From: an uncultured Pelagibacteraceae bacterium
GTDB taxonomy: Bacteria; Pseudomonadota; Alphaproteobacteria; Pelagibacterales; Pelagibacteraceae
Assembly: GCA_902634455.1 (NCBI GenBank)
Contig: CACPKQ010000009.1
Location: forward strand, 1 to 50,184
Length of the DNA stretch: 50,184 nucleotides
Direction: 5' to 3'
The notes beneath the pieces are model-generated. The model saw only the letters and a program-made list of their open reading frames with translations, searched no databases and was not told where the DNA came from. Below are positions 1-50,184 of the stretch, piece after piece; position 1 is the stretch's first letter, and the number at the start of each line of letters is the position of its first letter. Position numbers and translations under genes: made by a program.

Positions 1-590
1 TTGGGATAACGCTTTCAGGTGTAAGCTGGGATGCATCAGGTAAAGAGACTGTAAAATCATCAGGTACTGAAAACACAAAGAGTGACAGTGGAGTTGCACC
101 TTTGGCTTCAATATTTATAGAAAGAGAAGCTGACAACGGGGCTGTTATTGGACTTGATATCGTTCCACATGGTCAAAAAATTGGCGATGGTTCGAATGCA
201 AGAACTGACACAGATACCGACGATGCATCTGACACAGCGGGTACTAACAAGGTAGATGTAAAATTCGATAAAATGTTTACTATTTATGCAGAACTACCAG
301 TTGCTCTTGGATATATAAAAGTTGGAGCATCTCAACTAACTATTGTAACTGACGAATCATCAGCCACAGGTTCTACTTACGGAGACGAAGATACTAATGC
401 GTTTTTAATAGGATTTGGAAAAAAAGGTGAAATGGCTAATGGTATGGTATGGAAGTCAGAGTTACTTTTTCAACAAGTTCAAGGCGTAACTTTTGACGGA
501 TCAACCGATAGTGACAGCGTGAAAAACGTTATCACTCTCGATGATGTTGATACAGTACAGTTAAGATTATCAGTAGCAAAATCATTTTAA
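1..590 (+). CDS. Outer-membrane beta-barrel (porin-like) protein, C-terminal part
   Basis: The frame is open from base 3 with no stop before 588-590, so the window cuts off the 5' end and the TTG at 102 is probably not the start. About 195 residues are visible. They are rich in Gly, Ser, Thr and Asp with alternating hydrophobic strands, and the chain ends VQLRLSVAKSF. A terminal Phe after an alternating strand is the usual Bam-recognition signal of outer-membrane beta-barrels. A porin-like role is inferred from this composition and ending; I cannot name the family. A strong terminator follows 18 bases after the stop. Confidence 0.6.
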   Translation, partial: GITLSGVSWDASGKETVKSSGTENTKSDSGVAPLASIFIEREADNGAVIGLDIVPHGQKIGDGSNARTDTDTDDASDTAGTNKVDVKFDKMFTIYAELPVALGYIKVGASQLTIVTDESSATGSTYGDEDTNAFLIGFGKKGEMANGMVWKSELLFQQVQGVTFDGSTDSDSVKNVITLDDVDTVQLRLSVAKSF

Positions 591-607
591 AAACTAATAA
601 TTTTTTT

Positions 608-645
608 AAAGCCTCATAAATATTTATGAGGCTTTAAATTTTTAT
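608..645. terminator. Bidirectional rho-independent terminator
   Basis: A perfect 13-bp inverted repeat (AAAGCCTCATAAA at 608-620, its complement at 623-635) is followed by a T-rich run on the + strand and preceded by a T-run (594-607, as read on the + strand). It lies between two convergent genes and can serve both. Confidence 0.85.
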
Positions 646-1607
646 CTTTTATATTCAACAAACTTTTTAAGAGATTTATTTAAAAATTTTTCATAAATCA
701 TTCCTGATTTACTAATTTTAGATCTGTGTAAGAAAGAAGTATTCATTTTGAAATCATATGAAGGTTCAAAAAAGAATGGAATTGACATTCTTTTAGTTTT
801 ATTCCAAACAACTCTATGGTTTGTTGCTTTAAATTTACCTTTGCTTAAAAACTCAAGAGCTCTTCCAGTGTTTACAACAAGAGCTTTTTTATTAAATGGG
901 ACATTATACCATTTTTTATTTTTTCTATTTTGAACTTGTAGACCACCCATTTTATCTTGATATAAAACTGTAAATATGCCACTATCAACATGAGTTTCAC
1001 AACCTAACGCAACTCTGTCTTGTTTTGAAATTTCCACTGGTTTTGATTGCTTTGGATAATAATTAAACCTTAAAGTGCTAAGCGTTTTTAGTCTTGAAAA
1101 AGCTTTTTTTGATATATTTAAGTCATCTTTATAAAGTTTAATGATACTTTTAAATAATATTTCACATAAAATAAAAATATTATCAAAATATTTTGATAAA
1201 TATTTAATAGATTTTTTATTTATAGATTTATTTAAATTTAAATATTCAATGTATTGATTTTTGATTTTTTTAGCATATTTCTTAGTGATTTTTGTATCTC
1301 CAATATCAAGACCTTCTTTTCCATTAACGTGGTTTGGAAAATAACCTCTATATAAATTTGTATTTTTATTATTCCATTTTTTTGAAGCTAATTTTATTTT
1401 ATTTTGATAGGAGGATTTAAAAAAATTCTTTCCAATATTGCATATATTTTGGATTTGTTTTTTGTTTATACCATGATTGATTATTTGAAAAAAACCAATT
1501 TCTACACATGCTTTTTCTATTTTTTTAATTGTTTCTTTTGATTTCTTTGAATTTAAATTTTTTAAAAGAGCAGATACATCAATTGTTGGAACATAATTTT
1601 TTTTCAT
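642..1607 (-). CDS. 2-oxoglutarate/Fe(II) oxygenase, isopenicillin-N-synthase-like
   Basis: A 321-residue protein with the two-domain layout of this family. The N-terminal DIOX_N region (about 5-110) has the typical GFFQIINHGI segment, and the catalytic jelly roll has the HxD motif (H206, D208 in THVDSG), a distal His (H264 in NHRV) and the 2OG-binding RxS (R273, S275). All three iron ligands are present, so it should be active, but the substrate cannot be told from sequence. The ATG directly abuts the stop of the upstream EamA transporter, so the two are cotranscribed and probably translationally coupled. Lys, Asn and Ile are very abundant. Confidence 0.85.
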   Translation of the reverse strand: MKKNYVPTIDVSALLKNLNSKKSKETIKKIEKACVEIGFFQIINHGINKKQIQNICNIGKNFFKSSYQNKIKLASKKWNNKNTNLYRGYFPNHVNGKEGLDIGDTKITKKYAKKIKNQYIEYLNLNKSINKKSIKYLSKYFDNIFILCEILFKSIIKLYKDDLNISKKAFSRLKTLSTLRFNYYPKQSKPVEISKQDRVALGCETHVDSGIFTVLYQDKMGGLQVQNRKNKKWYNVPFNKKALVVNTGRALEFLSKGKFKATNHRVVWNKTKRMSIPFFFEPSYDFKMNTSFLHRSKISKSGMIYEKFLNKSLKKFVEYKR

Positions 1608-2573
1608 TTATCTCATCGGCTTTTCTGTTGCTATAGATTGATCTTGGGCTTTTTCACGCATAAAAATATAAATGCCACTTGATACAATAATTAAGATTCC
1701 AATTACGGTACTGTAAGAGGGTATTTCATCAAAATAAATCCAACCAATTAATGGTGCCCATAATAATATTGAGTATTCAAAAGGCGAAACTACAGATGGA
1801 GACGCTATACTATAAGCTGAAAATAATAAAAGAAAAGCACCTGTAGCTGTAACCCCAGTTGTAACCATTAAAAAAGTAGAATTCTCTAAATTTGAAAACC
1901 ATTCTCTAAATATAAACTGTGAAGCTGGATGATCTGATGTATTGTAATGACCATCTCCAAAAATAAAATAGAAAACTAAACTAAAACATATCGCACCAAT
2001 ATAAAAAGTAAAAGTTTGAGTATATACACTATCTTTGTCTGAAGTTTTTTTAATTATTATCATTGATAATGAATAACAAAAAGCACATAAAATTGGTAAC
2101 AAACTTAAATAGTTAAAATCATTAAAATCTGGGTTTAAAGTTACATAAACCCCAAGAAATCCAACAGCTATTGCAGACCATCTTCTTATTCCTATTTCTT
2201 CTTTCAAAAAAAAATGTGCAAATATTGTAATTAAAAAAGGAGTAACGAAAAATAAAGCAGTAGCAGTTGCTAGAGGCAAGACAGTTAATGAAACATAAAA
2301 AGAACTAAAACCAAAGAAAAAAAGTATTACACGAAATAAAGTTAATAATGGATATTGGCTTTTAAATATTATTGGCTTTTTTCTAATTTTTAAAATTATT
2401 AAAATAAGTACAAGACTTACTACTGTCCTTACAAAATAAACTTCATATAGTGATACAAGATTATAGATATGTTTCATTATCCCATCTTGAATTGAAAAAA
2501 CCATCATGGCTAATAATATGAGGATTATTCCTCTAGTATTATTATTTTTTCTAGACATTCGCCCATATATCAT
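1608..2573 (-). CDS. EamA/DMT-family drug/metabolite transporter
   Basis: About 320 residues with ten hydrophobic segments arranged as two EamA repeats, characteristic of inner-membrane exporters or permeases of the drug/metabolite superfamily. The typical loop segment FSIQDGIMKH, with a charged residue after the first helix, and the ATALFFVTPFLITIFAHFFLKE segment of repeat one are visible. The start could be 2573 or the ATG at 2558 (MSRKNNN); an AAGAAG purine run precedes the first. It heads a two-gene operon with the 2OG oxygenase, which suggests the pair handle one small metabolite. Substrate unknown. Confidence 0.85.
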   Translation of the reverse strand: MIYGRMSRKNNNTRGIILILLAMMVFSIQDGIMKHIYNLVSLYEVYFVRTVVSLVLILIILKIRKKPIIFKSQYPLLTLFRVILFFFGFSSFYVSLTVLPLATATALFFVTPFLITIFAHFFLKEEIGIRRWSAIAVGFLGVYVTLNPDFNDFNYLSLLPILCAFCYSLSMIIIKKTSDKDSVYTQTFTFYIGAICFSLVFYFIFGDGHYNTSDHPASQFIFREWFSNLENSTFLMVTTGVTATGAFLLLFSAYSIASPSVVSPFEYSILLWAPLIGWIYFDEIPSYSTVIGILIIVSSGIYIFMREKAQDQSIATEKPMR

Positions 2574-2620
2574 AGAATTTTTCTTCTTTAAATTTTTATT
2601 AATTGTGTAATATTGAATTC

Positions 2621-3607
2621 ATGATTTCCGAAGAAGATAAAATAATGATGGAAACACTATATTGGTGGGGTATCCCAACTTTATTTAGATGTAAAAATGA
2701 TCCAGATCCTAAAAATTGTGATATAGCCTTGGTAGGTGTTCCTCATAGCACAGGTAATGGGACAACGGAAAGAGACCAACACTTAGGCCCAAGAGCAGTT
2801 AGAAATATTTCTGCAATGCTAAGAAGATCTCACTTTGATTATAAAATTGATCCATGGAAACAAAACAAAATTCACGATTTAGGAGACGTTCCTTTTCCTG
2901 AAGCAAATAATAATGAAAAATGTATTGAGAGAATTTCAGCTTTTTATGATCATATTGAAAAAGCAGAAAAACCAGTTGTATCAATTGGTGGAGACCATTC
3001 TGTAACAGGGGGAATTGTACAGAGTTTAGCTAAAAAAAATTCTAAACTAACTAAAGGAAAAAAAATAACATTAGTTCACTTTGATGCTCATACAGATTGT
3101 TATGAAAAATTAGATCATTTTCTTGGTGCAAAAAAATCAGCTGCGCATTGGGCATCATACTTAGTTAAACAGGGGAATGTTGATCCTCATACAAGTACAC
3201 AAATAGGAATAAGAGGAAATCCAAGAACTTTAGATTGGTTACAAGCAAGTTATGACATTGGTTATCAAGTTATAACTATGGACGAATATAAAGAATGGGG
3301 CCATGAAAAATGTACAAAAATGATTTTAGATAGACTAGGGGATAATCCAATTTATGTTACTTTTGATCTTGATTGTTTAGATGCTACAGTTGCACCTGGA
3401 ACAGCAAATTTAGAACCAGCTTTTAGGGGTTTTAATATGGATGAGGCAAGAAAACTTATTCAGTGTTTAAAAGGTAAAAACGTTATAGGTGGTGATGTTG
3501 CTTGTTTAATGCCAACAAAAGATAGCCCAAATAATATTACATCAATGGTTGCGGCATCAATCATGTTTGAAATTATTTGTTTAATAAGTATAAAATTAAA
3601 TAAGTGA
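2621..3607 (+). CDS. Agmatinase/arginase-family ureohydrolase
   Basis: A dinuclear-manganese ureohydrolase of 328 residues from the ATG at 2621; a TTG at 2603 would add six. All metal ligands are visible: GGDHS (H126), FDAHTD (D155, H157, D159) and FDLDCLD (D249, D251). It hydrolyses a guanidino compound to urea plus an amine, but agmatine, guanidinobutyrate and related substrates cannot be separated by eye. It differs clearly from the second ureohydrolase at 27920, for instance in the CLDATVAPGTANLEP segment. A TAATAT element lies 7 bases before the ATG, so the mRNA may be nearly leaderless. The stop overlaps the GTG of the next gene. Confidence 0.85.
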   Translation: MISEEDKIMMETLYWWGIPTLFRCKNDPDPKNCDIALVGVPHSTGNGTTERDQHLGPRAVRNISAMLRRSHFDYKIDPWKQNKIHDLGDVPFPEANNNEKCIERISAFYDHIEKAEKPVVSIGGDHSVTGGIVQSLAKKNSKLTKGKKITLVHFDAHTDCYEKLDHFLGAKKSAAHWASYLVKQGNVDPHTSTQIGIRGNPRTLDWLQASYDIGYQVITMDEYKEWGHEKCTKMILDRLGDNPIYVTFDLDCLDATVAPGTANLEPAFRGFNMDEARKLIQCLKGKNVIGGDVACLMPTKDSPNNITSMVAASIMFEIICLISIKLNK

Positions 3608-4047
3608 GTGCAGAAGCTATTAAACTTGATTGGAGATGCAGAAACACTTGGAATAAAAGTGCAAAAAACACAGCTTGGTGTGTATTAGGTTGTTCAATCG
3701 GAGATTTTGGAACAATATTATATTTTCAAGTATCAGAGATATCTTTTCCAGTAATAGCAATAATGATATTGGCTATTATCAATGGTTTGATTACAAGCAT
3801 AGCACTTGAAACAATTGTAATGATGAAGCAAAATTTTAGTTTTATAAATGCATTTAAATCTGCAACTGGAATGAGTTTTATTTCAATGATTAGCATGGAA
3901 ATTGCAATGAATTTAACTGACTATCTTTTAACAGGAGGTGCAATTTTAACATTGTGGGTCATGCCTATAATGTTGATTGTTGGATTTCTAACACCATGGC
4001 CTTATAATTATTATATTCTTAAAAAGTATAATAAGTTTTGTCATTAA
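3604..4047 (+). CDS. DUF4396-type integral membrane protein
   Basis: A 147-residue protein with about four hydrophobic helices. The N-terminal pattern of NTWNKSAKNTAWCVLGCSIGD resembles DUF4396 proteins, where a short soluble stretch leads into a Cys-containing first helix. The GTG start overlaps the ureohydrolase stop (GTGA), indicating translational coupling. Function is not known; a membrane role linked to the ureohydrolase product is a guess from position only. Confidence 0.65.
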   Translation: MSAEAIKLDWRCRNTWNKSAKNTAWCVLGCSIGDFGTILYFQVSEISFPVIAIMILAIINGLITSIALETIVMMKQNFSFINAFKSATGMSFISMISMEIAMNLTDYLLTGGAILTLWVMPIMLIVGFLTPWPYNYYILKKYNKFCH

Positions 4048-4081
4048 AATTTAACATTTATTAATTACTTATATTTTTGAA

Positions 4082-4654
4082 ATGCAAACGATAATAATAG
4101 AAAAGAAAAATAAAAAAAAAACAAGAATAAAAGCTAGGATAAGAAAAAATAGACAAATTATTAAAAAAAAAATAAACAATTTTTTTGATTGGGTCAAAGG
4201 AGCTGAATTAGTTAGTTTAAAAGAATGTAATACAAGTGAAGATCCTGTAAGACCAGAATTAGATAATGAATTTAGAACTAGCTATGGAAGAAAAATTTAT
4301 GGAGTAAAATATTTAAATGAGATCCATGCAATAATGTGCTTTGCATTTACGAATAAAATTCCAAAAACAGTTAAAGAATTAGACGATCTAAGCAAAGACG
4401 CATTTTTGCAAAGTGCACTTCGTGATCAAAAGGGTGGAAGAATAGCAATTGCTTATACTGTTTGGTCAAAGAAAAAAGGTGGAGGTAAGTTGATAGTTAA
4501 ACAAGTATTTAAAATGATAAAAAAATCTAATCATTTAAATAGATTGGTAACTTTATCTCCCCTTACCAAAATGGCTACTAAATTTCATTTGAGAAATAAA
4601 GCAAAACTTATAAGTGTAAATGAAACAACTCAAAACTTTGAGTATATTAATTAA
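4082..4654 (+). CDS. GNAT-like acyltransferase-fold protein, uncharacterised
   Basis: A 190-residue protein. The first 40 residues are extremely Lys/Arg-rich. The rest looks like a GNAT fold: a strand (IAIAYTVWS, 121-129), then a glycine-rich loop and helix resembling the acetyl-CoA pyrophosphate loop (KKKGGGKLIVKQVF, 130-143), then a strand/helix pair RLVTLSPLTKMATKFH (154-169). I recall similar proteins in marine phages and SAR11, but cannot verify this. The last four bases overlap the end of the convergent GMC gene. Substrate and donor unknown. Confidence 0.5.
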   Translation: MQTIIIEKKNKKKTRIKARIRKNRQIIKKKINNFFDWVKGAELVSLKECNTSEDPVRPELDNEFRTSYGRKIYGVKYLNEIHAIMCFAFTNKIPKTVKELDDLSKDAFLQSALRDQKGGRIAIAYTVWSKKKGGGKLIVKQVFKMIKKSNHLNRLVTLSPLTKMATKFHLRNKAKLISVNETTQNFEYIN

Positions 4655-6231
4655 TTTAAAATAAGATCAGAAGCTTTTTCAGCTATCATAAGCGTAGGTG
4701 CATTTAAATTTGCACTAGGAATTTCTGGCATAACTGAAGCATCAACTACTCTTAAATTTTGTATTCCTTTAACTTTTAAATTTTCATCTACAACTGCCAT
4801 TTCATCTATTCCCATCTTACAAGTCCCACATGGATGGTAAGCAGTTTCAGCATTAGATCTAATATATTCATTTAATTCTTCATCACTTTGTTTTTCTGAT
4901 CCTGGACCAACTTCTTTTCCTGCATGTTTGGCTAAAGATGGTTGAGACAGAATATTTCTTGCCACATGAATACATTCTCTTGTTTGTTTTAAATCATCTT
5001 CATCTTCTAAGTAATTAAATAATATTTTTGGATAATCATAAGGGTTAGATGAATTAAGAGTAATAGATCCTCTGCTTTTAGGATGGTTAGGACTTGCATG
5101 TAATTGATATCCATGAGAACTTGGATTAACTAAACCGTGATTAATTACGAATGATGGAAAAAAATGAAATTGTATATTTGCAATATCTCTTTCAGGTGAA
5201 GATTTAGCAAATCCACCAGCCTCCAAGTAAGATTGTGAGCATGGACCAGATTTTGATAAAAACCACTGAATACCAGCAAGTACTTTAGGAACTAGTTTTG
5301 TATATGTATATAGAGTGTCAGGAGTTTTACATTCTTGCATAATATATGTTTCTAGATGGTCTTGAAGATTTTTTCCAACTCCTTTTAAATCATGCACCAC
5401 GTTAATTCCTTTTTCTTTTAATTCATTTGCATTTCCAATTCCTGAGAGCATTAGTAACTGCGGAGAATTTATTGATCCACCACTTAATATTAACTCTTTT
5501 TTAGCATAAACTTTTTTAATTTTGTTTTTTATTTTTACTTCAACGCCAATAGCTTTTTTTCCATCAAAAATTATTTTTTCCACAAATGAATTAGAAAAAA
5601 TACTCAGATTTTTTCTATTTTTAATTGGATTTAAATAATACTTTGCTACACTTGCTCTTTCTCCTTTATGAATTGTTGTATCAAACATACCAAATCCTTC
5701 TTGATGTTCTCCGTTCATATCCGGATTAATTAAATGACCAGCTTCTGAAGTTGCTGCTAGAAAAGCTTCAAATAAAGGATTATCATTTCTAGATTGATCT
5801 ACAGGAAGCAAACCCAAAGAACCTCTATATTGATTTTCACCTCCAGACCAAGTTTCAATTTTTTTAAAGTACGGAAGAATTTTTTCATAGGACCAAGATT
5901 TTAATCCGAAGTTTTCCCATCGTTCATAATCATTTTTGTTGCCTCTTACAAAAACCATTCCATTATGGGCAGAACATCCACCAATCATTTTACCTCTTGG
6001 GCAAAACAATCTTCTATTATTTAAATGTGGCTCTGGTTCAGAATAATATTTCCAATTATATTTTGGATCATGCATAGTATATAGTAAAGCTAACGGCATT
6101 TTTACTTTCCATATGTCGCTTGAACCACCTGCTTCGAATACAGCAACCTTATTATTTTGGTCTTCTGAAAGTCTATTTGAAAGAACACATCCTGCAGAGC
6201 CAGCACCAATAATTAGATAATCAAAATTCAT
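4651..6231 (-). CDS. GMC-family FAD dehydrogenase, choline-dehydrogenase-like
   Basis: A 526-residue glucose-methanol-choline oxidoreductase. The N-terminal Rossmann motif IIGAGSAGC (7-15), the GMC signature around GKMIGGCSAHNGM, the second signature SGGSINSPQLLMLSGIG, and the catalytic AYHPCGTCKMG (H466) with N510 in NLNAPT are all present. The family oxidises alcohols to aldehydes. BetA, the closest well-known relative by motif, makes betaine aldehyde from choline. It is last in the bioY-thioesterase-TauD-HD-GMC operon, and its start overlaps the HD gene by four bases. Choline or another trimethylammonium alcohol is the favoured substrate from context, not proven. Confidence 0.8.
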   Translation of the reverse strand: MNFDYLIIGAGSAGCVLSNRLSEDQNNKVAVFEAGGSSDIWKVKMPLALLYTMHDPKYNWKYYSEPEPHLNNRRLFCPRGKMIGGCSAHNGMVFVRGNKNDYERWENFGLKSWSYEKILPYFKKIETWSGGENQYRGSLGLLPVDQSRNDNPLFEAFLAATSEAGHLINPDMNGEHQEGFGMFDTTIHKGERASVAKYYLNPIKNRKNLSIFSNSFVEKIIFDGKKAIGVEVKIKNKIKKVYAKKELILSGGSINSPQLLMLSGIGNANELKEKGINVVHDLKGVGKNLQDHLETYIMQECKTPDTLYTYTKLVPKVLAGIQWFLSKSGPCSQSYLEAGGFAKSSPERDIANIQFHFFPSFVINHGLVNPSSHGYQLHASPNHPKSRGSITLNSSNPYDYPKILFNYLEDEDDLKQTRECIHVARNILSQPSLAKHAGKEVGPGSEKQSDEELNEYIRSNAETAYHPCGTCKMGIDEMAVVDENLKVKGIQNLRVVDASVMPEIPSANLNAPTLMIAEKASDLILN

Positions 6232-6767
6232 GACAACTTTGATACCAATAGATCTTTGTAATCTTCTATAGATTTTATTTTTAAACCAATTTTTTTTGCT
6301 CCCTCATCAAATCTTCTTAGTTTTATTGAATCTTCAAAATACTTATCTTTTTCAAACTCTTTTGCTTCAGTATCGCTCATTATCCCACCTTGAAGTTTTA
6401 GACTAATTTTTGAAGCATTAGATAATATTCTATAATAACCTTTATCTCTTGCTAGATACTTTTTTGCTCTAACATGATTTTTTATTGGTCCTACAACACT
6501 TTCAATAAAATGATTTTTTAGAAAATTGTACCCTATTTTTTCGTGCATACCATCTTTATCTTGATTTACCATTTCATCAGGGTCCTCTAAAATGAAATGA
6601 CCATAATCATGAAGAAGAGAAGAGCAAATTAAATTTGTAGTACTATTATTTTTTTCTGCAAGCATTGCGCACTGTATCATATGTTCAGATATTGTGACGT
6701 CTTCACCGATATAAAGCGAAGTGTTATTATTATATTTATTTATTATTTTTTCTATTATTTTAGTCAT
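6228..6767 (-). CDS. PhnZ/TmpB-type HD-domain mixed-valence diiron oxygenase
   Basis: A 179-residue HD-domain protein carrying every residue expected of phosphonate-cleaving HD oxygenases: a Tyr-x-Gly-Glu lid (Y19, E22), H29, the HD pair (H53, D54), H75, H98 in NHVRAKKYL, and D154 in LRRFDEGAK. The segment LKLQGGIMSDTEAKEFE is typical of the family. PhnZ splits 2-amino-1-hydroxyethylphosphonate to glycine and phosphate; TmpB does the same for the trimethylated compound, giving glycine betaine. The gene begins at the stop of a TauD-type oxygenase, matching the hydroxylase-then-cleavage pairing of PhnY/PhnZ and TmpA/TmpB. The betaine-rich surroundings favour the TmpB reaction, but that is inference. 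Confidence 0.8.
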   Translation of the reverse strand: MTKIIEKIINKYNNNTSLYIGEDVTISEHMIQCAMLAEKNNSTTNLICSSLLHDYGHFILEDPDEMVNQDKDGMHEKIGYNFLKNHFIESVVGPIKNHVRAKKYLARDKGYYRILSNASKISLKLQGGIMSDTEAKEFEKDKYFEDSIKLRRFDEGAKKIGLKIKSIEDYKDLLVSKLS

Positions 6768-7597
6768 TAAATAGGCTGGTCTCCTTCTATAGCAATTCTA
6801 TCCATTATTCTTTCGTGGCCGAGACCTCTTCCAGGAAAAAAATCTGTTAAACCTTGATGCTGTGTACTTCTATTGTCCCATATAGCCACAGCATTTTCTG
6901 TCCATTTAAATCTACATGTAAAATCTAATCTTTCTTGATGTAAGAAAATTTTTTTTAAAATATCTTCACTTTCATTTTGATCCATATCTAATATTTTTTT
7001 TGTGTACATTGAATTTACATATAATATTTTTTTTCCTGTTTCAGGATGAGTTCTTATAATCGGATGTTGGTTAGAATATTCATCTAAATTTCCATTACCT
7101 TCCATTTCTTTGTATTTTTCTACGAAAGCAGCGGCACCTAATGAGCTGTGGATTGCTTTTTTATTTTTTATTTTTTCTTTTATTTTTTCATCTAGCGTAT
7201 CATACGCAACTTCCATGTTAGAAAACATGGTGTCTCCACCGACAGGGGGAATTTTTATTGATCTTAATATTATAACTTTTGTTGGCCTAACATTATAGCT
7301 AACATCTGTGTGCCATGTTTCTCCCCATTGGTGTTTTTCATTAGGTCCTTTTATTATTCTTACAATTTCTGGATATTTGTCTCTACCTTTAACGTAGACA
7401 TGTCTTTCTAAAGGACCAAAAAAATTTGCTAAATTAATATGTTCTTCTGATGTAATGTTTTGGTTTCTAAAAAATAAAACCTTGTGTTCAAGTAATAAAT
7501 CATTAATTTTTTTACAATTTTCATTAGAAGAATCTTTCAAATTTATTCCAGTTACTTCGGCTCCAAGGGCTCCAGATAATAATTTTACTTCAACCAT
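6767..7597 (-). CDS. TauD-family 2-oxoglutarate dioxygenase, partner of the HD oxygenase
   Basis: A 276-residue TauD/TfdA-type enzyme with the HxD motif WHTDVS (H96, D98), distal His in STQHQG (H247) and the C-terminal RIMDR arginines (R263, R267) that bind 2-oxoglutarate. TauD relatives hydroxylate carbon next to a sulfonate, phosphonate or similar group. Its stop overlaps the HD gene start and its start overlaps the thioesterase stop, so it sits inside one translationally coupled operon. It probably prepares the hydroxylated substrate for the HD enzyme. Taurine dioxygenase proper is an alternative, but the partner gene argues against it. Confidence 0.8.
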   Translation of the reverse strand: MVEVKLLSGALGAEVTGINLKDSSNENCKKINDLLLEHKVLFFRNQNITSEEHINLANFFGPLERHVYVKGRDKYPEIVRIIKGPNEKHQWGETWHTDVSYNVRPTKVIILRSIKIPPVGGDTMFSNMEVAYDTLDEKIKEKIKNKKAIHSSLGAAAFVEKYKEMEGNGNLDEYSNQHPIIRTHPETGKKILYVNSMYTKKILDMDQNESEDILKKIFLHQERLDFTCRFKWTENAVAIWDNRSTQHQGLTDFFPGRGLGHERIMDRIAIEGDQPI

Positions 7598-8067
7598 TAT
7601 TTTTTAAGTTTATCAGAAAAAACTAGATTATTTAAACTAAATTTAGATTTGTTTTTATTTATAAATTCATCCATAATTTTTATTTTTTCGTTCTCGAATT
7701 CTGCAACTTTTCTTTCGTTCAGATCTACATACAATGATAAAGACTCTATCGTAGACACTAAGTATCTTTTGGATTTATGAACCATTTCTAATTTATAAAG
7801 AAGTCTTTTTTTATCGTGGTCAAAATAAATTAAATTTACATCTACCTCATCACCTTCTTTAACTTCTTGATTATAAGTTATGTGTGATTCTACTACCATT
7901 GTACTTTTACTAGTTTTTTTTGCTGAGTCTTCACCCATTTTAAACTCTGTCATTAACTTTTCTGCACCGTAAACATCAAAAATTAATACATAGTATGCCA
8001 CGTTCATATGACCATTATAATCAGTCCAATCTTTAATTATTTTTTTTGAGTCTAAATGAATGGTCAT
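7597..8067 (-). CDS. Hotdog-fold acyl-CoA thioesterase, probable betainyl-CoA thioesterase
   Basis: A 156-residue 4HBT-type thioesterase. DWTDYNGHMN (13-22) is the family active-site segment, with D16 the likely catalytic acid before the central helix, and the YNGHM form resembles the thioesterase of bacterial carnitine catabolism (CdhB, or the domain fused to carnitine dehydrogenase). That enzyme releases glycine betaine from betainyl-CoA. A beta-keto acid cleavage enzyme of the CdhC type begins about 640 bases away on the other strand, which supports this role. A general acyl-CoA thioesterase remains possible. Confidence 0.75.
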   Translation of the reverse strand: MTIHLDSKKIIKDWTDYNGHMNVAYYVLIFDVYGAEKLMTEFKMGEDSAKKTSKSTMVVESHITYNQEVKEGDEVDVNLIYFDHDKKRLLYKLEMVHKSKRYLVSTIESLSLYVDLNERKVAEFENEKIKIMDEFINKNKSKFSLNNLVFSDKLKK

Positions 8068-8102
8068 TTTAATTAATAAAAATTCATTATTTTTAGATAA
8101 AT

Positions 8103-8669
8103 TTATTTACTGATATATTTTGTGATATTAGGGATAAGAGCTACAGCCAGTAATATTTTAAAAAGCTCACTCAATAAAAATGGATATAGACCCGCGGCTA
8201 AAGCTTTATCAAACCCAATGATTGAGCCTAAATAACCAACTCCAAATAAAAATATAATCAATGTTCCTATAAGCAATGATTTTAAACTCTTTAAATATGA
8301 ATTGTTATAACCAAGATCAGCAAATTTACCTATTAACCATGCCGCAAACATCATACCGTATAAATAACCTGCAGTTGGTCCAGTTAAATAAAGAAGTCCA
8401 CCACCTTTTGCAAAAACTGGTAAGCCAAGTGCACCTTCTAAAAGATATAATAACAAAGTTGTTAATGCTAGCTTTGAACCGTAGGACATACCAATAATAA
8501 AGACAACAAAAGTTTGCATTGTCATTGGTACAGGCCAAAAAGGTACTTGAACTTTTGATGAAACTGAAAGCAAAATAGTGCCTAAAAAAACTAATATAAT
8601 ATTTTTTAAATAAATATTTATTTTATAATCTGAAAGTACATTATGAATAAGAGTTGTATTATTTTTCAT
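8103..8669 (-). CDS. bioY: BioY biotin-transporter S component
   Basis: A 188-residue membrane protein with about six helices. The segment VQVPFWPVPMTMQTFVVF and the GALGLPVFAKGGG stretch followed by LTGPTAGYLYG are diagnostic of BioY, the substrate-capturing component of the biotin ECF transporter. No EcfA/EcfT genes are nearby; solitary BioY proteins have been reported to transport biotin alone. It leads the betaine operon, 35 bases before the thioesterase. Why a vitamin transporter sits here is unclear. Confidence 0.9.
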   Translation of the reverse strand: MKNNTTLIHNVLSDYKINIYLKNIILVFLGTILLSVSSKVQVPFWPVPMTMQTFVVFIIGMSYGSKLALTTLLLYLLEGALGLPVFAKGGGLLYLTGPTAGYLYGMMFAAWLIGKFADLGYNNSYLKSLKSLLIGTLIIFLFGVGYLGSIIGFDKALAAGLYPFLLSELFKILLAVALIPNITKYISK

Positions 8670-8685
8670 TATTCATTAATAATAT

Positions 8686-8693
8686 AGTATACT
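8686..8693. promoter_or_regulatory. Palindromic two-way -10 element between bioY and the cleavage-enzyme gene
   Basis: The 39-bp divergent spacer contains AGTATACT, which reads TATACT on both strands. For the + gene a TTCATT at 8665-8670 lies 17 bases upstream, and transcription would begin about 9 bases before the ATG at 8709. On the - strand the same bases would start transcription about 10 bases before bioY. Assignment is by pattern only. Confidence 0.4.
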
Positions 8694-8708
8694 TTCTAAT
8701 AAATAAAG

Positions 8709-9596
8709 ATGAACAATAAAGTTTTTATATCATGTGCTGTTACAGGGTCTGGGGACACTGCTTCAAAACATCCAGATTTACCAAAGACACCAAAACAAAT
8801 TGCAACTGCAGCAATTGAAGCAGCCAAAGCAGGAGCTGCCATAGCACATATACACGTTCGAGAAGAAGATGGAACTCCAAGTAGAAGACTTGAGCTGTAC
8901 AAAGAAGTAGTAGATAGAATTCGTTCGAGTGATACAGATGTTGTACTAAATTTAACCACTGGTATGGGAGGAGATCTAGACATAGGGCAAGGAAAAAATC
9001 CTTTAGAATTTGGTCCATTAACTGATATGGCAAATGTTATGGAAAGAATTGCTAATGCAGAAAAATTTCTACCAGAAATATGTACACTAGACTGTGGAAC
9101 TTTAAATTTTGGAGATAGTTCTGTAATCACAGTTAATACACCTAATGATTTAAGAAAAGCAGCTAAAAGATTGCAGGAGATAAATGTTAAACCTGAAATA
9201 GAAGCTTTTGATTTAGGAAACATGTGGTTTGGAGCCCAGTTATATAAAGAAGGATTATTAAATGACCCACCAATGTTTCAAATGTGCCTTGGCATACCTT
9301 GGGGAGCACCAGCCACACCTTTGGCTATGCAGGCAATGAAAGATGTAATGCCCAAAGAAGGTATATGGTCAGGTTTTGCAATTTCAAAAAACGAGATGCC
9401 ATTTGTTGCTCAAACAGTGATTATGGGTGGTAACCCGAGAGTAGGGCTTGAGGATAATTTATATTTATCCAAAGGGAAGTTAGCGACCAATGCTCAATTA
9501 GTTGAAAAAGCAATAAGAATTGTAAATGATTTAGGAGTATCAATAATGTCTCCAGAAGAAACAAGAGAAAAATTAAAATTAAAAAACTATAAATAA
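8709..9596 (+). CDS. Beta-keto acid cleavage enzyme (BKACE/DUF849), probable dehydrocarnitine cleavage enzyme
   Basis: A 295-residue TIM-barrel enzyme of the Kce/BKACE family. The zinc-binding HIHVRE (H47, H49) and the C-terminal NPRVGLEDNLY, whose Glu is the third metal ligand, are present, as are the NLTTGMGGD and GTLNFGD loops. BKACE enzymes react a beta-keto acid with acetyl-CoA to give acetoacetate and a new acyl-CoA. In carnitine catabolism CdhC converts dehydrocarnitine to betainyl-CoA. The adjacent thioesterase, thiolase and betaine importer favour that substrate; 3-keto-5-aminohexanoate is the main alternative. The next gene starts two bases after the stop. Confidence 0.85.
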   Translation: MNNKVFISCAVTGSGDTASKHPDLPKTPKQIATAAIEAAKAGAAIAHIHVREEDGTPSRRLELYKEVVDRIRSSDTDVVLNLTTGMGGDLDIGQGKNPLEFGPLTDMANVMERIANAEKFLPEICTLDCGTLNFGDSSVITVNTPNDLRKAAKRLQEINVKPEIEAFDLGNMWFGAQLYKEGLLNDPPMFQMCLGIPWGAPATPLAMQAMKDVMPKEGIWSGFAISKNEMPFVAQTVIMGGNPRVGLEDNLYLSKGKLATNAQLVEKAIRIVNDLGVSIMSPEETREKLKLKNYK

Positions 9597-9598
9597 AA

Positions 9599-10723
9599 AT
9601 GTTTAAAGCCGTTATAGCAGGATACTCTAGGTCTCCTTTTACTCCAGCAAAAAAAGGAGAATTAGTTAATGTAAAACCAGATGATTTATTGTCAGATGTT
9701 ATAAAAAATCTTATTTCTAAATCTAAAATTAATCCTAAAGATATAGAAGATGTTATTATTGGATGTGCATTTCCTGAGGGAGAACAAGGTTTTAATATAG
9801 GTAAAATAGTAACTTTTTTAAGTGGAATGAATGTAAAAACAGCTGGAATGACGGTGAACAGATGGTGTGGTTCTTCAATGCAAGCAATTCATATTGCTGC
9901 GGGAGCAATTGCTATGGGATCTGGCAAAGCATTTATTTGTGGAGGAGTGGAAAGTATGTCAAGAGTTACCACAGGTTTTGAGCCAGTTCCTTATCCAAAA
10001 TCTGAAAAAGATAATCCTCACCTATATCTTTCGATGGGTATTACAGCTGAAAATGTAGCAAAAAAATATCAATTGACCAGAAAAGAACAACAGGACTTTG
10101 CAATATCTAGCCAAGAAAAAGCAGCTGAAGCAGACTCCAAGGGAAATTTTAAAAAAGAAATTACTGTTGTTAATGGGTGTTCTAGAGATGGGAGTATAAG
10201 ACCAAATACTAGCCAAGAAGTTTTAGATAAATTAAAACTTGCGTTTGATGAAAGTGGTACAGTTACTGCAGGAACATCTTCTCCACTAACAGATGGTGCG
10301 GCAACAACATTAATATGTGAAGAACAATTTGCAAAAGATAATAATTTAGACATTCTAGCTAGAATTATTGCTACTTCAGTTGAAGGTTGCGAGCCTGAAT
10401 TAATGGGTTTAGGACCAATTGGAGCCTCTCAAAAAGCACTCAAGAGAGCAAATTTATCTATAAAAGATATTGATATTGTAGAATTAAATGAAGCATTTGC
10501 ATCTCAATCTTTAGCTTGCATTAGAGATCTTAATATCGAAAGGAAAAAAATTAATTTAGATGGTGGTGCAATAGCTTTAGGTCACCCACTCGGAGCCACT
10601 GGTGCAAGAATAACTGGAAAAGCAGCAGAATTACTTAGAAGAGAAAATAAAAAATATGCTTTAGCAACTCAGTGTATAGGTTGGGGAATGGGAATAGCTA
10701 CAGTTATTGAAACTGTAAATTAA
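9599..10723 (+). CDS. Thiolase-family acetyl-CoA acyltransferase
   Basis: A 374-residue thiolase. The nucleophilic Cys (C90 in NRWCGSS), LNEAFA, GHPLGATGAR (H329) and the second catalytic Cys (C359 in TQCIGWGMG) are all present. The last motif has Trp and Met where CIGGGQG is usual. Directly downstream of the BKACE gene, it probably processes acetoacetyl-CoA formed after the acetoacetate released by that enzyme is activated. No CoA transferase is visible nearby, so activation must occur elsewhere. The exact acyl chain preference cannot be read from sequence. Confidence 0.85.
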   Translation: MFKAVIAGYSRSPFTPAKKGELVNVKPDDLLSDVIKNLISKSKINPKDIEDVIIGCAFPEGEQGFNIGKIVTFLSGMNVKTAGMTVNRWCGSSMQAIHIAAGAIAMGSGKAFICGGVESMSRVTTGFEPVPYPKSEKDNPHLYLSMGITAENVAKKYQLTRKEQQDFAISSQEKAAEADSKGNFKKEITVVNGCSRDGSIRPNTSQEVLDKLKLAFDESGTVTAGTSSPLTDGAATTLICEEQFAKDNNLDILARIIATSVEGCEPELMGLGPIGASQKALKRANLSIKDIDIVELNEAFASQSLACIRDLNIERKKINLDGGAIALGHPLGATGARITGKAAELLRRENKKYALATQCIGWGMGIATVIETVN

Positions 10724-10745
10724 ATTTTTTTAAAAAAATATTAGT

Positions 10746-11534
10746 TTATCTATCCATTCTTATAGTGTTAGCATCTACAGGAAATACTTGACCAGAAACT
10801 CTTTCACTTTCATTTGAAATTAAAAAAGAACACATTTTAGCTATATCTTCTTCATAAACCCAAGAATTCATTGAAGTTGCAGATATAAAATCTTTTTCGA
10901 TTTCTTTTTTTGAAACTTTTAAAAATTTAGCTTTATCTCTAATAACCCTTTCCATTCTATCACCTTTAATAGTTCCTGGACAAATAGCATTAACACGAAT
11001 TTTAAATTTGCCTAATTCCATAGCTAGAGTTTTTGTGATTCCTATAATAGCCCATTTGCTCGCTGCATATGGGGAACGTAAAGAAAAACCCATAATTCCT
11101 GCAGTAGAAGAAATATTTATTATTGACCCACCTTTATTTTTTTTAAGCATAGGAATAGCAAGTTTAGTAAAATAAAAATGACTTATTACGTTAATCTTAA
11201 GTGTTTGTTCCCAATCTTTAGAAGTTAATTTTTCAATATTTCCTGTAGGACCAGCAATTCCTACATTATTTATTAATGTATCAATTTTGTTTGTTTTCTT
11301 TTTTATTTGAGCAAAAAAATTTGATACATCATTCTCATCTGATGCATCACATTCATAAATAAATAATTTTTTATTATTTAGAGGGTGTTTTTTAGCTTTA
11401 TTTATTAATTTATTATTAATATCACAAAGATATACAATTGCTCCTCTTGATAGACAAATTTTTGTTGTTGCCCAACCTATTCCTGAAGCTCCGGCTGAAA
11501 TAATAATTTTTTTATTTTGAAGACTTAACGGCAT
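10746..11534 (-). CDS. Short-chain dehydrogenase/reductase, candidate carnitine dehydrogenase
   Basis: A classical 262-residue SDR from the ATG at 11534; a GTG one codon earlier is possible. It shows the cofactor motif GASGIGW (about 15-21), NNVGIAG, the catalytic Ser in NISSTAG and the YAASK dyad (Y156, K160). An acidic residue after the second strand (LCDI) points to NAD rather than NADP. The start lies inside the end of proV by 23 bases, so it belongs to the betaine importer operon. The region has cleavage enzyme, thioesterase and butyrobetaine hydroxylase but no standard carnitine dehydrogenase, which makes this SDR a candidate. 3-Hydroxybutyrate dehydrogenase is an equally reasonable reading. 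Confidence 0.8.
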   Translation of the reverse strand: MPLSLQNKKIIISAGASGIGWATTKICLSRGAIVYLCDINNKLINKAKKHPLNNKKLFIYECDASDENDVSNFFAQIKKKTNKIDTLINNVGIAGPTGNIEKLTSKDWEQTLKINVISHFYFTKLAIPMLKKNKGGSIINISSTAGIMGFSLRSPYAASKWAIIGITKTLAMELGKFKIRVNAICPGTIKGDRMERVIRDKAKFLKVSKKEIEKDFISATSMNSWVYEEDIAKMCSFLISNESERVSGQVFPVDANTIRMDR

Positions 11535-12567
11535 CACTCATATGTTCTTTAGTTAACGCTTTTGAAAGTTCTTTTTGAGTAATATAACCTTTTACATTTC
11601 CATTTTTATCTACAACTTCACAGTTTGCATTTGAACAGACAACTTTGGGTAAAAATTCATCCAAAAATTGATCTTCTTGAACTTTAACTAAATTAGACTT
11701 ATCAATTCCATTTGTGGCATTAGCAGGCTTCATAATTATTTTTGCTTTAATTACTTTTGCACGGTTTACATCTTTTACAAAAGCCTCAACATAATCATCA
11801 GCAGGATTCATTATGATATCTATCGGCGTTCCAACCTGCACTAACCTTCCACCATTTAGTATTCCTATATGGTCACCCAATCGCAAGGATTCATCTAAAT
11901 CATGCGTAATGAAAACTATTGTTTTTTTTAATTCACTTTGAAGATCGATTAATTGTTTTTGCATATCACTTCTAATTAATGGGTCCAAAGCAGAGAATGC
12001 TTCATCCATTAGCATTATGTCAGTATTTGTAGCTAGTGCTCTAGCTAAACCAACTCTTTGTTGCATTCCACCAGATAGTTGATTCGGATACTGGTGTTCA
12101 AAACCTGTTAATCCTACAGCTTCAATCTTTTCCATAGCAGTCTTATTTCTATTTTCTGGTTTTTGTCCCTGAACTTCAAGACCATAGCCAACATTTTCTA
12201 AAACAGTTTTATGAGGAAATAATCCAAATCTTTGAAATACCATACTCATCTTATGTCTTCTAAATTCAATTAATTTTTTTTGATCAAGGTCCATCACATT
12301 TGTTCCTTCTACTGAGACTACTCCAGCAGTTGGATCAATTAATCTATTGATATGACGAATAAGAGTTGATTTTCCTGAGCCAGATAAACCCATACAAACA
12401 AAAGTTTCTCCTTCTTCAATAGATAGAGACACATTATCAAGTCCAACAGTGTGTCCAGTTTTTTCTAAAACCTCCTCTTTTGAAGCACCATCTTGAACCA
12501 TTGGAAGAACTTTTGAAGGTTGATCACCAAATATTTTATATACGTTTTTTATTTCAATTTTGCTCAT
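11512..12567 (-). CDS. proV: Glycine betaine/proline-type ABC transporter ATP-binding protein
   Basis: A 351-residue OpuAA/ProV ATPase. The N-terminal stretch before the Walker A (about 1-45, including TGHTVGLDNVSLSI) is typical of ProV. Walker A is GLSGSGKST (60-68), the signature LSGGMQQR is intact, and Walker B is followed by DEAFSALD. The C-terminal 80 residues resemble the CBS pair that senses ionic strength in this family. The order on the - strand is proX, proW, proV, SDR. The importer is likely for glycine betaine, carnitine, butyrobetaine or choline. Confidence 0.9.
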   Translation of the reverse strand: MSKIEIKNVYKIFGDQPSKVLPMVQDGASKEEVLEKTGHTVGLDNVSLSIEEGETFVCMGLSGSGKSTLIRHINRLIDPTAGVVSVEGTNVMDLDQKKLIEFRRHKMSMVFQRFGLFPHKTVLENVGYGLEVQGQKPENRNKTAMEKIEAVGLTGFEHQYPNQLSGGMQQRVGLARALATNTDIMLMDEAFSALDPLIRSDMQKQLIDLQSELKKTIVFITHDLDESLRLGDHIGILNGGRLVQVGTPIDIIMNPADDYVEAFVKDVNRAKVIKAKIIMKPANATNGIDKSNLVKVQEDQFLDEFLPKVVCSNANCEVVDKNGNVKGYITQKELSKALTKEHMSDAVKSSK

Positions 12568-12570
12568 GTT

Positions 12571-13590
12571 TTATAATTTTATTTTTTTTTTATGATGTGT
12601 TCTTTCCTGAATTTTTTCTCCATAAGATTGTGTAATTCGATCGAATATAATTGCTAACAAAACAATTGCAATACCTGCTTCTGTTGCCATTCCCACATTT
12701 AATTGTTGTAAACCTAATAAAACTTCGTCTCCAATTCCTCTTGTTCCTATCATTGAAGCAATTACAACCATTGCTAGTGCCATCATAGTACACTGGTTAA
12801 TTCCTTGCATAATATTTGGTAATGCCAACGGTAATTGTACTCCCCATAACTTTTGTTTTTTATTTGCACCAAAGGCTTCTGCTGCTTCAATTACCTCTTT
12901 ATCAACTAATCTGATCCCAAGATCTGTTAATCTTATCAATGGAGGTACTGCATATACAAATATTGCAAATATTGCTGGCACAGCTCCTAAACCGAATAAT
13001 AAAATTCCTGGTATTAGATAACAAAAACTAGGAATTGTTTGCATTAAATCTAGAATAGGTAATAAAGCATTTCTTACTTTTTTATTTCTTGCCATCATTA
13101 TACCTACTGGAATACCAATTATTAAACAAAGCAACATTCCAATAACAACAATACATGTTGTCATAATACACTTGTCCCAATATCTAGGACTAAGGAAACC
13201 AAGAAAAAAAACACAAAAAGCAACCATAATTGTTGTTCCCATATTTCTTCCACTAGCGAAATAACAAAGGGTAATCACCCCTGCCATTAATAGTGGCCAT
13301 GGTAGGCCGACCATAAAATTCTTCATTTGTGTATAAAGGCCTAATAAAAAATTATTAATTCCTTCAAAGAACATTCCATACTCTTTTATAAGTGTATCAA
13401 AACCTTCATTTAAGTAAGGCATTAAAGGAAGATCTAGCCATTTAGGCCAATTTCCTAACCAAGAAAAATCTGTAAATAAAACCGAAACACTCTCTGGTCT
13501 ATATTTTGAACTTGTATATGCAATTACTACCATTGCAATAAAAGCAATCAAATATAACGAATAAAAAATATGTTTCTTATATTTTCCCAT
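12571..13590 (-). CDS. proW: Glycine betaine/proline-type ABC transporter permease
   Basis: A 339-residue permease with about seven or eight helices. The EAA loop region (EAAEAFGANKKQKLWGVQLPLALPNIMQGINQ) and GIGDEVLLGLQQLNVGMATEAG at the end are hallmarks of ProW/OpuAB. The first 85 residues contain one helix and an amphipathic region, as in ProW. It ends 3 bases before proV and starts just after a terminator hairpin that follows proX. Confidence 0.9.
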   Translation of the reverse strand: MGKYKKHIFYSLYLIAFIAMVVIAYTSSKYRPESVSVLFTDFSWLGNWPKWLDLPLMPYLNEGFDTLIKEYGMFFEGINNFLLGLYTQMKNFMVGLPWPLLMAGVITLCYFASGRNMGTTIMVAFCVFFLGFLSPRYWDKCIMTTCIVVIGMLLCLIIGIPVGIMMARNKKVRNALLPILDLMQTIPSFCYLIPGILLFGLGAVPAIFAIFVYAVPPLIRLTDLGIRLVDKEVIEAAEAFGANKKQKLWGVQLPLALPNIMQGINQCTMMALAMVVIASMIGTRGIGDEVLLGLQQLNVGMATEAGIAIVLLAIIFDRITQSYGEKIQERTHHKKKIKL

Positions 13591-13600
13591 TTATACTTTC

Positions 13601-13634
13601 TTATAAAAAACTAAGAGCCCTTACGGGCTCTTAG
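13601..13634 (-). terminator. Intra-operon terminator between proX and proW
   Basis: A perfect 10-bp stem (CTAAGAGCCC at 13611-13620 with its complement at 13625-13634, four-base loop) is followed on the - strand by a T-run (13605-13610). It sits after the binding-protein gene, so most transcripts would end here and proX message would exceed that for the permease and ATPase. Confidence 0.8.
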
Positions 13635-13655
13635 TATTAAGAATTATTTTAAAAA

Positions 13656-14681
13656 TTAAAGCGATGCTTTAACTTTTTTAGCAACATCTGCAGGAACCCA
13701 TTTAGTCCATGAGCTAGAACCTTTTAAAAAGTTTTTAGCAGTTGCTTCCATATCTCCACCTGATTCATCCATATAAAAAGCAAGTGATTTGTTCACTTCA
13801 GCAGTAGGCAAAGTATATGCTTTTATAAAGTCGATTATCGGTTTATTTTCTGGTTTGTTAGCAAAAGTAGTTGATGCAGATTTTGTTAAAGCCATATCCA
13901 CATAAGCGCTTGCACATGTATCTGTGTAAGCATCTGGTCCATCAGCTTTAATTTTTTCAACAACAGCCATCATTTTTGTCCAGCAAGCATTGTCGTAAGC
14001 AGGTTCTTTAAGTTGAACTAGATCAACTTTTCCCATTAAACCTGTTGGCGTCCAGTAGTACGAAAATACTGGCTTGCCTTTTTTAAATGCACCTGCGATT
14101 GCAGCATCTAATGCCCCACCTGATCCTGGGTCAAAGTTAGTGTAATATTTATCTAAACCATAAACTTTGTGCTTCACTAAGTTAATAGTGTAGCAAGTCC
14201 ATCCAGAAATACAGCTTGTCATTCTACCTTTTCCTGGAGATTCTGGATCAGCAAAAAGTTTTGCGATTTCAGGCTTCATCATATCTTCCACACTTACTAA
14301 ACCATATTTGTCAGCAGTAGGTTTATCTACGTAGAAACCTTGTGTAGAAGAAGGAGTATTAACTCCAAGTTCAACAATTTGTCCTTTTGCAACAGCTTCC
14401 TCGTGCATTTGAACAATATTATCTCTCCAAACTTCTGTTATGATATCTAATTGCTGATCATAGTGAGCAGCCATTATTGGAGAAGTACTTCCTTTTGTTA
14501 CTTCAACATTGCATCCATATCCTTTTTCAAGAATATATCCAACAATTGCAGTATGCACGTTAGCACTATCCCAATCGAAATCTCCCAAATGTACTTTGCA
14601 AGCAGCATTCGCACTTGTTGTGCCTAATGTAGTTACCGCTATAAAAGCAATTGAAAGAAATAGTTTTTTTAGAAATTTCAT
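13656..14681 (-). CDS. proX: Glycine betaine/choline-type substrate-binding protein
   Basis: A 341-residue periplasmic binding protein of the OpuAC/ProX class. Residues 1-27 form a signal peptide (a Lys-rich start, a hydrophobic core and a cut after SANA). The mature part has the family's DFDWDSANVHTAI opening and a Trp/Tyr-rich region (SYYWTPTGLM, later DNACW) able to build the aromatic box that holds a trimethylammonium group. Four or more Cys suggest disulfides. A strong GGGAG ribosome site (14688-14692) precedes the ATG. The exact ligand is unknown. Confidence 0.9.
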   Translation of the reverse strand: MKFLKKLFLSIAFIAVTTLGTTSANAACKVHLGDFDWDSANVHTAIVGYILEKGYGCNVEVTKGSTSPIMAAHYDQQLDIITEVWRDNIVQMHEEAVAKGQIVELGVNTPSSTQGFYVDKPTADKYGLVSVEDMMKPEIAKLFADPESPGKGRMTSCISGWTCYTINLVKHKVYGLDKYYTNFDPGSGGALDAAIAGAFKKGKPVFSYYWTPTGLMGKVDLVQLKEPAYDNACWTKMMAVVEKIKADGPDAYTDTCASAYVDMALTKSASTTFANKPENKPIIDFIKAYTLPTAEVNKSLAFYMDESGGDMEATAKNFLKGSSSWTKWVPADVAKKVKASL

Positions 14682-14687
14682 GAATTT

Positions 14688-14708
14688 CTCCCTTCTTTAA
14701 GTTTAAAC
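14688..14708 (-). promoter_or_regulatory. proX leader: GTTTAAAC palindrome plus strong ribosome site
   Basis: On the - strand the 12-bp palindrome AAGTTTAAACTT (core 14701-14708) is followed eight bases later by GGGAG (14688-14692), seven bases before the ATG. The same GTTTAAAC core stands just before strong ribosome sites of potD and amt. Confidence 0.4.
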
Positions 14709-14805
14709 TTTTTGCATTAAAACTTGATACAAAGAAAAATACAACCTTTAATCAGATTGATTTAGGTTAGAAAACTATAGGAAAAATAAGAAAAAAAAAT
14801 TTTTG

Positions 14806-14824
14806 ATTCAATTATTAATTGAAT
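14806..14824. promoter_or_regulatory. 19-bp perfect palindrome, possible operator
   Basis: ATTCAATTATTAATTGAAT is a 9+1+9 palindrome in the 177-bp spacer between proX (-) and the butyrobetaine hydroxylase-like gene (+), 34 bases before the latter's ATG. It is the right size for a dimeric repressor site and could control both directions. AT richness makes chance palindromes more likely, so this is tentative. Confidence 0.35.
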
Positions 14825-14858
14825 TGAAAATTTAAAGTAATAAAATAATAGTAATTAT

Positions 14859-15989
14859 ATGTCAGTTAAACTTTCAAAAGTTTCAAAAAATGGTTCAGGA
14901 TTAAATATTGAATGGAGCGATGGAAAAAAAAGTAATTTTAACTTCATGTGGTTAAGAGACAATTGTCCATTAGACATGGATGAAGATACTAGAGAAAGAA
15001 CATTCAATATATTAGAAGTTTCAGAAAATATTCATCCCAAAGAATACAAAATTAATGTGGATGGTAAATTAGAAATTGAATGGAGTGAAGGTAATCATAC
15101 TAGCTTTTATGATCCTAATTGGCTTAGAAAAAATTGTTACACATTAAAAGAAAAATATATTTCTCCTTATAAATTATGGGATAGTAAACTAAATTCAAAT
15201 CTTGAATCTATATCTATTGATTACGAAAATATAATGCAAAGTGATGAAGACCTGATCCAATGGCTTAATCTTCTACATGAAAAAGGTTTTTCAATTGTAA
15301 AAAACTCTCCTACTGAAAAAAAATCAGCTCTTCCACTTTTAAATAGAATTAGTCATATCAGGGAAACTTTTTTCAATACGCCTTTTGAAGTGATTAGTAT
15401 TCCTAAACCAAATAACCTTGCTTACACTTCAAAACGTTTAGTAAATCATATGGATTTACCATATTATGAGTTACCACCTGGTTATCAGTTTTTACATTGC
15501 CTTGTTAATAATGCTGAAGGAGGAATGTCAAGAGCGGTAGATGGTTTTTTTGTTGCAGATTATTTGAGAAACAATGATCCCGAAACATTTAAGACTTTAA
15601 CTAGAGTGCCCGTTGTATTTGTAAACAGAGATTATACACAAGATAAAAAAAGATTGTACCACGCTCAAGAAATAACTTTAAACAAAGATGGCGATTATAA
15701 CGATATAAGATTTAGCGTACCAACCATGGGAATTATGGATTGCCCACCAGAAGATATGGAGAAGTTTTATAAAGCTCATTATAAATTTGGTAAACTTTTA
15801 CACGATAAAAGATTTATGGTGGAGTTTAAATTAAAAGAAGGTGATATATTTTGTTTTAATAATAGAAGAGTTCTTCACGGAAGAACAGAATATGATCCAA
15901 ATACTGGGCACAGACACCTTCAAGGATACTATTTAGATAGAGATGAAATAATCAGTCGACTTCATTATCTTAAAAAAGCTGAATTTTAA
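14859..15989 (+). CDS. Gamma-butyrobetaine hydroxylase-like 2OG oxygenase (BBOX/TmpA type)
   Basis: A 376-residue enzyme with the DUF971 N-terminal domain (EWSDGKKSNFNFMWLRDNC, second copy of the W/WL pattern near 75-90) and a TauD-type catalytic domain: H197 and D199 in NHMD, distal H340 in RVLHGR, and R352. Butyrobetaine hydroxylase makes L-carnitine; TmpA, a relative, hydroxylates trimethylammonioethylphosphonate. The zinc-binding Cys cluster of the N domain is reduced to C36, with H80 kept. Two aromatic-cage positions that are Tyr and Trp in the human enzyme are F172 and F176 here, while Y189 is kept. So the substrate is a trimethylammonium compound of uncertain identity. It is divergent from proX and convergent with the phosphodiesterase. 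Confidence 0.8.
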   Translation: MSVKLSKVSKNGSGLNIEWSDGKKSNFNFMWLRDNCPLDMDEDTRERTFNILEVSENIHPKEYKINVDGKLEIEWSEGNHTSFYDPNWLRKNCYTLKEKYISPYKLWDSKLNSNLESISIDYENIMQSDEDLIQWLNLLHEKGFSIVKNSPTEKKSALPLLNRISHIRETFFNTPFEVISIPKPNNLAYTSKRLVNHMDLPYYELPPGYQFLHCLVNNAEGGMSRAVDGFFVADYLRNNDPETFKTLTRVPVVFVNRDYTQDKKRLYHAQEITLNKDGDYNDIRFSVPTMGIMDCPPEDMEKFYKAHYKFGKLLHDKRFMVEFKLKEGDIFCFNNRRVLHGRTEYDPNTGHRHLQGYYLDRDEIISRLHYLKKAEF

Positions 15990-15990
15990 A

Positions 15991-16635
15991 TTAAAGATTT
16001 TCAAAAATTAAATTTTTATTTTTAAATTTATTAAAAATAATTTTATCTTTTATAGTATAAAAATACAATTTCTTTTTTAATTTATTTAATTTTTTTTCAT
16101 AAAGAAATTTTTTTTCTAATACTAAAAATTTAACATGTTTTTTTTTACTTTTTTGTAAAACTTTTTTAAATGTAAAAGTTGAAGGTATTAGCAATCCTAG
16201 ATTTAAGTTTTTTTTTATTTTATATAAATTAATAATATTTTTTTCATTAAATGAAGTTAAACAATAATTTTTTAACCCCTTTATTTCTGCAAGCAAAACC
16301 TTAAGATTTTCTTTTGAAAAAAATGGTTTTATTTCTAACATTAAAAATCTTTTTTTCTTTGATAATTTAATTAAGTCTTTTAATTGAGGTATAGGTTTAT
16401 TATTAATTTTACTAATTTTAAGTAGTTCTTGATAATTTGTTTTTTTTATAAACTTATTTACTTTAAATTTTCCATTAAGATTAAAATCATGAAAACAAAC
16501 AATTTTATTATCTTTTGTGCAATGAATATCAGTTTCAATTCCATAATTTTTTTTAAAACAATATTTAAAAGCCGAAATAGTATTTTCTGAAAATTTCTTT
16601 TTAGCTAATCCTCTATGGATTAATAAGTGTGCCAT
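15991..16635 (-). CDS. Glycerophosphodiester phosphodiesterase
   Basis: A 214-residue GDPD-family protein, near the compact end of the family. The opening HRGLAKKKFSENT (His-Arg then Glu-Asn-Thr), the metal site GIETDIH, and CFHDFNL with the second catalytic His are present, as is LEIKPF. It would release glycerol-3-phosphate and an alcohol such as choline from glycerophosphocholine. The gene is extremely AT-rich, with long Lys/Asn/Phe runs. Its end is one base from the convergent hydroxylase-like gene. A link to choline supply is suggested by the neighbourhood only. Confidence 0.85.
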   Translation of the reverse strand: MAHLLIHRGLAKKKFSENTISAFKYCFKKNYGIETDIHCTKDNKIVCFHDFNLNGKFKVNKFIKKTNYQELLKISKINNKPIPQLKDLIKLSKKKRFLMLEIKPFFSKENLKVLLAEIKGLKNYCLTSFNEKNIINLYKIKKNLNLGLLIPSTFTFKKVLQKSKKKHVKFLVLEKKFLYEKKLNKLKKKLYFYTIKDKIIFNKFKNKNLIFENL

Positions 16636-16644
16636 TTAGATTGA

Positions 16645-18075
16645 TTATTTCCATCCCGTAATTGTTTTTACTTCTAAATATTCTTCTAATCCCCAAACAC
16701 CGCCTTCACGACCATTTCCAGATTGTCTGTATCCTCCAAAAGGAGTCCCCGAATCTGCTGCCTTGCCATTTATATATACACATCCAGATCTTAATTTTTT
16801 TGCCACACGATGAGCTTTTTCTTTATCTTCTGTTTGCAAGTAATTTCCTAAGCCATAAGAAGTATCATTTACAATTTTTACTGCTTCATCTTCATTTTCA
16901 AAAGGAATAATAGACAAAACAGGCCCAAAAATTTCTTCTTTTGCAATTCTCATATCATTCGTTACATCAGTGAATATAGTTGGTTTTATAAAGTATCCTT
17001 TATTTAAACCATCTGGTAATTCAGGACCGCCAGCAGCTAAAGTAGCCCCTTCAGAAATTCCACTTTTAATTAAATTTATGATTTTATCATATTGAACTTT
17101 AGAAATTACGGGTCCAATGTGATCACCTTTTTTTGAAGCTTGATCTACATTTATTTTATTTGCTTCATCTATCGCCTCATCCACTGCTCTTTGATAAATA
17201 GATTTTTCTACTAACATTCTTGTAGGTGCATCACAAGATTGCCCTGAGTTGCTCATAACATTTCGTATTCCATCCCTTACTGCATTTTTGTAACTATCAG
17301 CAAAAACAATATTTCCACCTTTTCCTCCTAACTCTAAACAAACTCTTTTAATTGTTTCAGCTGCATTTTTAGAGATTAGTTTTCCAGCTCTTGTTGAACC
17401 TGTGAAGGAAACCATATCAATATCTGGGTGACTTGAAATATTAGTACCAACTCCAACTCCATCACCATTAACTAAATTAAATACTCCTTTTGGAAAACCT
17501 ACCTCATCAATCATTTCCGTAAATAGCATTCCTGAAATAGGAGCAATTTCTGAAGGTTTTAAAACCATTGTACATCCCGTAGCTAATGCTGGAATAACTT
17601 TTAAAGCAATTTGGTTTATAGGCCAGTTCCAAGGTGTAATTAGTCCGCAAACTCCAATTGGTTCATAATATATATGGTTGTTTGATTTTTTATCAAATTG
17701 TTCATCAAAATTAAATTCTTTAAGTCTTAAAATGAAATCTTCCAAGTGGGATTGGCCAGATGCTGTTTGTACATCTGTTGCCCAGTCTATTGGTGCTCCC
17801 ATTTCTAATGAAATAGCTTCAGCCATTTCTCTAAATCTTTTTTTGTAAACAGAAAGCAATTTTTCTAAATAATTCAGTCTATCCTTTTTAGTTGTTTCTT
17901 TCCATGTTTCAAAGGCAACTTTACAAGCTTTAACTGCATCATCTGTATCTTTTTTTGAACCTAAAGAAATAACTGCGCACGGCTGTTCATTACAAGGATT
18001 AATTACTTCAAAATCATTTGGTTTATCTGGCAAAACCCACTGACCATTGATATAAAATTTTCTTTTATCTAGCAT
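16645..18075 (-). CDS. NAD-dependent aldehyde dehydrogenase (first paralogue)
   Basis: A 476-residue ALDH. WNWPINQ, the cofactor loop FTGSTRAGK, ELGGKGG (catalytic Glu) and NSGQSCDAPTRM (nucleophilic Cys) are intact. The Cys loop with APTRM resembles the CddD-like ALDH subgroup. It is closely related throughout to the ALDH at 28900, so the two look like duplicates. It lies 21 bases after the hydroxyisobutyrate dehydrogenase-like gene and 9 before the phosphodiesterase. Betaine aldehyde, a semialdehyde from ectoine breakdown, or another small aldehyde is possible. Confidence 0.85.
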   Translation of the reverse strand: MLDKRKFYINGQWVLPDKPNDFEVINPCNEQPCAVISLGSKKDTDDAVKACKVAFETWKETTKKDRLNYLEKLLSVYKKRFREMAEAISLEMGAPIDWATDVQTASGQSHLEDFILRLKEFNFDEQFDKKSNNHIYYEPIGVCGLITPWNWPINQIALKVIPALATGCTMVLKPSEIAPISGMLFTEMIDEVGFPKGVFNLVNGDGVGVGTNISSHPDIDMVSFTGSTRAGKLISKNAAETIKRVCLELGGKGGNIVFADSYKNAVRDGIRNVMSNSGQSCDAPTRMLVEKSIYQRAVDEAIDEANKINVDQASKKGDHIGPVISKVQYDKIINLIKSGISEGATLAAGGPELPDGLNKGYFIKPTIFTDVTNDMRIAKEEIFGPVLSIIPFENEDEAVKIVNDTSYGLGNYLQTEDKEKAHRVAKKLRSGCVYINGKAADSGTPFGGYRQSGNGREGGVWGLEEYLEVKTITGWK

Positions 18076-18096
18076 AAAACCACTCTATCACAATAA

Positions 18097-19038
18097 TTAT
18101 ATTTCATATCCTTTTTCTTCTTTTTCCTCATCTATTAACTCCTCTGGAAATCCAGCAGCCCTAAAATCTATATCAAATTTATCTTCTAACCTTTTTACTA
18201 CCATTGATGACCAAGCTCTTGAACCATATTTTTTTTCTGCATCTTTAAATATGTCTAATACAAATGGAGATATCTCTAATTCAGTTTTTAGTTTTTTTGA
18301 CAACTCGTTAAATAGACTCATGTCCTTTTTTACTAAATCCATAGTAAAATTAATGTTGTATGAACCATTTAGAATTACTTGACTTTCAGTTTCGTGAACA
18401 AAAGAATTTCCAGAAGATACAGCAATTCCTTTATAAGCTTTATTGAGATCCAAGTTAGATTTTTTTGCTACTGTCCAAGCCTCACCAAGAGCGGCCAAAT
18501 GCACAGAAGCCAAATAGTTTGTGATTACTTTTAAAATAGACGCAGTTCCAAGTTCTCCAGTATGTAGGATTTTTTTTCCCATTGTTGTTAAAACAGGCAA
18601 GATTTTTTCAAAAGATTTTCTTTTACCGCCAACGAAAATTGCAATGTTTCCTGTTGCTGCTCTGTGACATCCTCCACTTACTGGAGCATCTAAAGGAATA
18701 GCTTTTTTATCTAAAACTAACTTACCTAATCTTTTTACTTCAAATTCATCAGTAGTACTCATTTCTAGCCAAATTTTATTTTCAGCAAGACCATTAATTA
18801 CACCCTCATTTGATTCCATTACTTCTGCACAAATTTTAGGTGAAGGAAGACAAGTGATTATTAAATCTGATTTTTCAGCTAATTCTTTTGCATTATTAGC
18901 TATTTTAGCTCCTCTATTCTTAAAATCGCTTATTATTTTTTTGTCCAAATCATTAACAGTTAGATCAAATTTATTTCTCAATAAACTTCCAGCTAATTTA
19001 CTTCCTACATTTCCAAGACCTATAAATCCAATTTTCAT
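18097..19038 (-). CDS. 3-hydroxyisobutyrate dehydrogenase-family oxidoreductase
   Basis: A 313-residue beta-hydroxyacid dehydrogenase. The N-terminal GFIGLGNVGSKLAGSLL NAD motif, the substrate loop DAPVSGG and the catalytic Lys helix (KVITNYLASVHLAALGEA) are present. The C-terminal tail is Glu-rich. This family includes 3-hydroxyisobutyrate, tartronate semialdehyde and related dehydrogenases. The following ALDH would oxidise a semialdehyde product, so the two form a plausible alcohol-to-acid module. It is divergent from the eutA-like gene with a 58-bp spacer. Confidence 0.85.
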   Translation of the reverse strand: MKIGFIGLGNVGSKLAGSLLRNKFDLTVNDLDKKIISDFKNRGAKIANNAKELAEKSDLIITCLPSPKICAEVMESNEGVINGLAENKIWLEMSTTDEFEVKRLGKLVLDKKAIPLDAPVSGGCHRAATGNIAIFVGGKRKSFEKILPVLTTMGKKILHTGELGTASILKVITNYLASVHLAALGEAWTVAKKSNLDLNKAYKGIAVSSGNSFVHETESQVILNGSYNINFTMDLVKKDMSLFNELSKKLKTELEISPFVLDIFKDAEKKYGSRAWSSMVVKRLEDKFDIDFRAAGFPEELIDEEKEEKGYEI

Positions 19039-19096
19039 AACTACCTTTTAATTTTAGTGAATATTAAATACTTTATGATATATTTTTTTTTTTAAA

Positions 19097-19843
19097 ATGT
19101 ATTCATCTAAAATAGATCCAAAATTCAACAAAAAACAAAATCCCAAAATTGGTCTGATAGCACTTGCAAGTGACTATATAATTGAAAAAGATTTCACAAA
19201 AGTAATTCAAGGTAAAGAAATAGATTTTTTTGTTAATAGAATTGAATGTTTTAATCCATTAACAAGTGAAAATTTAACTAAAATGTCAGAAAAAGTTACT
19301 GAGGTCACCAAAGATATATTGCCAGGCGAGAAAATTGACTGTGTGGTTTATGGTTGTACTTCGGGGACAATAGCTGCAGGATATGAGTCTATAAAAAATA
19401 AAATTAAAAAAGCTAAACCAGAAGCAGAAGTTACAACTCCTAGCACAGCTTCGATTAAAGCTCTAAAAAAATTAAATATCAAAAAAATTGCAATACTCAC
19501 TCCATATCCAAAAAAATTAAACGATGAAGTGGTAGAATTTTTTAAAAAAGAAAGTTTTCAAATCACATCAAATTCTTATTTTGACATAGAGTCCGATATT
19601 GATATTGGAAAAGTAAATGTTGACTATTTATACGGTGTTTTATCAAATATGGATTTAAAAGGTGCTGAAGCTTTATTTGTTTCCTGTACAGCACTTCCAG
19701 CTTTATCAATCATAGATAAACTTGAAAAAAAATTAGACGTTATTGTTTTGTCTAGTAATCAAGCTTTAATATGGGATACTTTAGAAAAAATTGGAAAAAA
19801 TAATTCAATTACTGGTTTTGGAAAATTGTTTTCAGCAAAATAG
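19097..19843 (+). CDS. Asp/Glu racemase-superfamily protein, EutA/maleate-isomerase-like
   Basis: A 248-residue protein starting with IGLIALASDYIIEKDF, like EutA of ectoine utilisation and maleate cis-trans isomerases. Two Cys regions in the racemase positions are visible: VYGCTSGT and VSCTALPAL. EutA's biochemical role in ectoine breakdown is not settled. The next gene, a DoeA/EutD-like hydrolase, starts two bases after the stop, which supports the assignment. A maleate isomerase or arylmalonate decarboxylase activity is the alternative. Confidence 0.7.
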   Translation: MYSSKIDPKFNKKQNPKIGLIALASDYIIEKDFTKVIQGKEIDFFVNRIECFNPLTSENLTKMSEKVTEVTKDILPGEKIDCVVYGCTSGTIAAGYESIKNKIKKAKPEAEVTTPSTASIKALKKLNIKKIAILTPYPKKLNDEVVEFFKKESFQITSNSYFDIESDIDIGKVNVDYLYGVLSNMDLKGAEALFVSCTALPALSIIDKLEKKLDVIVLSSNQALIWDTLEKIGKNNSITGFGKLFSAK

Positions 19844-19845
19844 TC

Positions 19846-21012
19846 ATGCTATTCACAAAAGAAGAATACAAAAATAGATTAAAGAAAGTACAAAAATCAA
19901 TGCGAGAAAAAGGTATTGATCTATTAATTTCTCAAGACACAAATAACATGAATTATCTAACAGGATATGATGCCTGGTCATTCTATTATGCTCAATGTGC
20001 ACTAGTTCATGTAGATCTAGAAGAACCTTTATGCTTTGTTAGAGCACAGGATGCTGGGGGAGCGTACATCAAAACTTATTTAAAGAAAGAAAATATAATT
20101 GTTTATGAAGAAAAATATATCCACACATGGCCAATGCATCCTTACGACTCTTTAATTGAATTAATAAAAAAAAATAAATGGGATAAATTAAATATTGGCG
20201 TTGAAATGGATAGTCATTATTTCACTGCTTATTGCTATGAAAAATTAAAACAAGGTTTACCAAACGCAAAAATAAAAGATTCAGAAAGATTAGTTAATTG
20301 GGTAAGACTAGTAAAATCTGAAGCTGAAATTAAACTTATGAAGGGAGCAGCATTAATATCCCAAGAAGCAATGAAAGTGGCTATGTCAAGTATTAAACCA
20401 GGAGTTAGACAATGTGATGCTGTCGCAGAAATTCAAAAAGCACTTTTTAAAGGAACACCTGAAATTGGAGGAGAGTACGCAAGTATTGCTACTTTATTAC
20501 CTACTGGAAAAGGTACATCAGCTTCACATTTAACAGCAACCGATGAAAAGTTTGTTGAAGGTGAAGCTACAATTATTGAACTTTCTGGAGTCAATAAAAG
20601 ATATCATTGTCCAATGGCAAGGACAATATTATTAGGAAAACCTGATCAAAAAAAAATAGATGCAATGAAAGCAACAAACGAAGCACTTGACGAAGGAATT
20701 GCTGCAACTAAACCAGGAAACACTGCTAATGATGTAGCTCAAAAATTTTGGTCAGTATTGGATAAATATAATATTAAAAAAGAATCTAGAACAGGATATT
20801 CAATTGGTATTGGTTATCCACCAGATTGGGGCGAACATACTTTAAATATTTACAAAGGTGATATGACAGTTTTACAACCTAACGTGTGTTTTCATATGAT
20901 TGCAGTAATGCAATTTGGTAATTGGGGAGTAGAAGCATCAGAGTCTGTAAGAGTAACAGAAAGAGGAAGTGAGTTATTCTGTAATTTTTCTAGAGATTTG
21001 TACATTAAATAA
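19846..21012 (+). CDS. M24-family non-metal hydrolase, ectoine hydrolase (DoeA/EutD)-like
   Basis: A 388-residue creatinase/prolidase-fold protein. The N-terminal NMNYLTGYDAWSFYYAQC and the C-terminal GYSIGIGYPPDWGEH are characteristic of DoeA, which opens ectoine to N-acetyl-diaminobutyrate. The five metal ligands of true M24 peptidases are not all present: the usual DxxG/D...RT region reads ELSGVNKRYHCPMART, and the usual GHGIG reads GYSIG. This fits a metal-free pita-bread hydrolase such as creatinase or DoeA rather than a peptidase or the DMSP lyase DddP. Creatine-like or other cyclic amidine substrates remain possible. Confidence 0.75.
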   Translation: MLFTKEEYKNRLKKVQKSMREKGIDLLISQDTNNMNYLTGYDAWSFYYAQCALVHVDLEEPLCFVRAQDAGGAYIKTYLKKENIIVYEEKYIHTWPMHPYDSLIELIKKNKWDKLNIGVEMDSHYFTAYCYEKLKQGLPNAKIKDSERLVNWVRLVKSEAEIKLMKGAALISQEAMKVAMSSIKPGVRQCDAVAEIQKALFKGTPEIGGEYASIATLLPTGKGTSASHLTATDEKFVEGEATIIELSGVNKRYHCPMARTILLGKPDQKKIDAMKATNEALDEGIAATKPGNTANDVAQKFWSVLDKYNIKKESRTGYSIGIGYPPDWGEHTLNIYKGDMTVLQPNVCFHMIAVMQFGNWGVEASESVRVTERGSELFCNFSRDLYIK

Positions 21013-21052
21013 AATAACTTGAAAAAGCACTTCACAAATGTTTTAAATTAAC

Positions 21053-22141
21053 ATGCCAAATAAGGAACAATTCGTAAGGTTTGACAAAGTTGATAAAAGC
21101 TACGATGGAAAAGTTTTAGTAGTAAAAGACTTAAATTTAGACATTGCCGAGGGTGAATTTATTACAATGTTAGGACCATCTGGATCTGGAAAAACAACTT
21201 GCCTTATGATGTTGGCAGGTTTTGAAACTCCAACTAACGGTGAAATATATTTAGATTCAAATCCAATTTCAAATATACCACCTCACAAAAGAGGAATAGG
21301 AATGGTATTTCAAAATTATGCTTTGTTCCCACATATGACTGTTTATGAAAATTTAGCATTTCCTTTAAAAGTTAGAAAAATTTCAAAAGAAGAAATTGAT
21401 AAGAAAGTTGATAAAGTTTTATCAATGGTTTCTTTATCGGGTTTTGAAAAAAGAATGCCAAACCAACTTTCAGGCGGACAACAGCAAAGAGTTGCAGTAG
21501 CTAGAGCTTTAGTTTTTGACCCACAAGTAGTTTTAATGGATGAACCACTAGGAGCTTTAGATAAAAATTTAAGAGAAAGCATGCAATATGAAATTAAACA
21601 TATTCACGAAAGTATTGGAGTAACAGTAGTATATGTAACCCATGATCAAGGTGAAGCTCTTACTATGTCAAATAGAATTGCTGTTTTTAATGATGGAAAA
21701 GTCCAGCAATTATCCTCACCGGACAAATTATACGAGGAACCCGTAAATTCTTTTGTTGCAGAATTTATTGGAGAAAATAATACTTTTTCAGGGGAAGTTA
21801 CCGATATTTCAAAAAATAAATGTAAAGTTAAATTGGATTTAGGAAAAGAAATTATTGCAAATCCAATTAAAGTAAAATCAAAAGGAGAAAAAACTATTGT
21901 TTCTTTAAGACCAGAAAGAGCAATTATTGATCCTGAAAATCAAATGGATAATAAACACAAAGGAAAAATAGAGGAAGTGATTTACCATGGTGATCACACA
22001 AGAGTTAGATTGGACATATTAGGAAATAAGGAATTTATACTTAAAGTACCAAATAGTTCAGCAAGAATGGATATAAAAGTGGGTAATGAAATAAATGTAG
22101 GGTGGAACAGCCATGACTCAAGAGCACTAGACCCAAAATAA
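21053..22141 (+). CDS. potA: Spermidine/putrescine-type ABC transporter ATP-binding protein
   Basis: A 362-residue importer ATPase: Walker A GPSGSGKTT (41-49), GMVFQNYALFPHMTV Q-loop, LSGGQQQR signature, MDEPLGALD Walker B and D-loop, THDQGEA switch His. The last 120 residues form a TOBE domain. This is the PotA/polyamine class of ABC importers. It follows the DoeA-like gene by 40 bases and precedes the binding protein, so the importer and the hydrolase genes probably serve one pathway. Confidence 0.9.
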   Translation: MPNKEQFVRFDKVDKSYDGKVLVVKDLNLDIAEGEFITMLGPSGSGKTTCLMMLAGFETPTNGEIYLDSNPISNIPPHKRGIGMVFQNYALFPHMTVYENLAFPLKVRKISKEEIDKKVDKVLSMVSLSGFEKRMPNQLSGGQQQRVAVARALVFDPQVVLMDEPLGALDKNLRESMQYEIKHIHESIGVTVVYVTHDQGEALTMSNRIAVFNDGKVQQLSSPDKLYEEPVNSFVAEFIGENNTFSGEVTDISKNKCKVKLDLGKEIIANPIKVKSKGEKTIVSLRPERAIIDPENQMDNKHKGKIEEVIYHGDHTRVRLDILGNKEFILKVPNSSARMDIKVGNEINVGWNSHDSRALDPK

Positions 22142-22208
22142 CAAGTTCTTCCAAAAAATACTTAATAAATTAAGGATTATTATCAAGAATCATTCTAAAA
22201 ATGAGTTG

Positions 22209-22237
22209 TTGACTCCATTTTTCTTAATTGTTGTAAT
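22209..22237 (+). promoter_or_regulatory. Probable sigma-70 promoter of potD
   Basis: TTGACT (22209-22214) and TGTAAT (22232-22237) are separated by exactly 17 bases in the 131-bp gap before potD. Transcription would start near 22244, leaving a short leader with a strong ribosome site. This gives potD a promoter of its own inside the larger operon. Confidence 0.55.
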
Positions 22238-22254
22238 CCACTTTTTAAAAAAAA

Positions 22255-22268
22255 CGTTTAAACGGAGG
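22255..22268 (+). promoter_or_regulatory. potD leader: CGTTTAAACG palindrome abutting a strong ribosome site
   Basis: The palindrome CGTTTAAACG (22255-22264) runs directly into GGAGG (22264-22268), four bases before the ATG at 22273. Pairing within the palindrome, or a bound factor, could affect ribosome access. The same core stands upstream of proX and amt. Confidence 0.45.
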
Positions 22269-22272
22269 ATAA

Positions 22273-23391
22273 ATGAATAAATTAAGTAAACTATTACTTA
22301 CTCTTACTTTTGCTCTTTCAGTAACCACATCAGCTTTTGCAGTAGTTGTTGCATCATGGGGTGGAGCTTACACTGAAAGTCAAAAATTAGGGTACGGTGA
22401 CCCATCTGCAAAAAAATTAGGCATACCTATTGACTGGGTAGACTATTCAGGTGGATTATCAGAACTTAAAGCGCAAAAAGAAGCGGGTGCAATTACTTGG
22501 GATATAATGGATGTTTTTGCTATGGATACTATTAATGGATGCGACGAAGGTTTATTTGTTGAATTTGATTTTGACAAAGACTTTCCACCAGCTCCAGATG
22601 GTACTCCAGCTAGTAAAGACTTCTTTACATCAATGCCAAGTAAATGTGCTGTAGGAAATATTTTATATTCTTGGACTTATGCTTATCATGACGACAAGAT
22701 TGGTAGCAAAAAACCAAAAAATGTAAAAGATTTCTTTAACACTAAGAAATGGCCTGGAAAAAGAGGTATCTACAAAAGTGCTATGCATAATTTAGAAATG
22801 GCATTAGCAGCTACAGGAACTAAACCAGGTAAAGGTGGAGCTAATATTTACAAAAAGCTTGAAACTGAAAAAGGTCTTCAAAAAGCAATGGATAAAATTA
22901 AAGCACTTTGTACAGATCCTAATGGTGGATGTGTATTCTGGTCTGCAGGTGCTAAACCACCTGAACTACTTATGCAGGGTGAAGTTGTTATGGCAACAGG
23001 ATGGAATGGAAGATTCTTTAACGCAGAAGTTGGAGAAGGTGCTCCACTTAGACAAGTATGGGATGCTCAAGGTTTAGATTATCAATACATGTCTGTAATA
23101 AAAGGTGGACCTAATGAAGCAGATGCAATGAAAGCAATTGCTGAAATGACAAGTACAGAAGGTCTTGCAGGATCTGCAAAATATATTGCATATGCTCCTT
23201 GGAGAGTATCTTCCCTTGATATTATAAAAGCTGGCGAGCCTTGGTATAAAGATGGCAAAACAAATATGATGGAACAAATGCCAACTCATCCAAATAACAC
23301 AAAAAGCTATATCCTAATTGATGCAATTTTTTGGGCTGACAACAGCACAGAGATTGGTGAAAAATGGGAAGCTATGAAAGCTGGTCTATAA
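22273..23391 (+). CDS. potD: Polyamine-type ABC transporter substrate-binding protein
   Basis: A 372-residue periplasmic binding protein. Residues 1-23 are a signal peptide ending SAFA. The mature start VVVASWGGAYTESQ is the usual opening of PotD/PotF-like proteins, and YSWTYAYHDDK, SAGAKPPELLMQGEV and TGWNGRFF follow as expected for ligand-contact loops. Four Cys residues could form two disulfides. The polyamine label reflects the family; relatives bind many small cationic or zwitterionic solutes. It has its own promoter, a strong ribosome site and a terminator behind it, all consistent with high expression. Confidence 0.85.
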   Translation: MNKLSKLLLTLTFALSVTTSAFAVVVASWGGAYTESQKLGYGDPSAKKLGIPIDWVDYSGGLSELKAQKEAGAITWDIMDVFAMDTINGCDEGLFVEFDFDKDFPPAPDGTPASKDFFTSMPSKCAVGNILYSWTYAYHDDKIGSKKPKNVKDFFNTKKWPGKRGIYKSAMHNLEMALAATGTKPGKGGANIYKKLETEKGLQKAMDKIKALCTDPNGGCVFWSAGAKPPELLMQGEVVMATGWNGRFFNAEVGEGAPLRQVWDAQGLDYQYMSVIKGGPNEADAMKAIAEMTSTEGLAGSAKYIAYAPWRVSSLDIIKAGEPWYKDGKTNMMEQMPTHPNNTKSYILIDAIFWADNSTEIGEKWEAMKAGL

Positions 23392-23430
23392 TTTAAGTTT
23401 TAAAGACTGAAATTATATATTATATTTAGA

Positions 23431-23458
23431 GGGCGGTTATTTAATAACCGCCCTTTTT
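23431..23458 (+). terminator. Intra-operon terminator between potD and potB
   Basis: A perfect 10-bp GC-rich stem (GGGCGGTTAT at 23431-23440, complement at 23444-23453, three-base loop) is followed by TTTTT. It lies after potD and only 12 bases before potB, so it should trim readthrough into the permease genes. Confidence 0.9.
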
Positions 23459-23464
23459 ATTTAT

Positions 23465-24718
23465 ATGAGCAGCGAATCACAAAAAATTTTAACAACTGAT
23501 GGAATTCCTTTAGAGGAAAGCTTAAAAAAGACAGAGAGAAAAAATAAAATAAAAGCTTTTTTACTTGTATGTCCTTTGCTATTTTTTCTAATAATTTCAT
23601 ATGTATCTCCAATAGTAGGCATGCTTTTTACAAGTGTTGATGATCGAATGGTTACTAATATGCTTCCTAAAACTTTTAAAGCAATGGAAGATTGGGATGG
23701 AAAAGATCTGCCCTCCGAGAAAGTTTTTGAAGCATTTTATTTAGATTACAAAATTCTAGTTGATGAAAACAGACATGGAAAACTAGCAACACAAATGAAT
23801 TATGAAAAAAATGGTTTTAAAAGTATTTTAAAAAAATTAGCAAGAAAACAAAAAAAATTTGAGGAAGGAAATTATAAAGAACAGATAATGAAAGTTCATA
23901 AGAGATGGGGACAAGTTGATTATTGGAGAGCTATAAAAAGAAGAGCACCTTCATATTCTTACATAAAATATTTAAAAGGTGTTGATATGTATGAAAATGA
24001 AGAGGGTAAAATAGTTGAAGTTCCCGAAGATAGAAGAATTTACAAAATTTTATGGTTAAGAACTTTAGAAATAGCTCTTGTTGTTACAATTTTTTGTTTT
24101 TTATTGGCTTATCCAATTGCACACCTGCTTGCAACTCTTCCTATGAAATATAGTAATTTATTAATGATTTGTGTGCTTTTACCTTTTTGGACCTCACTAC
24201 TTGTAAGAACTGCAAGTTGGATGATTTTGTTGCAGCAACAAGGACTTGTTAATGATTTTTTAGTTTGGATAGGAATAGTAGCAGACGATCACAGGCCTGT
24301 GATGATGTATAATAAGATTGGCACTTATATTGCAATGACACAAATTCTTTTGCCATTTATGGTTTTGCCACTTTACAGTGTTATGAAAACAATATCACCG
24401 AGCTTGATGAGAGCTGGAAAATCACTTGGTGGAACTCCATTTATAACTTTTTGGAAAATATATTTTCCTTTAACAATACCCGGCATTGGAGCTGGGTGTT
24501 TGTTGGTTTTTATTCTTGCAATAGGCTATTACATAACCCCAGAGTTAGTTGGAGGAGCTTCGGGAACTTTAATTAGTAACCAAATTGCTTACCACATGAA
24601 ACACACTCTAGATTGGAGTTTTGCTTCAGCAATGGGACTAATGTTGTTAACAGGAGTATTGGTTGTCTATTGGGTTTACAACAAACTTGTTGGGATTGAT
24701 AATATTAAATTAGGATAG
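23465..24718 (+). CDS. potB: Polyamine-type ABC transporter permease with long periplasmic insert
   Basis: A 417-residue permease, about 130 residues longer than ordinary PotB. The extra length lies between the first helix (about 31-51) and the next (about 197-215) and is charged and probably periplasmic (MEDWDGKDLPSEKVFEAFY and following). The C-terminal part has the standard helices and the EAA-type loop (MRAGKSLGGTPFITFWKIYF). The stop is two bases before potC. The insert may touch the binding protein or reflect a non-polyamine substrate. Confidence 0.85.
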   Translation: MSSESQKILTTDGIPLEESLKKTERKNKIKAFLLVCPLLFFLIISYVSPIVGMLFTSVDDRMVTNMLPKTFKAMEDWDGKDLPSEKVFEAFYLDYKILVDENRHGKLATQMNYEKNGFKSILKKLARKQKKFEEGNYKEQIMKVHKRWGQVDYWRAIKRRAPSYSYIKYLKGVDMYENEEGKIVEVPEDRRIYKILWLRTLEIALVVTIFCFLLAYPIAHLLATLPMKYSNLLMICVLLPFWTSLLVRTASWMILLQQQGLVNDFLVWIGIVADDHRPVMMYNKIGTYIAMTQILLPFMVLPLYSVMKTISPSLMRAGKSLGGTPFITFWKIYFPLTIPGIGAGCLLVFILAIGYYITPELVGGASGTLISNQIAYHMKHTLDWSFASAMGLMLLTGVLVVYWVYNKLVGIDNIKLG

Positions 24719-24720
24719 AT

Positions 24721-25575
24721 ATGGCTTTACCGAAATATACAGAAACTCACTATAGGATTTGGCATTATTGTTATTTATTTTTTTGCGGATGTGTATTTTT
24801 CTTTTTAATTGCACCTCTATTTGTAATTTTCCCTTTATCATTTAATGCAGAAGAATTTTTAGTTTTTTCAGAGGGAATGAAAAGACTTGATCCAGAAGCT
24901 TTTTCCCTAAGATGGTATCATGATATGATTTATGGAACAAAAAACCCGTGGGGACTTGCGGCGAAGAACAGTTTTATAATTGCAATATTTGCTACAATAG
25001 GATCGGTTATTCTTGGGACTGTTGCGGCACTAGGATTAAGCAGCAAACATATGCCATATAAAGGAATAATAATGGCTACTTTAATTTCTCCTATGATTGT
25101 TCCTTTAATTATTTCAGGTGTTGCAATTTTCTTTTTTATGGCAAAGGTTGGGTTAGCTGCAACACATGCTGGAATTATATTAGCTCATATAATTTTAGGA
25201 ACACCATTTGTTGTAATTACAGTTACTGCAACATTATCAGGATTTGATCATAGTGTAACTAGAGCTGCCGCTAGTCTTGGTAGCAATCCAGTAAATACTT
25301 TTATGAAAATAACTTTACCTTTAATTCTACCAGGAGTAATTTCTGGAGGTTTATTTGCATTTGTTACTTCTTTTGACGAAGTCGTAATTGTACTTTTTCT
25401 AGCAGGATTAGATAATACAACCATACCAATTCAAATGTGGACTGGTTTAAGAGAACAATTAAGTCCAACCATATTATCTGTTGCAACCTGCCTAATTGTC
25501 CTTTCCACATTAGTTCTTGTTGCTGCAGAACTTTTAAGAAGAAGATCTGAGAGAATAAGAGGAATAAATAGATAA
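24721..25575 (+). CDS. potC: Polyamine-type ABC transporter permease
   Basis: A 284-residue permease with six helices and the EAA loop (TRAAASLGSNPVNTFMKITLPLILPG). The segment AFVTSFDEVVIVLFLAG is typical of PotC. Normal length for the family. It directly follows potB and is followed after 23 bases by the FadN-like gene, so the operon continues into metabolic genes. Confidence 0.9.
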   Translation: MALPKYTETHYRIWHYCYLFFCGCVFFFLIAPLFVIFPLSFNAEEFLVFSEGMKRLDPEAFSLRWYHDMIYGTKNPWGLAAKNSFIIAIFATIGSVILGTVAALGLSSKHMPYKGIIMATLISPMIVPLIISGVAIFFFMAKVGLAATHAGIILAHIILGTPFVVITVTATLSGFDHSVTRAAASLGSNPVNTFMKITLPLILPGVISGGLFAFVTSFDEVVIVLFLAGLDNTTIPIQMWTGLREQLSPTILSVATCLIVLSTLVLVAAELLRRRSERIRGINR

Positions 25576-25598
25576 TTTACCAATATACTTCGAAGAAT

Positions 25599-27821
25599 AT
25601 GGAAATAAAAAATGTAGTTGTTATTGGTTCTGGAACAATGGGAAGCGGTATTGCCGCTCAATTGTGTAATGCAAATATTCCAGTAACTTTATTAGATTTA
25701 AAAACAGAAATAAGTCAAAAAGCAAAAGATAAAATTTTTAATTCAAGACCACCATTACTTATAGATAAATCTAAAATAGACAGTATTAAAGTTGGAAATA
25801 TTTCTGATGATTTTGGAGTTGTAGGTGAAGCTGATTGGATTGTCGAAGCTGTAGTAGAGAGAATAGATATTAAGCATAATATTTATAAGAAAATATTTAA
25901 TAATAGAAAGCTGGGAGCCATTGTATCGTCAAACACTTCGTCAATTCCAATAAAAATATTATCCCAAAATTTATCAGACGAACAAAAAAAAGACTTTTGT
26001 ATTACACATTTTTTTAATCCTGTAAGATACATGGGTCTTTTAGAGATAGTTAAAAGCGAAAACAGTGATCTTAATAAAATTAACTCTTTAAAATCCTTTT
26101 GTGAAAATCTTTTAGGAAAAGGTGCAATTATTTGCAATGACACACCAGGATTTTTAGGAAATAGAGTAGGAGTTTATGCAATGCAAGTTGCAATGACAGA
26201 AGCATTTAAAATGAAATTATCTATTGAAGAAGCGGATGCAGTATTTGGTAGACCAATGGGAATACCAAAAACAGGAGTATTTGGTCTTTATGATCTTATT
26301 GGAATAGATCTAATGGCAGATGTTCTTAAGAGTTTTATTAAAGAATTATCCGAAAATGATGAATTTCAAGCTGTAGCTAAAGAAATTCCATTAGTAAAAA
26401 AATTAATTGAAACTGGATATACGGGTAGAAAAGGAAAAGGTGGATTTTATCGAATGAATAAAGAAAATAATCAAAAAATTCTTGAAGCTATTAATTTAGA
26501 AACTGGAAAATATTCAAAATCAAAAAAAATTGATCTTGGGATAGATACTGTAAATTTAAATTTATTAATAAACAGAAAAGATAAGTATGGCGAATATGCT
26601 TGGACAGTAGTATCTAAAATTATAAAATATGCTTCATCTTTAGTTCCAGGAGTTACAGACAAGTTCAACGATATCGATGAAGCAATGAGACTTGGTTTTA
26701 ATTGGGTAATGGGACCATTTGAAATGTTAAAATCAATTGGAGTTAAAATTTTTTTTGAACGCCTTGATAGTTATGAAAATAATTCCTTTTTAGAAAAATT
26801 ATCTAAAACAAAAGATGAAAACTTTTATGGAGAAAGACAACTTTATACGGATATTGAAACTTTAGGAAAAATAAGGCCAAAATCAATTAAAGTTGATAAA
26901 AATAATTCAGCTGAGATACATAGATTTAAAGATTTTAATATTGTTGAGTTCACTACAAAAGCATGTGCTTTAGATTATGACTCAATGGACTCTTTAAAAA
27001 ATGCAACTGACAAACCATTGATAATTATTAATGAAAGTATGCAATTTTCTGCAGGTGTTAATTTAAGTTATACAATGAATTTTGCAGAAAAAGGTGATTT
27101 TAAATCAATAGAAAAATTTATAAAATACTTTCAAGATACTTGTAAGCATTTGAAATATTCAAAGTATCCTGTTGTTTCAGCTCCCTCAGGGCTGACTCTT
27201 GGAGGAGGTTTTGAGGTTCTAGTTCAAAGTAATTTTGTTGTTTCTCACACAAATATTGTAATTGGATTAGTAGAAACAATTGTTGGTCTGATACCAGCAG
27301 GCGGCGGTTGCAAAGAAATGTTGTGGAGATGGAGTCAAACAGACGAAGCTAAAAAAGATCCAGATTATGCATCTTTAAAAGTTTTTGATATTATTGGTTA
27401 TGCCAAAACAGCAACATCTCCAATAGAAGCTGAGCCTTTGAAATATTTAAGACCTGAGGATAAAAAAATAATGAATAGAAACAGTTTATTTTCAGAGTCA
27501 AAACAGATAATTAAAAACAATTCTGAATTTACACCTCCTGATGAATGTAAATTTAACTTATCAGGGAAACCTCTTAAAGAAAAAATGATCAAAGTATTGG
27601 AGAAGCTTTACAATGACAAAATTATCTTGGATCATGGAGTCGAAGTAGGAAAAGAGTTGGCAAATGTATTAAGTGGAGGAGATACCACAATTAACAAAAT
27701 ACTGTCAGAAGACGATTTGTTTAAGCTGGAATTAGAATCATTTATGAAATTAATTGAAACTAAAAAAACACAACAAAGAATTAAACATACATTGTCAACT
27801 GGCAAACCACTAGTTAATTAG
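25599..27821 (+). CDS. 3-hydroxyacyl-CoA dehydrogenase / enoyl-CoA hydratase fusion, FadN-like
   Basis: A 740-residue two-part enzyme. Residues 1-300 are a 3-hydroxyacyl-CoA dehydrogenase domain (VVVIGSGTMGSGIAAQL, SSNTSSIPI, HFFNPVRYMGLLEIV, NDTPGFLGNRVG), followed by a second dehydrogenase C-domain (about 340-400). A crotonase domain lies at about 440-640 (GLTLGGGFEVL, GLVETIVGLIPAGGG). The dehydrogenase-first order matches FadN rather than FadB/FadJ. It would hydrate and oxidise an acyl-CoA. Placement between a solute importer and a ureohydrolase suggests use on an imported compound's carbon chain rather than general fatty acid oxidation. Confidence 0.85.
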   Translation: MEIKNVVVIGSGTMGSGIAAQLCNANIPVTLLDLKTEISQKAKDKIFNSRPPLLIDKSKIDSIKVGNISDDFGVVGEADWIVEAVVERIDIKHNIYKKIFNNRKLGAIVSSNTSSIPIKILSQNLSDEQKKDFCITHFFNPVRYMGLLEIVKSENSDLNKINSLKSFCENLLGKGAIICNDTPGFLGNRVGVYAMQVAMTEAFKMKLSIEEADAVFGRPMGIPKTGVFGLYDLIGIDLMADVLKSFIKELSENDEFQAVAKEIPLVKKLIETGYTGRKGKGGFYRMNKENNQKILEAINLETGKYSKSKKIDLGIDTVNLNLLINRKDKYGEYAWTVVSKIIKYASSLVPGVTDKFNDIDEAMRLGFNWVMGPFEMLKSIGVKIFFERLDSYENNSFLEKLSKTKDENFYGERQLYTDIETLGKIRPKSIKVDKNNSAEIHRFKDFNIVEFTTKACALDYDSMDSLKNATDKPLIIINESMQFSAGVNLSYTMNFAEKGDFKSIEKFIKYFQDTCKHLKYSKYPVVSAPSGLTLGGGFEVLVQSNFVVSHTNIVIGLVETIVGLIPAGGGCKEMLWRWSQTDEAKKDPDYASLKVFDIIGYAKTATSPIEAEPLKYLRPEDKKIMNRNSLFSESKQIIKNNSEFTPPDECKFNLSGKPLKEKMIKVLEKLYNDKIILDHGVEVGKELANVLSGGDTTINKILSEDDLFKLELESFMKLIETKKTQQRIKHTLSTGKPLVN

Positions 27822-27891
27822 AGTTTAATAATTTTATTTGATTAATATAACCAAGTCTAAGAACATAAAATAATTATAGACGAATTAGACT

Positions 27892-27905
27892 AGATAATAT
27901 TATCT
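27892..27905. promoter_or_regulatory. 14-bp palindrome before the second ureohydrolase gene
   Basis: AGATAATATTATCT is a perfect palindrome in the 98-bp gap, 14 bases before the ATG at 27920. It contains TAATAT, a possible -10, and could also be an operator. No convincing -35 is seen. Confidence 0.3.
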
Positions 27906-27919
27906 TACATTTGTAAAAA

Positions 27920-28885
27920 ATGAAAAAAGAAAGAAACAAAAAACCTATTCAACCTGTTATGGGAACAAAAGTTCCAAGATATGCTGGACCCAATACATTT
28001 GCAAGATTACCTGAATTAAGAGATGTTGAAAGCTGTGATGTTGCTATAGTTGGAATTCCTTTTGATGCAGGAACAAGCTATAGACCAGGAGCTAGATTTG
28101 GGCCACAAAGCATTAGGCAGGCATCAAGACATTTAAGAACAAACTACCATCCAAATTACGATGCAGAACCTTTTAAGGTACAACAAGTTGCAGATGCTGG
28201 AGATATAGCATGTAATCCGTTTAATATTGACGAAGCTATTAAACAGATTGAAAAAGGAGCAACTGAATTATTAGAAAAAGTAGGAGGAATAATTAGTATG
28301 GGTGGAGACCATACAATTGCTTTTCCATTACTTAGATCAGTAAATAAAATAAATAAAGGCCCAGTAGCATTAGTTCATTTTGATGCTCACCTAGATACAT
28401 GGGATACATATTTTGGAGCTCCATATACACACGGAACACCATTCAGAAGAGCTAGAGAAGAAAATTTATTTTTAGACGATGCATCTATGCATGTTGGTAT
28501 AAGAGGTCCTCTTTATAGCAGAGATGATTTAAAAAATGATGCAAGTTTCGGATTTAAGATAATACATTGTGATGAATTTCAAACAGAAGGAATTGATAAA
28601 ATAGTTGAAAGAATTAAAAAAAGAGTAGGTGGTAATCCTTTATATCTTTCAATCGATATAGATGTATTAGATCCAGCACACGCGCCAGGAACAGGTACAC
28701 CTGAAATTGCAGGCATGACAACAAGAGAAATAGTAAATGTACTAAGAGGACTTTCTGGAATGAATTTAATTTCGGCAGATGTTGTTGAGGTCGCACCCGC
28801 ATATGATCATGCTGAACTTACATCATTAGCTGCGGCAACAATAATTTATGAATTAACAAATTTGTTTGCTAACAAAAAAATTTAG
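27920..28885 (+). CDS. Agmatinase/guanidinobutyrase-family ureohydrolase
   Basis: A 321-residue Mn-dependent ureohydrolase with canonical motifs: GGDHT (H131), FDAHLDTWD (D155, H157, D159) and SIDIDVLDPAHAPGTGTPE (D246, D248). The closing segment ADVVEVAPAYDHAE is also standard. It releases urea from agmatine, guanidinobutyrate or a similar compound. The polyamine-type importer upstream and the aldehyde dehydrogenase 14 bases downstream fit a route from imported guanidine through an aminoaldehyde to an acid. It is a different subfamily from the enzyme at 2621. Confidence 0.9.
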   Translation: MKKERNKKPIQPVMGTKVPRYAGPNTFARLPELRDVESCDVAIVGIPFDAGTSYRPGARFGPQSIRQASRHLRTNYHPNYDAEPFKVQQVADAGDIACNPFNIDEAIKQIEKGATELLEKVGGIISMGGDHTIAFPLLRSVNKINKGPVALVHFDAHLDTWDTYFGAPYTHGTPFRRAREENLFLDDASMHVGIRGPLYSRDDLKNDASFGFKIIHCDEFQTEGIDKIVERIKKRVGGNPLYLSIDIDVLDPAHAPGTGTPEIAGMTTREIVNVLRGLSGMNLISADVVEVAPAYDHAELTSLAAATIIYELTNLFANKKI

Positions 28886-28899
28886 GATAAATTTAAACA

Positions 28900-30333
28900 A
28901 TGTTAGATAAAAAAAATTTTTATATAGATGGAAAATGGGTTTCTCCACTTGAAGGAAGAGAGTTTGAGGTAATAGATCCTTCAAATGAAGAGCCATGTGC
29001 TAAAATATCGCTTGGTGGAAAAAAGGATATAGAAAAAGCAGTTAGCTCTGCAAAAAAAGCTTTTGAAACTTGGGCTTTTTCAAAAAAAGAAGAAAGATTA
29101 GAACTATTAGAAAAACTGTATGTTGTTTATAAAAAAAGATGGGCTGAGATGGCACAACTTATTTCTATGGAGATGGGAGCTCCTATGAAATTTTCAACAG
29201 AACTACAAGCAGCTACAGGAGCTAGTCATATTAAATCTTTTAAAAACATATTAAAAGATTTTAAATTTGAAAAAGATCTAGGAGAAGAGAAAAAAAATCA
29301 GAAACTTTTGTATGAACCAAAAGGGGTATGTGCGTTGATTACGCCTTGGAATTGGCCAATAAACCAAGTTAACTTGAAAGTTATTCCTGCTTTAGCATCA
29401 GCTTGTACAATAGTTTTAAAACCATCTGAGATAGCACCTTTATCATCTATGTTGCTTGCTGAAATGATTGATGAAGTAAAATTTCCTTCTGGAGTGTTTA
29501 ATTTGGTAAATGGAGATGGAGCTATTACAGGAGATGCTTTAACTAGCCATCCCGATGTTAATATGATTTCTTTTACAGGGTCAACCAGAGCTGGTGCATT
29601 AATTTCTCAAAATGCAGCAAAGGATTTTAAAAGAATAAGTTTAGAATTAGGTGGAAAGGGAGCAAATATAATATTTAAAGATGCTGATCCAGAAGCTGTA
29701 TCAAGAGGAGTTTTAAGATGCTTTAGAAATTCAGGACAGTCTTGTAATGCTCCTACAAGAATGCTCGTTGAAAAATCAATTTACAATCAAACTGTAGAAA
29801 AAGTGAAAGAACTAGCAAACAATACTAAAGTAGACATGCCATCAAAAGATGGAGATCATATTGGACCAGTAGTCTCTGAAGTGCAATTTAATAAAATCCA
29901 AACTTTAATTCAAAAAGGAATTGACGAAGGTGCAAAATTAGTTGCAGGAGGAACAGGTAAACCCAAAGGTTTAGAAAAAGGTTATTATGTAAAACCAACA
30001 GTTTTTGCTGACGTAAATAATAAAATGGAGATTGCTAGAACAGAAATTTTTGGTCCAGTGTTATCCATAATTCCTTTTGAAAATGAAGAAGAAGCAATAT
30101 CAATTGCTAACGATACACCTTATGGTCTAACAAATTATATTCAAACACAAGATAAAGAAAAAGTAAAAAGAGTTGCAAGAAAACTTAGATCTGGAATGGT
30201 AGATGTAAATGGGGTTGGTATTGCAGGAGACTCTCCTTTCGGTGGTTATAAACATTCTGGAATAGGGCGTGAGGCTGGAACAGAAGGTTTAATAGAGTTT
30301 TTGGAAGTAAAAACAGTTGGAGGTTGGAACTAA
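28900..30333 (+). CDS. NAD-dependent aldehyde dehydrogenase (second paralogue)
   Basis: A 477-residue ALDH with WNWPINQ, FTGSTRAGA, ELGGKGA and the Cys loop NSGQSCNAPTRM. Its opening (MLDKKNFYIDGKWV) and closing segments match the ALDH at 16645 nearly position for position. It ends the long + strand operon, and its stop overlaps the convergent deacetylase by four bases. In context it could oxidise an aminoaldehyde derived from polyamine or guanidine breakdown. Confidence 0.85.
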   Translation: MLDKKNFYIDGKWVSPLEGREFEVIDPSNEEPCAKISLGGKKDIEKAVSSAKKAFETWAFSKKEERLELLEKLYVVYKKRWAEMAQLISMEMGAPMKFSTELQAATGASHIKSFKNILKDFKFEKDLGEEKKNQKLLYEPKGVCALITPWNWPINQVNLKVIPALASACTIVLKPSEIAPLSSMLLAEMIDEVKFPSGVFNLVNGDGAITGDALTSHPDVNMISFTGSTRAGALISQNAAKDFKRISLELGGKGANIIFKDADPEAVSRGVLRCFRNSGQSCNAPTRMLVEKSIYNQTVEKVKELANNTKVDMPSKDGDHIGPVVSEVQFNKIQTLIQKGIDEGAKLVAGGTGKPKGLEKGYYVKPTVFADVNNKMEIARTEIFGPVLSIIPFENEEEAISIANDTPYGLTNYIQTQDKEKVKRVARKLRSGMVDVNGVGIAGDSPFGGYKHSGIGREAGTEGLIEFLEVKTVGGWN

Positions 30334-31523
30334 TCAATTTCAGTTGATTTATTTTTAATTCCTTCCAAAAGTTTTAAACATTTTTTTAATTCATCTAATT
30401 TAATAAATTCATCAACCTTGTGTGCTTGTTCTACTGATCCTGGTCCACATACTACCGCACTTATTCCAGCTTCTTGAAATAATCCTGCTTCAGTTCCAAA
30501 TGAAACAACTTCTCTTGAATTATCTCCGGTAATACTAGATACAAATTCACATGCATCAGATTTTTTGACCCTTTCGAAGCCAATAACTTCGCCTATAGTT
30601 TTTTTATTTATTGAAGAATTTGGAAAAACTTTTTTCATTTCAGGTAAAAGATTTTCGTTTACATATTTATCCAGTTCATTATTTAAAAATATACCGTCTT
30701 CTTTGACAACAGGTCTAGTTTCCCAATTTACATAACATTTATCTGCTATCACATTGTGGGCTATCCCACCAAAAATCCCACCTATTTGAAGAGTAGAATA
30801 TGGAGGATCAAAAATTGATTCTTTAGAAACTCTTTCTTTAAGTTTTTGTCTTAACTCAATTAATTTATTCACGTATCTCGCGGCATACTCAACAGCACTA
30901 ACACCTTTGTGAGGCGTAGAGCTATGTCCAGCCAAACCTTCAAAATAAGTCGTATATTCATAACATCCCTTATGTGCATCAATTATTTTCATATTTGTAG
31001 GTTCTCCAATAATGCAAATCCCATTTACAATTTTTCTTTTTTTTAATTCTTTAATTAAAAGTGGAGCTCCCAAACAGGCAGTTTCTTCATCAAATGTAAA
31101 GGAAAAATGAATATCACGATTTAAATTTGAAGAGGAAAAAGTAGGAGCGTAAGCCAGTGCACATGCAATAAAACCTTTCATATCACAAGAGCCTCTACCA
31201 TATAATTTATCACCTTTAATTTCTGCTTTGAATGGATCTGTAGACCAATCTTTTGAAACAGGGACAACATCTGTGTGTCCAGATAAAATTATCGGTAGTT
31301 TATTATTTTGTTCTTTTGCTTTTAGCGTAGCAAAAAGATTAACTCTTTTCTTATCATCGGCAAAAGTTTTAAATGAAGTAGCTCCAAGTTTTTTTAAAAT
31401 TTGATCACAATAATCAATTAATTGACTATTATTTTCACCTGAAACTGTTTTATAAGATATTAGGTCTGATAAAATTTTTATTGAATTTTCGTAAATTACT
31501 TTGTTATTATTTTCTGTACTCAT
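30330..31523 (-). CDS. M20-family deacetylase, ArgE-like
   Basis: A 397-residue M20 metalloenzyme resembling acetylornithine deacetylase. SGHTDVVP (H83), RGSCDMKG (D114, bridging) and DEETACLGA (E146/E147) carry the two-zinc site, and AHKGCYEYTTYFEGLAGHSSTPHKG leads into the dimerisation domain. The known reaction is N-acetylornithine to ornithine. The DoeA-like gene ahead in the region would produce N-acetyl-diaminobutyrate, one carbon shorter, so this enzyme could stand in for DoeB; this is speculation. It shares a 27-bp spacer with csaA. Confidence 0.85.
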   Translation of the reverse strand: MSTENNNKVIYENSIKILSDLISYKTVSGENNSQLIDYCDQILKKLGATSFKTFADDKKRVNLFATLKAKEQNNKLPIILSGHTDVVPVSKDWSTDPFKAEIKGDKLYGRGSCDMKGFIACALAYAPTFSSSNLNRDIHFSFTFDEETACLGAPLLIKELKKRKIVNGICIIGEPTNMKIIDAHKGCYEYTTYFEGLAGHSSTPHKGVSAVEYAARYVNKLIELRQKLKERVSKESIFDPPYSTLQIGGIFGGIAHNVIADKCYVNWETRPVVKEDGIFLNNELDKYVNENLLPEMKKVFPNSSINKKTIGEVIGFERVKKSDACEFVSSITGDNSREVVSFGTEAGLFQEAGISAVVCGPGSVEQAHKVDEFIKLDELKKCLKLLEGIKNKSTEID

Positions 31524-31526
31524 TAG

Positions 31527-31540
31527 TATAATCGATTATA
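31527..31540. promoter_or_regulatory. Palindromic two-way -10 element between argE-like gene and csaA
   Basis: TATAATCGATTATA is a perfect 14-bp palindrome in a spacer of only 27 bp. It presents the consensus TATAAT on both strands. Predicted starts leave leaders of about 11 bases for csaA and about 5 for the deacetylase. Confidence 0.5.
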
Positions 31541-31550
31541 TATTAAAAAT

Positions 31551-31892
31551 ATGAAAGAACAAATAAGCTACGATGTATTTAATAAAGTTGATATTCGTTT
31601 AGGAACAGTTATTTCTGTAAAAAAAAATGAAAAAGCTAGAAAACCTTCTTTAATTGTTGAAGTTGATTTTGGAAAAGAGATAGGTATTAAACAATCTTCA
31701 GCTCAAATAACACATTATTACAATGAGGAAAATTTAAAAGGCAAACAAGTTATAGCTGTTTGCAATTTTCCAGAAAAAAATATTGCTGGCGTAGTATCAC
31801 AGGTATTAATTCTTGGATCAATAGACGAAGAAGGAAGAGTAACTTTAGTTCATCCATCTCAAAAAGCCGAGAATGGATTGCCAATAGCTTAA
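31551..31892 (+). CDS. csaA: CsaA-type tRNA-binding-domain protein
   Basis: A 113-residue single OB-fold protein. VDIRLGTVISV, the KPSLIVEVDFG strand, GIKQSSAQITHYY, and GKQVIAVCNFPEKNIAGVVSQVLILG are typical of CsaA and the tRNA-binding domain of aminoacyl-tRNA synthetases. It binds tRNA, and a chaperone role has been proposed. Length is normal. It is followed after six bases by the LysE-type exporter. Confidence 0.9.
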   Translation: MKEQISYDVFNKVDIRLGTVISVKKNEKARKPSLIVEVDFGKEIGIKQSSAQITHYYNEENLKGKQVIAVCNFPEKNIAGVVSQVLILGSIDEEGRVTLVHPSQKAENGLPIA

Positions 31893-31898
31893 AATAAT

Positions 31899-32489
31899 AT
31901 GCATCCAGAATTATTATCGATGTCACTATTTATGTTAGTTACAAGTTGTTCACCAGGACCAAATAATATTGTAGCTTCCTACTCAGCATTTAATTTTGGG
32001 ATAATAAAAACGATTCCACATATGTGTGGAGTAATTTTTGGATTTACTACTTTGGTGGCTGTAGTGAATTTTGGATTAATAAATATATTTAAAATGTTTC
32101 CACTAATTCAAGAAATATTAAAATATGGTGGATCAATTTTTTTAGTTTATTTAGCTTATAAAATATCGTTTTCTAAATCTAATTCAAAAGATTCAACTGA
32201 CAATCCCGTTAAATTCATTCAGACTTTTTTGTTTCAATTTTTAAACCCAAAGGCAGTTATAGTATCAATCATAATAGTATCGACTTATGTCGATAGCGGA
32301 AAAAATTTTATTAATCATTCATTGTGGGCACTTGCTGTAGCTTTCGTATTTGCTTGTTTCAGTATTTTTTTTTGGTCTTTGGTAGGTAAATTTTTAAGAA
32401 GATTCGCGACAAATGAGAAATTTATAAAACGATTTAATTACGTTATGTCGTTTCTTTTATTAGGTTGTATTGCAACATTTTATTTGTAA
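31899..32489 (+). CDS. LysE/RhtB-family amino-acid exporter
   Basis: A 196-residue inner-membrane protein with about six helices. The N-terminal SCSPGPNNIVASYSAFNFG motif is the LysE/RhtB signature, and FQFLNPKAV is the second conserved site. The family exports amino acids or related metabolites. It is cotranscribed with csaA. Substrate not predictable. Confidence 0.85.
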   Translation: MHPELLSMSLFMLVTSCSPGPNNIVASYSAFNFGIIKTIPHMCGVIFGFTTLVAVVNFGLINIFKMFPLIQEILKYGGSIFLVYLAYKISFSKSNSKDSTDNPVKFIQTFLFQFLNPKAVIVSIIIVSTYVDSGKNFINHSLWALAVAFVFACFSIFFWSLVGKFLRRFATNEKFIKRFNYVMSFLLLGCIATFYL

Positions 32490-32520
32490 TTTTGATTCAT
32501 AATTTAGTCTAAATAAACTA

Positions 32521-32526
32521 TATAAT
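32521..32526 (+). promoter_or_regulatory. -10 box very close to the acnA start
   Basis: A consensus TATAAT ends eight bases before the acnA ATG at 32535. Transcription would begin at or within about two bases of the start codon, giving a nearly leaderless message. No good -35 is visible at the standard distance. Confidence 0.4.
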
Positions 32527-32534
32527 ATAAATTT

Positions 32535-35204
32535 ATGAAACCAGGAATTAAAAATTCTTACAAAAGTTTAAAATCTATCACCATAAATGGAAATGATTAT
32601 AAATATTATTCTTTAAAAGAGGCAGAAAAAAATGGATTAAAAGAAATATCTAAACTACCTAAATCACTAAAAGTTCTTTTAGAAAATTTACTTAGATATG
32701 AAGACGATTTGACAGTAACAAAGCATCAGATAGATTCTATCAAAAACTGGTTAAATGAAAAAAAATCAAATACTGAAATAGCATATAGACCAGCAAGAGT
32801 TTTGCTTCAAGATTACACAGGAATACCAGCTATTGCAGATTTAGCTGCTATGAGAGAAGCTGTTAAAGAGAGAAATAAAAATCCAAAAACTATAAATCCT
32901 CTCTCTAAAGTTGATTTAGTTATAGATCACTCAGTACAAGTTGATAAATCAGCAAGACCTGATTCATTTGAAAAAAATGTAGATATAGAATTTGAAAGAA
33001 ACGGTGAAAGATATTCGTTTTTAAAGTGGGGTCAGCAAGCTTTCGATAATTTAAGGATCGTGCCACCAGGAACAGGTATTTGTCATCAAGTTAATTTGGA
33101 ATATTTATCTAAAGTAGTTTGGTCTGAAAAATATAAAGGCGAGAACTATTTATTTCCAGATACTTTGGTAGGAACAGACAGTCACACAACAATGGTAAAC
33201 GGGTTGTCAGTTCTTGGTTGGGGAGTAGGAGGAATAGAAGCAGAAGCAGGAATGTTAGGTCAACCAATTTCTATGCTAATACCAGAAGTAATTGGTTTTG
33301 AATTTACAAAAAAAATGCCTGAAGGAAGTACTGCAACTGATTTGGTTTTAACAGTAGTAAAAATGTTAAGAGACAAAGGAGTTGTAGGAAAATTTGTTGA
33401 ATTTTACGGAGAGGGTTTAAAAAACTTAAGTCTTGCTGACAGAGCAACAATTGCAAACATGGCTCCAGAATATGGTGCAACTTGTGGTTTTTTTCCAATA
33501 GACCAAGAGACTTTAAAATATCTAAGAGTTTCTGGAAGAGAAGAAAATATTTTAGCTATCGTGGAAAATTATGCAAAAGAACAAGGTTTGTGGATAAGTA
33601 ACAATATTGAATTTACTGATACCATATCTTTGGACATGTCTACAGTAGTTCCAACAATTTCTGGACCTAAGCGACCACAAGATAAAGTTTTATTAAATGA
33701 AGCTTCATCTGGATTTAAAAAAACATTTGAAAATATAACAGGTAGAAAGGAAAAAAAAATATCAAATGTTAATGGAGCTGATTTTGAAATTAAAGATGGT
33801 TCTGTGTTAATTGCAGCAATCACTTCTTGTACAAATACATCAAACCCGAATGTTTTAATAGGAGCAGGTTTGCTTGCAAAAAATGCTATTAAATTTGGTT
33901 TAAAAACAAAACCTTGGGTAAAAACTTCGCTAGCTCCAGGGTCAAAAGTTGTAACAGATTATCTAGAAAAATCAGGTTTAAACAAATATTTAGATGACTT
34001 AGGTTTTAATCTTGTAGGTTATGGATGCACAACATGTATTGGAAATTCTGGGCCACTTTCCGAAAATATAGTTAAAGCAATCGAAAAAGAAAATATTTAT
34101 GCTGTATCTGTTTTATCTGGAAATAGAAATTTCGAGGGTCGCATTTCTCCACATGTAAAAGCAAATTACTTAGCATCACCTCCTCTTGTTGTTGCATATG
34201 CTCTGGCAGGACATATGGAGTTTGATCTCTACAAAGATTCTTTGGGTAAAGATCAAAATGGTAAAGAAATTTATCTAAAAGATATTTGGCCATCAAATAA
34301 AGAAATAGAAAATACTTTAAGAGAATCGCTAAGTACAGACATGTTTGTAAAAAGATATTCAAATATTTCACAAGGACCAATTCAATGGCAAAAGATTATA
34401 ACTGAAAAAAATAGTATTTATAATTGGGATGAAGGATCAACTTATGTAAAAAAACCTCCTTTTTTTGAAAATCTTTCTGACAAACCAGAAGGATTTAAAA
34501 AAATTGAAGATGCAAGACCTTTGTTAATTTTGGGAGATATGATTACAACAGATCATATATCTCCAGCAGGATCCATTCAAAAGGAAAGCATAACAGGCAA
34601 ATATTTTATGGAGCATCAAATTTTACCCAAAGATTATAACTCTTACGGAGCAAGAAGAGGTAATCACGAAGTTATGATGAGAGGTACATTTGGAAATATA
34701 AGAATTAGAAACGAAATGGCGCCTGAAACTGAGGGTGGATTTACAAAAGTGTATCCCGAAGAAAAAATAATGTCCGTCTATGAAGCGTCTTTGGAATACA
34801 AAAAAAGAGGTACAGATTTAGTTGTTATAGGTGGAAAAGAATATGGTACCGGATCTTCCAGAGATTGGGCAGCCAAAGGAACGAAACTACTGGGCATTAA
34901 AGTTGTTATTGCGGAAAGTTTTGAACGAATTCACAGGTCAAATTTAGTCGGAATGGGGGTTCTTCCACTTCAATTTATAGAAAAAATTGATAGAAAAAAT
35001 TTGAAATTAATTGGATCTGAATTAATAAGTGTTCTAGATATAGAAAAGGGAATTAATCCAGGTGATAAATTGACAGTTGAAATAAAATACTCTTCAGGAG
35101 ATATTAAAAAAATAAAAACTTTATGCAGAATAGACACTAAAAATGAACTTGAGTATTATATAAATGGTGGAATTCTTCAATATGTTTTAAGAAATATGAT
35201 TTAA
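32535..35204 (+). CDS. acnA: Aconitate hydratase A
   Basis: An 889-residue AcnA/IRP-type aconitase, full length. Iron-sulfur cysteines lie in ITSCTNTSNP and GYGCTTCIGNSGPL; GTDSHTTMVNGL and GGIEAEAGMLGQP are present, and the swivel domain has ILGDMITTDHISPAGS and GKEYGTGSSRDWAAKG. It interconverts citrate and isocitrate in the TCA cycle. The next gene begins two bases after the stop, so acnA appears cotranscribed with the envelope genes behind it. Confidence 0.95.
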   Translation: MKPGIKNSYKSLKSITINGNDYKYYSLKEAEKNGLKEISKLPKSLKVLLENLLRYEDDLTVTKHQIDSIKNWLNEKKSNTEIAYRPARVLLQDYTGIPAIADLAAMREAVKERNKNPKTINPLSKVDLVIDHSVQVDKSARPDSFEKNVDIEFERNGERYSFLKWGQQAFDNLRIVPPGTGICHQVNLEYLSKVVWSEKYKGENYLFPDTLVGTDSHTTMVNGLSVLGWGVGGIEAEAGMLGQPISMLIPEVIGFEFTKKMPEGSTATDLVLTVVKMLRDKGVVGKFVEFYGEGLKNLSLADRATIANMAPEYGATCGFFPIDQETLKYLRVSGREENILAIVENYAKEQGLWISNNIEFTDTISLDMSTVVPTISGPKRPQDKVLLNEASSGFKKTFENITGRKEKKISNVNGADFEIKDGSVLIAAITSCTNTSNPNVLIGAGLLAKNAIKFGLKTKPWVKTSLAPGSKVVTDYLEKSGLNKYLDDLGFNLVGYGCTTCIGNSGPLSENIVKAIEKENIYAVSVLSGNRNFEGRISPHVKANYLASPPLVVAYALAGHMEFDLYKDSLGKDQNGKEIYLKDIWPSNKEIENTLRESLSTDMFVKRYSNISQGPIQWQKIITEKNSIYNWDEGSTYVKKPPFFENLSDKPEGFKKIEDARPLLILGDMITTDHISPAGSIQKESITGKYFMEHQILPKDYNSYGARRGNHEVMMRGTFGNIRIRNEMAPETEGGFTKVYPEEKIMSVYEASLEYKKRGTDLVVIGGKEYGTGSSRDWAAKGTKLLGIKVVIAESFERIHRSNLVGMGVLPLQFIEKIDRKNLKLIGSELISVLDIEKGINPGDKLTVEIKYSSGDIKKIKTLCRIDTKNELEYYINGGILQYVLRNMI

Positions 35205-35206
35205 TT

Positions 35207-35851
35207 ATGGAAGAAGATATATCAATTATAAATAGCAATACCAGAAGTGAAAAAATAAAAAAATTTATTATAAAAAATAAAAATAAATTAATAATATTAT
35301 TAACGACTATTTTATTAGTAGTTTTTGGATACTTTGCTTTTAAAGAATTTGAGAAAAATAAGAAGTTTAAAATTGCAGAAAAATTCAATCAATCAACAAC
35401 TATTTACTTCTCAGGTGATAAAACTCAATCAAAGAACGAACTAATTGAGATTATTAAATCTAAAGATTCCACATATTCACCTCTCGCACTATATTTTTTG
35501 ATAGATAATAAAATAGAAACTTCTAATGATGTAATTAATAACTACTTTGATGTATTAATTAAAGAAGTTAAATTTGATAAAGAAATAAAAAATTTAATTA
35601 TTTATAAAAAGGGATTATTTAATTCTGATTTTCAATCAGAAAACAATCTAATAGAAATATTAAATCCACTGATTAATTCTGACAGTATATGGAAATCTCA
35701 TGCATTGTATTTAATGGGTGAATATTTTTTTTCAAAAAATCAAAAACAAAAAGCAAAAGAATTTTATGATCAAATTATAATTTTAAAAAATAGTAACGAA
35801 AATATTAAACTACAAACCCAAAAAAGATTAAGACAAAGTTTCAGTGAATAA
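35207..35851 (+). CDS. YfgM-like membrane-anchored TPR protein
   Basis: A 214-residue protein with a Lys-rich cytoplasmic N-terminus, one membrane helix (about 30-48) and a periplasmic helical-repeat domain resembling the TPR_21 region of YfgM. YfgM works with SecYEG and PpiD and is commonly next to bamB, as here. The bamB GTG overlaps its last eight bases, showing translational coupling. Sequence similarity is weak and the call rests mainly on architecture and position. Confidence 0.7.
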   Translation: MEEDISIINSNTRSEKIKKFIIKNKNKLIILLTTILLVVFGYFAFKEFEKNKKFKIAEKFNQSTTIYFSGDKTQSKNELIEIIKSKDSTYSPLALYFLIDNKIETSNDVINNYFDVLIKEVKFDKEIKNLIIYKKGLFNSDFQSENNLIEILNPLINSDSIWKSHALYLMGEYFFSKNQKQKAKEFYDQIIILKNSNENIKLQTQKRLRQSFSE

Positions 35852-37151
35852 AAAAATAACATTTTTTATAATATTATTGTTTATTAATAATTGTTCACTA
35901 GACACAAAGTCTGGATTTTGGACAAAATCAGAAAAACTTACTAAAGAAACAAAAATTCAAACGAAAAAAATGTTCGTTGAAGAAAAAAAATTAGAAAAAG
36001 AGTTTAATTCTAGCATAAGAATAAATTTAAAAGGAAACTATTTAAATAATAGTTTTTTAAATAATTTAACTAATAATAATAATCTCGTTAATTATAAAGG
36101 ACCTGTTAAAAAAATTTCTAGATTTAAATTTAAAAAAATAAATCATTTTACAAATCTAACTCCAGAATTATTTTTTACAGAAGACAAAAGCTTAGTTTTT
36201 TATGATAACATAGGTTCAATTTTAAAATTTGATTTAAATTCAAATTTAAACTGGAAATCAAATATTTATAAAAAATCAGAAAAGAAATTAGAACCCATAC
36301 TTTCATTTGCGGGCAATAATAAAGTTATCATAGTAGCGGATAATTTTGGCAAATATTATTCAATTGATTTAAAAACAGGTAAATTAATATGGTCTAAAAA
36401 AAATACAGATCCTTTTAACTCACAAATTAAAATATTTGGTAATACATTTTTTGTAGTTGATTACTCAAATACTTTAAGGTGCTTTTCTATAACTGACGGT
36501 AGTGAAATATGGAAATTTAAATCGACTGTTCCATTAATAAGATCTCAACAAAAAACTTCAATAGTTTTAAGCAAAAATTTAGTAATATTTATTAATTCTT
36601 TAGGAGAGTTAACTGCACTTAATAATAAATCTGGAGATCTAATATGGCAAACACCTACTCAGCTTAACAAAATATCTGGTAACTCTTTTATGAGAATGAA
36701 TTCAGATTTAGTATTGGACAAAAATTTTTTATTTTTTTCTAATAATGATAATGATTTTTTTTCTATAGATTTAAATAGTGGATTAATTAATTGGAAACAG
36801 AAAATTAACTCTTCATTAAGACCTACAGTTATAAATAATTTAGTTTTTACTATTACCATGGAAGGATATTTTGTAATTATTGATAGTAAAAGTGGAAATA
36901 TTATAAGAATTACAAATATTTTTGATAAAATAAAAAAATCAAAAAGAAATAAAATTAAACCAACAGGATTCATTGTAAGTCGAGATAAAATATATTTAAG
37001 TTTAGATAATGGTAGGTTGTTAGTAATTAATTTATCGAATGGTAAAACCACTGAAGTAGTAAAAATAGCTAATAGTAAAATTTCTAGACCGCATATTCAT
37101 AATAACAATATGTATTTAATTAAAAGTAATGGAATACTTAAAGTAAATTAA
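35844..37151 (+). CDS. bamB: PQQ-like beta-propeller lipoprotein, BamB-like
   Basis: A 435-residue protein. Residues 1-18 form a short hydrophobic signal with a Cys (NNCSL) as a likely but imperfect lipobox. Repeats of the PQQ-propeller type follow, such as YYSIDLKTGKLIWSKK, CFSITDGSEIWKF and FFSIDLNSGLINWKQK. BamB helps assemble outer-membrane beta-barrels. It is somewhat longer than typical BamB because of an Asn/Lys-rich linker before the propeller (about 20-90). The usual downstream gene der is absent here. Confidence 0.85.
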   Translation: MNKKITFFIILLFINNCSLDTKSGFWTKSEKLTKETKIQTKKMFVEEKKLEKEFNSSIRINLKGNYLNNSFLNNLTNNNNLVNYKGPVKKISRFKFKKINHFTNLTPELFFTEDKSLVFYDNIGSILKFDLNSNLNWKSNIYKKSEKKLEPILSFAGNNKVIIVADNFGKYYSIDLKTGKLIWSKKNTDPFNSQIKIFGNTFFVVDYSNTLRCFSITDGSEIWKFKSTVPLIRSQQKTSIVLSKNLVIFINSLGELTALNNKSGDLIWQTPTQLNKISGNSFMRMNSDLVLDKNFLFFSNNDNDFFSIDLNSGLINWKQKINSSLRPTVINNLVFTITMEGYFVIIDSKSGNIIRITNIFDKIKKSKRNKIKPTGFIVSRDKIYLSLDNGRLLVINLSNGKTTEVVKIANSKISRPHIHNNNMYLIKSNGILKVN

Positions 37152-37580
37152 ATGATTTTTAAATTATTAGAAAAACTAGGAAGAAAAAAACTTGTTTTAG
37201 ATAGAGGACCTTCTCATCCAAAATATAATGAAGCAAAACCTTGGATGAATAGATATTATATTTTATTTAGGAATAGACCAAAATGGTTTCCATTTAACTT
37301 CATAATTCACGAAATGCTAGATAATGATCATGGTAAAGGAGTACATAATCATTTGTGTCCTTATATAACAATTATTTTGCGTCATGGGTATTGGGAAACT
37401 ACCAAAACAGGAAAACACTGGAGAGCTCCTGGATATATTGGTTTTAGGTCGGCCAATAATTTTCACAGAGTAGATTTAAAAGCTGGAACGAGACCCTTAA
37501 CTTTATTTATCCCAGGACCATTTGGATTAAGAAAAGGACCAAGATCAGAATACGGTGTAGATTTTAAAACAAAGATATAG
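37152..37580 (+). CDS. Cupin-like hypothetical protein
   Basis: A 142-residue protein of unknown function. Two His-containing strands, DHGKGVHNHLCPYITIILRHG (about 56-76) and NNFHRVDL (about 100-107), are spaced as in a small metal-binding cupin. The surrounding sequence is rich in Trp, Gly and Pro (WETTKTGKHWRAPGYIGF). The ATG abuts the bamB stop, and the end overlaps the GTG of yjbQ by one base. Not assignable further. Confidence 0.6.
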   Translation: MIFKLLEKLGRKKLVLDRGPSHPKYNEAKPWMNRYYILFRNRPKWFPFNFIIHEMLDNDHGKGVHNHLCPYITIILRHGYWETTKTGKHWRAPGYIGFRSANNFHRVDLKAGTRPLTLFIPGPFGLRKGPRSEYGVDFKTKI

Positions 37581-37999
37581 TGATACAAAAATTTTTTACT
37601 TTAGAAATTAAAACAAAAGGACAAAAATTGTATGATTTTACAGATAAAACTTCAGAATGGATTAAAAGTTTTAAATTTAAGAATGGTATTTTAAATTTGA
37701 GCATTCAACATACTAGCGCTTCTTTAGTTGTGCAAGAAAATGCTGATCCAGATGTTCAAACTGATTTAATCAATTTTTTTGATAGAATTGTGCCTATGAA
37801 TAATAAAAATTATATTCATACAACGGAGGGCAAAGATGATATGCCTGCACATATCAAGTCTGCAATTACAAATAATCAAATATCTTTAAGTATAAAAAAT
37901 GGAAAATTACTATTAGGTACTTGGCAGGGTCTTTACTTGTTTGAGCATAGGTTAAATTCACAAACTAGAAAAATTATTCATCATTTTATTGGTGAGTAA
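37580..37999 (+). CDS. yjbQ: YjbQ/UPF0047 family protein
   Basis: A 139-residue full-length UPF0047 protein beginning with GTG. IQHTSASLVVQENADPDV, HTTEGKDDMPAHIKSA and LLLGTWQGLYLFEHR are diagnostic, with conserved His and Asp that form the putative active site. YjbQ has thiamin phosphate synthase activity in some assays, but its physiological role is not settled. Its end is six bases from the convergent hypothetical gene. Confidence 0.9.
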   Translation: MIQKFFTLEIKTKGQKLYDFTDKTSEWIKSFKFKNGILNLSIQHTSASLVVQENADPDVQTDLINFFDRIVPMNNKNYIHTTEGKDDMPAHIKSAITNNQISLSIKNGKLLLGTWQGLYLFEHRLNSQTRKIIHHFIGE

Positions 38000-38005
38000 A
38001 ATTTA

Positions 38006-38461
38006 TTAAATAAAAGGGTTATAAGCCCACTGCAGAATAGCCTGTCTTTGTCTTCTCCTACAAGTAAAATCTCCTTCTTCACAATTATTTTTTATTGCTT
38101 TCACGTGCCTTGTAAAATTTTTCCACCTTTTAATTTGAATTTCATCAATTTTTGGAATGCGCCTTCCATTTGAAAATCTACAATACCATTGAAACCAACC
38201 AAGAGGATCTTCTTTAAAAATCCATCCTTTCTCTATCCACTCCCTTCTTGAAAGTCCTGCTTTAACTCTAAATCTGTTTAATTTTACATTAAATTTTTTA
38301 CTAATTTTTGCATTTTTGAACCAAGACTTTGGATATTCATCTATTTTATCACCGAAATAAGAACCACCGAAAACACCCAGTTCTAACATTTGTTTTGGTG
38401 TTAATTCTGGCTTAAATATATTGTAGAAATGATTTTTAACCATTTCATAGCTTGTTAGCAA
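38006..38461 (-). CDS. Conserved hypothetical protein, last gene of the methylamine block
   Basis: A 151-residue soluble protein rich in Trp, Arg and Lys. I recognise a conserved pattern (TPKQMLELGVFGG, WIFKEDPLGWFQWYCR, GRRIPKIDEIQIKRW, CRRRQRQAILQWAY) found in uncharacterised proteins of bacteria and fungi, but no function is known to me. It starts seven bases after gmaS and is probably cotranscribed. Confidence 0.7.
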   Translation of the reverse strand: MLTSYEMVKNHFYNIFKPELTPKQMLELGVFGGSYFGDKIDEYPKSWFKNAKISKKFNVKLNRFRVKAGLSRREWIEKGWIFKEDPLGWFQWYCRFSNGRRIPKIDEIQIKRWKNFTRHVKAIKNNCEEGDFTCRRRQRQAILQWAYNPFI

Positions 38462-38468
38462 AAATTAT

Positions 38469-39794
38469 TTAACAATCAAGAGTATTATTTTTTTCCCATT
38501 GAGTTACAGGACTTCTTTTATCAAAGTTTTCTTCTTCGTAAAAACTGTCTAATTCTAGATTTTTTAATTTTATGTAACTATTAATTACGCTTTCACCAAA
38601 AGCTTCTTTTATATTTTTGCTTTCATTTAACTTTTCTAAAGATTTTTCTAAGTCATCAGGAAGTCTTGCTAAATTTGGATATTGTTTATAATCAGTGTAC
38701 ATATTACAATTTAAGGGCTCACCAGGGTCACTTTTGTTATTTAGCCCATATAGTCCTGCTGCAATTACACCGGCTTGTAATAAGTAAGGGTTTGCAGACC
38801 CATCCATTAATCTTAATTCAAATCTACCATCATCAGGTATTCTAATCATATGTGTTCTATTATTTCCCGAGTATGAAATGCTTGAAGGAGACCAGGAAGC
38901 TCCAGATTTAGTTGGAGGAGCATTTATTCTTCTGTAGCTATTGATTGTTGGATTAAAAAAGGCAGATAAAGATTCTGCATTTTTCATTATACCTCCTAAA
39001 AAATTATATGCTAACCTACTAAGTCCCAATCTATCAGATTTATCTAAAAATTTATTATTGTTTCCTTGCCACACAGAGATATGAGCATGACATCCATTTC
39101 CAGTTAAATTTTGAAAAGGCTTTGGCATAAAAGATGCTCTTAAACCATGTTTCTCAGCTAAAGATTTAACCATAAATTTAAAAAAAGTATGTCTATCTGC
39201 AGTCATTAAGCACTCTGAATAATCCCAGTTCATTTCAAATTGTCCATTTGCATCTTCATGATCATTTTGATAAGGACCCCATCCTAGTTCAATCATAGAG
39301 TCACAAATTTCTTTAATTAAATCATATCTTCTCATTAAAGCTAATTGATCATAACAAGGTTTTGATTGAATATCTCTTGGATCAGCTATATTTGATGCAT
39401 CTGGAGTTAGCAGAAAATACTCACACTCAACACCAGATTTCATTGTTAAATTTTTTTTTGATAAATTGTTAATTTGGTTTTTTAACATTACTCTTGGTGA
39501 GGCTTCTACAGGTTTTCCATTCATGTATAAATCTGAAGCTAACCATCCCACTTCTTTATTCCATGGCAACTGAATTAAGCTATCAGTATCAGGTATTGCA
39601 AAAATATCTGGATCAGCTGGTGTCATATCCAGCCAAGCAGCAAAACCACCGAATCCAGCTCCATTTTTCTGCATTTCAGCAATAGAACGTGTTGGCACTA
39701 ATTTTGATCTCAGCACACCAAATAAATCAACAAAACTAATTAGAAAATATTTTATTTTTTTTGCTTTTGCTATCGATGCTAAGTTTTTTCCCAT
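38469..39794 (-). CDS. gmaS: Gamma-glutamylmethylamide synthetase (GmaS)
   Basis: A 441-residue enzyme of the glutamine synthetase superfamily. The opening MGKNLASIAKAKKIKYFLIS, the NDHEDANGQFEMNW and GNGCHAHISVW catalytic segments and the end QWEKNNTLDC match what I recall of GmaS from marine alphaproteobacteria. GmaS ligates monomethylamine to glutamate at the cost of ATP, the entry to the N-methylglutamate pathway. The related gene at 45398 is more divergent and longer, so I assign the GmaS role here. It lies 22 bases after a small membrane-protein frame. Confidence 0.85.
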   Translation of the reverse strand: MGKNLASIAKAKKIKYFLISFVDLFGVLRSKLVPTRSIAEMQKNGAGFGGFAAWLDMTPADPDIFAIPDTDSLIQLPWNKEVGWLASDLYMNGKPVEASPRVMLKNQINNLSKKNLTMKSGVECEYFLLTPDASNIADPRDIQSKPCYDQLALMRRYDLIKEICDSMIELGWGPYQNDHEDANGQFEMNWDYSECLMTADRHTFFKFMVKSLAEKHGLRASFMPKPFQNLTGNGCHAHISVWQGNNNKFLDKSDRLGLSRLAYNFLGGIMKNAESLSAFFNPTINSYRRINAPPTKSGASWSPSSISYSGNNRTHMIRIPDDGRFELRLMDGSANPYLLQAGVIAAGLYGLNNKSDPGEPLNCNMYTDYKQYPNLARLPDDLEKSLEKLNESKNIKEAFGESVINSYIKLKNLELDSFYEEENFDKRSPVTQWEKNNTLDC

Positions 39795-39816
39795 ACATTA
39801 TCTTAGCATATTTTTT

Positions 39817-39978
39817 TTAATTAAATAAAGATAAAAAAAAGTCTTTATAATAAATTAAATTAACAACAATAATTATAATAATAGCAATTATAACGCCGTA
39901 CTTTGATTTTGGCCAAGCAAGTCTAGCCATCCTACTAGGAGTTTTATTGATATTTTTTTCTGAATCTTGGTTTTCCAT
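39817..39978 (-). CDS. Small single-helix membrane protein (53 residues)
   Basis: A short frame between gmaS and the terminator behind the next gene. It encodes a charged start (MENQDSEKNINK), a Trp/Pro/Lys stretch and one strongly hydrophobic helix of about 15 residues (GVIIAIIIIIVVNLIYY). No ribosome site is seen, and the ATG lies right after the terminator T-run, so expression is uncertain. The membrane-protein pattern, and the length of frame without another gene, argue for a real gene. Confidence 0.4.
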   Translation of the reverse strand: MENQDSEKNINKTPSRMARLAWPKSKYGVIIAIIIIIVVNLIYYKDFFLSLFN

Positions 39979-40014
39979 AAAAAAAAGGGCGTACAAAAAT
40001 AATGTACGCCCCTT
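39979..40014 (-). terminator. Rho-independent terminator after amt and its small partner
   Basis: An 11-bp stem (AAAGGGCGTAC at 39984-39994, with GTACGCCCCTT at 40004-40014 as its near-complement) is followed on the - strand by seven T residues. It separates the amt unit from gmaS. Confidence 0.8.
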
Positions 40015-40027
40015 TAATTCTTTTTAA

Positions 40028-40249
40028 TTATCCATCGGTAACGTTGCTCTTCCAATCATTTGGTCCATGTCTTTTTCTAGCAAGTTTTGAAAGTTTATCA
40101 CTTTCTTGTTTTGCAGCAAGTACATGCCAACCAATCCAAAGAACAAAGGCAATAAGAACTAAAATTCCTTCAGTTCCTACTCCGGGATAAACAGCACCCG
40201 CAACTTCTTTGGCACTTAAATGATCTATCCAATTTGTTACTGTAGCCAT
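40028..40249 (-). CDS. Small membrane protein downstream of amt
   Basis: A 73-residue protein with one helix (GILVLIAFVLWIGWHVLAA, about 28-46) and a basic C-terminal tail. A textbook AAAGGAGG ribosome site lies just before the ATG, in the 11-base gap behind amt, so it is almost surely translated with the transporter. No similarity to GlnK, the usual amt partner, is seen. It may be an auxiliary subunit or regulator of Amt. Confidence 0.75.
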   Translation of the reverse strand: MATVTNWIDHLSAKEVAGAVYPGVGTEGILVLIAFVLWIGWHVLAAKQESDKLSKLARKRHGPNDWKSNVTDG

Positions 40250-40260
40250 ATTATCCTCCT

Positions 40261-41661
40261 TTACCTACTGGCCGATGCAACTGATTTTTCATCATCTTTT
40301 GCAGCTTCCATGATTTCGTAGTCTAGACCAGCTATTTCTACTTCTCTTGGAATTCTAAGTTTACCCATTCCATGAAGCACTTTTGCTATAATCCAACCTG
40401 GTATAAAACCAAGGACTACAAACATTATTATTGCACCCAAGAACATTCCTAAAGGATTTATTGGAGCATAATCTGTTCCTACCCACATTGCTCCAACGCT
40501 ATATCCTGAAGAAGGATAACCGTTAAGAACAAATCCACAGATTATTAAACCAGCAACTCCTGCATAACCGTGCACTGCCACAGCTCCAACTGCATCATCT
40601 ATTTTGAACTTACGTTCAACCCAGTAATGTAGTTTGTAAGCAACAACAACACCGATCATAGCAATGATCATTGATTGAATTGGATGATATAAGTCATTAC
40701 CCGCAGACGCACAAATAATACCCGCTAGTCCACTTGAGTAAGTCCAGAATGGATCACCTTTAGCTACAAGATATCCAGCTAACAATCCTCCAGACAACGA
40801 CATTAAGAAGTTCATTGTAATACCACTTAATGTAGTAGGGGTTACATATATGTTTGTTGCAGTAAAGTACGTTACACCTTCCATACCGTATTCGGGTCCA
40901 AGATCAAATATTGGTATATTACAAGCAGCATAGAAACCCCAGAAACCAGTATAAATTAAAAACAATCCTACTGTTACTAACCATGGGTTTCTTGGTCCTA
41001 TATTTCTTGGTTCACCGCTAGATGAAAATTTACCAATTCTTGGTCCTAAAACAGCTAGAATACCCAAAGCAAATCCACCAGCTACTGCGTGAATTACTCC
41101 TGACGCGTAAGCGTCATGGTACCCGAGTATCTTAAGCATCCAACCATCGAAGTGCCATCCCCATGCAGCATCGATCACCCAAAAACATGATCCTATCGCA
41201 ATTGCTAAGATACCGAATGCAAAAGTTGTAATTCTTTCGATTACCGCACCTGAAACAATTGAGGCTGCTGTCCATGAGAATAATAAAAACGCTGCCCAGA
41301 ATACTCCACTTATGTGATCACCTAAGTTAACTGCCATTAATTCACTATTTGGCACATACCACTTAGCACTAAAAGCAGACTCATCTGTTATTAAAGCTGC
41401 GCTTTCGTTCATTATTGATGGTGCAAGACCTGGTCCTGTTGGAAACGCCCAATATATCCACCATCCAAATAAAAACCAAGTTACTGTTACCAGTGGTATC
41501 AGCATCGTGTTTTTCATTAAAGTATGTTGATGATGTTTGTATCGAGAAGCTCCAACTTCATACATACAGAAACCCACGTGAATTAAAAACATGAGTACCA
41601 CTGTTATCCAGTAGTAAAATTCTGTAAATACGGTTGTCAATGCACCTAATTGATCAGTCAT
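40261..41661 (-). CDS. amtB: Ammonium transporter (Amt family)
   Basis: A 466-residue Amt/MEP protein with about eleven helices. FWAAFLLFSWTAASIVSGAVIER, the pore-His region SGVIHAVAGGFALGILAVLGPR and the second pore His region VGAVAVHGYAGVAGLI are present. It lacks a clear cleavable signal. The location behind the N-methylglutamate synthase genes suggests that the substrate may be ammonium or methylammonium. A strong GGAGG ribosome site precedes it, with a GTTTAAAC palindrome just upstream. Confidence 0.9.
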   Translation of the reverse strand: MTDQLGALTTVFTEFYYWITVVLMFLIHVGFCMYEVGASRYKHHQHTLMKNTMLIPLVTVTWFLFGWWIYWAFPTGPGLAPSIMNESAALITDESAFSAKWYVPNSELMAVNLGDHISGVFWAAFLLFSWTAASIVSGAVIERITTFAFGILAIAIGSCFWVIDAAWGWHFDGWMLKILGYHDAYASGVIHAVAGGFALGILAVLGPRIGKFSSSGEPRNIGPRNPWLVTVGLFLIYTGFWGFYAACNIPIFDLGPEYGMEGVTYFTATNIYVTPTTLSGITMNFLMSLSGGLLAGYLVAKGDPFWTYSSGLAGIICASAGNDLYHPIQSMIIAMIGVVVAYKLHYWVERKFKIDDAVGAVAVHGYAGVAGLIICGFVLNGYPSSGYSVGAMWVGTDYAPINPLGMFLGAIIMFVVLGFIPGWIIAKVLHGMGKLRIPREVEIAGLDYEIMEAAKDDEKSVASASR

Positions 41662-41667
41662 TTCAAA

Positions 41668-41687
41668 CCTCCGTTTGTTTAAACAAA
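41668..41687 (-). promoter_or_regulatory. amt leader: 14-bp GTTTAAAC palindrome plus strong ribosome site
   Basis: On the - strand TTTGTTTAAACAAA (41674-41687) is followed almost directly by CGGAGG (GGAGG at 41668-41672), six bases before the ATG. The core GTTTAAAC is shared with the potD and proX leaders. Confidence 0.45.
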
Positions 41688-41734
41688 TTGATAGGATTCT
41701 AATAAATAGGTTAGAGACTACAATGATAAAAATA

Positions 41735-41758
41735 CCTAGAATGAGCTAGGAATTAGCT
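41735..41758 (-). promoter_or_regulatory. Two overlapping short hairpins in the amt leader
   Basis: On the - strand AGCTA/TAGCT (41744-41758) and CCTAG/CTAGG (41735-41750) share bases and cannot form together. The second is followed by TATTTTTATC and could be a weak terminator. Stems are only five pairs, so significance is uncertain. Confidence 0.3.
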
Positions 41759-41794
41759 TAAAAAATCAACCTGAAGTAGATAAAATTTTCTAAA

Positions 41795-42205
41795 TTAAAA
41801 TTTTCTGTATGCTTTTTTTAAGTCAACCAATGGGTGATTCGGAGACATTTGAAACTTAACTAACAGTTCTCTAGCTATCATATCTCTATCTTGTTGATTG
41901 TTTGGAAGTTTAATTTTTTTTGGAATTGTTACCCAGCCATTTGCATTTCTATCAAATACTGCAGGTCTGTTTTCTTCATAACCCATATGAACGTCTTCAA
42001 GCCAGTTAAGATCATCCCAACCCATTGCTTCTATATATTTTTTTAAAAAAGGTGTGAGTCTGTTATAATCTGGTAGCAAGTTTACATCATATCTGTAACC
42101 GATGGTCTGGCCGATCATTTTTTCTCTAGCTGTTTCTTTCTTTTTTCCTAGCTGACCTTTTACTTCTTTTTTAATTTTTATTTTTTTCTTTTTCTTTTTT
42201 GCCAT
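41795..42205 (-). CDS. Hypothetical protein between mgsC and amt
   Basis: A 136-residue soluble protein. The first 28 residues are almost entirely Lys with a few Ile (MAKKKKKKIKIKKEVKG), and the rest is acidic/aromatic with RYDVNLLPDYNRLTPFLKKY, GWDDLNWLEDVHMGYEENRP and the closing HPLVDLKKAYRKF. No family is recognised. It starts eight bases after mgsC and so is part of that operon. Its place suggests an accessory role in methylated-amine or ammonium metabolism; that is positional inference. Confidence 0.7.
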   Translation of the reverse strand: MAKKKKKKIKIKKEVKGQLGKKKETAREKMIGQTIGYRYDVNLLPDYNRLTPFLKKYIEAMGWDDLNWLEDVHMGYEENRPAVFDRNANGWVTIPKKIKLPNNQQDRDMIARELLVKFQMSPNHPLVDLKKAYRKF

Positions 42206-42213
42206 TTTTATCC

Positions 42214-43590
42214 TTAAATTTTATGAAAATCGTCAACCCCTACAGTATGGTTAGTGCCCGATAATGGAACTTTTGCCAAAGCAGAAGCTTCCATAGTTAA
42301 TGCTGCCATATCTTCAGGTTCTAATGAATGAATATTTGTTTTACCACAAGCTCTAGCTAATAGTTGTGCTTCCAAAGTCATTGTGTGTAAGTAGTTATAA
42401 ACTCTTAAAGCGGCATCGTCAGGGTTTAATCTTTTTCTTAGTTTTGGATCTTGAGTTGCTACACCTACTGGACAACGACCTGTATGACAGTGGTAACAGT
42501 GACCAGCTGGAACACCCATCTCTTTTTCAAAATTAGATTCTGGAATTTCCTTATTACAGTTTAAAGCAATCATTGCACCAGTTCCAATTGCAATAGCATC
42601 AGCACCTAGAGCTATAGCTTTTGCCATATCCGCACCATCTCTAACTCCACCAGCATAAATAAGTGTAACTTTTCCAGTTTGACCAACATCATCCAAAGCT
42701 CTTCTAGCTTCTCTGATAGCAGCTATTCCTGGGATACCAGTGTTTGCAGCAGCTATATGTGGTCCAGCACCCGTCGAACCTTCCATACCATCTAAATATA
42801 TTGAGTCTGGATCGCATTTTGCAGCCATACGCACATCATCATAAACTTTAGCTGCACCAAGTTTTAATTGAATAGGAACTTTATTTTTTGTTAATTCTCT
42901 AAGCTCTTGTACTTTTAAAGCTAAATCATCTGGACCCAACCAATCAGGGTGTCTTGCTGGTGATCTTTGATCAATTCCAGCAGGCAAAGATCTCATTTCA
43001 GCAACTTGATCGGTAACTTTTTGTCCCATTAAGTGACCACCCATTCCAACTTTTTGTCCTTGTCCTATAAATACTTCTATTCCATCTGCTAGTTGAGCAT
43101 GATGAGGATTAAATCCATATCTTGACTGAATACATTGATAGTACCATTTTTCTGAATATCTTCTTTCGTCTGGTATCATTCCACCTTCACCAGAACATGT
43201 TGCGCTTCCAGCCATTGTTGCTCCTCTTGCAAGAGCTGTTTTTGCTTCATAAGAAAGAGCACCAAAACTCATACCCGTTATGTAAACCGGAATATCTAAT
43301 TCGATTGGATTTTCACATCTTGGACCTATTACAGTTTTGGTTTCACATTTTTCTCTATATCCTTCAATTACAAATCTCGTTAAAGTTCCTGGTAAAAATA
43401 CCAAATCATCAAATGTTGGAATTTTTTTCATTAATGCCATTCCACGCATTCTGTATCTACCTAATTGAGCTTTGATATGTATATCGTCAATTACTTCAGG
43501 AGTGAAAATAGAATTGTACCCAAGTAAACTTTTGTTTCTTTTTGAAAATTCACTTTTTGCATTTACATTTCCATTTTTCTTTTTAGCCAT
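42214..43590 (-). CDS. mgsC: N-methylglutamate synthase subunit C (glutamate-synthase-like FMN subunit)
   Basis: A 458-residue protein equivalent to the FMN/synthase domain of GltB. TGMSFGALSYEAKTALARGA, SGEGG, QLKLGAAKVYDDVRMA, GMEGSTGAGP, and the cysteine motif HCYHCHTGRCPVGVATQDP for the 3Fe-4S cluster are all visible. With the two upstream genes it rebuilds a GltB chain split in three, the MgsABC (GlxBCD) arrangement that converts gamma-glutamylmethylamide plus 2-oxoglutarate or glutamate to N-methylglutamate. The start overlaps the mgsB stop. Confidence 0.85.
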   Translation of the reverse strand: MAKKKNGNVNAKSEFSKRNKSLLGYNSIFTPEVIDDIHIKAQLGRYRMRGMALMKKIPTFDDLVFLPGTLTRFVIEGYREKCETKTVIGPRCENPIELDIPVYITGMSFGALSYEAKTALARGATMAGSATCSGEGGMIPDERRYSEKWYYQCIQSRYGFNPHHAQLADGIEVFIGQGQKVGMGGHLMGQKVTDQVAEMRSLPAGIDQRSPARHPDWLGPDDLALKVQELRELTKNKVPIQLKLGAAKVYDDVRMAAKCDPDSIYLDGMEGSTGAGPHIAAANTGIPGIAAIREARRALDDVGQTGKVTLIYAGGVRDGADMAKAIALGADAIAIGTGAMIALNCNKEIPESNFEKEMGVPAGHCYHCHTGRCPVGVATQDPKLRKRLNPDDAALRVYNYLHTMTLEAQLLARACGKTNIHSLEPEDMAALTMEASALAKVPLSGTNHTVGVDDFHKI

Positions 43591-44444
43591 TATATAGCTC
43601 CTTTTTTCTCAGTTGGTTCTAATGCGTCGTAATTCCAAAGTTTTTTGCCAGCTACAACTTTTGTCATTTTTGATACATCAAAATTATCACCTATCTCAGC
43701 TACTTTAAGTTTTCTGTTTAACCAATCTATATCATTTTTTGTCATAGGAGCTTCTATCGCATCACTACCAAATGAGCCAATCTTTCCTCCAACATAAATT
43801 GTTCCATCGTACATTGAGTCTCCAAGGTTAATTCCTACATCACCCAAAATAACAATTCTTCCTCTTTGCATCATAAATCCTGTAAAAGCACCGGCGTCAC
43901 CACCTACAATTATCGAACCTCCTTTTTGATCTATCCCGGTTCGTGCACCAACGCTACCTTTGCAAACTAAATCTCCACCTCTAATAGCAGCACCAAAACA
44001 AGATCCGGCATTTTTTTCAATAACTACTTTACCAGCCATCATATTTTCTGCACAAGACCAACCGACACGACCATTAACTCTTACCATTGGTCCATCTATT
44101 GATCCAACTCCAAAATAACCTAAACTTCCTTCAAAAATTAAATTAAGTTTATTTAGTATTCCAACGCCTAAGCTGTGTTTCCCTTGTGGGTTTTTAATTA
44201 CAATTGTTCCAAAACCTTCGCTCATTAATTCCTCAATTTTTTTATTAGCTTCTTTACAATCTAAATCTTTAACATCAAGCTCAGTTCTTTTGTTAAAATC
44301 AACATCATAAGTTCCCCAATAATAAAAATTTTCAGCTTCATCTGGATTAAAAAACTTTTGTTGAGTTTTACCTTTTAAAACTTCAGTGTGCATACCCATT
44401 GACTGGGCTTTTGTTTTTTTTTGATCTGTTTTTAAATTTGCCAT
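43590..44444 (-). CDS. mgsB: N-methylglutamate synthase subunit B (GXGXG domain)
   Basis: A 284-residue protein built on the right-handed beta-helix of the glutamate synthase C-terminal domain, with repeated G-x-x-G turns (GGDLVCKGSVGARTGI, GGSIIVGGDAGAFTGF, RGRIVILGDVGINLGDSM). It is structural in the MgsABC complex. It overlaps mgsA by 13 bases and mgsC by one, so the three are translated in a coupled way. Confidence 0.85.
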   Translation of the reverse strand: MANLKTDQKKTKAQSMGMHTEVLKGKTQQKFFNPDEAENFYYWGTYDVDFNKRTELDVKDLDCKEANKKIEELMSEGFGTIVIKNPQGKHSLGVGILNKLNLIFEGSLGYFGVGSIDGPMVRVNGRVGWSCAENMMAGKVVIEKNAGSCFGAAIRGGDLVCKGSVGARTGIDQKGGSIIVGGDAGAFTGFMMQRGRIVILGDVGINLGDSMYDGTIYVGGKIGSFGSDAIEAPMTKNDIDWLNRKLKVAEIGDNFDVSKMTKVVAGKKLWNYDALEPTEKKGAI

Positions 44445-45373
44445 ACTTTTACTTCACCATCAAAAGGGTCGTATGTAGTTATTTCTTGTGGAAGAATAGA
44501 TCTAATAGCTATTTCTTCAGATCCCATAGCAACCAAATCATCTGATTCATATAAAACCAGCGGTTTAGCGGCCATCGTATCTTTTGCCATTCCCAAGGAG
44601 TCTTTTGTTGCAACAAAGTAAGTGAATACTCCATCGAGACCAGTTAAAGATTCCTTCATTCCTTCTTCTAAAGTTGCGCCATTTCTCATTTTTTCAGCTA
44701 GGAAAACTGCAATTAATTCTGAATCACACTCTGACATAAAGCGCATACCTTTGTTTTCAAGAGCCCTTCTATTATTCCAGTAATTTGTTAACTGACCATT
44801 GTGAACTACAGAAACATCAGCAAATGGATAGCCCCAAAAAGGATGAGCAGACTTTATATCTACACCAGATTCTGTTGCCATCCTTGCGTGACCTATGCCG
44901 TGAGTTCCTTGAACTTTATCTAAATTATATCTTTCGCATACAGTTTTAGCGTCCCCTAGGTCTTTAATTAATTCGAGAGATTTTCCAATAGAAAGTATCT
45001 CTACCATTTCAACGCTTTCTATTTTTTTTGAAAAATCCATTAAATCTTTATCATATTTAATTTCGTATCTATAAGAGTAAGGAGTCAATTTTTCTTCTTT
45101 AACAATTGTAGCTCCTAGTTCAGAAAGGTTTTTATCGACAAGTTTTTTTCTACCGTCATAAACACTTGCGTCTTCATTAACTGATGTGCTTCCTTCACCT
45201 ACGTTTTCACCAACCTTAAATCTCATTATAAAATTTTGGCCGTCATTTTCAGCATAAAGAGCATAACCCGTTGAATCCGGGCCTCTATGCTTTAAAGCTT
45301 GAAGCATGCTTTGCAGTTCTTCACCTACATTTGAAGATTTTCCTCTATGAATAAGTCCAGCTATTCCGCACAT
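44432..45373 (-). CDS. mgsA: N-methylglutamate synthase subunit A (class II glutamine amidotransferase-like)
   Basis: A 313-residue N-terminal nucleophile amidotransferase. The chain starts MCGIAGLI, so C2 becomes the nucleophile after Met removal; LKHRGPDSTGYALY, GIGHARMATES and VVHNGQLTNYW follow. It removes the methylamide group from gamma-glutamylmethylamide in the MgsABC reaction. GlxB of the glxBCD-glnT type cluster is the same family. It lies 24 bases after glnT. Confidence 0.85.
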   Translation of the reverse strand: MCGIAGLIHRGKSSNVGEELQSMLQALKHRGPDSTGYALYAENDGQNFIMRFKVGENVGEGSTSVNEDASVYDGRKKLVDKNLSELGATIVKEEKLTPYSYRYEIKYDKDLMDFSKKIESVEMVEILSIGKSLELIKDLGDAKTVCERYNLDKVQGTHGIGHARMATESGVDIKSAHPFWGYPFADVSVVHNGQLTNYWNNRRALENKGMRFMSECDSELIAVFLAEKMRNGATLEEGMKESLTGLDGVFTYFVATKDSLGMAKDTMAAKPLVLYESDDLVAMGSEEIAIRSILPQEITTYDPFDGEVKVWQI

Positions 45374-45397
45374 ATTTTTTTCCTTATACTTAATAAA

Positions 45398-46867
45398 CTA
45401 TGGAAGACAATCTAAATAAGTATCAAGATCCCACTGAGTAGTCGCACCTAAGAATTTTTCCCACTCATCATTTTTATACCAATGGAATACTTTATACATC
45501 TCATCTGGCATTGCTGATTTAATTATTTCATCTTCAGCAAGTCTATCCAAAGCTTCTCCCAAACTTAAAGGAAGTTTTTTTACATCTTTACCTGCTTTTT
45601 TAGCCTCATACATACTTCTAGATTCAGGCTTAGATGGTTTTAGATTTTTTGAAATACCGTGGTCACAGGCTTTTAACAAAGCAGCACCCAATAGATATGG
45701 ATTGTGCATTGAGTCAACTGATCTATACTCAAACCTTCCAGGAGCTGATACTCTTAAACCACAAGTTCTGTTTTGATATCCCCAATCGGCATAAACTGGA
45801 GCCCAGAAACCTTGATCCCAAAGTCTTCTGTATGAATTAACCGTTGAAGATCCTAAAGCAGTTAAAGCAGGCAAGTGTTCCATTATTCCGGCAATGGACT
45901 GTAAACCAATTTTACCTGGTAATTGCATATCGTTAGTATCAGGCATAAAGGTATTTGTGCCTCCTTGTACATAACCAAACACTTCCTCTACTCCAGGTAA
46001 TTTTTTATGACCTAATTTGTTTGTTACGACTTTTCCACCTTTCCATAAAGACATGTTTGTATGACAACCACTTGCAGATACGCCCATAAATGGTTTTGTC
46101 ATAAAGCATGCTATTAAATTATGTTCCCTTGCTACTTGCGCGCAAATTTGTCTGTAAGTAGAAAGTCTATCAGCATTTCTTAAAACATTATCGTATGTCC
46201 AGTTTAATTCTAATTGTCCTGGAGCATCTTCATGGTCACCCTGGATCATATCTAAGCCCATGGCTGATGCGTACTCAATTACTTTCATAAACACAGGTCT
46301 CAATGATTCAAATTGATCAATGTGATAACAGTATGGTTTAGAAAAACCCGAACCAGTAGGGGTTCCGTCAGGATTTTTTGTTAACCACATCATTTCAGGT
46401 TCAGTTCCAACTCTTAATTCTAGTCCATGCTTTTTCTTAAATTCATCCATAAATATTCTTAGATTTCCTCGACAATCAGATGTTAAATGTCCTCCTGGAT
46501 TATTTCTTTCTTCTCTGTTTCTAAAACATGTAACAAAAACTCTTCCAATTCTTTTATCCCAAGGTAATTGACAGAAAGTTTCAGGATCAGGTATGCCAAC
46601 AAGTTCCATAGCTTCTGGACCATAACCGATATAATTTTTATGTCTGTCTACAAATAAGTTGGCAGTAGATCCATATACTAATTGAAAACCTTTTTCTGCA
46701 GTTCTTTCCCAATGGTCAGCAGGAATTCCTTTACCAACAACACGTCCTGTTACAGATATAAATTGGTAATAAATATATGTAATTCCTAATTCGTTAATTT
46801 TTTCTCTTACGTTTTTTACAAGTTTCGCTCTTCCTGGTTGATTAACATGTTTTTCTAGATCGGTCAT
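45398..46867 (-). CDS. glnT: Glutamine synthetase-family protein, GlnT-like
   Basis: A 489-residue glutamine synthetase homologue, longer than GmaS. GTEPEMMWL, GDHEDAPGQLELNW, ASGCHTNMSLW and NSYRRLWDQGFWAP carry the metal and glutamate sites. It may be a second gamma-glutamylmethylamide synthetase, or a true glutamine synthetase feeding the split glutamate-synthase-like subunits behind it. A GGGGG ribosome site precedes the ATG, and a terminator lies upstream, so it starts a new transcription unit. Confidence 0.75.
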   Translation of the reverse strand: MTDLEKHVNQPGRAKLVKNVREKINELGITYIYYQFISVTGRVVGKGIPADHWERTAEKGFQLVYGSTANLFVDRHKNYIGYGPEAMELVGIPDPETFCQLPWDKRIGRVFVTCFRNREERNNPGGHLTSDCRGNLRIFMDEFKKKHGLELRVGTEPEMMWLTKNPDGTPTGSGFSKPYCYHIDQFESLRPVFMKVIEYASAMGLDMIQGDHEDAPGQLELNWTYDNVLRNADRLSTYRQICAQVAREHNLIACFMTKPFMGVSASGCHTNMSLWKGGKVVTNKLGHKKLPGVEEVFGYVQGGTNTFMPDTNDMQLPGKIGLQSIAGIMEHLPALTALGSSTVNSYRRLWDQGFWAPVYADWGYQNRTCGLRVSAPGRFEYRSVDSMHNPYLLGAALLKACDHGISKNLKPSKPESRSMYEAKKAGKDVKKLPLSLGEALDRLAEDEIIKSAMPDEMYKVFHWYKNDEWEKFLGATTQWDLDTYLDCLP

Positions 46868-46904
46868 TTTCCCCCTTTGAATTTTATGATTAAAAAGGTA
46901 ACTG

Positions 46905-46932
46905 AAAAAAAATTATCTGTCTAGATAGATAA
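46905..46932 (-). terminator. Terminator after the sarcosine-oxidase-like gene
   Basis: Right behind the stop, TTATCT (46913-46918) and AGATAA (46927-46932) form a stem with a partly paired loop (TCTAGA), followed on the - strand by eight T residues at 46905-46912. It separates tdm and the oxidase from glnT-mgsABC. Confidence 0.65.
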
Positions 46933-46933
46933 A

Positions 46934-48277
46934 CTAACTCCAAGGAAAAGGGCTAGAAGAAGTAGGGTGGAGTTCGCCTTTCTCGTATCGGTTGAATCTA
47001 AATGGTTTTAACAAATCCCTTTCTTTACCTAATAATTCATCAGCAACTAGCTCGCCAACACCAATCATTTTGTAACCATGATTTGAGTCAGCAATAAAAT
47101 ATACATTTTCGCAGAATCGATCAAATATTGGAAATGAATCTGGAGTAAAACAACCCAGTCCACCAGATGGTCCTTTATGATAAACTTTTATTTTTCCTTT
47201 AAATCTTTTTTGACAATGAGCTAAAGCAGAACACCACATATGAGCAAACTCGTCTGTTGTTTGATATTCAGGTGAGTCTATTCCGTATGGATCAACTTTT
47301 ACATTTTCAGCTGGTTTATTAACTTTATAAGGAGCAGCACCTCCTTGAACACCGTTAAAGTTAAAATCAGGTTTGTAATATATGCCCCACATTTTGTCAG
47401 TTATTAATGATCCATCAACATCAGAAAATAAATGCGCGTCGCTATCAACATGTATAACTGGGGGCATTTTTCCATCATCAGTTTTTTGAAAATTTGGATC
47501 AACTCCTAAAACACCTTCGGTTAAAAACCAATATATCCACATTGGATAATTTTTGTGAGTAACACCTTTTTGATCTTTAATTGAAATTTTATTTGGTAAT
47601 TCTAATTGATCCCAAAAAGTCTTTACCCATGGACCTGCACCTATAACGACTTGCTCACATTCAATAGTTCCTTTAGAAGTTACAACACCAGTTACAGCTT
47701 TGCTATTACTACCTCTTTTAAACCCAGTAACTTCTGTGCCAGTAATAATTTTTACTCCCATTGCTTCTGCTTTGTCTGCAATACCATAAATTGCAGCAGA
47801 GTTATTTGCATAACCACCTCTTTTTTCGTGTAATACAGATGTAATCCCTTTTGCTTGCCAATCATGAAACATATTTTTCATATATTTCATTGAGTCTTCT
47901 TTTCCTTCAATAAACTCCGATTCATAACCAATTGCTTTTTGTTGTTCATAAATAGTTGTTACATCTTTTCTCATACTTTCAGGACTTATTTGCATATATC
48001 CCACTGGATGATAGCTGAATTTTTTTGGATCACTTTCCCAAATTTTTACACTATGAGCCATTAGCTCCCTCATTGCAGGTTGAAAATAATTATTTCTAAC
48101 TACCCCACAAGCAATACCACTTGCTCCAGATGCTATTCCACCTTTATCAAGAACTACAATATCGTTATTAGACCCATTTCCCTTTTTTTTAATTTTTTCT
48201 GCTAAATGCCACGCTGTGCTTAATCCATGTATTCCAGCACCTATCACTACATATTTTGCTTTTGTTGGAAATGACAT
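46934..48277 (-). CDS. Sarcosine oxidase beta/N-methylglutamate dehydrogenase-like FAD oxidoreductase
   Basis: A 447-residue DAO-family flavoprotein: dinucleotide motif VVIGAGIHGLSTAWHL (10-25), SGIACGVVRNNYF substrate-side segment, VVIGAGPWVKTFWD second motif, and GHRM-like SNHGYKMIGVGELVADELL at the C-terminus for flavin. The family demethylates N-methyl amino acids. Next to tdm it probably oxidises sarcosine, dimethylglycine or N-methylglutamate. Other subunits of a heterotetrameric enzyme are not in the window, so a single-chain form or subunits upstream are both possible. Confidence 0.8.
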   Translation of the reverse strand: MSFPTKAKYVVIGAGIHGLSTAWHLAEKIKKKGNGSNNDIVVLDKGGIASGASGIACGVVRNNYFQPAMRELMAHSVKIWESDPKKFSYHPVGYMQISPESMRKDVTTIYEQQKAIGYESEFIEGKEDSMKYMKNMFHDWQAKGITSVLHEKRGGYANNSAAIYGIADKAEAMGVKIITGTEVTGFKRGSNSKAVTGVVTSKGTIECEQVVIGAGPWVKTFWDQLELPNKISIKDQKGVTHKNYPMWIYWFLTEGVLGVDPNFQKTDDGKMPPVIHVDSDAHLFSDVDGSLITDKMWGIYYKPDFNFNGVQGGAAPYKVNKPAENVKVDPYGIDSPEYQTTDEFAHMWCSALAHCQKRFKGKIKVYHKGPSGGLGCFTPDSFPIFDRFCENVYFIADSNHGYKMIGVGELVADELLGKERDLLKPFRFNRYEKGELHPTSSSPFPWS

Positions 48278-50184
48278 TTATGATCTTACCTTTTTCTTTT
48301 CAGGGTCATAAAATGGAAAAGGAACAATTTTAGCAGGTATCCTTTTTTGATGACCGTCAATTTTTCCAACTTCAACATTTTTTCCCATTTCAGAATGCTT
48401 AACATCAATTCTACATAGAGCAATGTTTTTATTTAATTTAGGAGAGATGCAACCACTTGTCACAACCCCAATTTGAGATCTTCCAATATGCACGCAATCT
48501 CCATGATTTGCTTTTTCTTTACCAACCAATTCAAGACCTACAAGTTTTTTTTGTGGGTTTTCTTTTCTTTTTATTAGTTCTTCTTTACCAATAAAATTGT
48601 CAGTTTTTGTTTTCAATGGAACAGTAAAACCTACTCCAGCTTCAAAAGGATCAATCTGTCCATCAAATTCGTTTCCAAATAAAATTAAACCTGCCTCAAT
48701 TCTTAATAGATCTAAAGCAGCAAATCCTGCTGGTATTAGCCCTTCATTTTTTCCAGCTTCCATAACCTTATCCCAAACTTTTGGAGCATCAGATGGATGA
48801 CACCATATTTCATATCCTAATTCCCCAGTATAACCTGTTCTTGAAACCATCAAAGGTATTCCATTTAACTCTTCTAATCTACAAATAGTAAATCTAAACC
48901 ACTGTAGTTCTGATATAGAAGGTTGTGTGGGTGGTGTAAAAATTATTTTTTCTAAAATTTTTCTACTATTAGGTCCTTGCAAAGAAATATTGTTAATTTG
49001 GTCTGTCGAATTTTTTATATGAACTTTGTACTTTTTTTTCTTTGCTTGTTCTTTTAACCATTCCCCTGCATATTCATCCCCACATATCCATCTAAAACCA
49101 TGATCACTCATTTTTAATAACGTTCCATCATCAAACATTGATCCATTTTCATAACACATAGATGAATAAATTACCTGACCAACTGAAAGTTTTTTTACAT
49201 TTCTAGTTAATGTGTAGTTCATTAATTCTTCAGCATCAGGTCCTAAAATTTCAAATTTTCTTAATGCAGATAAATCAATAACAACAGCTTTTTCACGACA
49301 AGCAGTATATTCATTAATTAAACCATGTTTTGTATAATCATTAGGTAACCAAAAACCTCTTGCATCTACAAAGTTTCTTGTAAGCTTAGAGGTTTTTTCG
49401 TAGAAGCCAGTATTCCTTGTCAATTTTGGTTCTGAGTCTGTTTTCATTCTAAAAGCAAAAGATTTTGTAAATTCTTTTTTTTTATCATAAGTTCTAACAA
49501 AAATATCAGTTGGGTTCCATGAATTACAAGCATCAATATCACTAGGACAGGCTGTTGTTCCGCAGGTTAAGTCCTTAAGAGCTCTAAATATTACATAATC
49601 TCCAGGCCTAGCAAAAGATTCATCTGATAATACCGAATTTTGTCCACCTGCAGAAGTATTAAAAAAAAGATTTATAGCATGCCAACCTTTTCGTTTTTCA
49701 ACTCCAAACTTTTCCAGAGAACTATTTAAATTATCAGAGCAATTTGGATGTCCGAAATAACCAGCATCTTCATAATATTTAGATGTACAAGCTAAGTTGA
49801 ATGTATCATGTCTGCCAACAGTATCTCTTATTACTTCAACTAACGGTTCATGATCGGTATCATAAAATTTAGAAAATAATCCTGGGCCCGGAAAAGTATT
49901 TCCCATAAAAGTCCTTGTTGTTTGCCAGTCTAAACCTTTTTCAATTTTATTATCTAATTTAGCAGTATCAAATGCAACAAAATCTGAACACTGTCTTCCA
50001 GTCGGAGAAATAACTTGAATATAATCACCTTCTTTAACTTGATAAGATATTGCAGTTTTGCGATCAATATTAGTTTCATTTAAAGGATCAAACATTGGAT
50101 CTGGAATAACCGAATGTTCTTTATCATTATTAATTTTTGATCTTTTAATAAAAACAGTTAAATCAGTTGGAGGATTTTGTTCAT
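48278..50184 (-). CDS. tdm: Trimethylamine-oxide demethylase (Tdm)-like protein, 5' end cut by window
   Basis: The frame stays open past the ATG at 50095 to the window edge, reading back through VIPDPMFDPLN, so the gene is incomplete and about 634 codons are visible. The first half is DUF1989 (PTGRQCSDFVAFD, and the Cys cluster CGTTACPSDIDACNSW that binds zinc). The second half is a GcvT/THF-binding domain (GYTGELGYEIW, AALDLLRIEAGLILFGNEFD). This fusion is the Tdm architecture: TMAO to dimethylamine plus formaldehyde, with THF taking the one-carbon unit. Full-length Tdm is roughly 770-800 residues, which fits a missing N-terminus. Confidence 0.85.
   Translation of the reverse strand, partial: EQNPPTDLTVFIKRSKINNDKEHSVIPDPMFDPLNETNIDRKTAISYQVKEGDYIQVISPTGRQCSDFVAFDTAKLDNKIEKGLDWQTTRTFMGNTFPGPGLFSKFYDTDHEPLVEVIRDTVGRHDTFNLACTSKYYEDAGYFGHPNCSDNLNSSLEKFGVEKRKGWHAINLFFNTSAGGQNSVLSDESFARPGDYVIFRALKDLTCGTTACPSDIDACNSWNPTDIFVRTYDKKKEFTKSFAFRMKTDSEPKLTRNTGFYEKTSKLTRNFVDARGFWLPNDYTKHGLINEYTACREKAVVIDLSALRKFEILGPDAEELMNYTLTRNVKKLSVGQVIYSSMCYENGSMFDDGTLLKMSDHGFRWICGDEYAGEWLKEQAKKKKYKVHIKNSTDQINNISLQGPNSRKILEKIIFTPPTQPSISELQWFRFTICRLEELNGIPLMVSRTGYTGELGYEIWCHPSDAPKVWDKVMEAGKNEGLIPAGFAALDLLRIEAGLILFGNEFDGQIDPFEAGVGFTVPLKTKTDNFIGKEELIKRKENPQKKLVGLELVGKEKANHGDCVHIGRSQIGVVTSGCISPKLNKNIALCRIDVKHSEMGKNVEVGKIDGHQKRIPAKIVPFPFYDPEKKKVRS

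Follow-up and report, generated by a model that had tools for sequence, protein, structure and literature searches.

Gene content of the cluster

The window, by which we mean the whole 50,184-nucleotide stretch of DNA analysed here, carries a chain of overlapping minus-strand genes followed by further genes of the cluster:

4651..6231, minus strand: GMC oxidoreductase, choline-dehydrogenase subfamily (NF002550, 733 bits, cut-off 605)
6228..6767, minus strand: putative HD-domain oxygenase, PhnZ/TmpB clade, 179 aa (alignment, tree, predicted fold)
6767..7597, minus strand: TauD-type Fe(II)/2OG oxygenase, 276 aa (family match, residue alignment)
7597..8067, minus strand: 4HBT_2 thioesterase (ThioE), probable betainyl-CoA thioesterase (TAATG overlap with the TauD-type gene)
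8709..9596, plus strand: BKACE, probable 3-dehydrocarnitine cleavage enzyme (family match)
9599..10723, plus strand: acetyl-CoA C-acyltransferase (thiolase; TIGR01930, 414 bits, cut-off 241)
10746..11537, minus strand: short-chain dehydrogenase of the cluster (family searches, neighbourhood comparison)
11512..14681, minus strand: ProV-ProW-ProX-type betaine ABC importer (inspection; kept in many relatives)
14859..15989, plus strand: gamma-butyrobetaine-dioxygenase-like (GBBH-like) 2OG oxygenase (GBBH-like_N + TauD), not TmpA

A second TAATG joins the TauD-type gene to the HD gene, and ATGA joins the HD gene to the GMC gene. The HD gene is also preceded by a Shine-Dalgarno-like stretch, AGAAGGAGA; together with the TAATG overlap, this bears out the first-pass annotation in its claim that the HD gene is translationally coupled to the 2OG oxygenase gene. 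The ProV-ProW-ProX names are putative assignments made by inspection.

The HD and TauD-like genes sit inside a carnitine-to-glycine-betaine gene cluster, and these surroundings are seen in relatives as well as in the window. The window's BKACE is 52% identical to a BKACE that adjoins carnitine 3-dehydrogenase in another alphaproteobacterium (locus L141), and the thiolase probably handles the acetoacetate that BKACE yields. The thioesterase aligns with positions 345-475 of NF005716, the C-terminal part of a carnitine 3-dehydrogenase fusion model, at 61 bits, far under the cut-off of 592. The GMC protein scores 666.5 bits against the BetA equivalog, below its cut-off of 732.1. As outlined in PMC12482172, carnitine is turned into betaine in Pseudomonas aeruginosa and Sinorhizobium meliloti by carnitine dehydrogenase, BKACE and betainyl-CoA release. 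BKACE and the thioesterase represent that pathway in the window; family searches recognised no carnitine dehydrogenase among the genes adjoining BKACE there, and relatives' clusters contain one. Unlike the described pathway, the window's cluster also holds the TauD-type, HD and GMC genes.

The HD protein and the 2OG oxygenases

Alignment, tree and predicted fold all place the HD protein with the PhnZ/TmpB HD oxygenases. Its lid is Y19-x-G21-E22, its iron ligands are H29, H53, D54, H75, H98 and D154, and its substrate-side residues H57, K102, S119, Q126 and R151 are common to PhnZ and TmpB. Y19, E22, H29, H53, D54, H75, H98 and D154 align with PhnZ Y24, E27, H34, H58, D59, H80, H104 and D161. 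As set out in PMC8177086, the six-ligand motif H...HD...H...H...D marks HD mixed-valent diiron oxygenases, and a YxxE lid is a feature of PhnZ and TmpB that MIOX lacks. The lid (Tyr-x-Gly-Glu), the six ligands and the residues on the substrate side are all kept in 37/37 aligned orthologues, the window's own counted; a 38th (from G389) has an in-frame stop and was left out. The HD alignment, cleared of duplicates and of sequences under 140 aa, kept 97 sequences plus 2 references. Thus the lid and metal ligands reported in the first-pass annotation are indeed where it placed them. H57, the fifth histidine, likewise occurs in all 37; a fifth histidine is described as invariant across the TIGR03276 clade (PMC11203657), and we read that residue as PhnZ H62.

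Searches with phmmer match the HD protein to PhnZ at E 2.4e-27 and to TmpB at E 1.4e-26. The phylogeny that the earlier annotation had suggested places it as a neighbor of the PhnZ and TmpB clades, with an SH-aLRT of 91 where they join and of 100 for the HD set itself; this is a quick tree without bootstraps, built without MIOX or hydrolases, and MIOX was compared by fold instead. The predicted fold matches both TmpB and PhnZ at VIA Z 26.4 and MIOX, at rank 6, at 11.3; all remaining chains among the matches listed reach Z ≤9.6. We rejected myo-inositol oxygenase as the identity of the HD protein: the lid is present, the phmmer matches up to E 1 include no MIOX, and the fold score is only 11.3. 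The HD protein scores 170.1 bits against TIGR03276 (NCBIfam Phn-HD; cut-off 214.6), 146.3 against the TmpB equivalog NF049941 (cut-off 300) and 133.6 against the PhnZ1 hydroxymethylphosphonate dioxygenase model NF052439 (cut-off 300), reaching none of these thresholds. We do not take the TIGR03276 cut-off as defining, because in L141 even a protein above the TmpB equivalog cut-off falls short of it, at 204.8 bits.

The TauD-like protein matches PF02668, the TauD/TfdA superfamily, at 191.6 bits (cut-off 27). Its H96, D98, H247 and R263 correspond to the iron ligands and 2OG arginine of E. coli TauD (H99, D101, H255 and R266) in 58/58 family sequences, so that the 2OG oxygenase does have the intact ligands first ascribed to it. 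Two fragments of locus L038 and one duplicate had been removed from this alignment. The equivalents of TauD H70 and R270, which we take to bind sulfonate, are the anion-binding H66 and R267, again kept in 58/58. Unlike E. coli TauD, the protein has W91, G92 and V69 in place of D94, N95 and Y73, presumably the contacts to the taurine amine; these are replaced in all 58, and the score against the taurine dioxygenase model NF007104 is 215.2 bits for a cut-off of 313. Carboxylate-type relatives such as RdpA score well against the protein. A structure model built from 27 sequences is poor (mean pLDDT 60.8).

The cluster's GBBH-like protein was considered as a TmpA and rejected: it falls outside the TmpA clade (SH-aLRT 97), scores 282.8 bits against a cut-off of 400, and is missing the TmpA phosphonate residues named in PMC9296572. 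The equivalent of TmpA R288 is present in 18/18 TmpA-type proteins and in 0/10 cluster GBBH-like proteins. A TmpA elsewhere in HD-bearing genomes was sought among 20 of the PF02668 matches, drawn from HD-bearing genomes (G022, G052, G390, G134, G304, G141, G122, G199, G015, G028, G352, G305, G288, G253) and HD-less sources (G121, G105); one from G283 (L207, 248 aa) was dropped, and none of the 19 of at least 330 aa fell in the TmpA clade. The window's genome, which is 81% complete, yields PF02668 matches at E 1e-10 for the TauD-type and GBBH-like genes only. Since its other PF02668 protein is not a TmpA, the TauD-like protein is the best local candidate for a hydroxylase. The contrast first drawn between this partner and the 2OG enzymes of known pairs needs qualifying: for TmpA it is one of subfamily, since the superfamily is shared, and the window protein closest to TmpA is the one combining GBBH-like_N with PF02668.

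The known systems frame the comparison. TmpA/TmpB of Leisingera caerulea converts 2-trimethylaminoethylphosphonate to glycine betaine and phosphate. The window's HD protein shares TmpB's clade, fold, ligands, lid and substrate-side residues, and its gene too has a 2OG oxygenase gene immediately upstream. TmpAB also adjoins carnitine/betaine genes: the L141 row comprises TmpA (529 bits, cut-off 400), TmpB (312, cut-off 300), a GBBH-like gene, BKACE and carnitine 3-dehydrogenase (707, cut-off 592). In contrast to that system, the window has a short TauD-type enzyme upstream rather than a GBBH-like TmpA, its HD protein stays below the TmpB cut-off, and HD and TauD genes often occur apart. PhnY*/PhnZ of HF130_AEPn_1, in which PhnY* is a PhyH-type enzyme, converts 2-aminoethylphosphonate to glycine and phosphate. 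The HD protein resembles PhnZ in alignment, predicted fold and the identical Tyr-Ile-Gly-Glu lid, whereas the window's 81%-complete genome has no PhyH match at E 0.001. The methylphosphonate route of Gimesia maris, GmPhnY/GmPhnZ1, has the HD superfamily and a two-step logic in common with the window, as described in PMC10574752; the HD protein differs from GmPhnZ1 in lying below the PhnZ1 cut-off.

Occurrence of the HD and TauD-type genes

Class, order and families f1 and f2 serve here as kinship labels, and many of the surveyed genomes are incomplete assemblies. Among 397 genomes of the order, HD and TauD occur together in 48, including G236 (TauD in two pieces) and G159 (TauD cut), and are adjacent on one strand in 48/48, with 2-18 nt between matched ends. 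HD occurs without TauD in 10/58 HD genomes (both figures counting G389, with its in-frame stop), and TauD without HD in 41/89 TauD-carrying genomes of the window's family. The pairing first proposed thus stands as an adjacency and fails as an obligate one. Indeed, at 23/24 loci from family genomes without this HD type, TauD lies directly beside GMC, 23 of them contiguous, and seven loci have the order ThioE-HD-GMC without TauD. Because these 23 and 7 loci are contiguous, assembly gaps are not the cause. Along the TauD tree (a quick tree without bootstraps), HD presence switches at least seven times, and TauD therefore has a role independent of HD. Near-identical TauD sequences are found both with and without HD, and of the compared E. 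coli TauD positions none changes in step with HD presence among family TauDs.

Nevertheless, the two genes co-occur above expectation in the 120 genomes that have the cluster BKACE (HD versus TauD 48/40/9/23; odds ratio 3.07, p 0.013 in a Fisher test that ignores ancestry). The six family f2 loci that were read have TauD away from any cluster of this kind. TauD adjoins HD in 0/40 class-level loci and in 0/24 phylum-level loci, the latter spanning only ~1.5 kb on each side. A scan of genome contigs gave two loci only (L003 and L004), and 27 plasmid records hold an HD relative, all at <60% identity. In the openly licensed literature we recognised no paper describing a TauD/HD pair.

A candidate phosphonate route and its alternatives

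Our proposal draws on the observed sequences, gene order, active-site conservation, clade, predicted fold and co-occurrence. The HD gene product would be a mixed-valent diiron oxygenase that cleaves an alpha-hydroxyphosphonate oxidatively, and action on that class of substrate is probable. The carnitine-to-betaine surroundings, and the company that TmpA/TmpB keeps with carnitine genes in L141, favor a phosphonate bearing a trimethylammonium group, with betaine as the product; a trimethylammonium alpha-hydroxyphosphonate is thus somewhat favored as the HD substrate. The likeliest in this operon would be (R)-1-hydroxy-2-trimethylaminoethylphosphonate, cleaved to glycine betaine and phosphate. 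The adjacent TauD-type oxygenase would supply it, replacing TmpA in this lineage and holding the phosphonate where TauD holds the sulfonate of taurine, placing the alpha carbon above the iron; we consider its role as hydroxylase partner an evenly balanced question. Betaine from this route would join the pool that the surrounding cluster fills from carnitine. Taken as a whole, TauD-type hydroxylation followed by HD cleavage of trimethylaminoethylphosphonate to betaine and phosphate is put forward tentatively. Weighing against it are the genomes in which TauD or HD occurs without the other, the f2, class-level and phylum-level loci, the HD scores below the TmpB, PhnZ1 and Phn-HD cut-offs, and the small number of tested HD-bearing genomes with a PhnD-like importer protein (3/26). 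The earlier suggestion of a route to phosphate plus betaine thus keeps its products, which the betaine setting and the L141 precedent favor; an obligate pair is not supported. It had also noted that no phosphonate importer was visible; a phosphonate-type ABC importer in fact lies elsewhere in the same genome.

The distribution of the genes also accommodates a single betaine operon in which TauD and HD work independently, a reading that is doubtful yet deserves serious weight. TauD would act on a sulfonate or sulfate betaine, e.g. N-trimethyltaurine or choline-O-sulfate, giving betaine aldehyde for the GMC enzyme to oxidize, and HD would be a dispensable addition, cleaving a hydroxyphosphonate provided by the GBBH-like protein, another hydroxylase or uptake. 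The TauD-GMC loci, the loci with HD alone, the gain or loss of HD between TauD and GMC beside near-identical TauDs, and H66 and R267, which suit sulfonate as well as phosphonate, all agree with this; the excess co-occurrence of HD and TauD and the absence of TmpA's phosphonate residues from the GBBH-like protein speak against it. Our literature search found no sulfonate betaines linked with TauD. On a further reading, which we regard as unlikely, a single operon for betaine catabolism was upgraded in modular fashion from sulfur to phosphorus. Its TauD-type enzyme would bind compounds that combine a quaternary amine with an anionic head group; hydroxylation of a sulfonate betaine would by itself free sulfite and betaine aldehyde, whereas the matching phosphonate betaine would end as a 1-hydroxyphosphonate that is stable. 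Insertion of HD behind TauD would then have given some genomes phosphate release to glycine betaine.

Other alternatives change the substrate or the chemistry. It is improbable that the same reactions serve a different phosphonate, such as methylphosphonate, 2-aminoethylphosphonate or the latter's monomethyl or dimethyl derivatives, and that the betaine operon is a mere neighbor: the lid is that of PhnZ, which acts on hydroxylated 2-aminoethylphosphonate, and PhnZ-like enzymes are described as varying in substrate despite a similar residue set (PMC11203657), but the carnitine/betaine context runs throughout the operon, TmpAB joins carnitine genes elsewhere, and it is the order's second Phn-HD type, not this one, that adjoins PhnX, PhnW or PhnD-type genes at the three loci scanned for families (L068, L074, L075). 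MIOX, the next fold match, shows that C-C cleavage is within the reach of HD oxygenases (PMC8177086); a TauD that alpha-hydroxylates a carboxylate betaine such as beta-alanine betaine, and an HD that cleaves the alpha-hydroxy acid to glycine betaine as MIOX would, could dispense with phosphonates altogether. The RdpA-like scores and the finding of a PhnD-like importer protein in just 3/26 HD-bearing genomes tested, none above the family cut-off, fit this pathway, but with all five substrate-side residues of PhnZ and TmpB kept and MIOX far more distant, we judge it very unlikely. That the HD protein is a phosphohydrolase, or otherwise no oxygenase, is scarcely credible: in Pfam it matches the generic HD family only, and predicted HD hydrolases share its fold at Z ≤8.2, whereas lid, six ligands and fifth histidine are kept, and the tree, hydrolases not included, and the fold both join it to PhnZ/TmpB.

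The phosphonate-to-betaine route suggests a candidate means by which these small-genome bacteria free phosphate from betaine-like phosphonates. A marine survey attributes 45% of marine phnZ sequences to Pelagibacterales and treats phnZ as 2-aminoethylphosphonate catabolism (PMC9381506); phnZ is also described as dividing into subclades that differ in substrate (PMC8316502). If the window belongs to that order, as its small genome and its relatives suggest, part of the Pelagibacterales phnZ signal may represent a betaine-linked enzyme with a TauD-type neighbor rather than 2-aminoethylphosphonate use. The operon offers a concrete substrate for testing, and such a route would link phosphorus release to osmolyte catabolism.

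Gene layout and the HD protein

The HD gene and its neighbor, a TauD-family 2-oxoglutarate (2OG) oxygenase gene, lie within a longer cluster in the window:

4651-6231, GMC oxidoreductase, downstream of HD
6228-6767, minus strand, HD-domain protein, 179 aa
6767-7597, minus strand, TauD-family 2OG oxygenase, 276 aa
7597-8067, thioesterase, upstream of TauD; aligns with the end of the carnitine 3-dehydrogenase fusion model
8709 (start), BKACE, in the surrounding cluster
9599 (start), thiolase, in the surrounding cluster
11512-14681, importer whose genes we take to be of the ProVWX type, in the surrounding cluster
14859-15989, GBBH-like oxygenase, in the surrounding cluster

The two genes and their translational coupling, proposed in the first-pass annotation, are borne out. 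In the four-gene chain thioesterase-TauD-HD-GMC, TAATG overlaps join thioesterase to TauD and TauD to HD, and ATGA joins HD to GMC; a Shine-Dalgarno-like AGAAGGAGA lies upstream of HD. At 642-1607, a DIOX_N/2OG-FeII_Oxy oxygenase gene adjoins an EamA-like transporter gene and is kept near the operon in many relatives.

Among solved structures, PhnZ (E 2.4e-27) and TmpB (E 1.4e-26) come closest to HD in sequence. By NCBIfam thresholds HD is none of Phn-HD, TmpB or PhnZ1/HMP, since its scores of 170, 146 and 134 bits lie under the respective cut-offs of 214.6, 300 and 300. When 97 homologues are aligned with two references, all 37 HD orthologues (window counted) match PhnZ Y24, E27, H34, H58, D59, H62, H80, H104, K108, S126, Q133, R158 and D161, among which H62, K108, S126, Q133 and R158 presumably bind substrate. 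A review (PMC8177086) describes the lid and six ligands of HD oxygenases as binding substrate and iron. Equivalents of the lid and metal residues on which the PhnZ/TmpB-type assignment was originally based are thus universal in the orthologue set.

Sequence and predicted fold also place HD inside the oxygenase clade, where an outside position had been named as the outcome that would overturn the assignment. A quick tree groups the 37 orthologues together (SH-aLRT 100) and attaches this group to the clades of PhnZ and TmpB and to a further set, most of whose members are paired with TmpA (SH-aLRT 91). The AlphaFold2 model (mean pLDDT 94.7) was compared by VIA-align with TmpB (Z 26.4, rmsd 1.6, 168 residues), PhnZ (Z 26.4, rmsd 1.4, 171 residues) and MIOX (Z 11.3, rmsd 3.0, 149 residues); all remaining listed chains gave Z ≤9.6. 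HD is very probably an oxygenase that cleaves alpha-hydroxyphosphonates. The order also has a second Phn-HD type (loci L068-L085, at about 9.7-10.6 kb; 40-45% identical), which lies away from the HD set in the quick tree. It has Asn or Asp at the lid glycine position (17/17), and PhnX, PhnW or PhnD-type genes lie nearby in the three loci scanned.

TauD and the choice of hydroxylase

TauD scores 191.6 bits against Pfam TauD and 215 against the taurine dioxygenase equivalog, under its cut-off of 313; its AlphaFold2 model is poor (pLDDT 60.8). Referred to E. coli K-12 TauD, 58 of 58 family sequences keep the iron ligands, the 2OG arginine, H70 and R270 (window H66, R267), and all carry W91, G92 and V69 for D94, N95 and Y73. 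We take H70 and R270 to bind the sulfonate and the other three to lie at taurine's amine end. On these residues, the pocket can be read as retaining an anionic head-group site and having lost the ordinary amine end; any aromatic site for a quaternary amine is conjectural. The compared residues do not tell TauDs with HD from those without.

The cluster's GBBH-like protein was considered as a TmpA and rejected, as it falls outside the TmpA clade. TmpA contacts phosphonate through N187, N287 and R288 (PMC9296572). The R288 position is Arg in 18/18 TmpA-type proteins versus 0/10 cluster GBBH-like proteins, and the Asn-Asn-Arg positions read Ser-Val-Pro in the window protein. BBOX cage Tyr177 is Phe in 10/10 cluster proteins. 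From these substitutions, the substrate of the GBBH-like protein may be neither gamma-butyrobetaine nor the phosphonate. The window's genome (81% complete) yielded no PF02668 protein beyond these two at E 1e-10 and no PhyH match at E 0.001. With the GBBH-like protein lacking TmpA traits, TauD is therefore the best local hydroxylase candidate. A PhyH match was absent from 4 of the 10 HD-only genomes. TauD is a plausible partner of HD, with the chances about evenly balanced.

Occurrence and gene order

Among 397 genomes of the order, HD (E below 1e-50) occurs in 58 and TauD (E 1e-60 or better) in 115, 89 in the window's family and 26 in another. The proposed pairing holds in part: the genes are adjacent in all 48 genomes having both, but HD occurs without TauD in 10 and TauD without HD in 41 of the 89. 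Of 120 genomes that carry the BKACE of the cluster, 48 have both genes, 40 TauD only, 9 HD only and 23 neither (odds ratio 3.07, p 0.013, without correction for ancestry). The 61 annotated loci of the window's family (window excluded) read TauD-HD-GMC (29), thioesterase-TauD-GMC (18), thioesterase-HD-GMC (7), other TauD-GMC (5) or lack GMC (2). Across the TauD tree, HD switches between present and absent at least 7 times, and well-supported branches force at least 4 of these changes; the TauDs of G269 (with HD) and G255 (without) are nearly identical. In the other family, TauD adjoins a conserved gene of ~290 aa, EamA-like by eye, outside any such cluster (six loci read).

Beyond the order, TauD adjoined HD in 0 of 40 class-level loci (87/385 genomes matched at E 1e-15, window's genome counted) and 0 of 24 phylum-level loci (28/299 at E 1e-20, own and class genomes counted); G424 and G549 belong to both sets. 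A TmpA relative was adjacent to HD in 18 of the 40 and present in 11 of the 24. From these order-level, locus, tree, class- and phylum-level counts, the TauD-HD arrangement occurs, within the genomes sampled, in this lineage only; it is kept together where both genes are present, yet is not obligate. The HD gene of G389 (L067:9771-10286) has an in-frame stop, with no adjacent thioesterase and no GMC in the locus, and looks like a decaying gene; at about 8882-9700 of L038, the TauD gene is broken into two reading frames, and the HD frame that follows it is open.

Phosphonate import and the carnitine/betaine setting

The first-pass statement that no phosphonate importer is visible must be qualified: the same genome has a PhnD-PhnC-PhnE-type operon at another site (contig C6, L190:9825-12254). 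This phosphonate-binding-protein ABC operon follows an XRE-like regulator (L190:8626-12254) and sits among genes resembling those for surface polysaccharides; the regulator and the polysaccharide genes were identified by eye. Of the genomes tested, only 3/26 with HD and 2/10 without it gave a PhnD-like protein, none above the family's cut-off. The cluster's betaine importer could transport a phosphonate that bears a quaternary ammonium group.

In relatives, a gene resembling that for L-carnitine dehydrogenase stands beside BKACE (at L044, 330 bits to NF005471, under the cut-off of 414). Carnitine dehydrogenase and BKACE, together with release from betainyl-CoA, make up a known route to glycine betaine (PMC12482172). 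In many relatives, CitE/RipC-like lyase and class II aldolase-like genes lie upstream of the thioesterase in the same operon (L044:6376-7236, L054:11588-12313). A glutathione-dependent formaldehyde-activating gene adjoins the carnitine-dehydrogenase-like gene at L054:14178-14585 and may point to formaldehyde from demethylation.

A precedent is found at L141 (genome G681, 6242-11638), where genes for TmpA (529 bits, cut-off 400), TmpB (312, cut-off 300), a GBBH-like protein, BKACE and carnitine 3-dehydrogenase (707, cut-off 592) stand in a row. Phosphonate-betaine and carnitine routes are thus joined in that genome too. The solved TmpB comes from Leisingera (PMC8177086); we infer that L141 is alphaproteobacterial because G418, of the same class, has a TmpB 82% identical to it.

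No paper was recognized as naming a TauD/HD pair in searches of CC-licensed literature. The HD/TauD pair is a variation on the known scheme of a 2OG oxygenase plus an HD oxygenase. The betaine context and L141 favor a trimethylammonium phosphonate as the substrate of HD.
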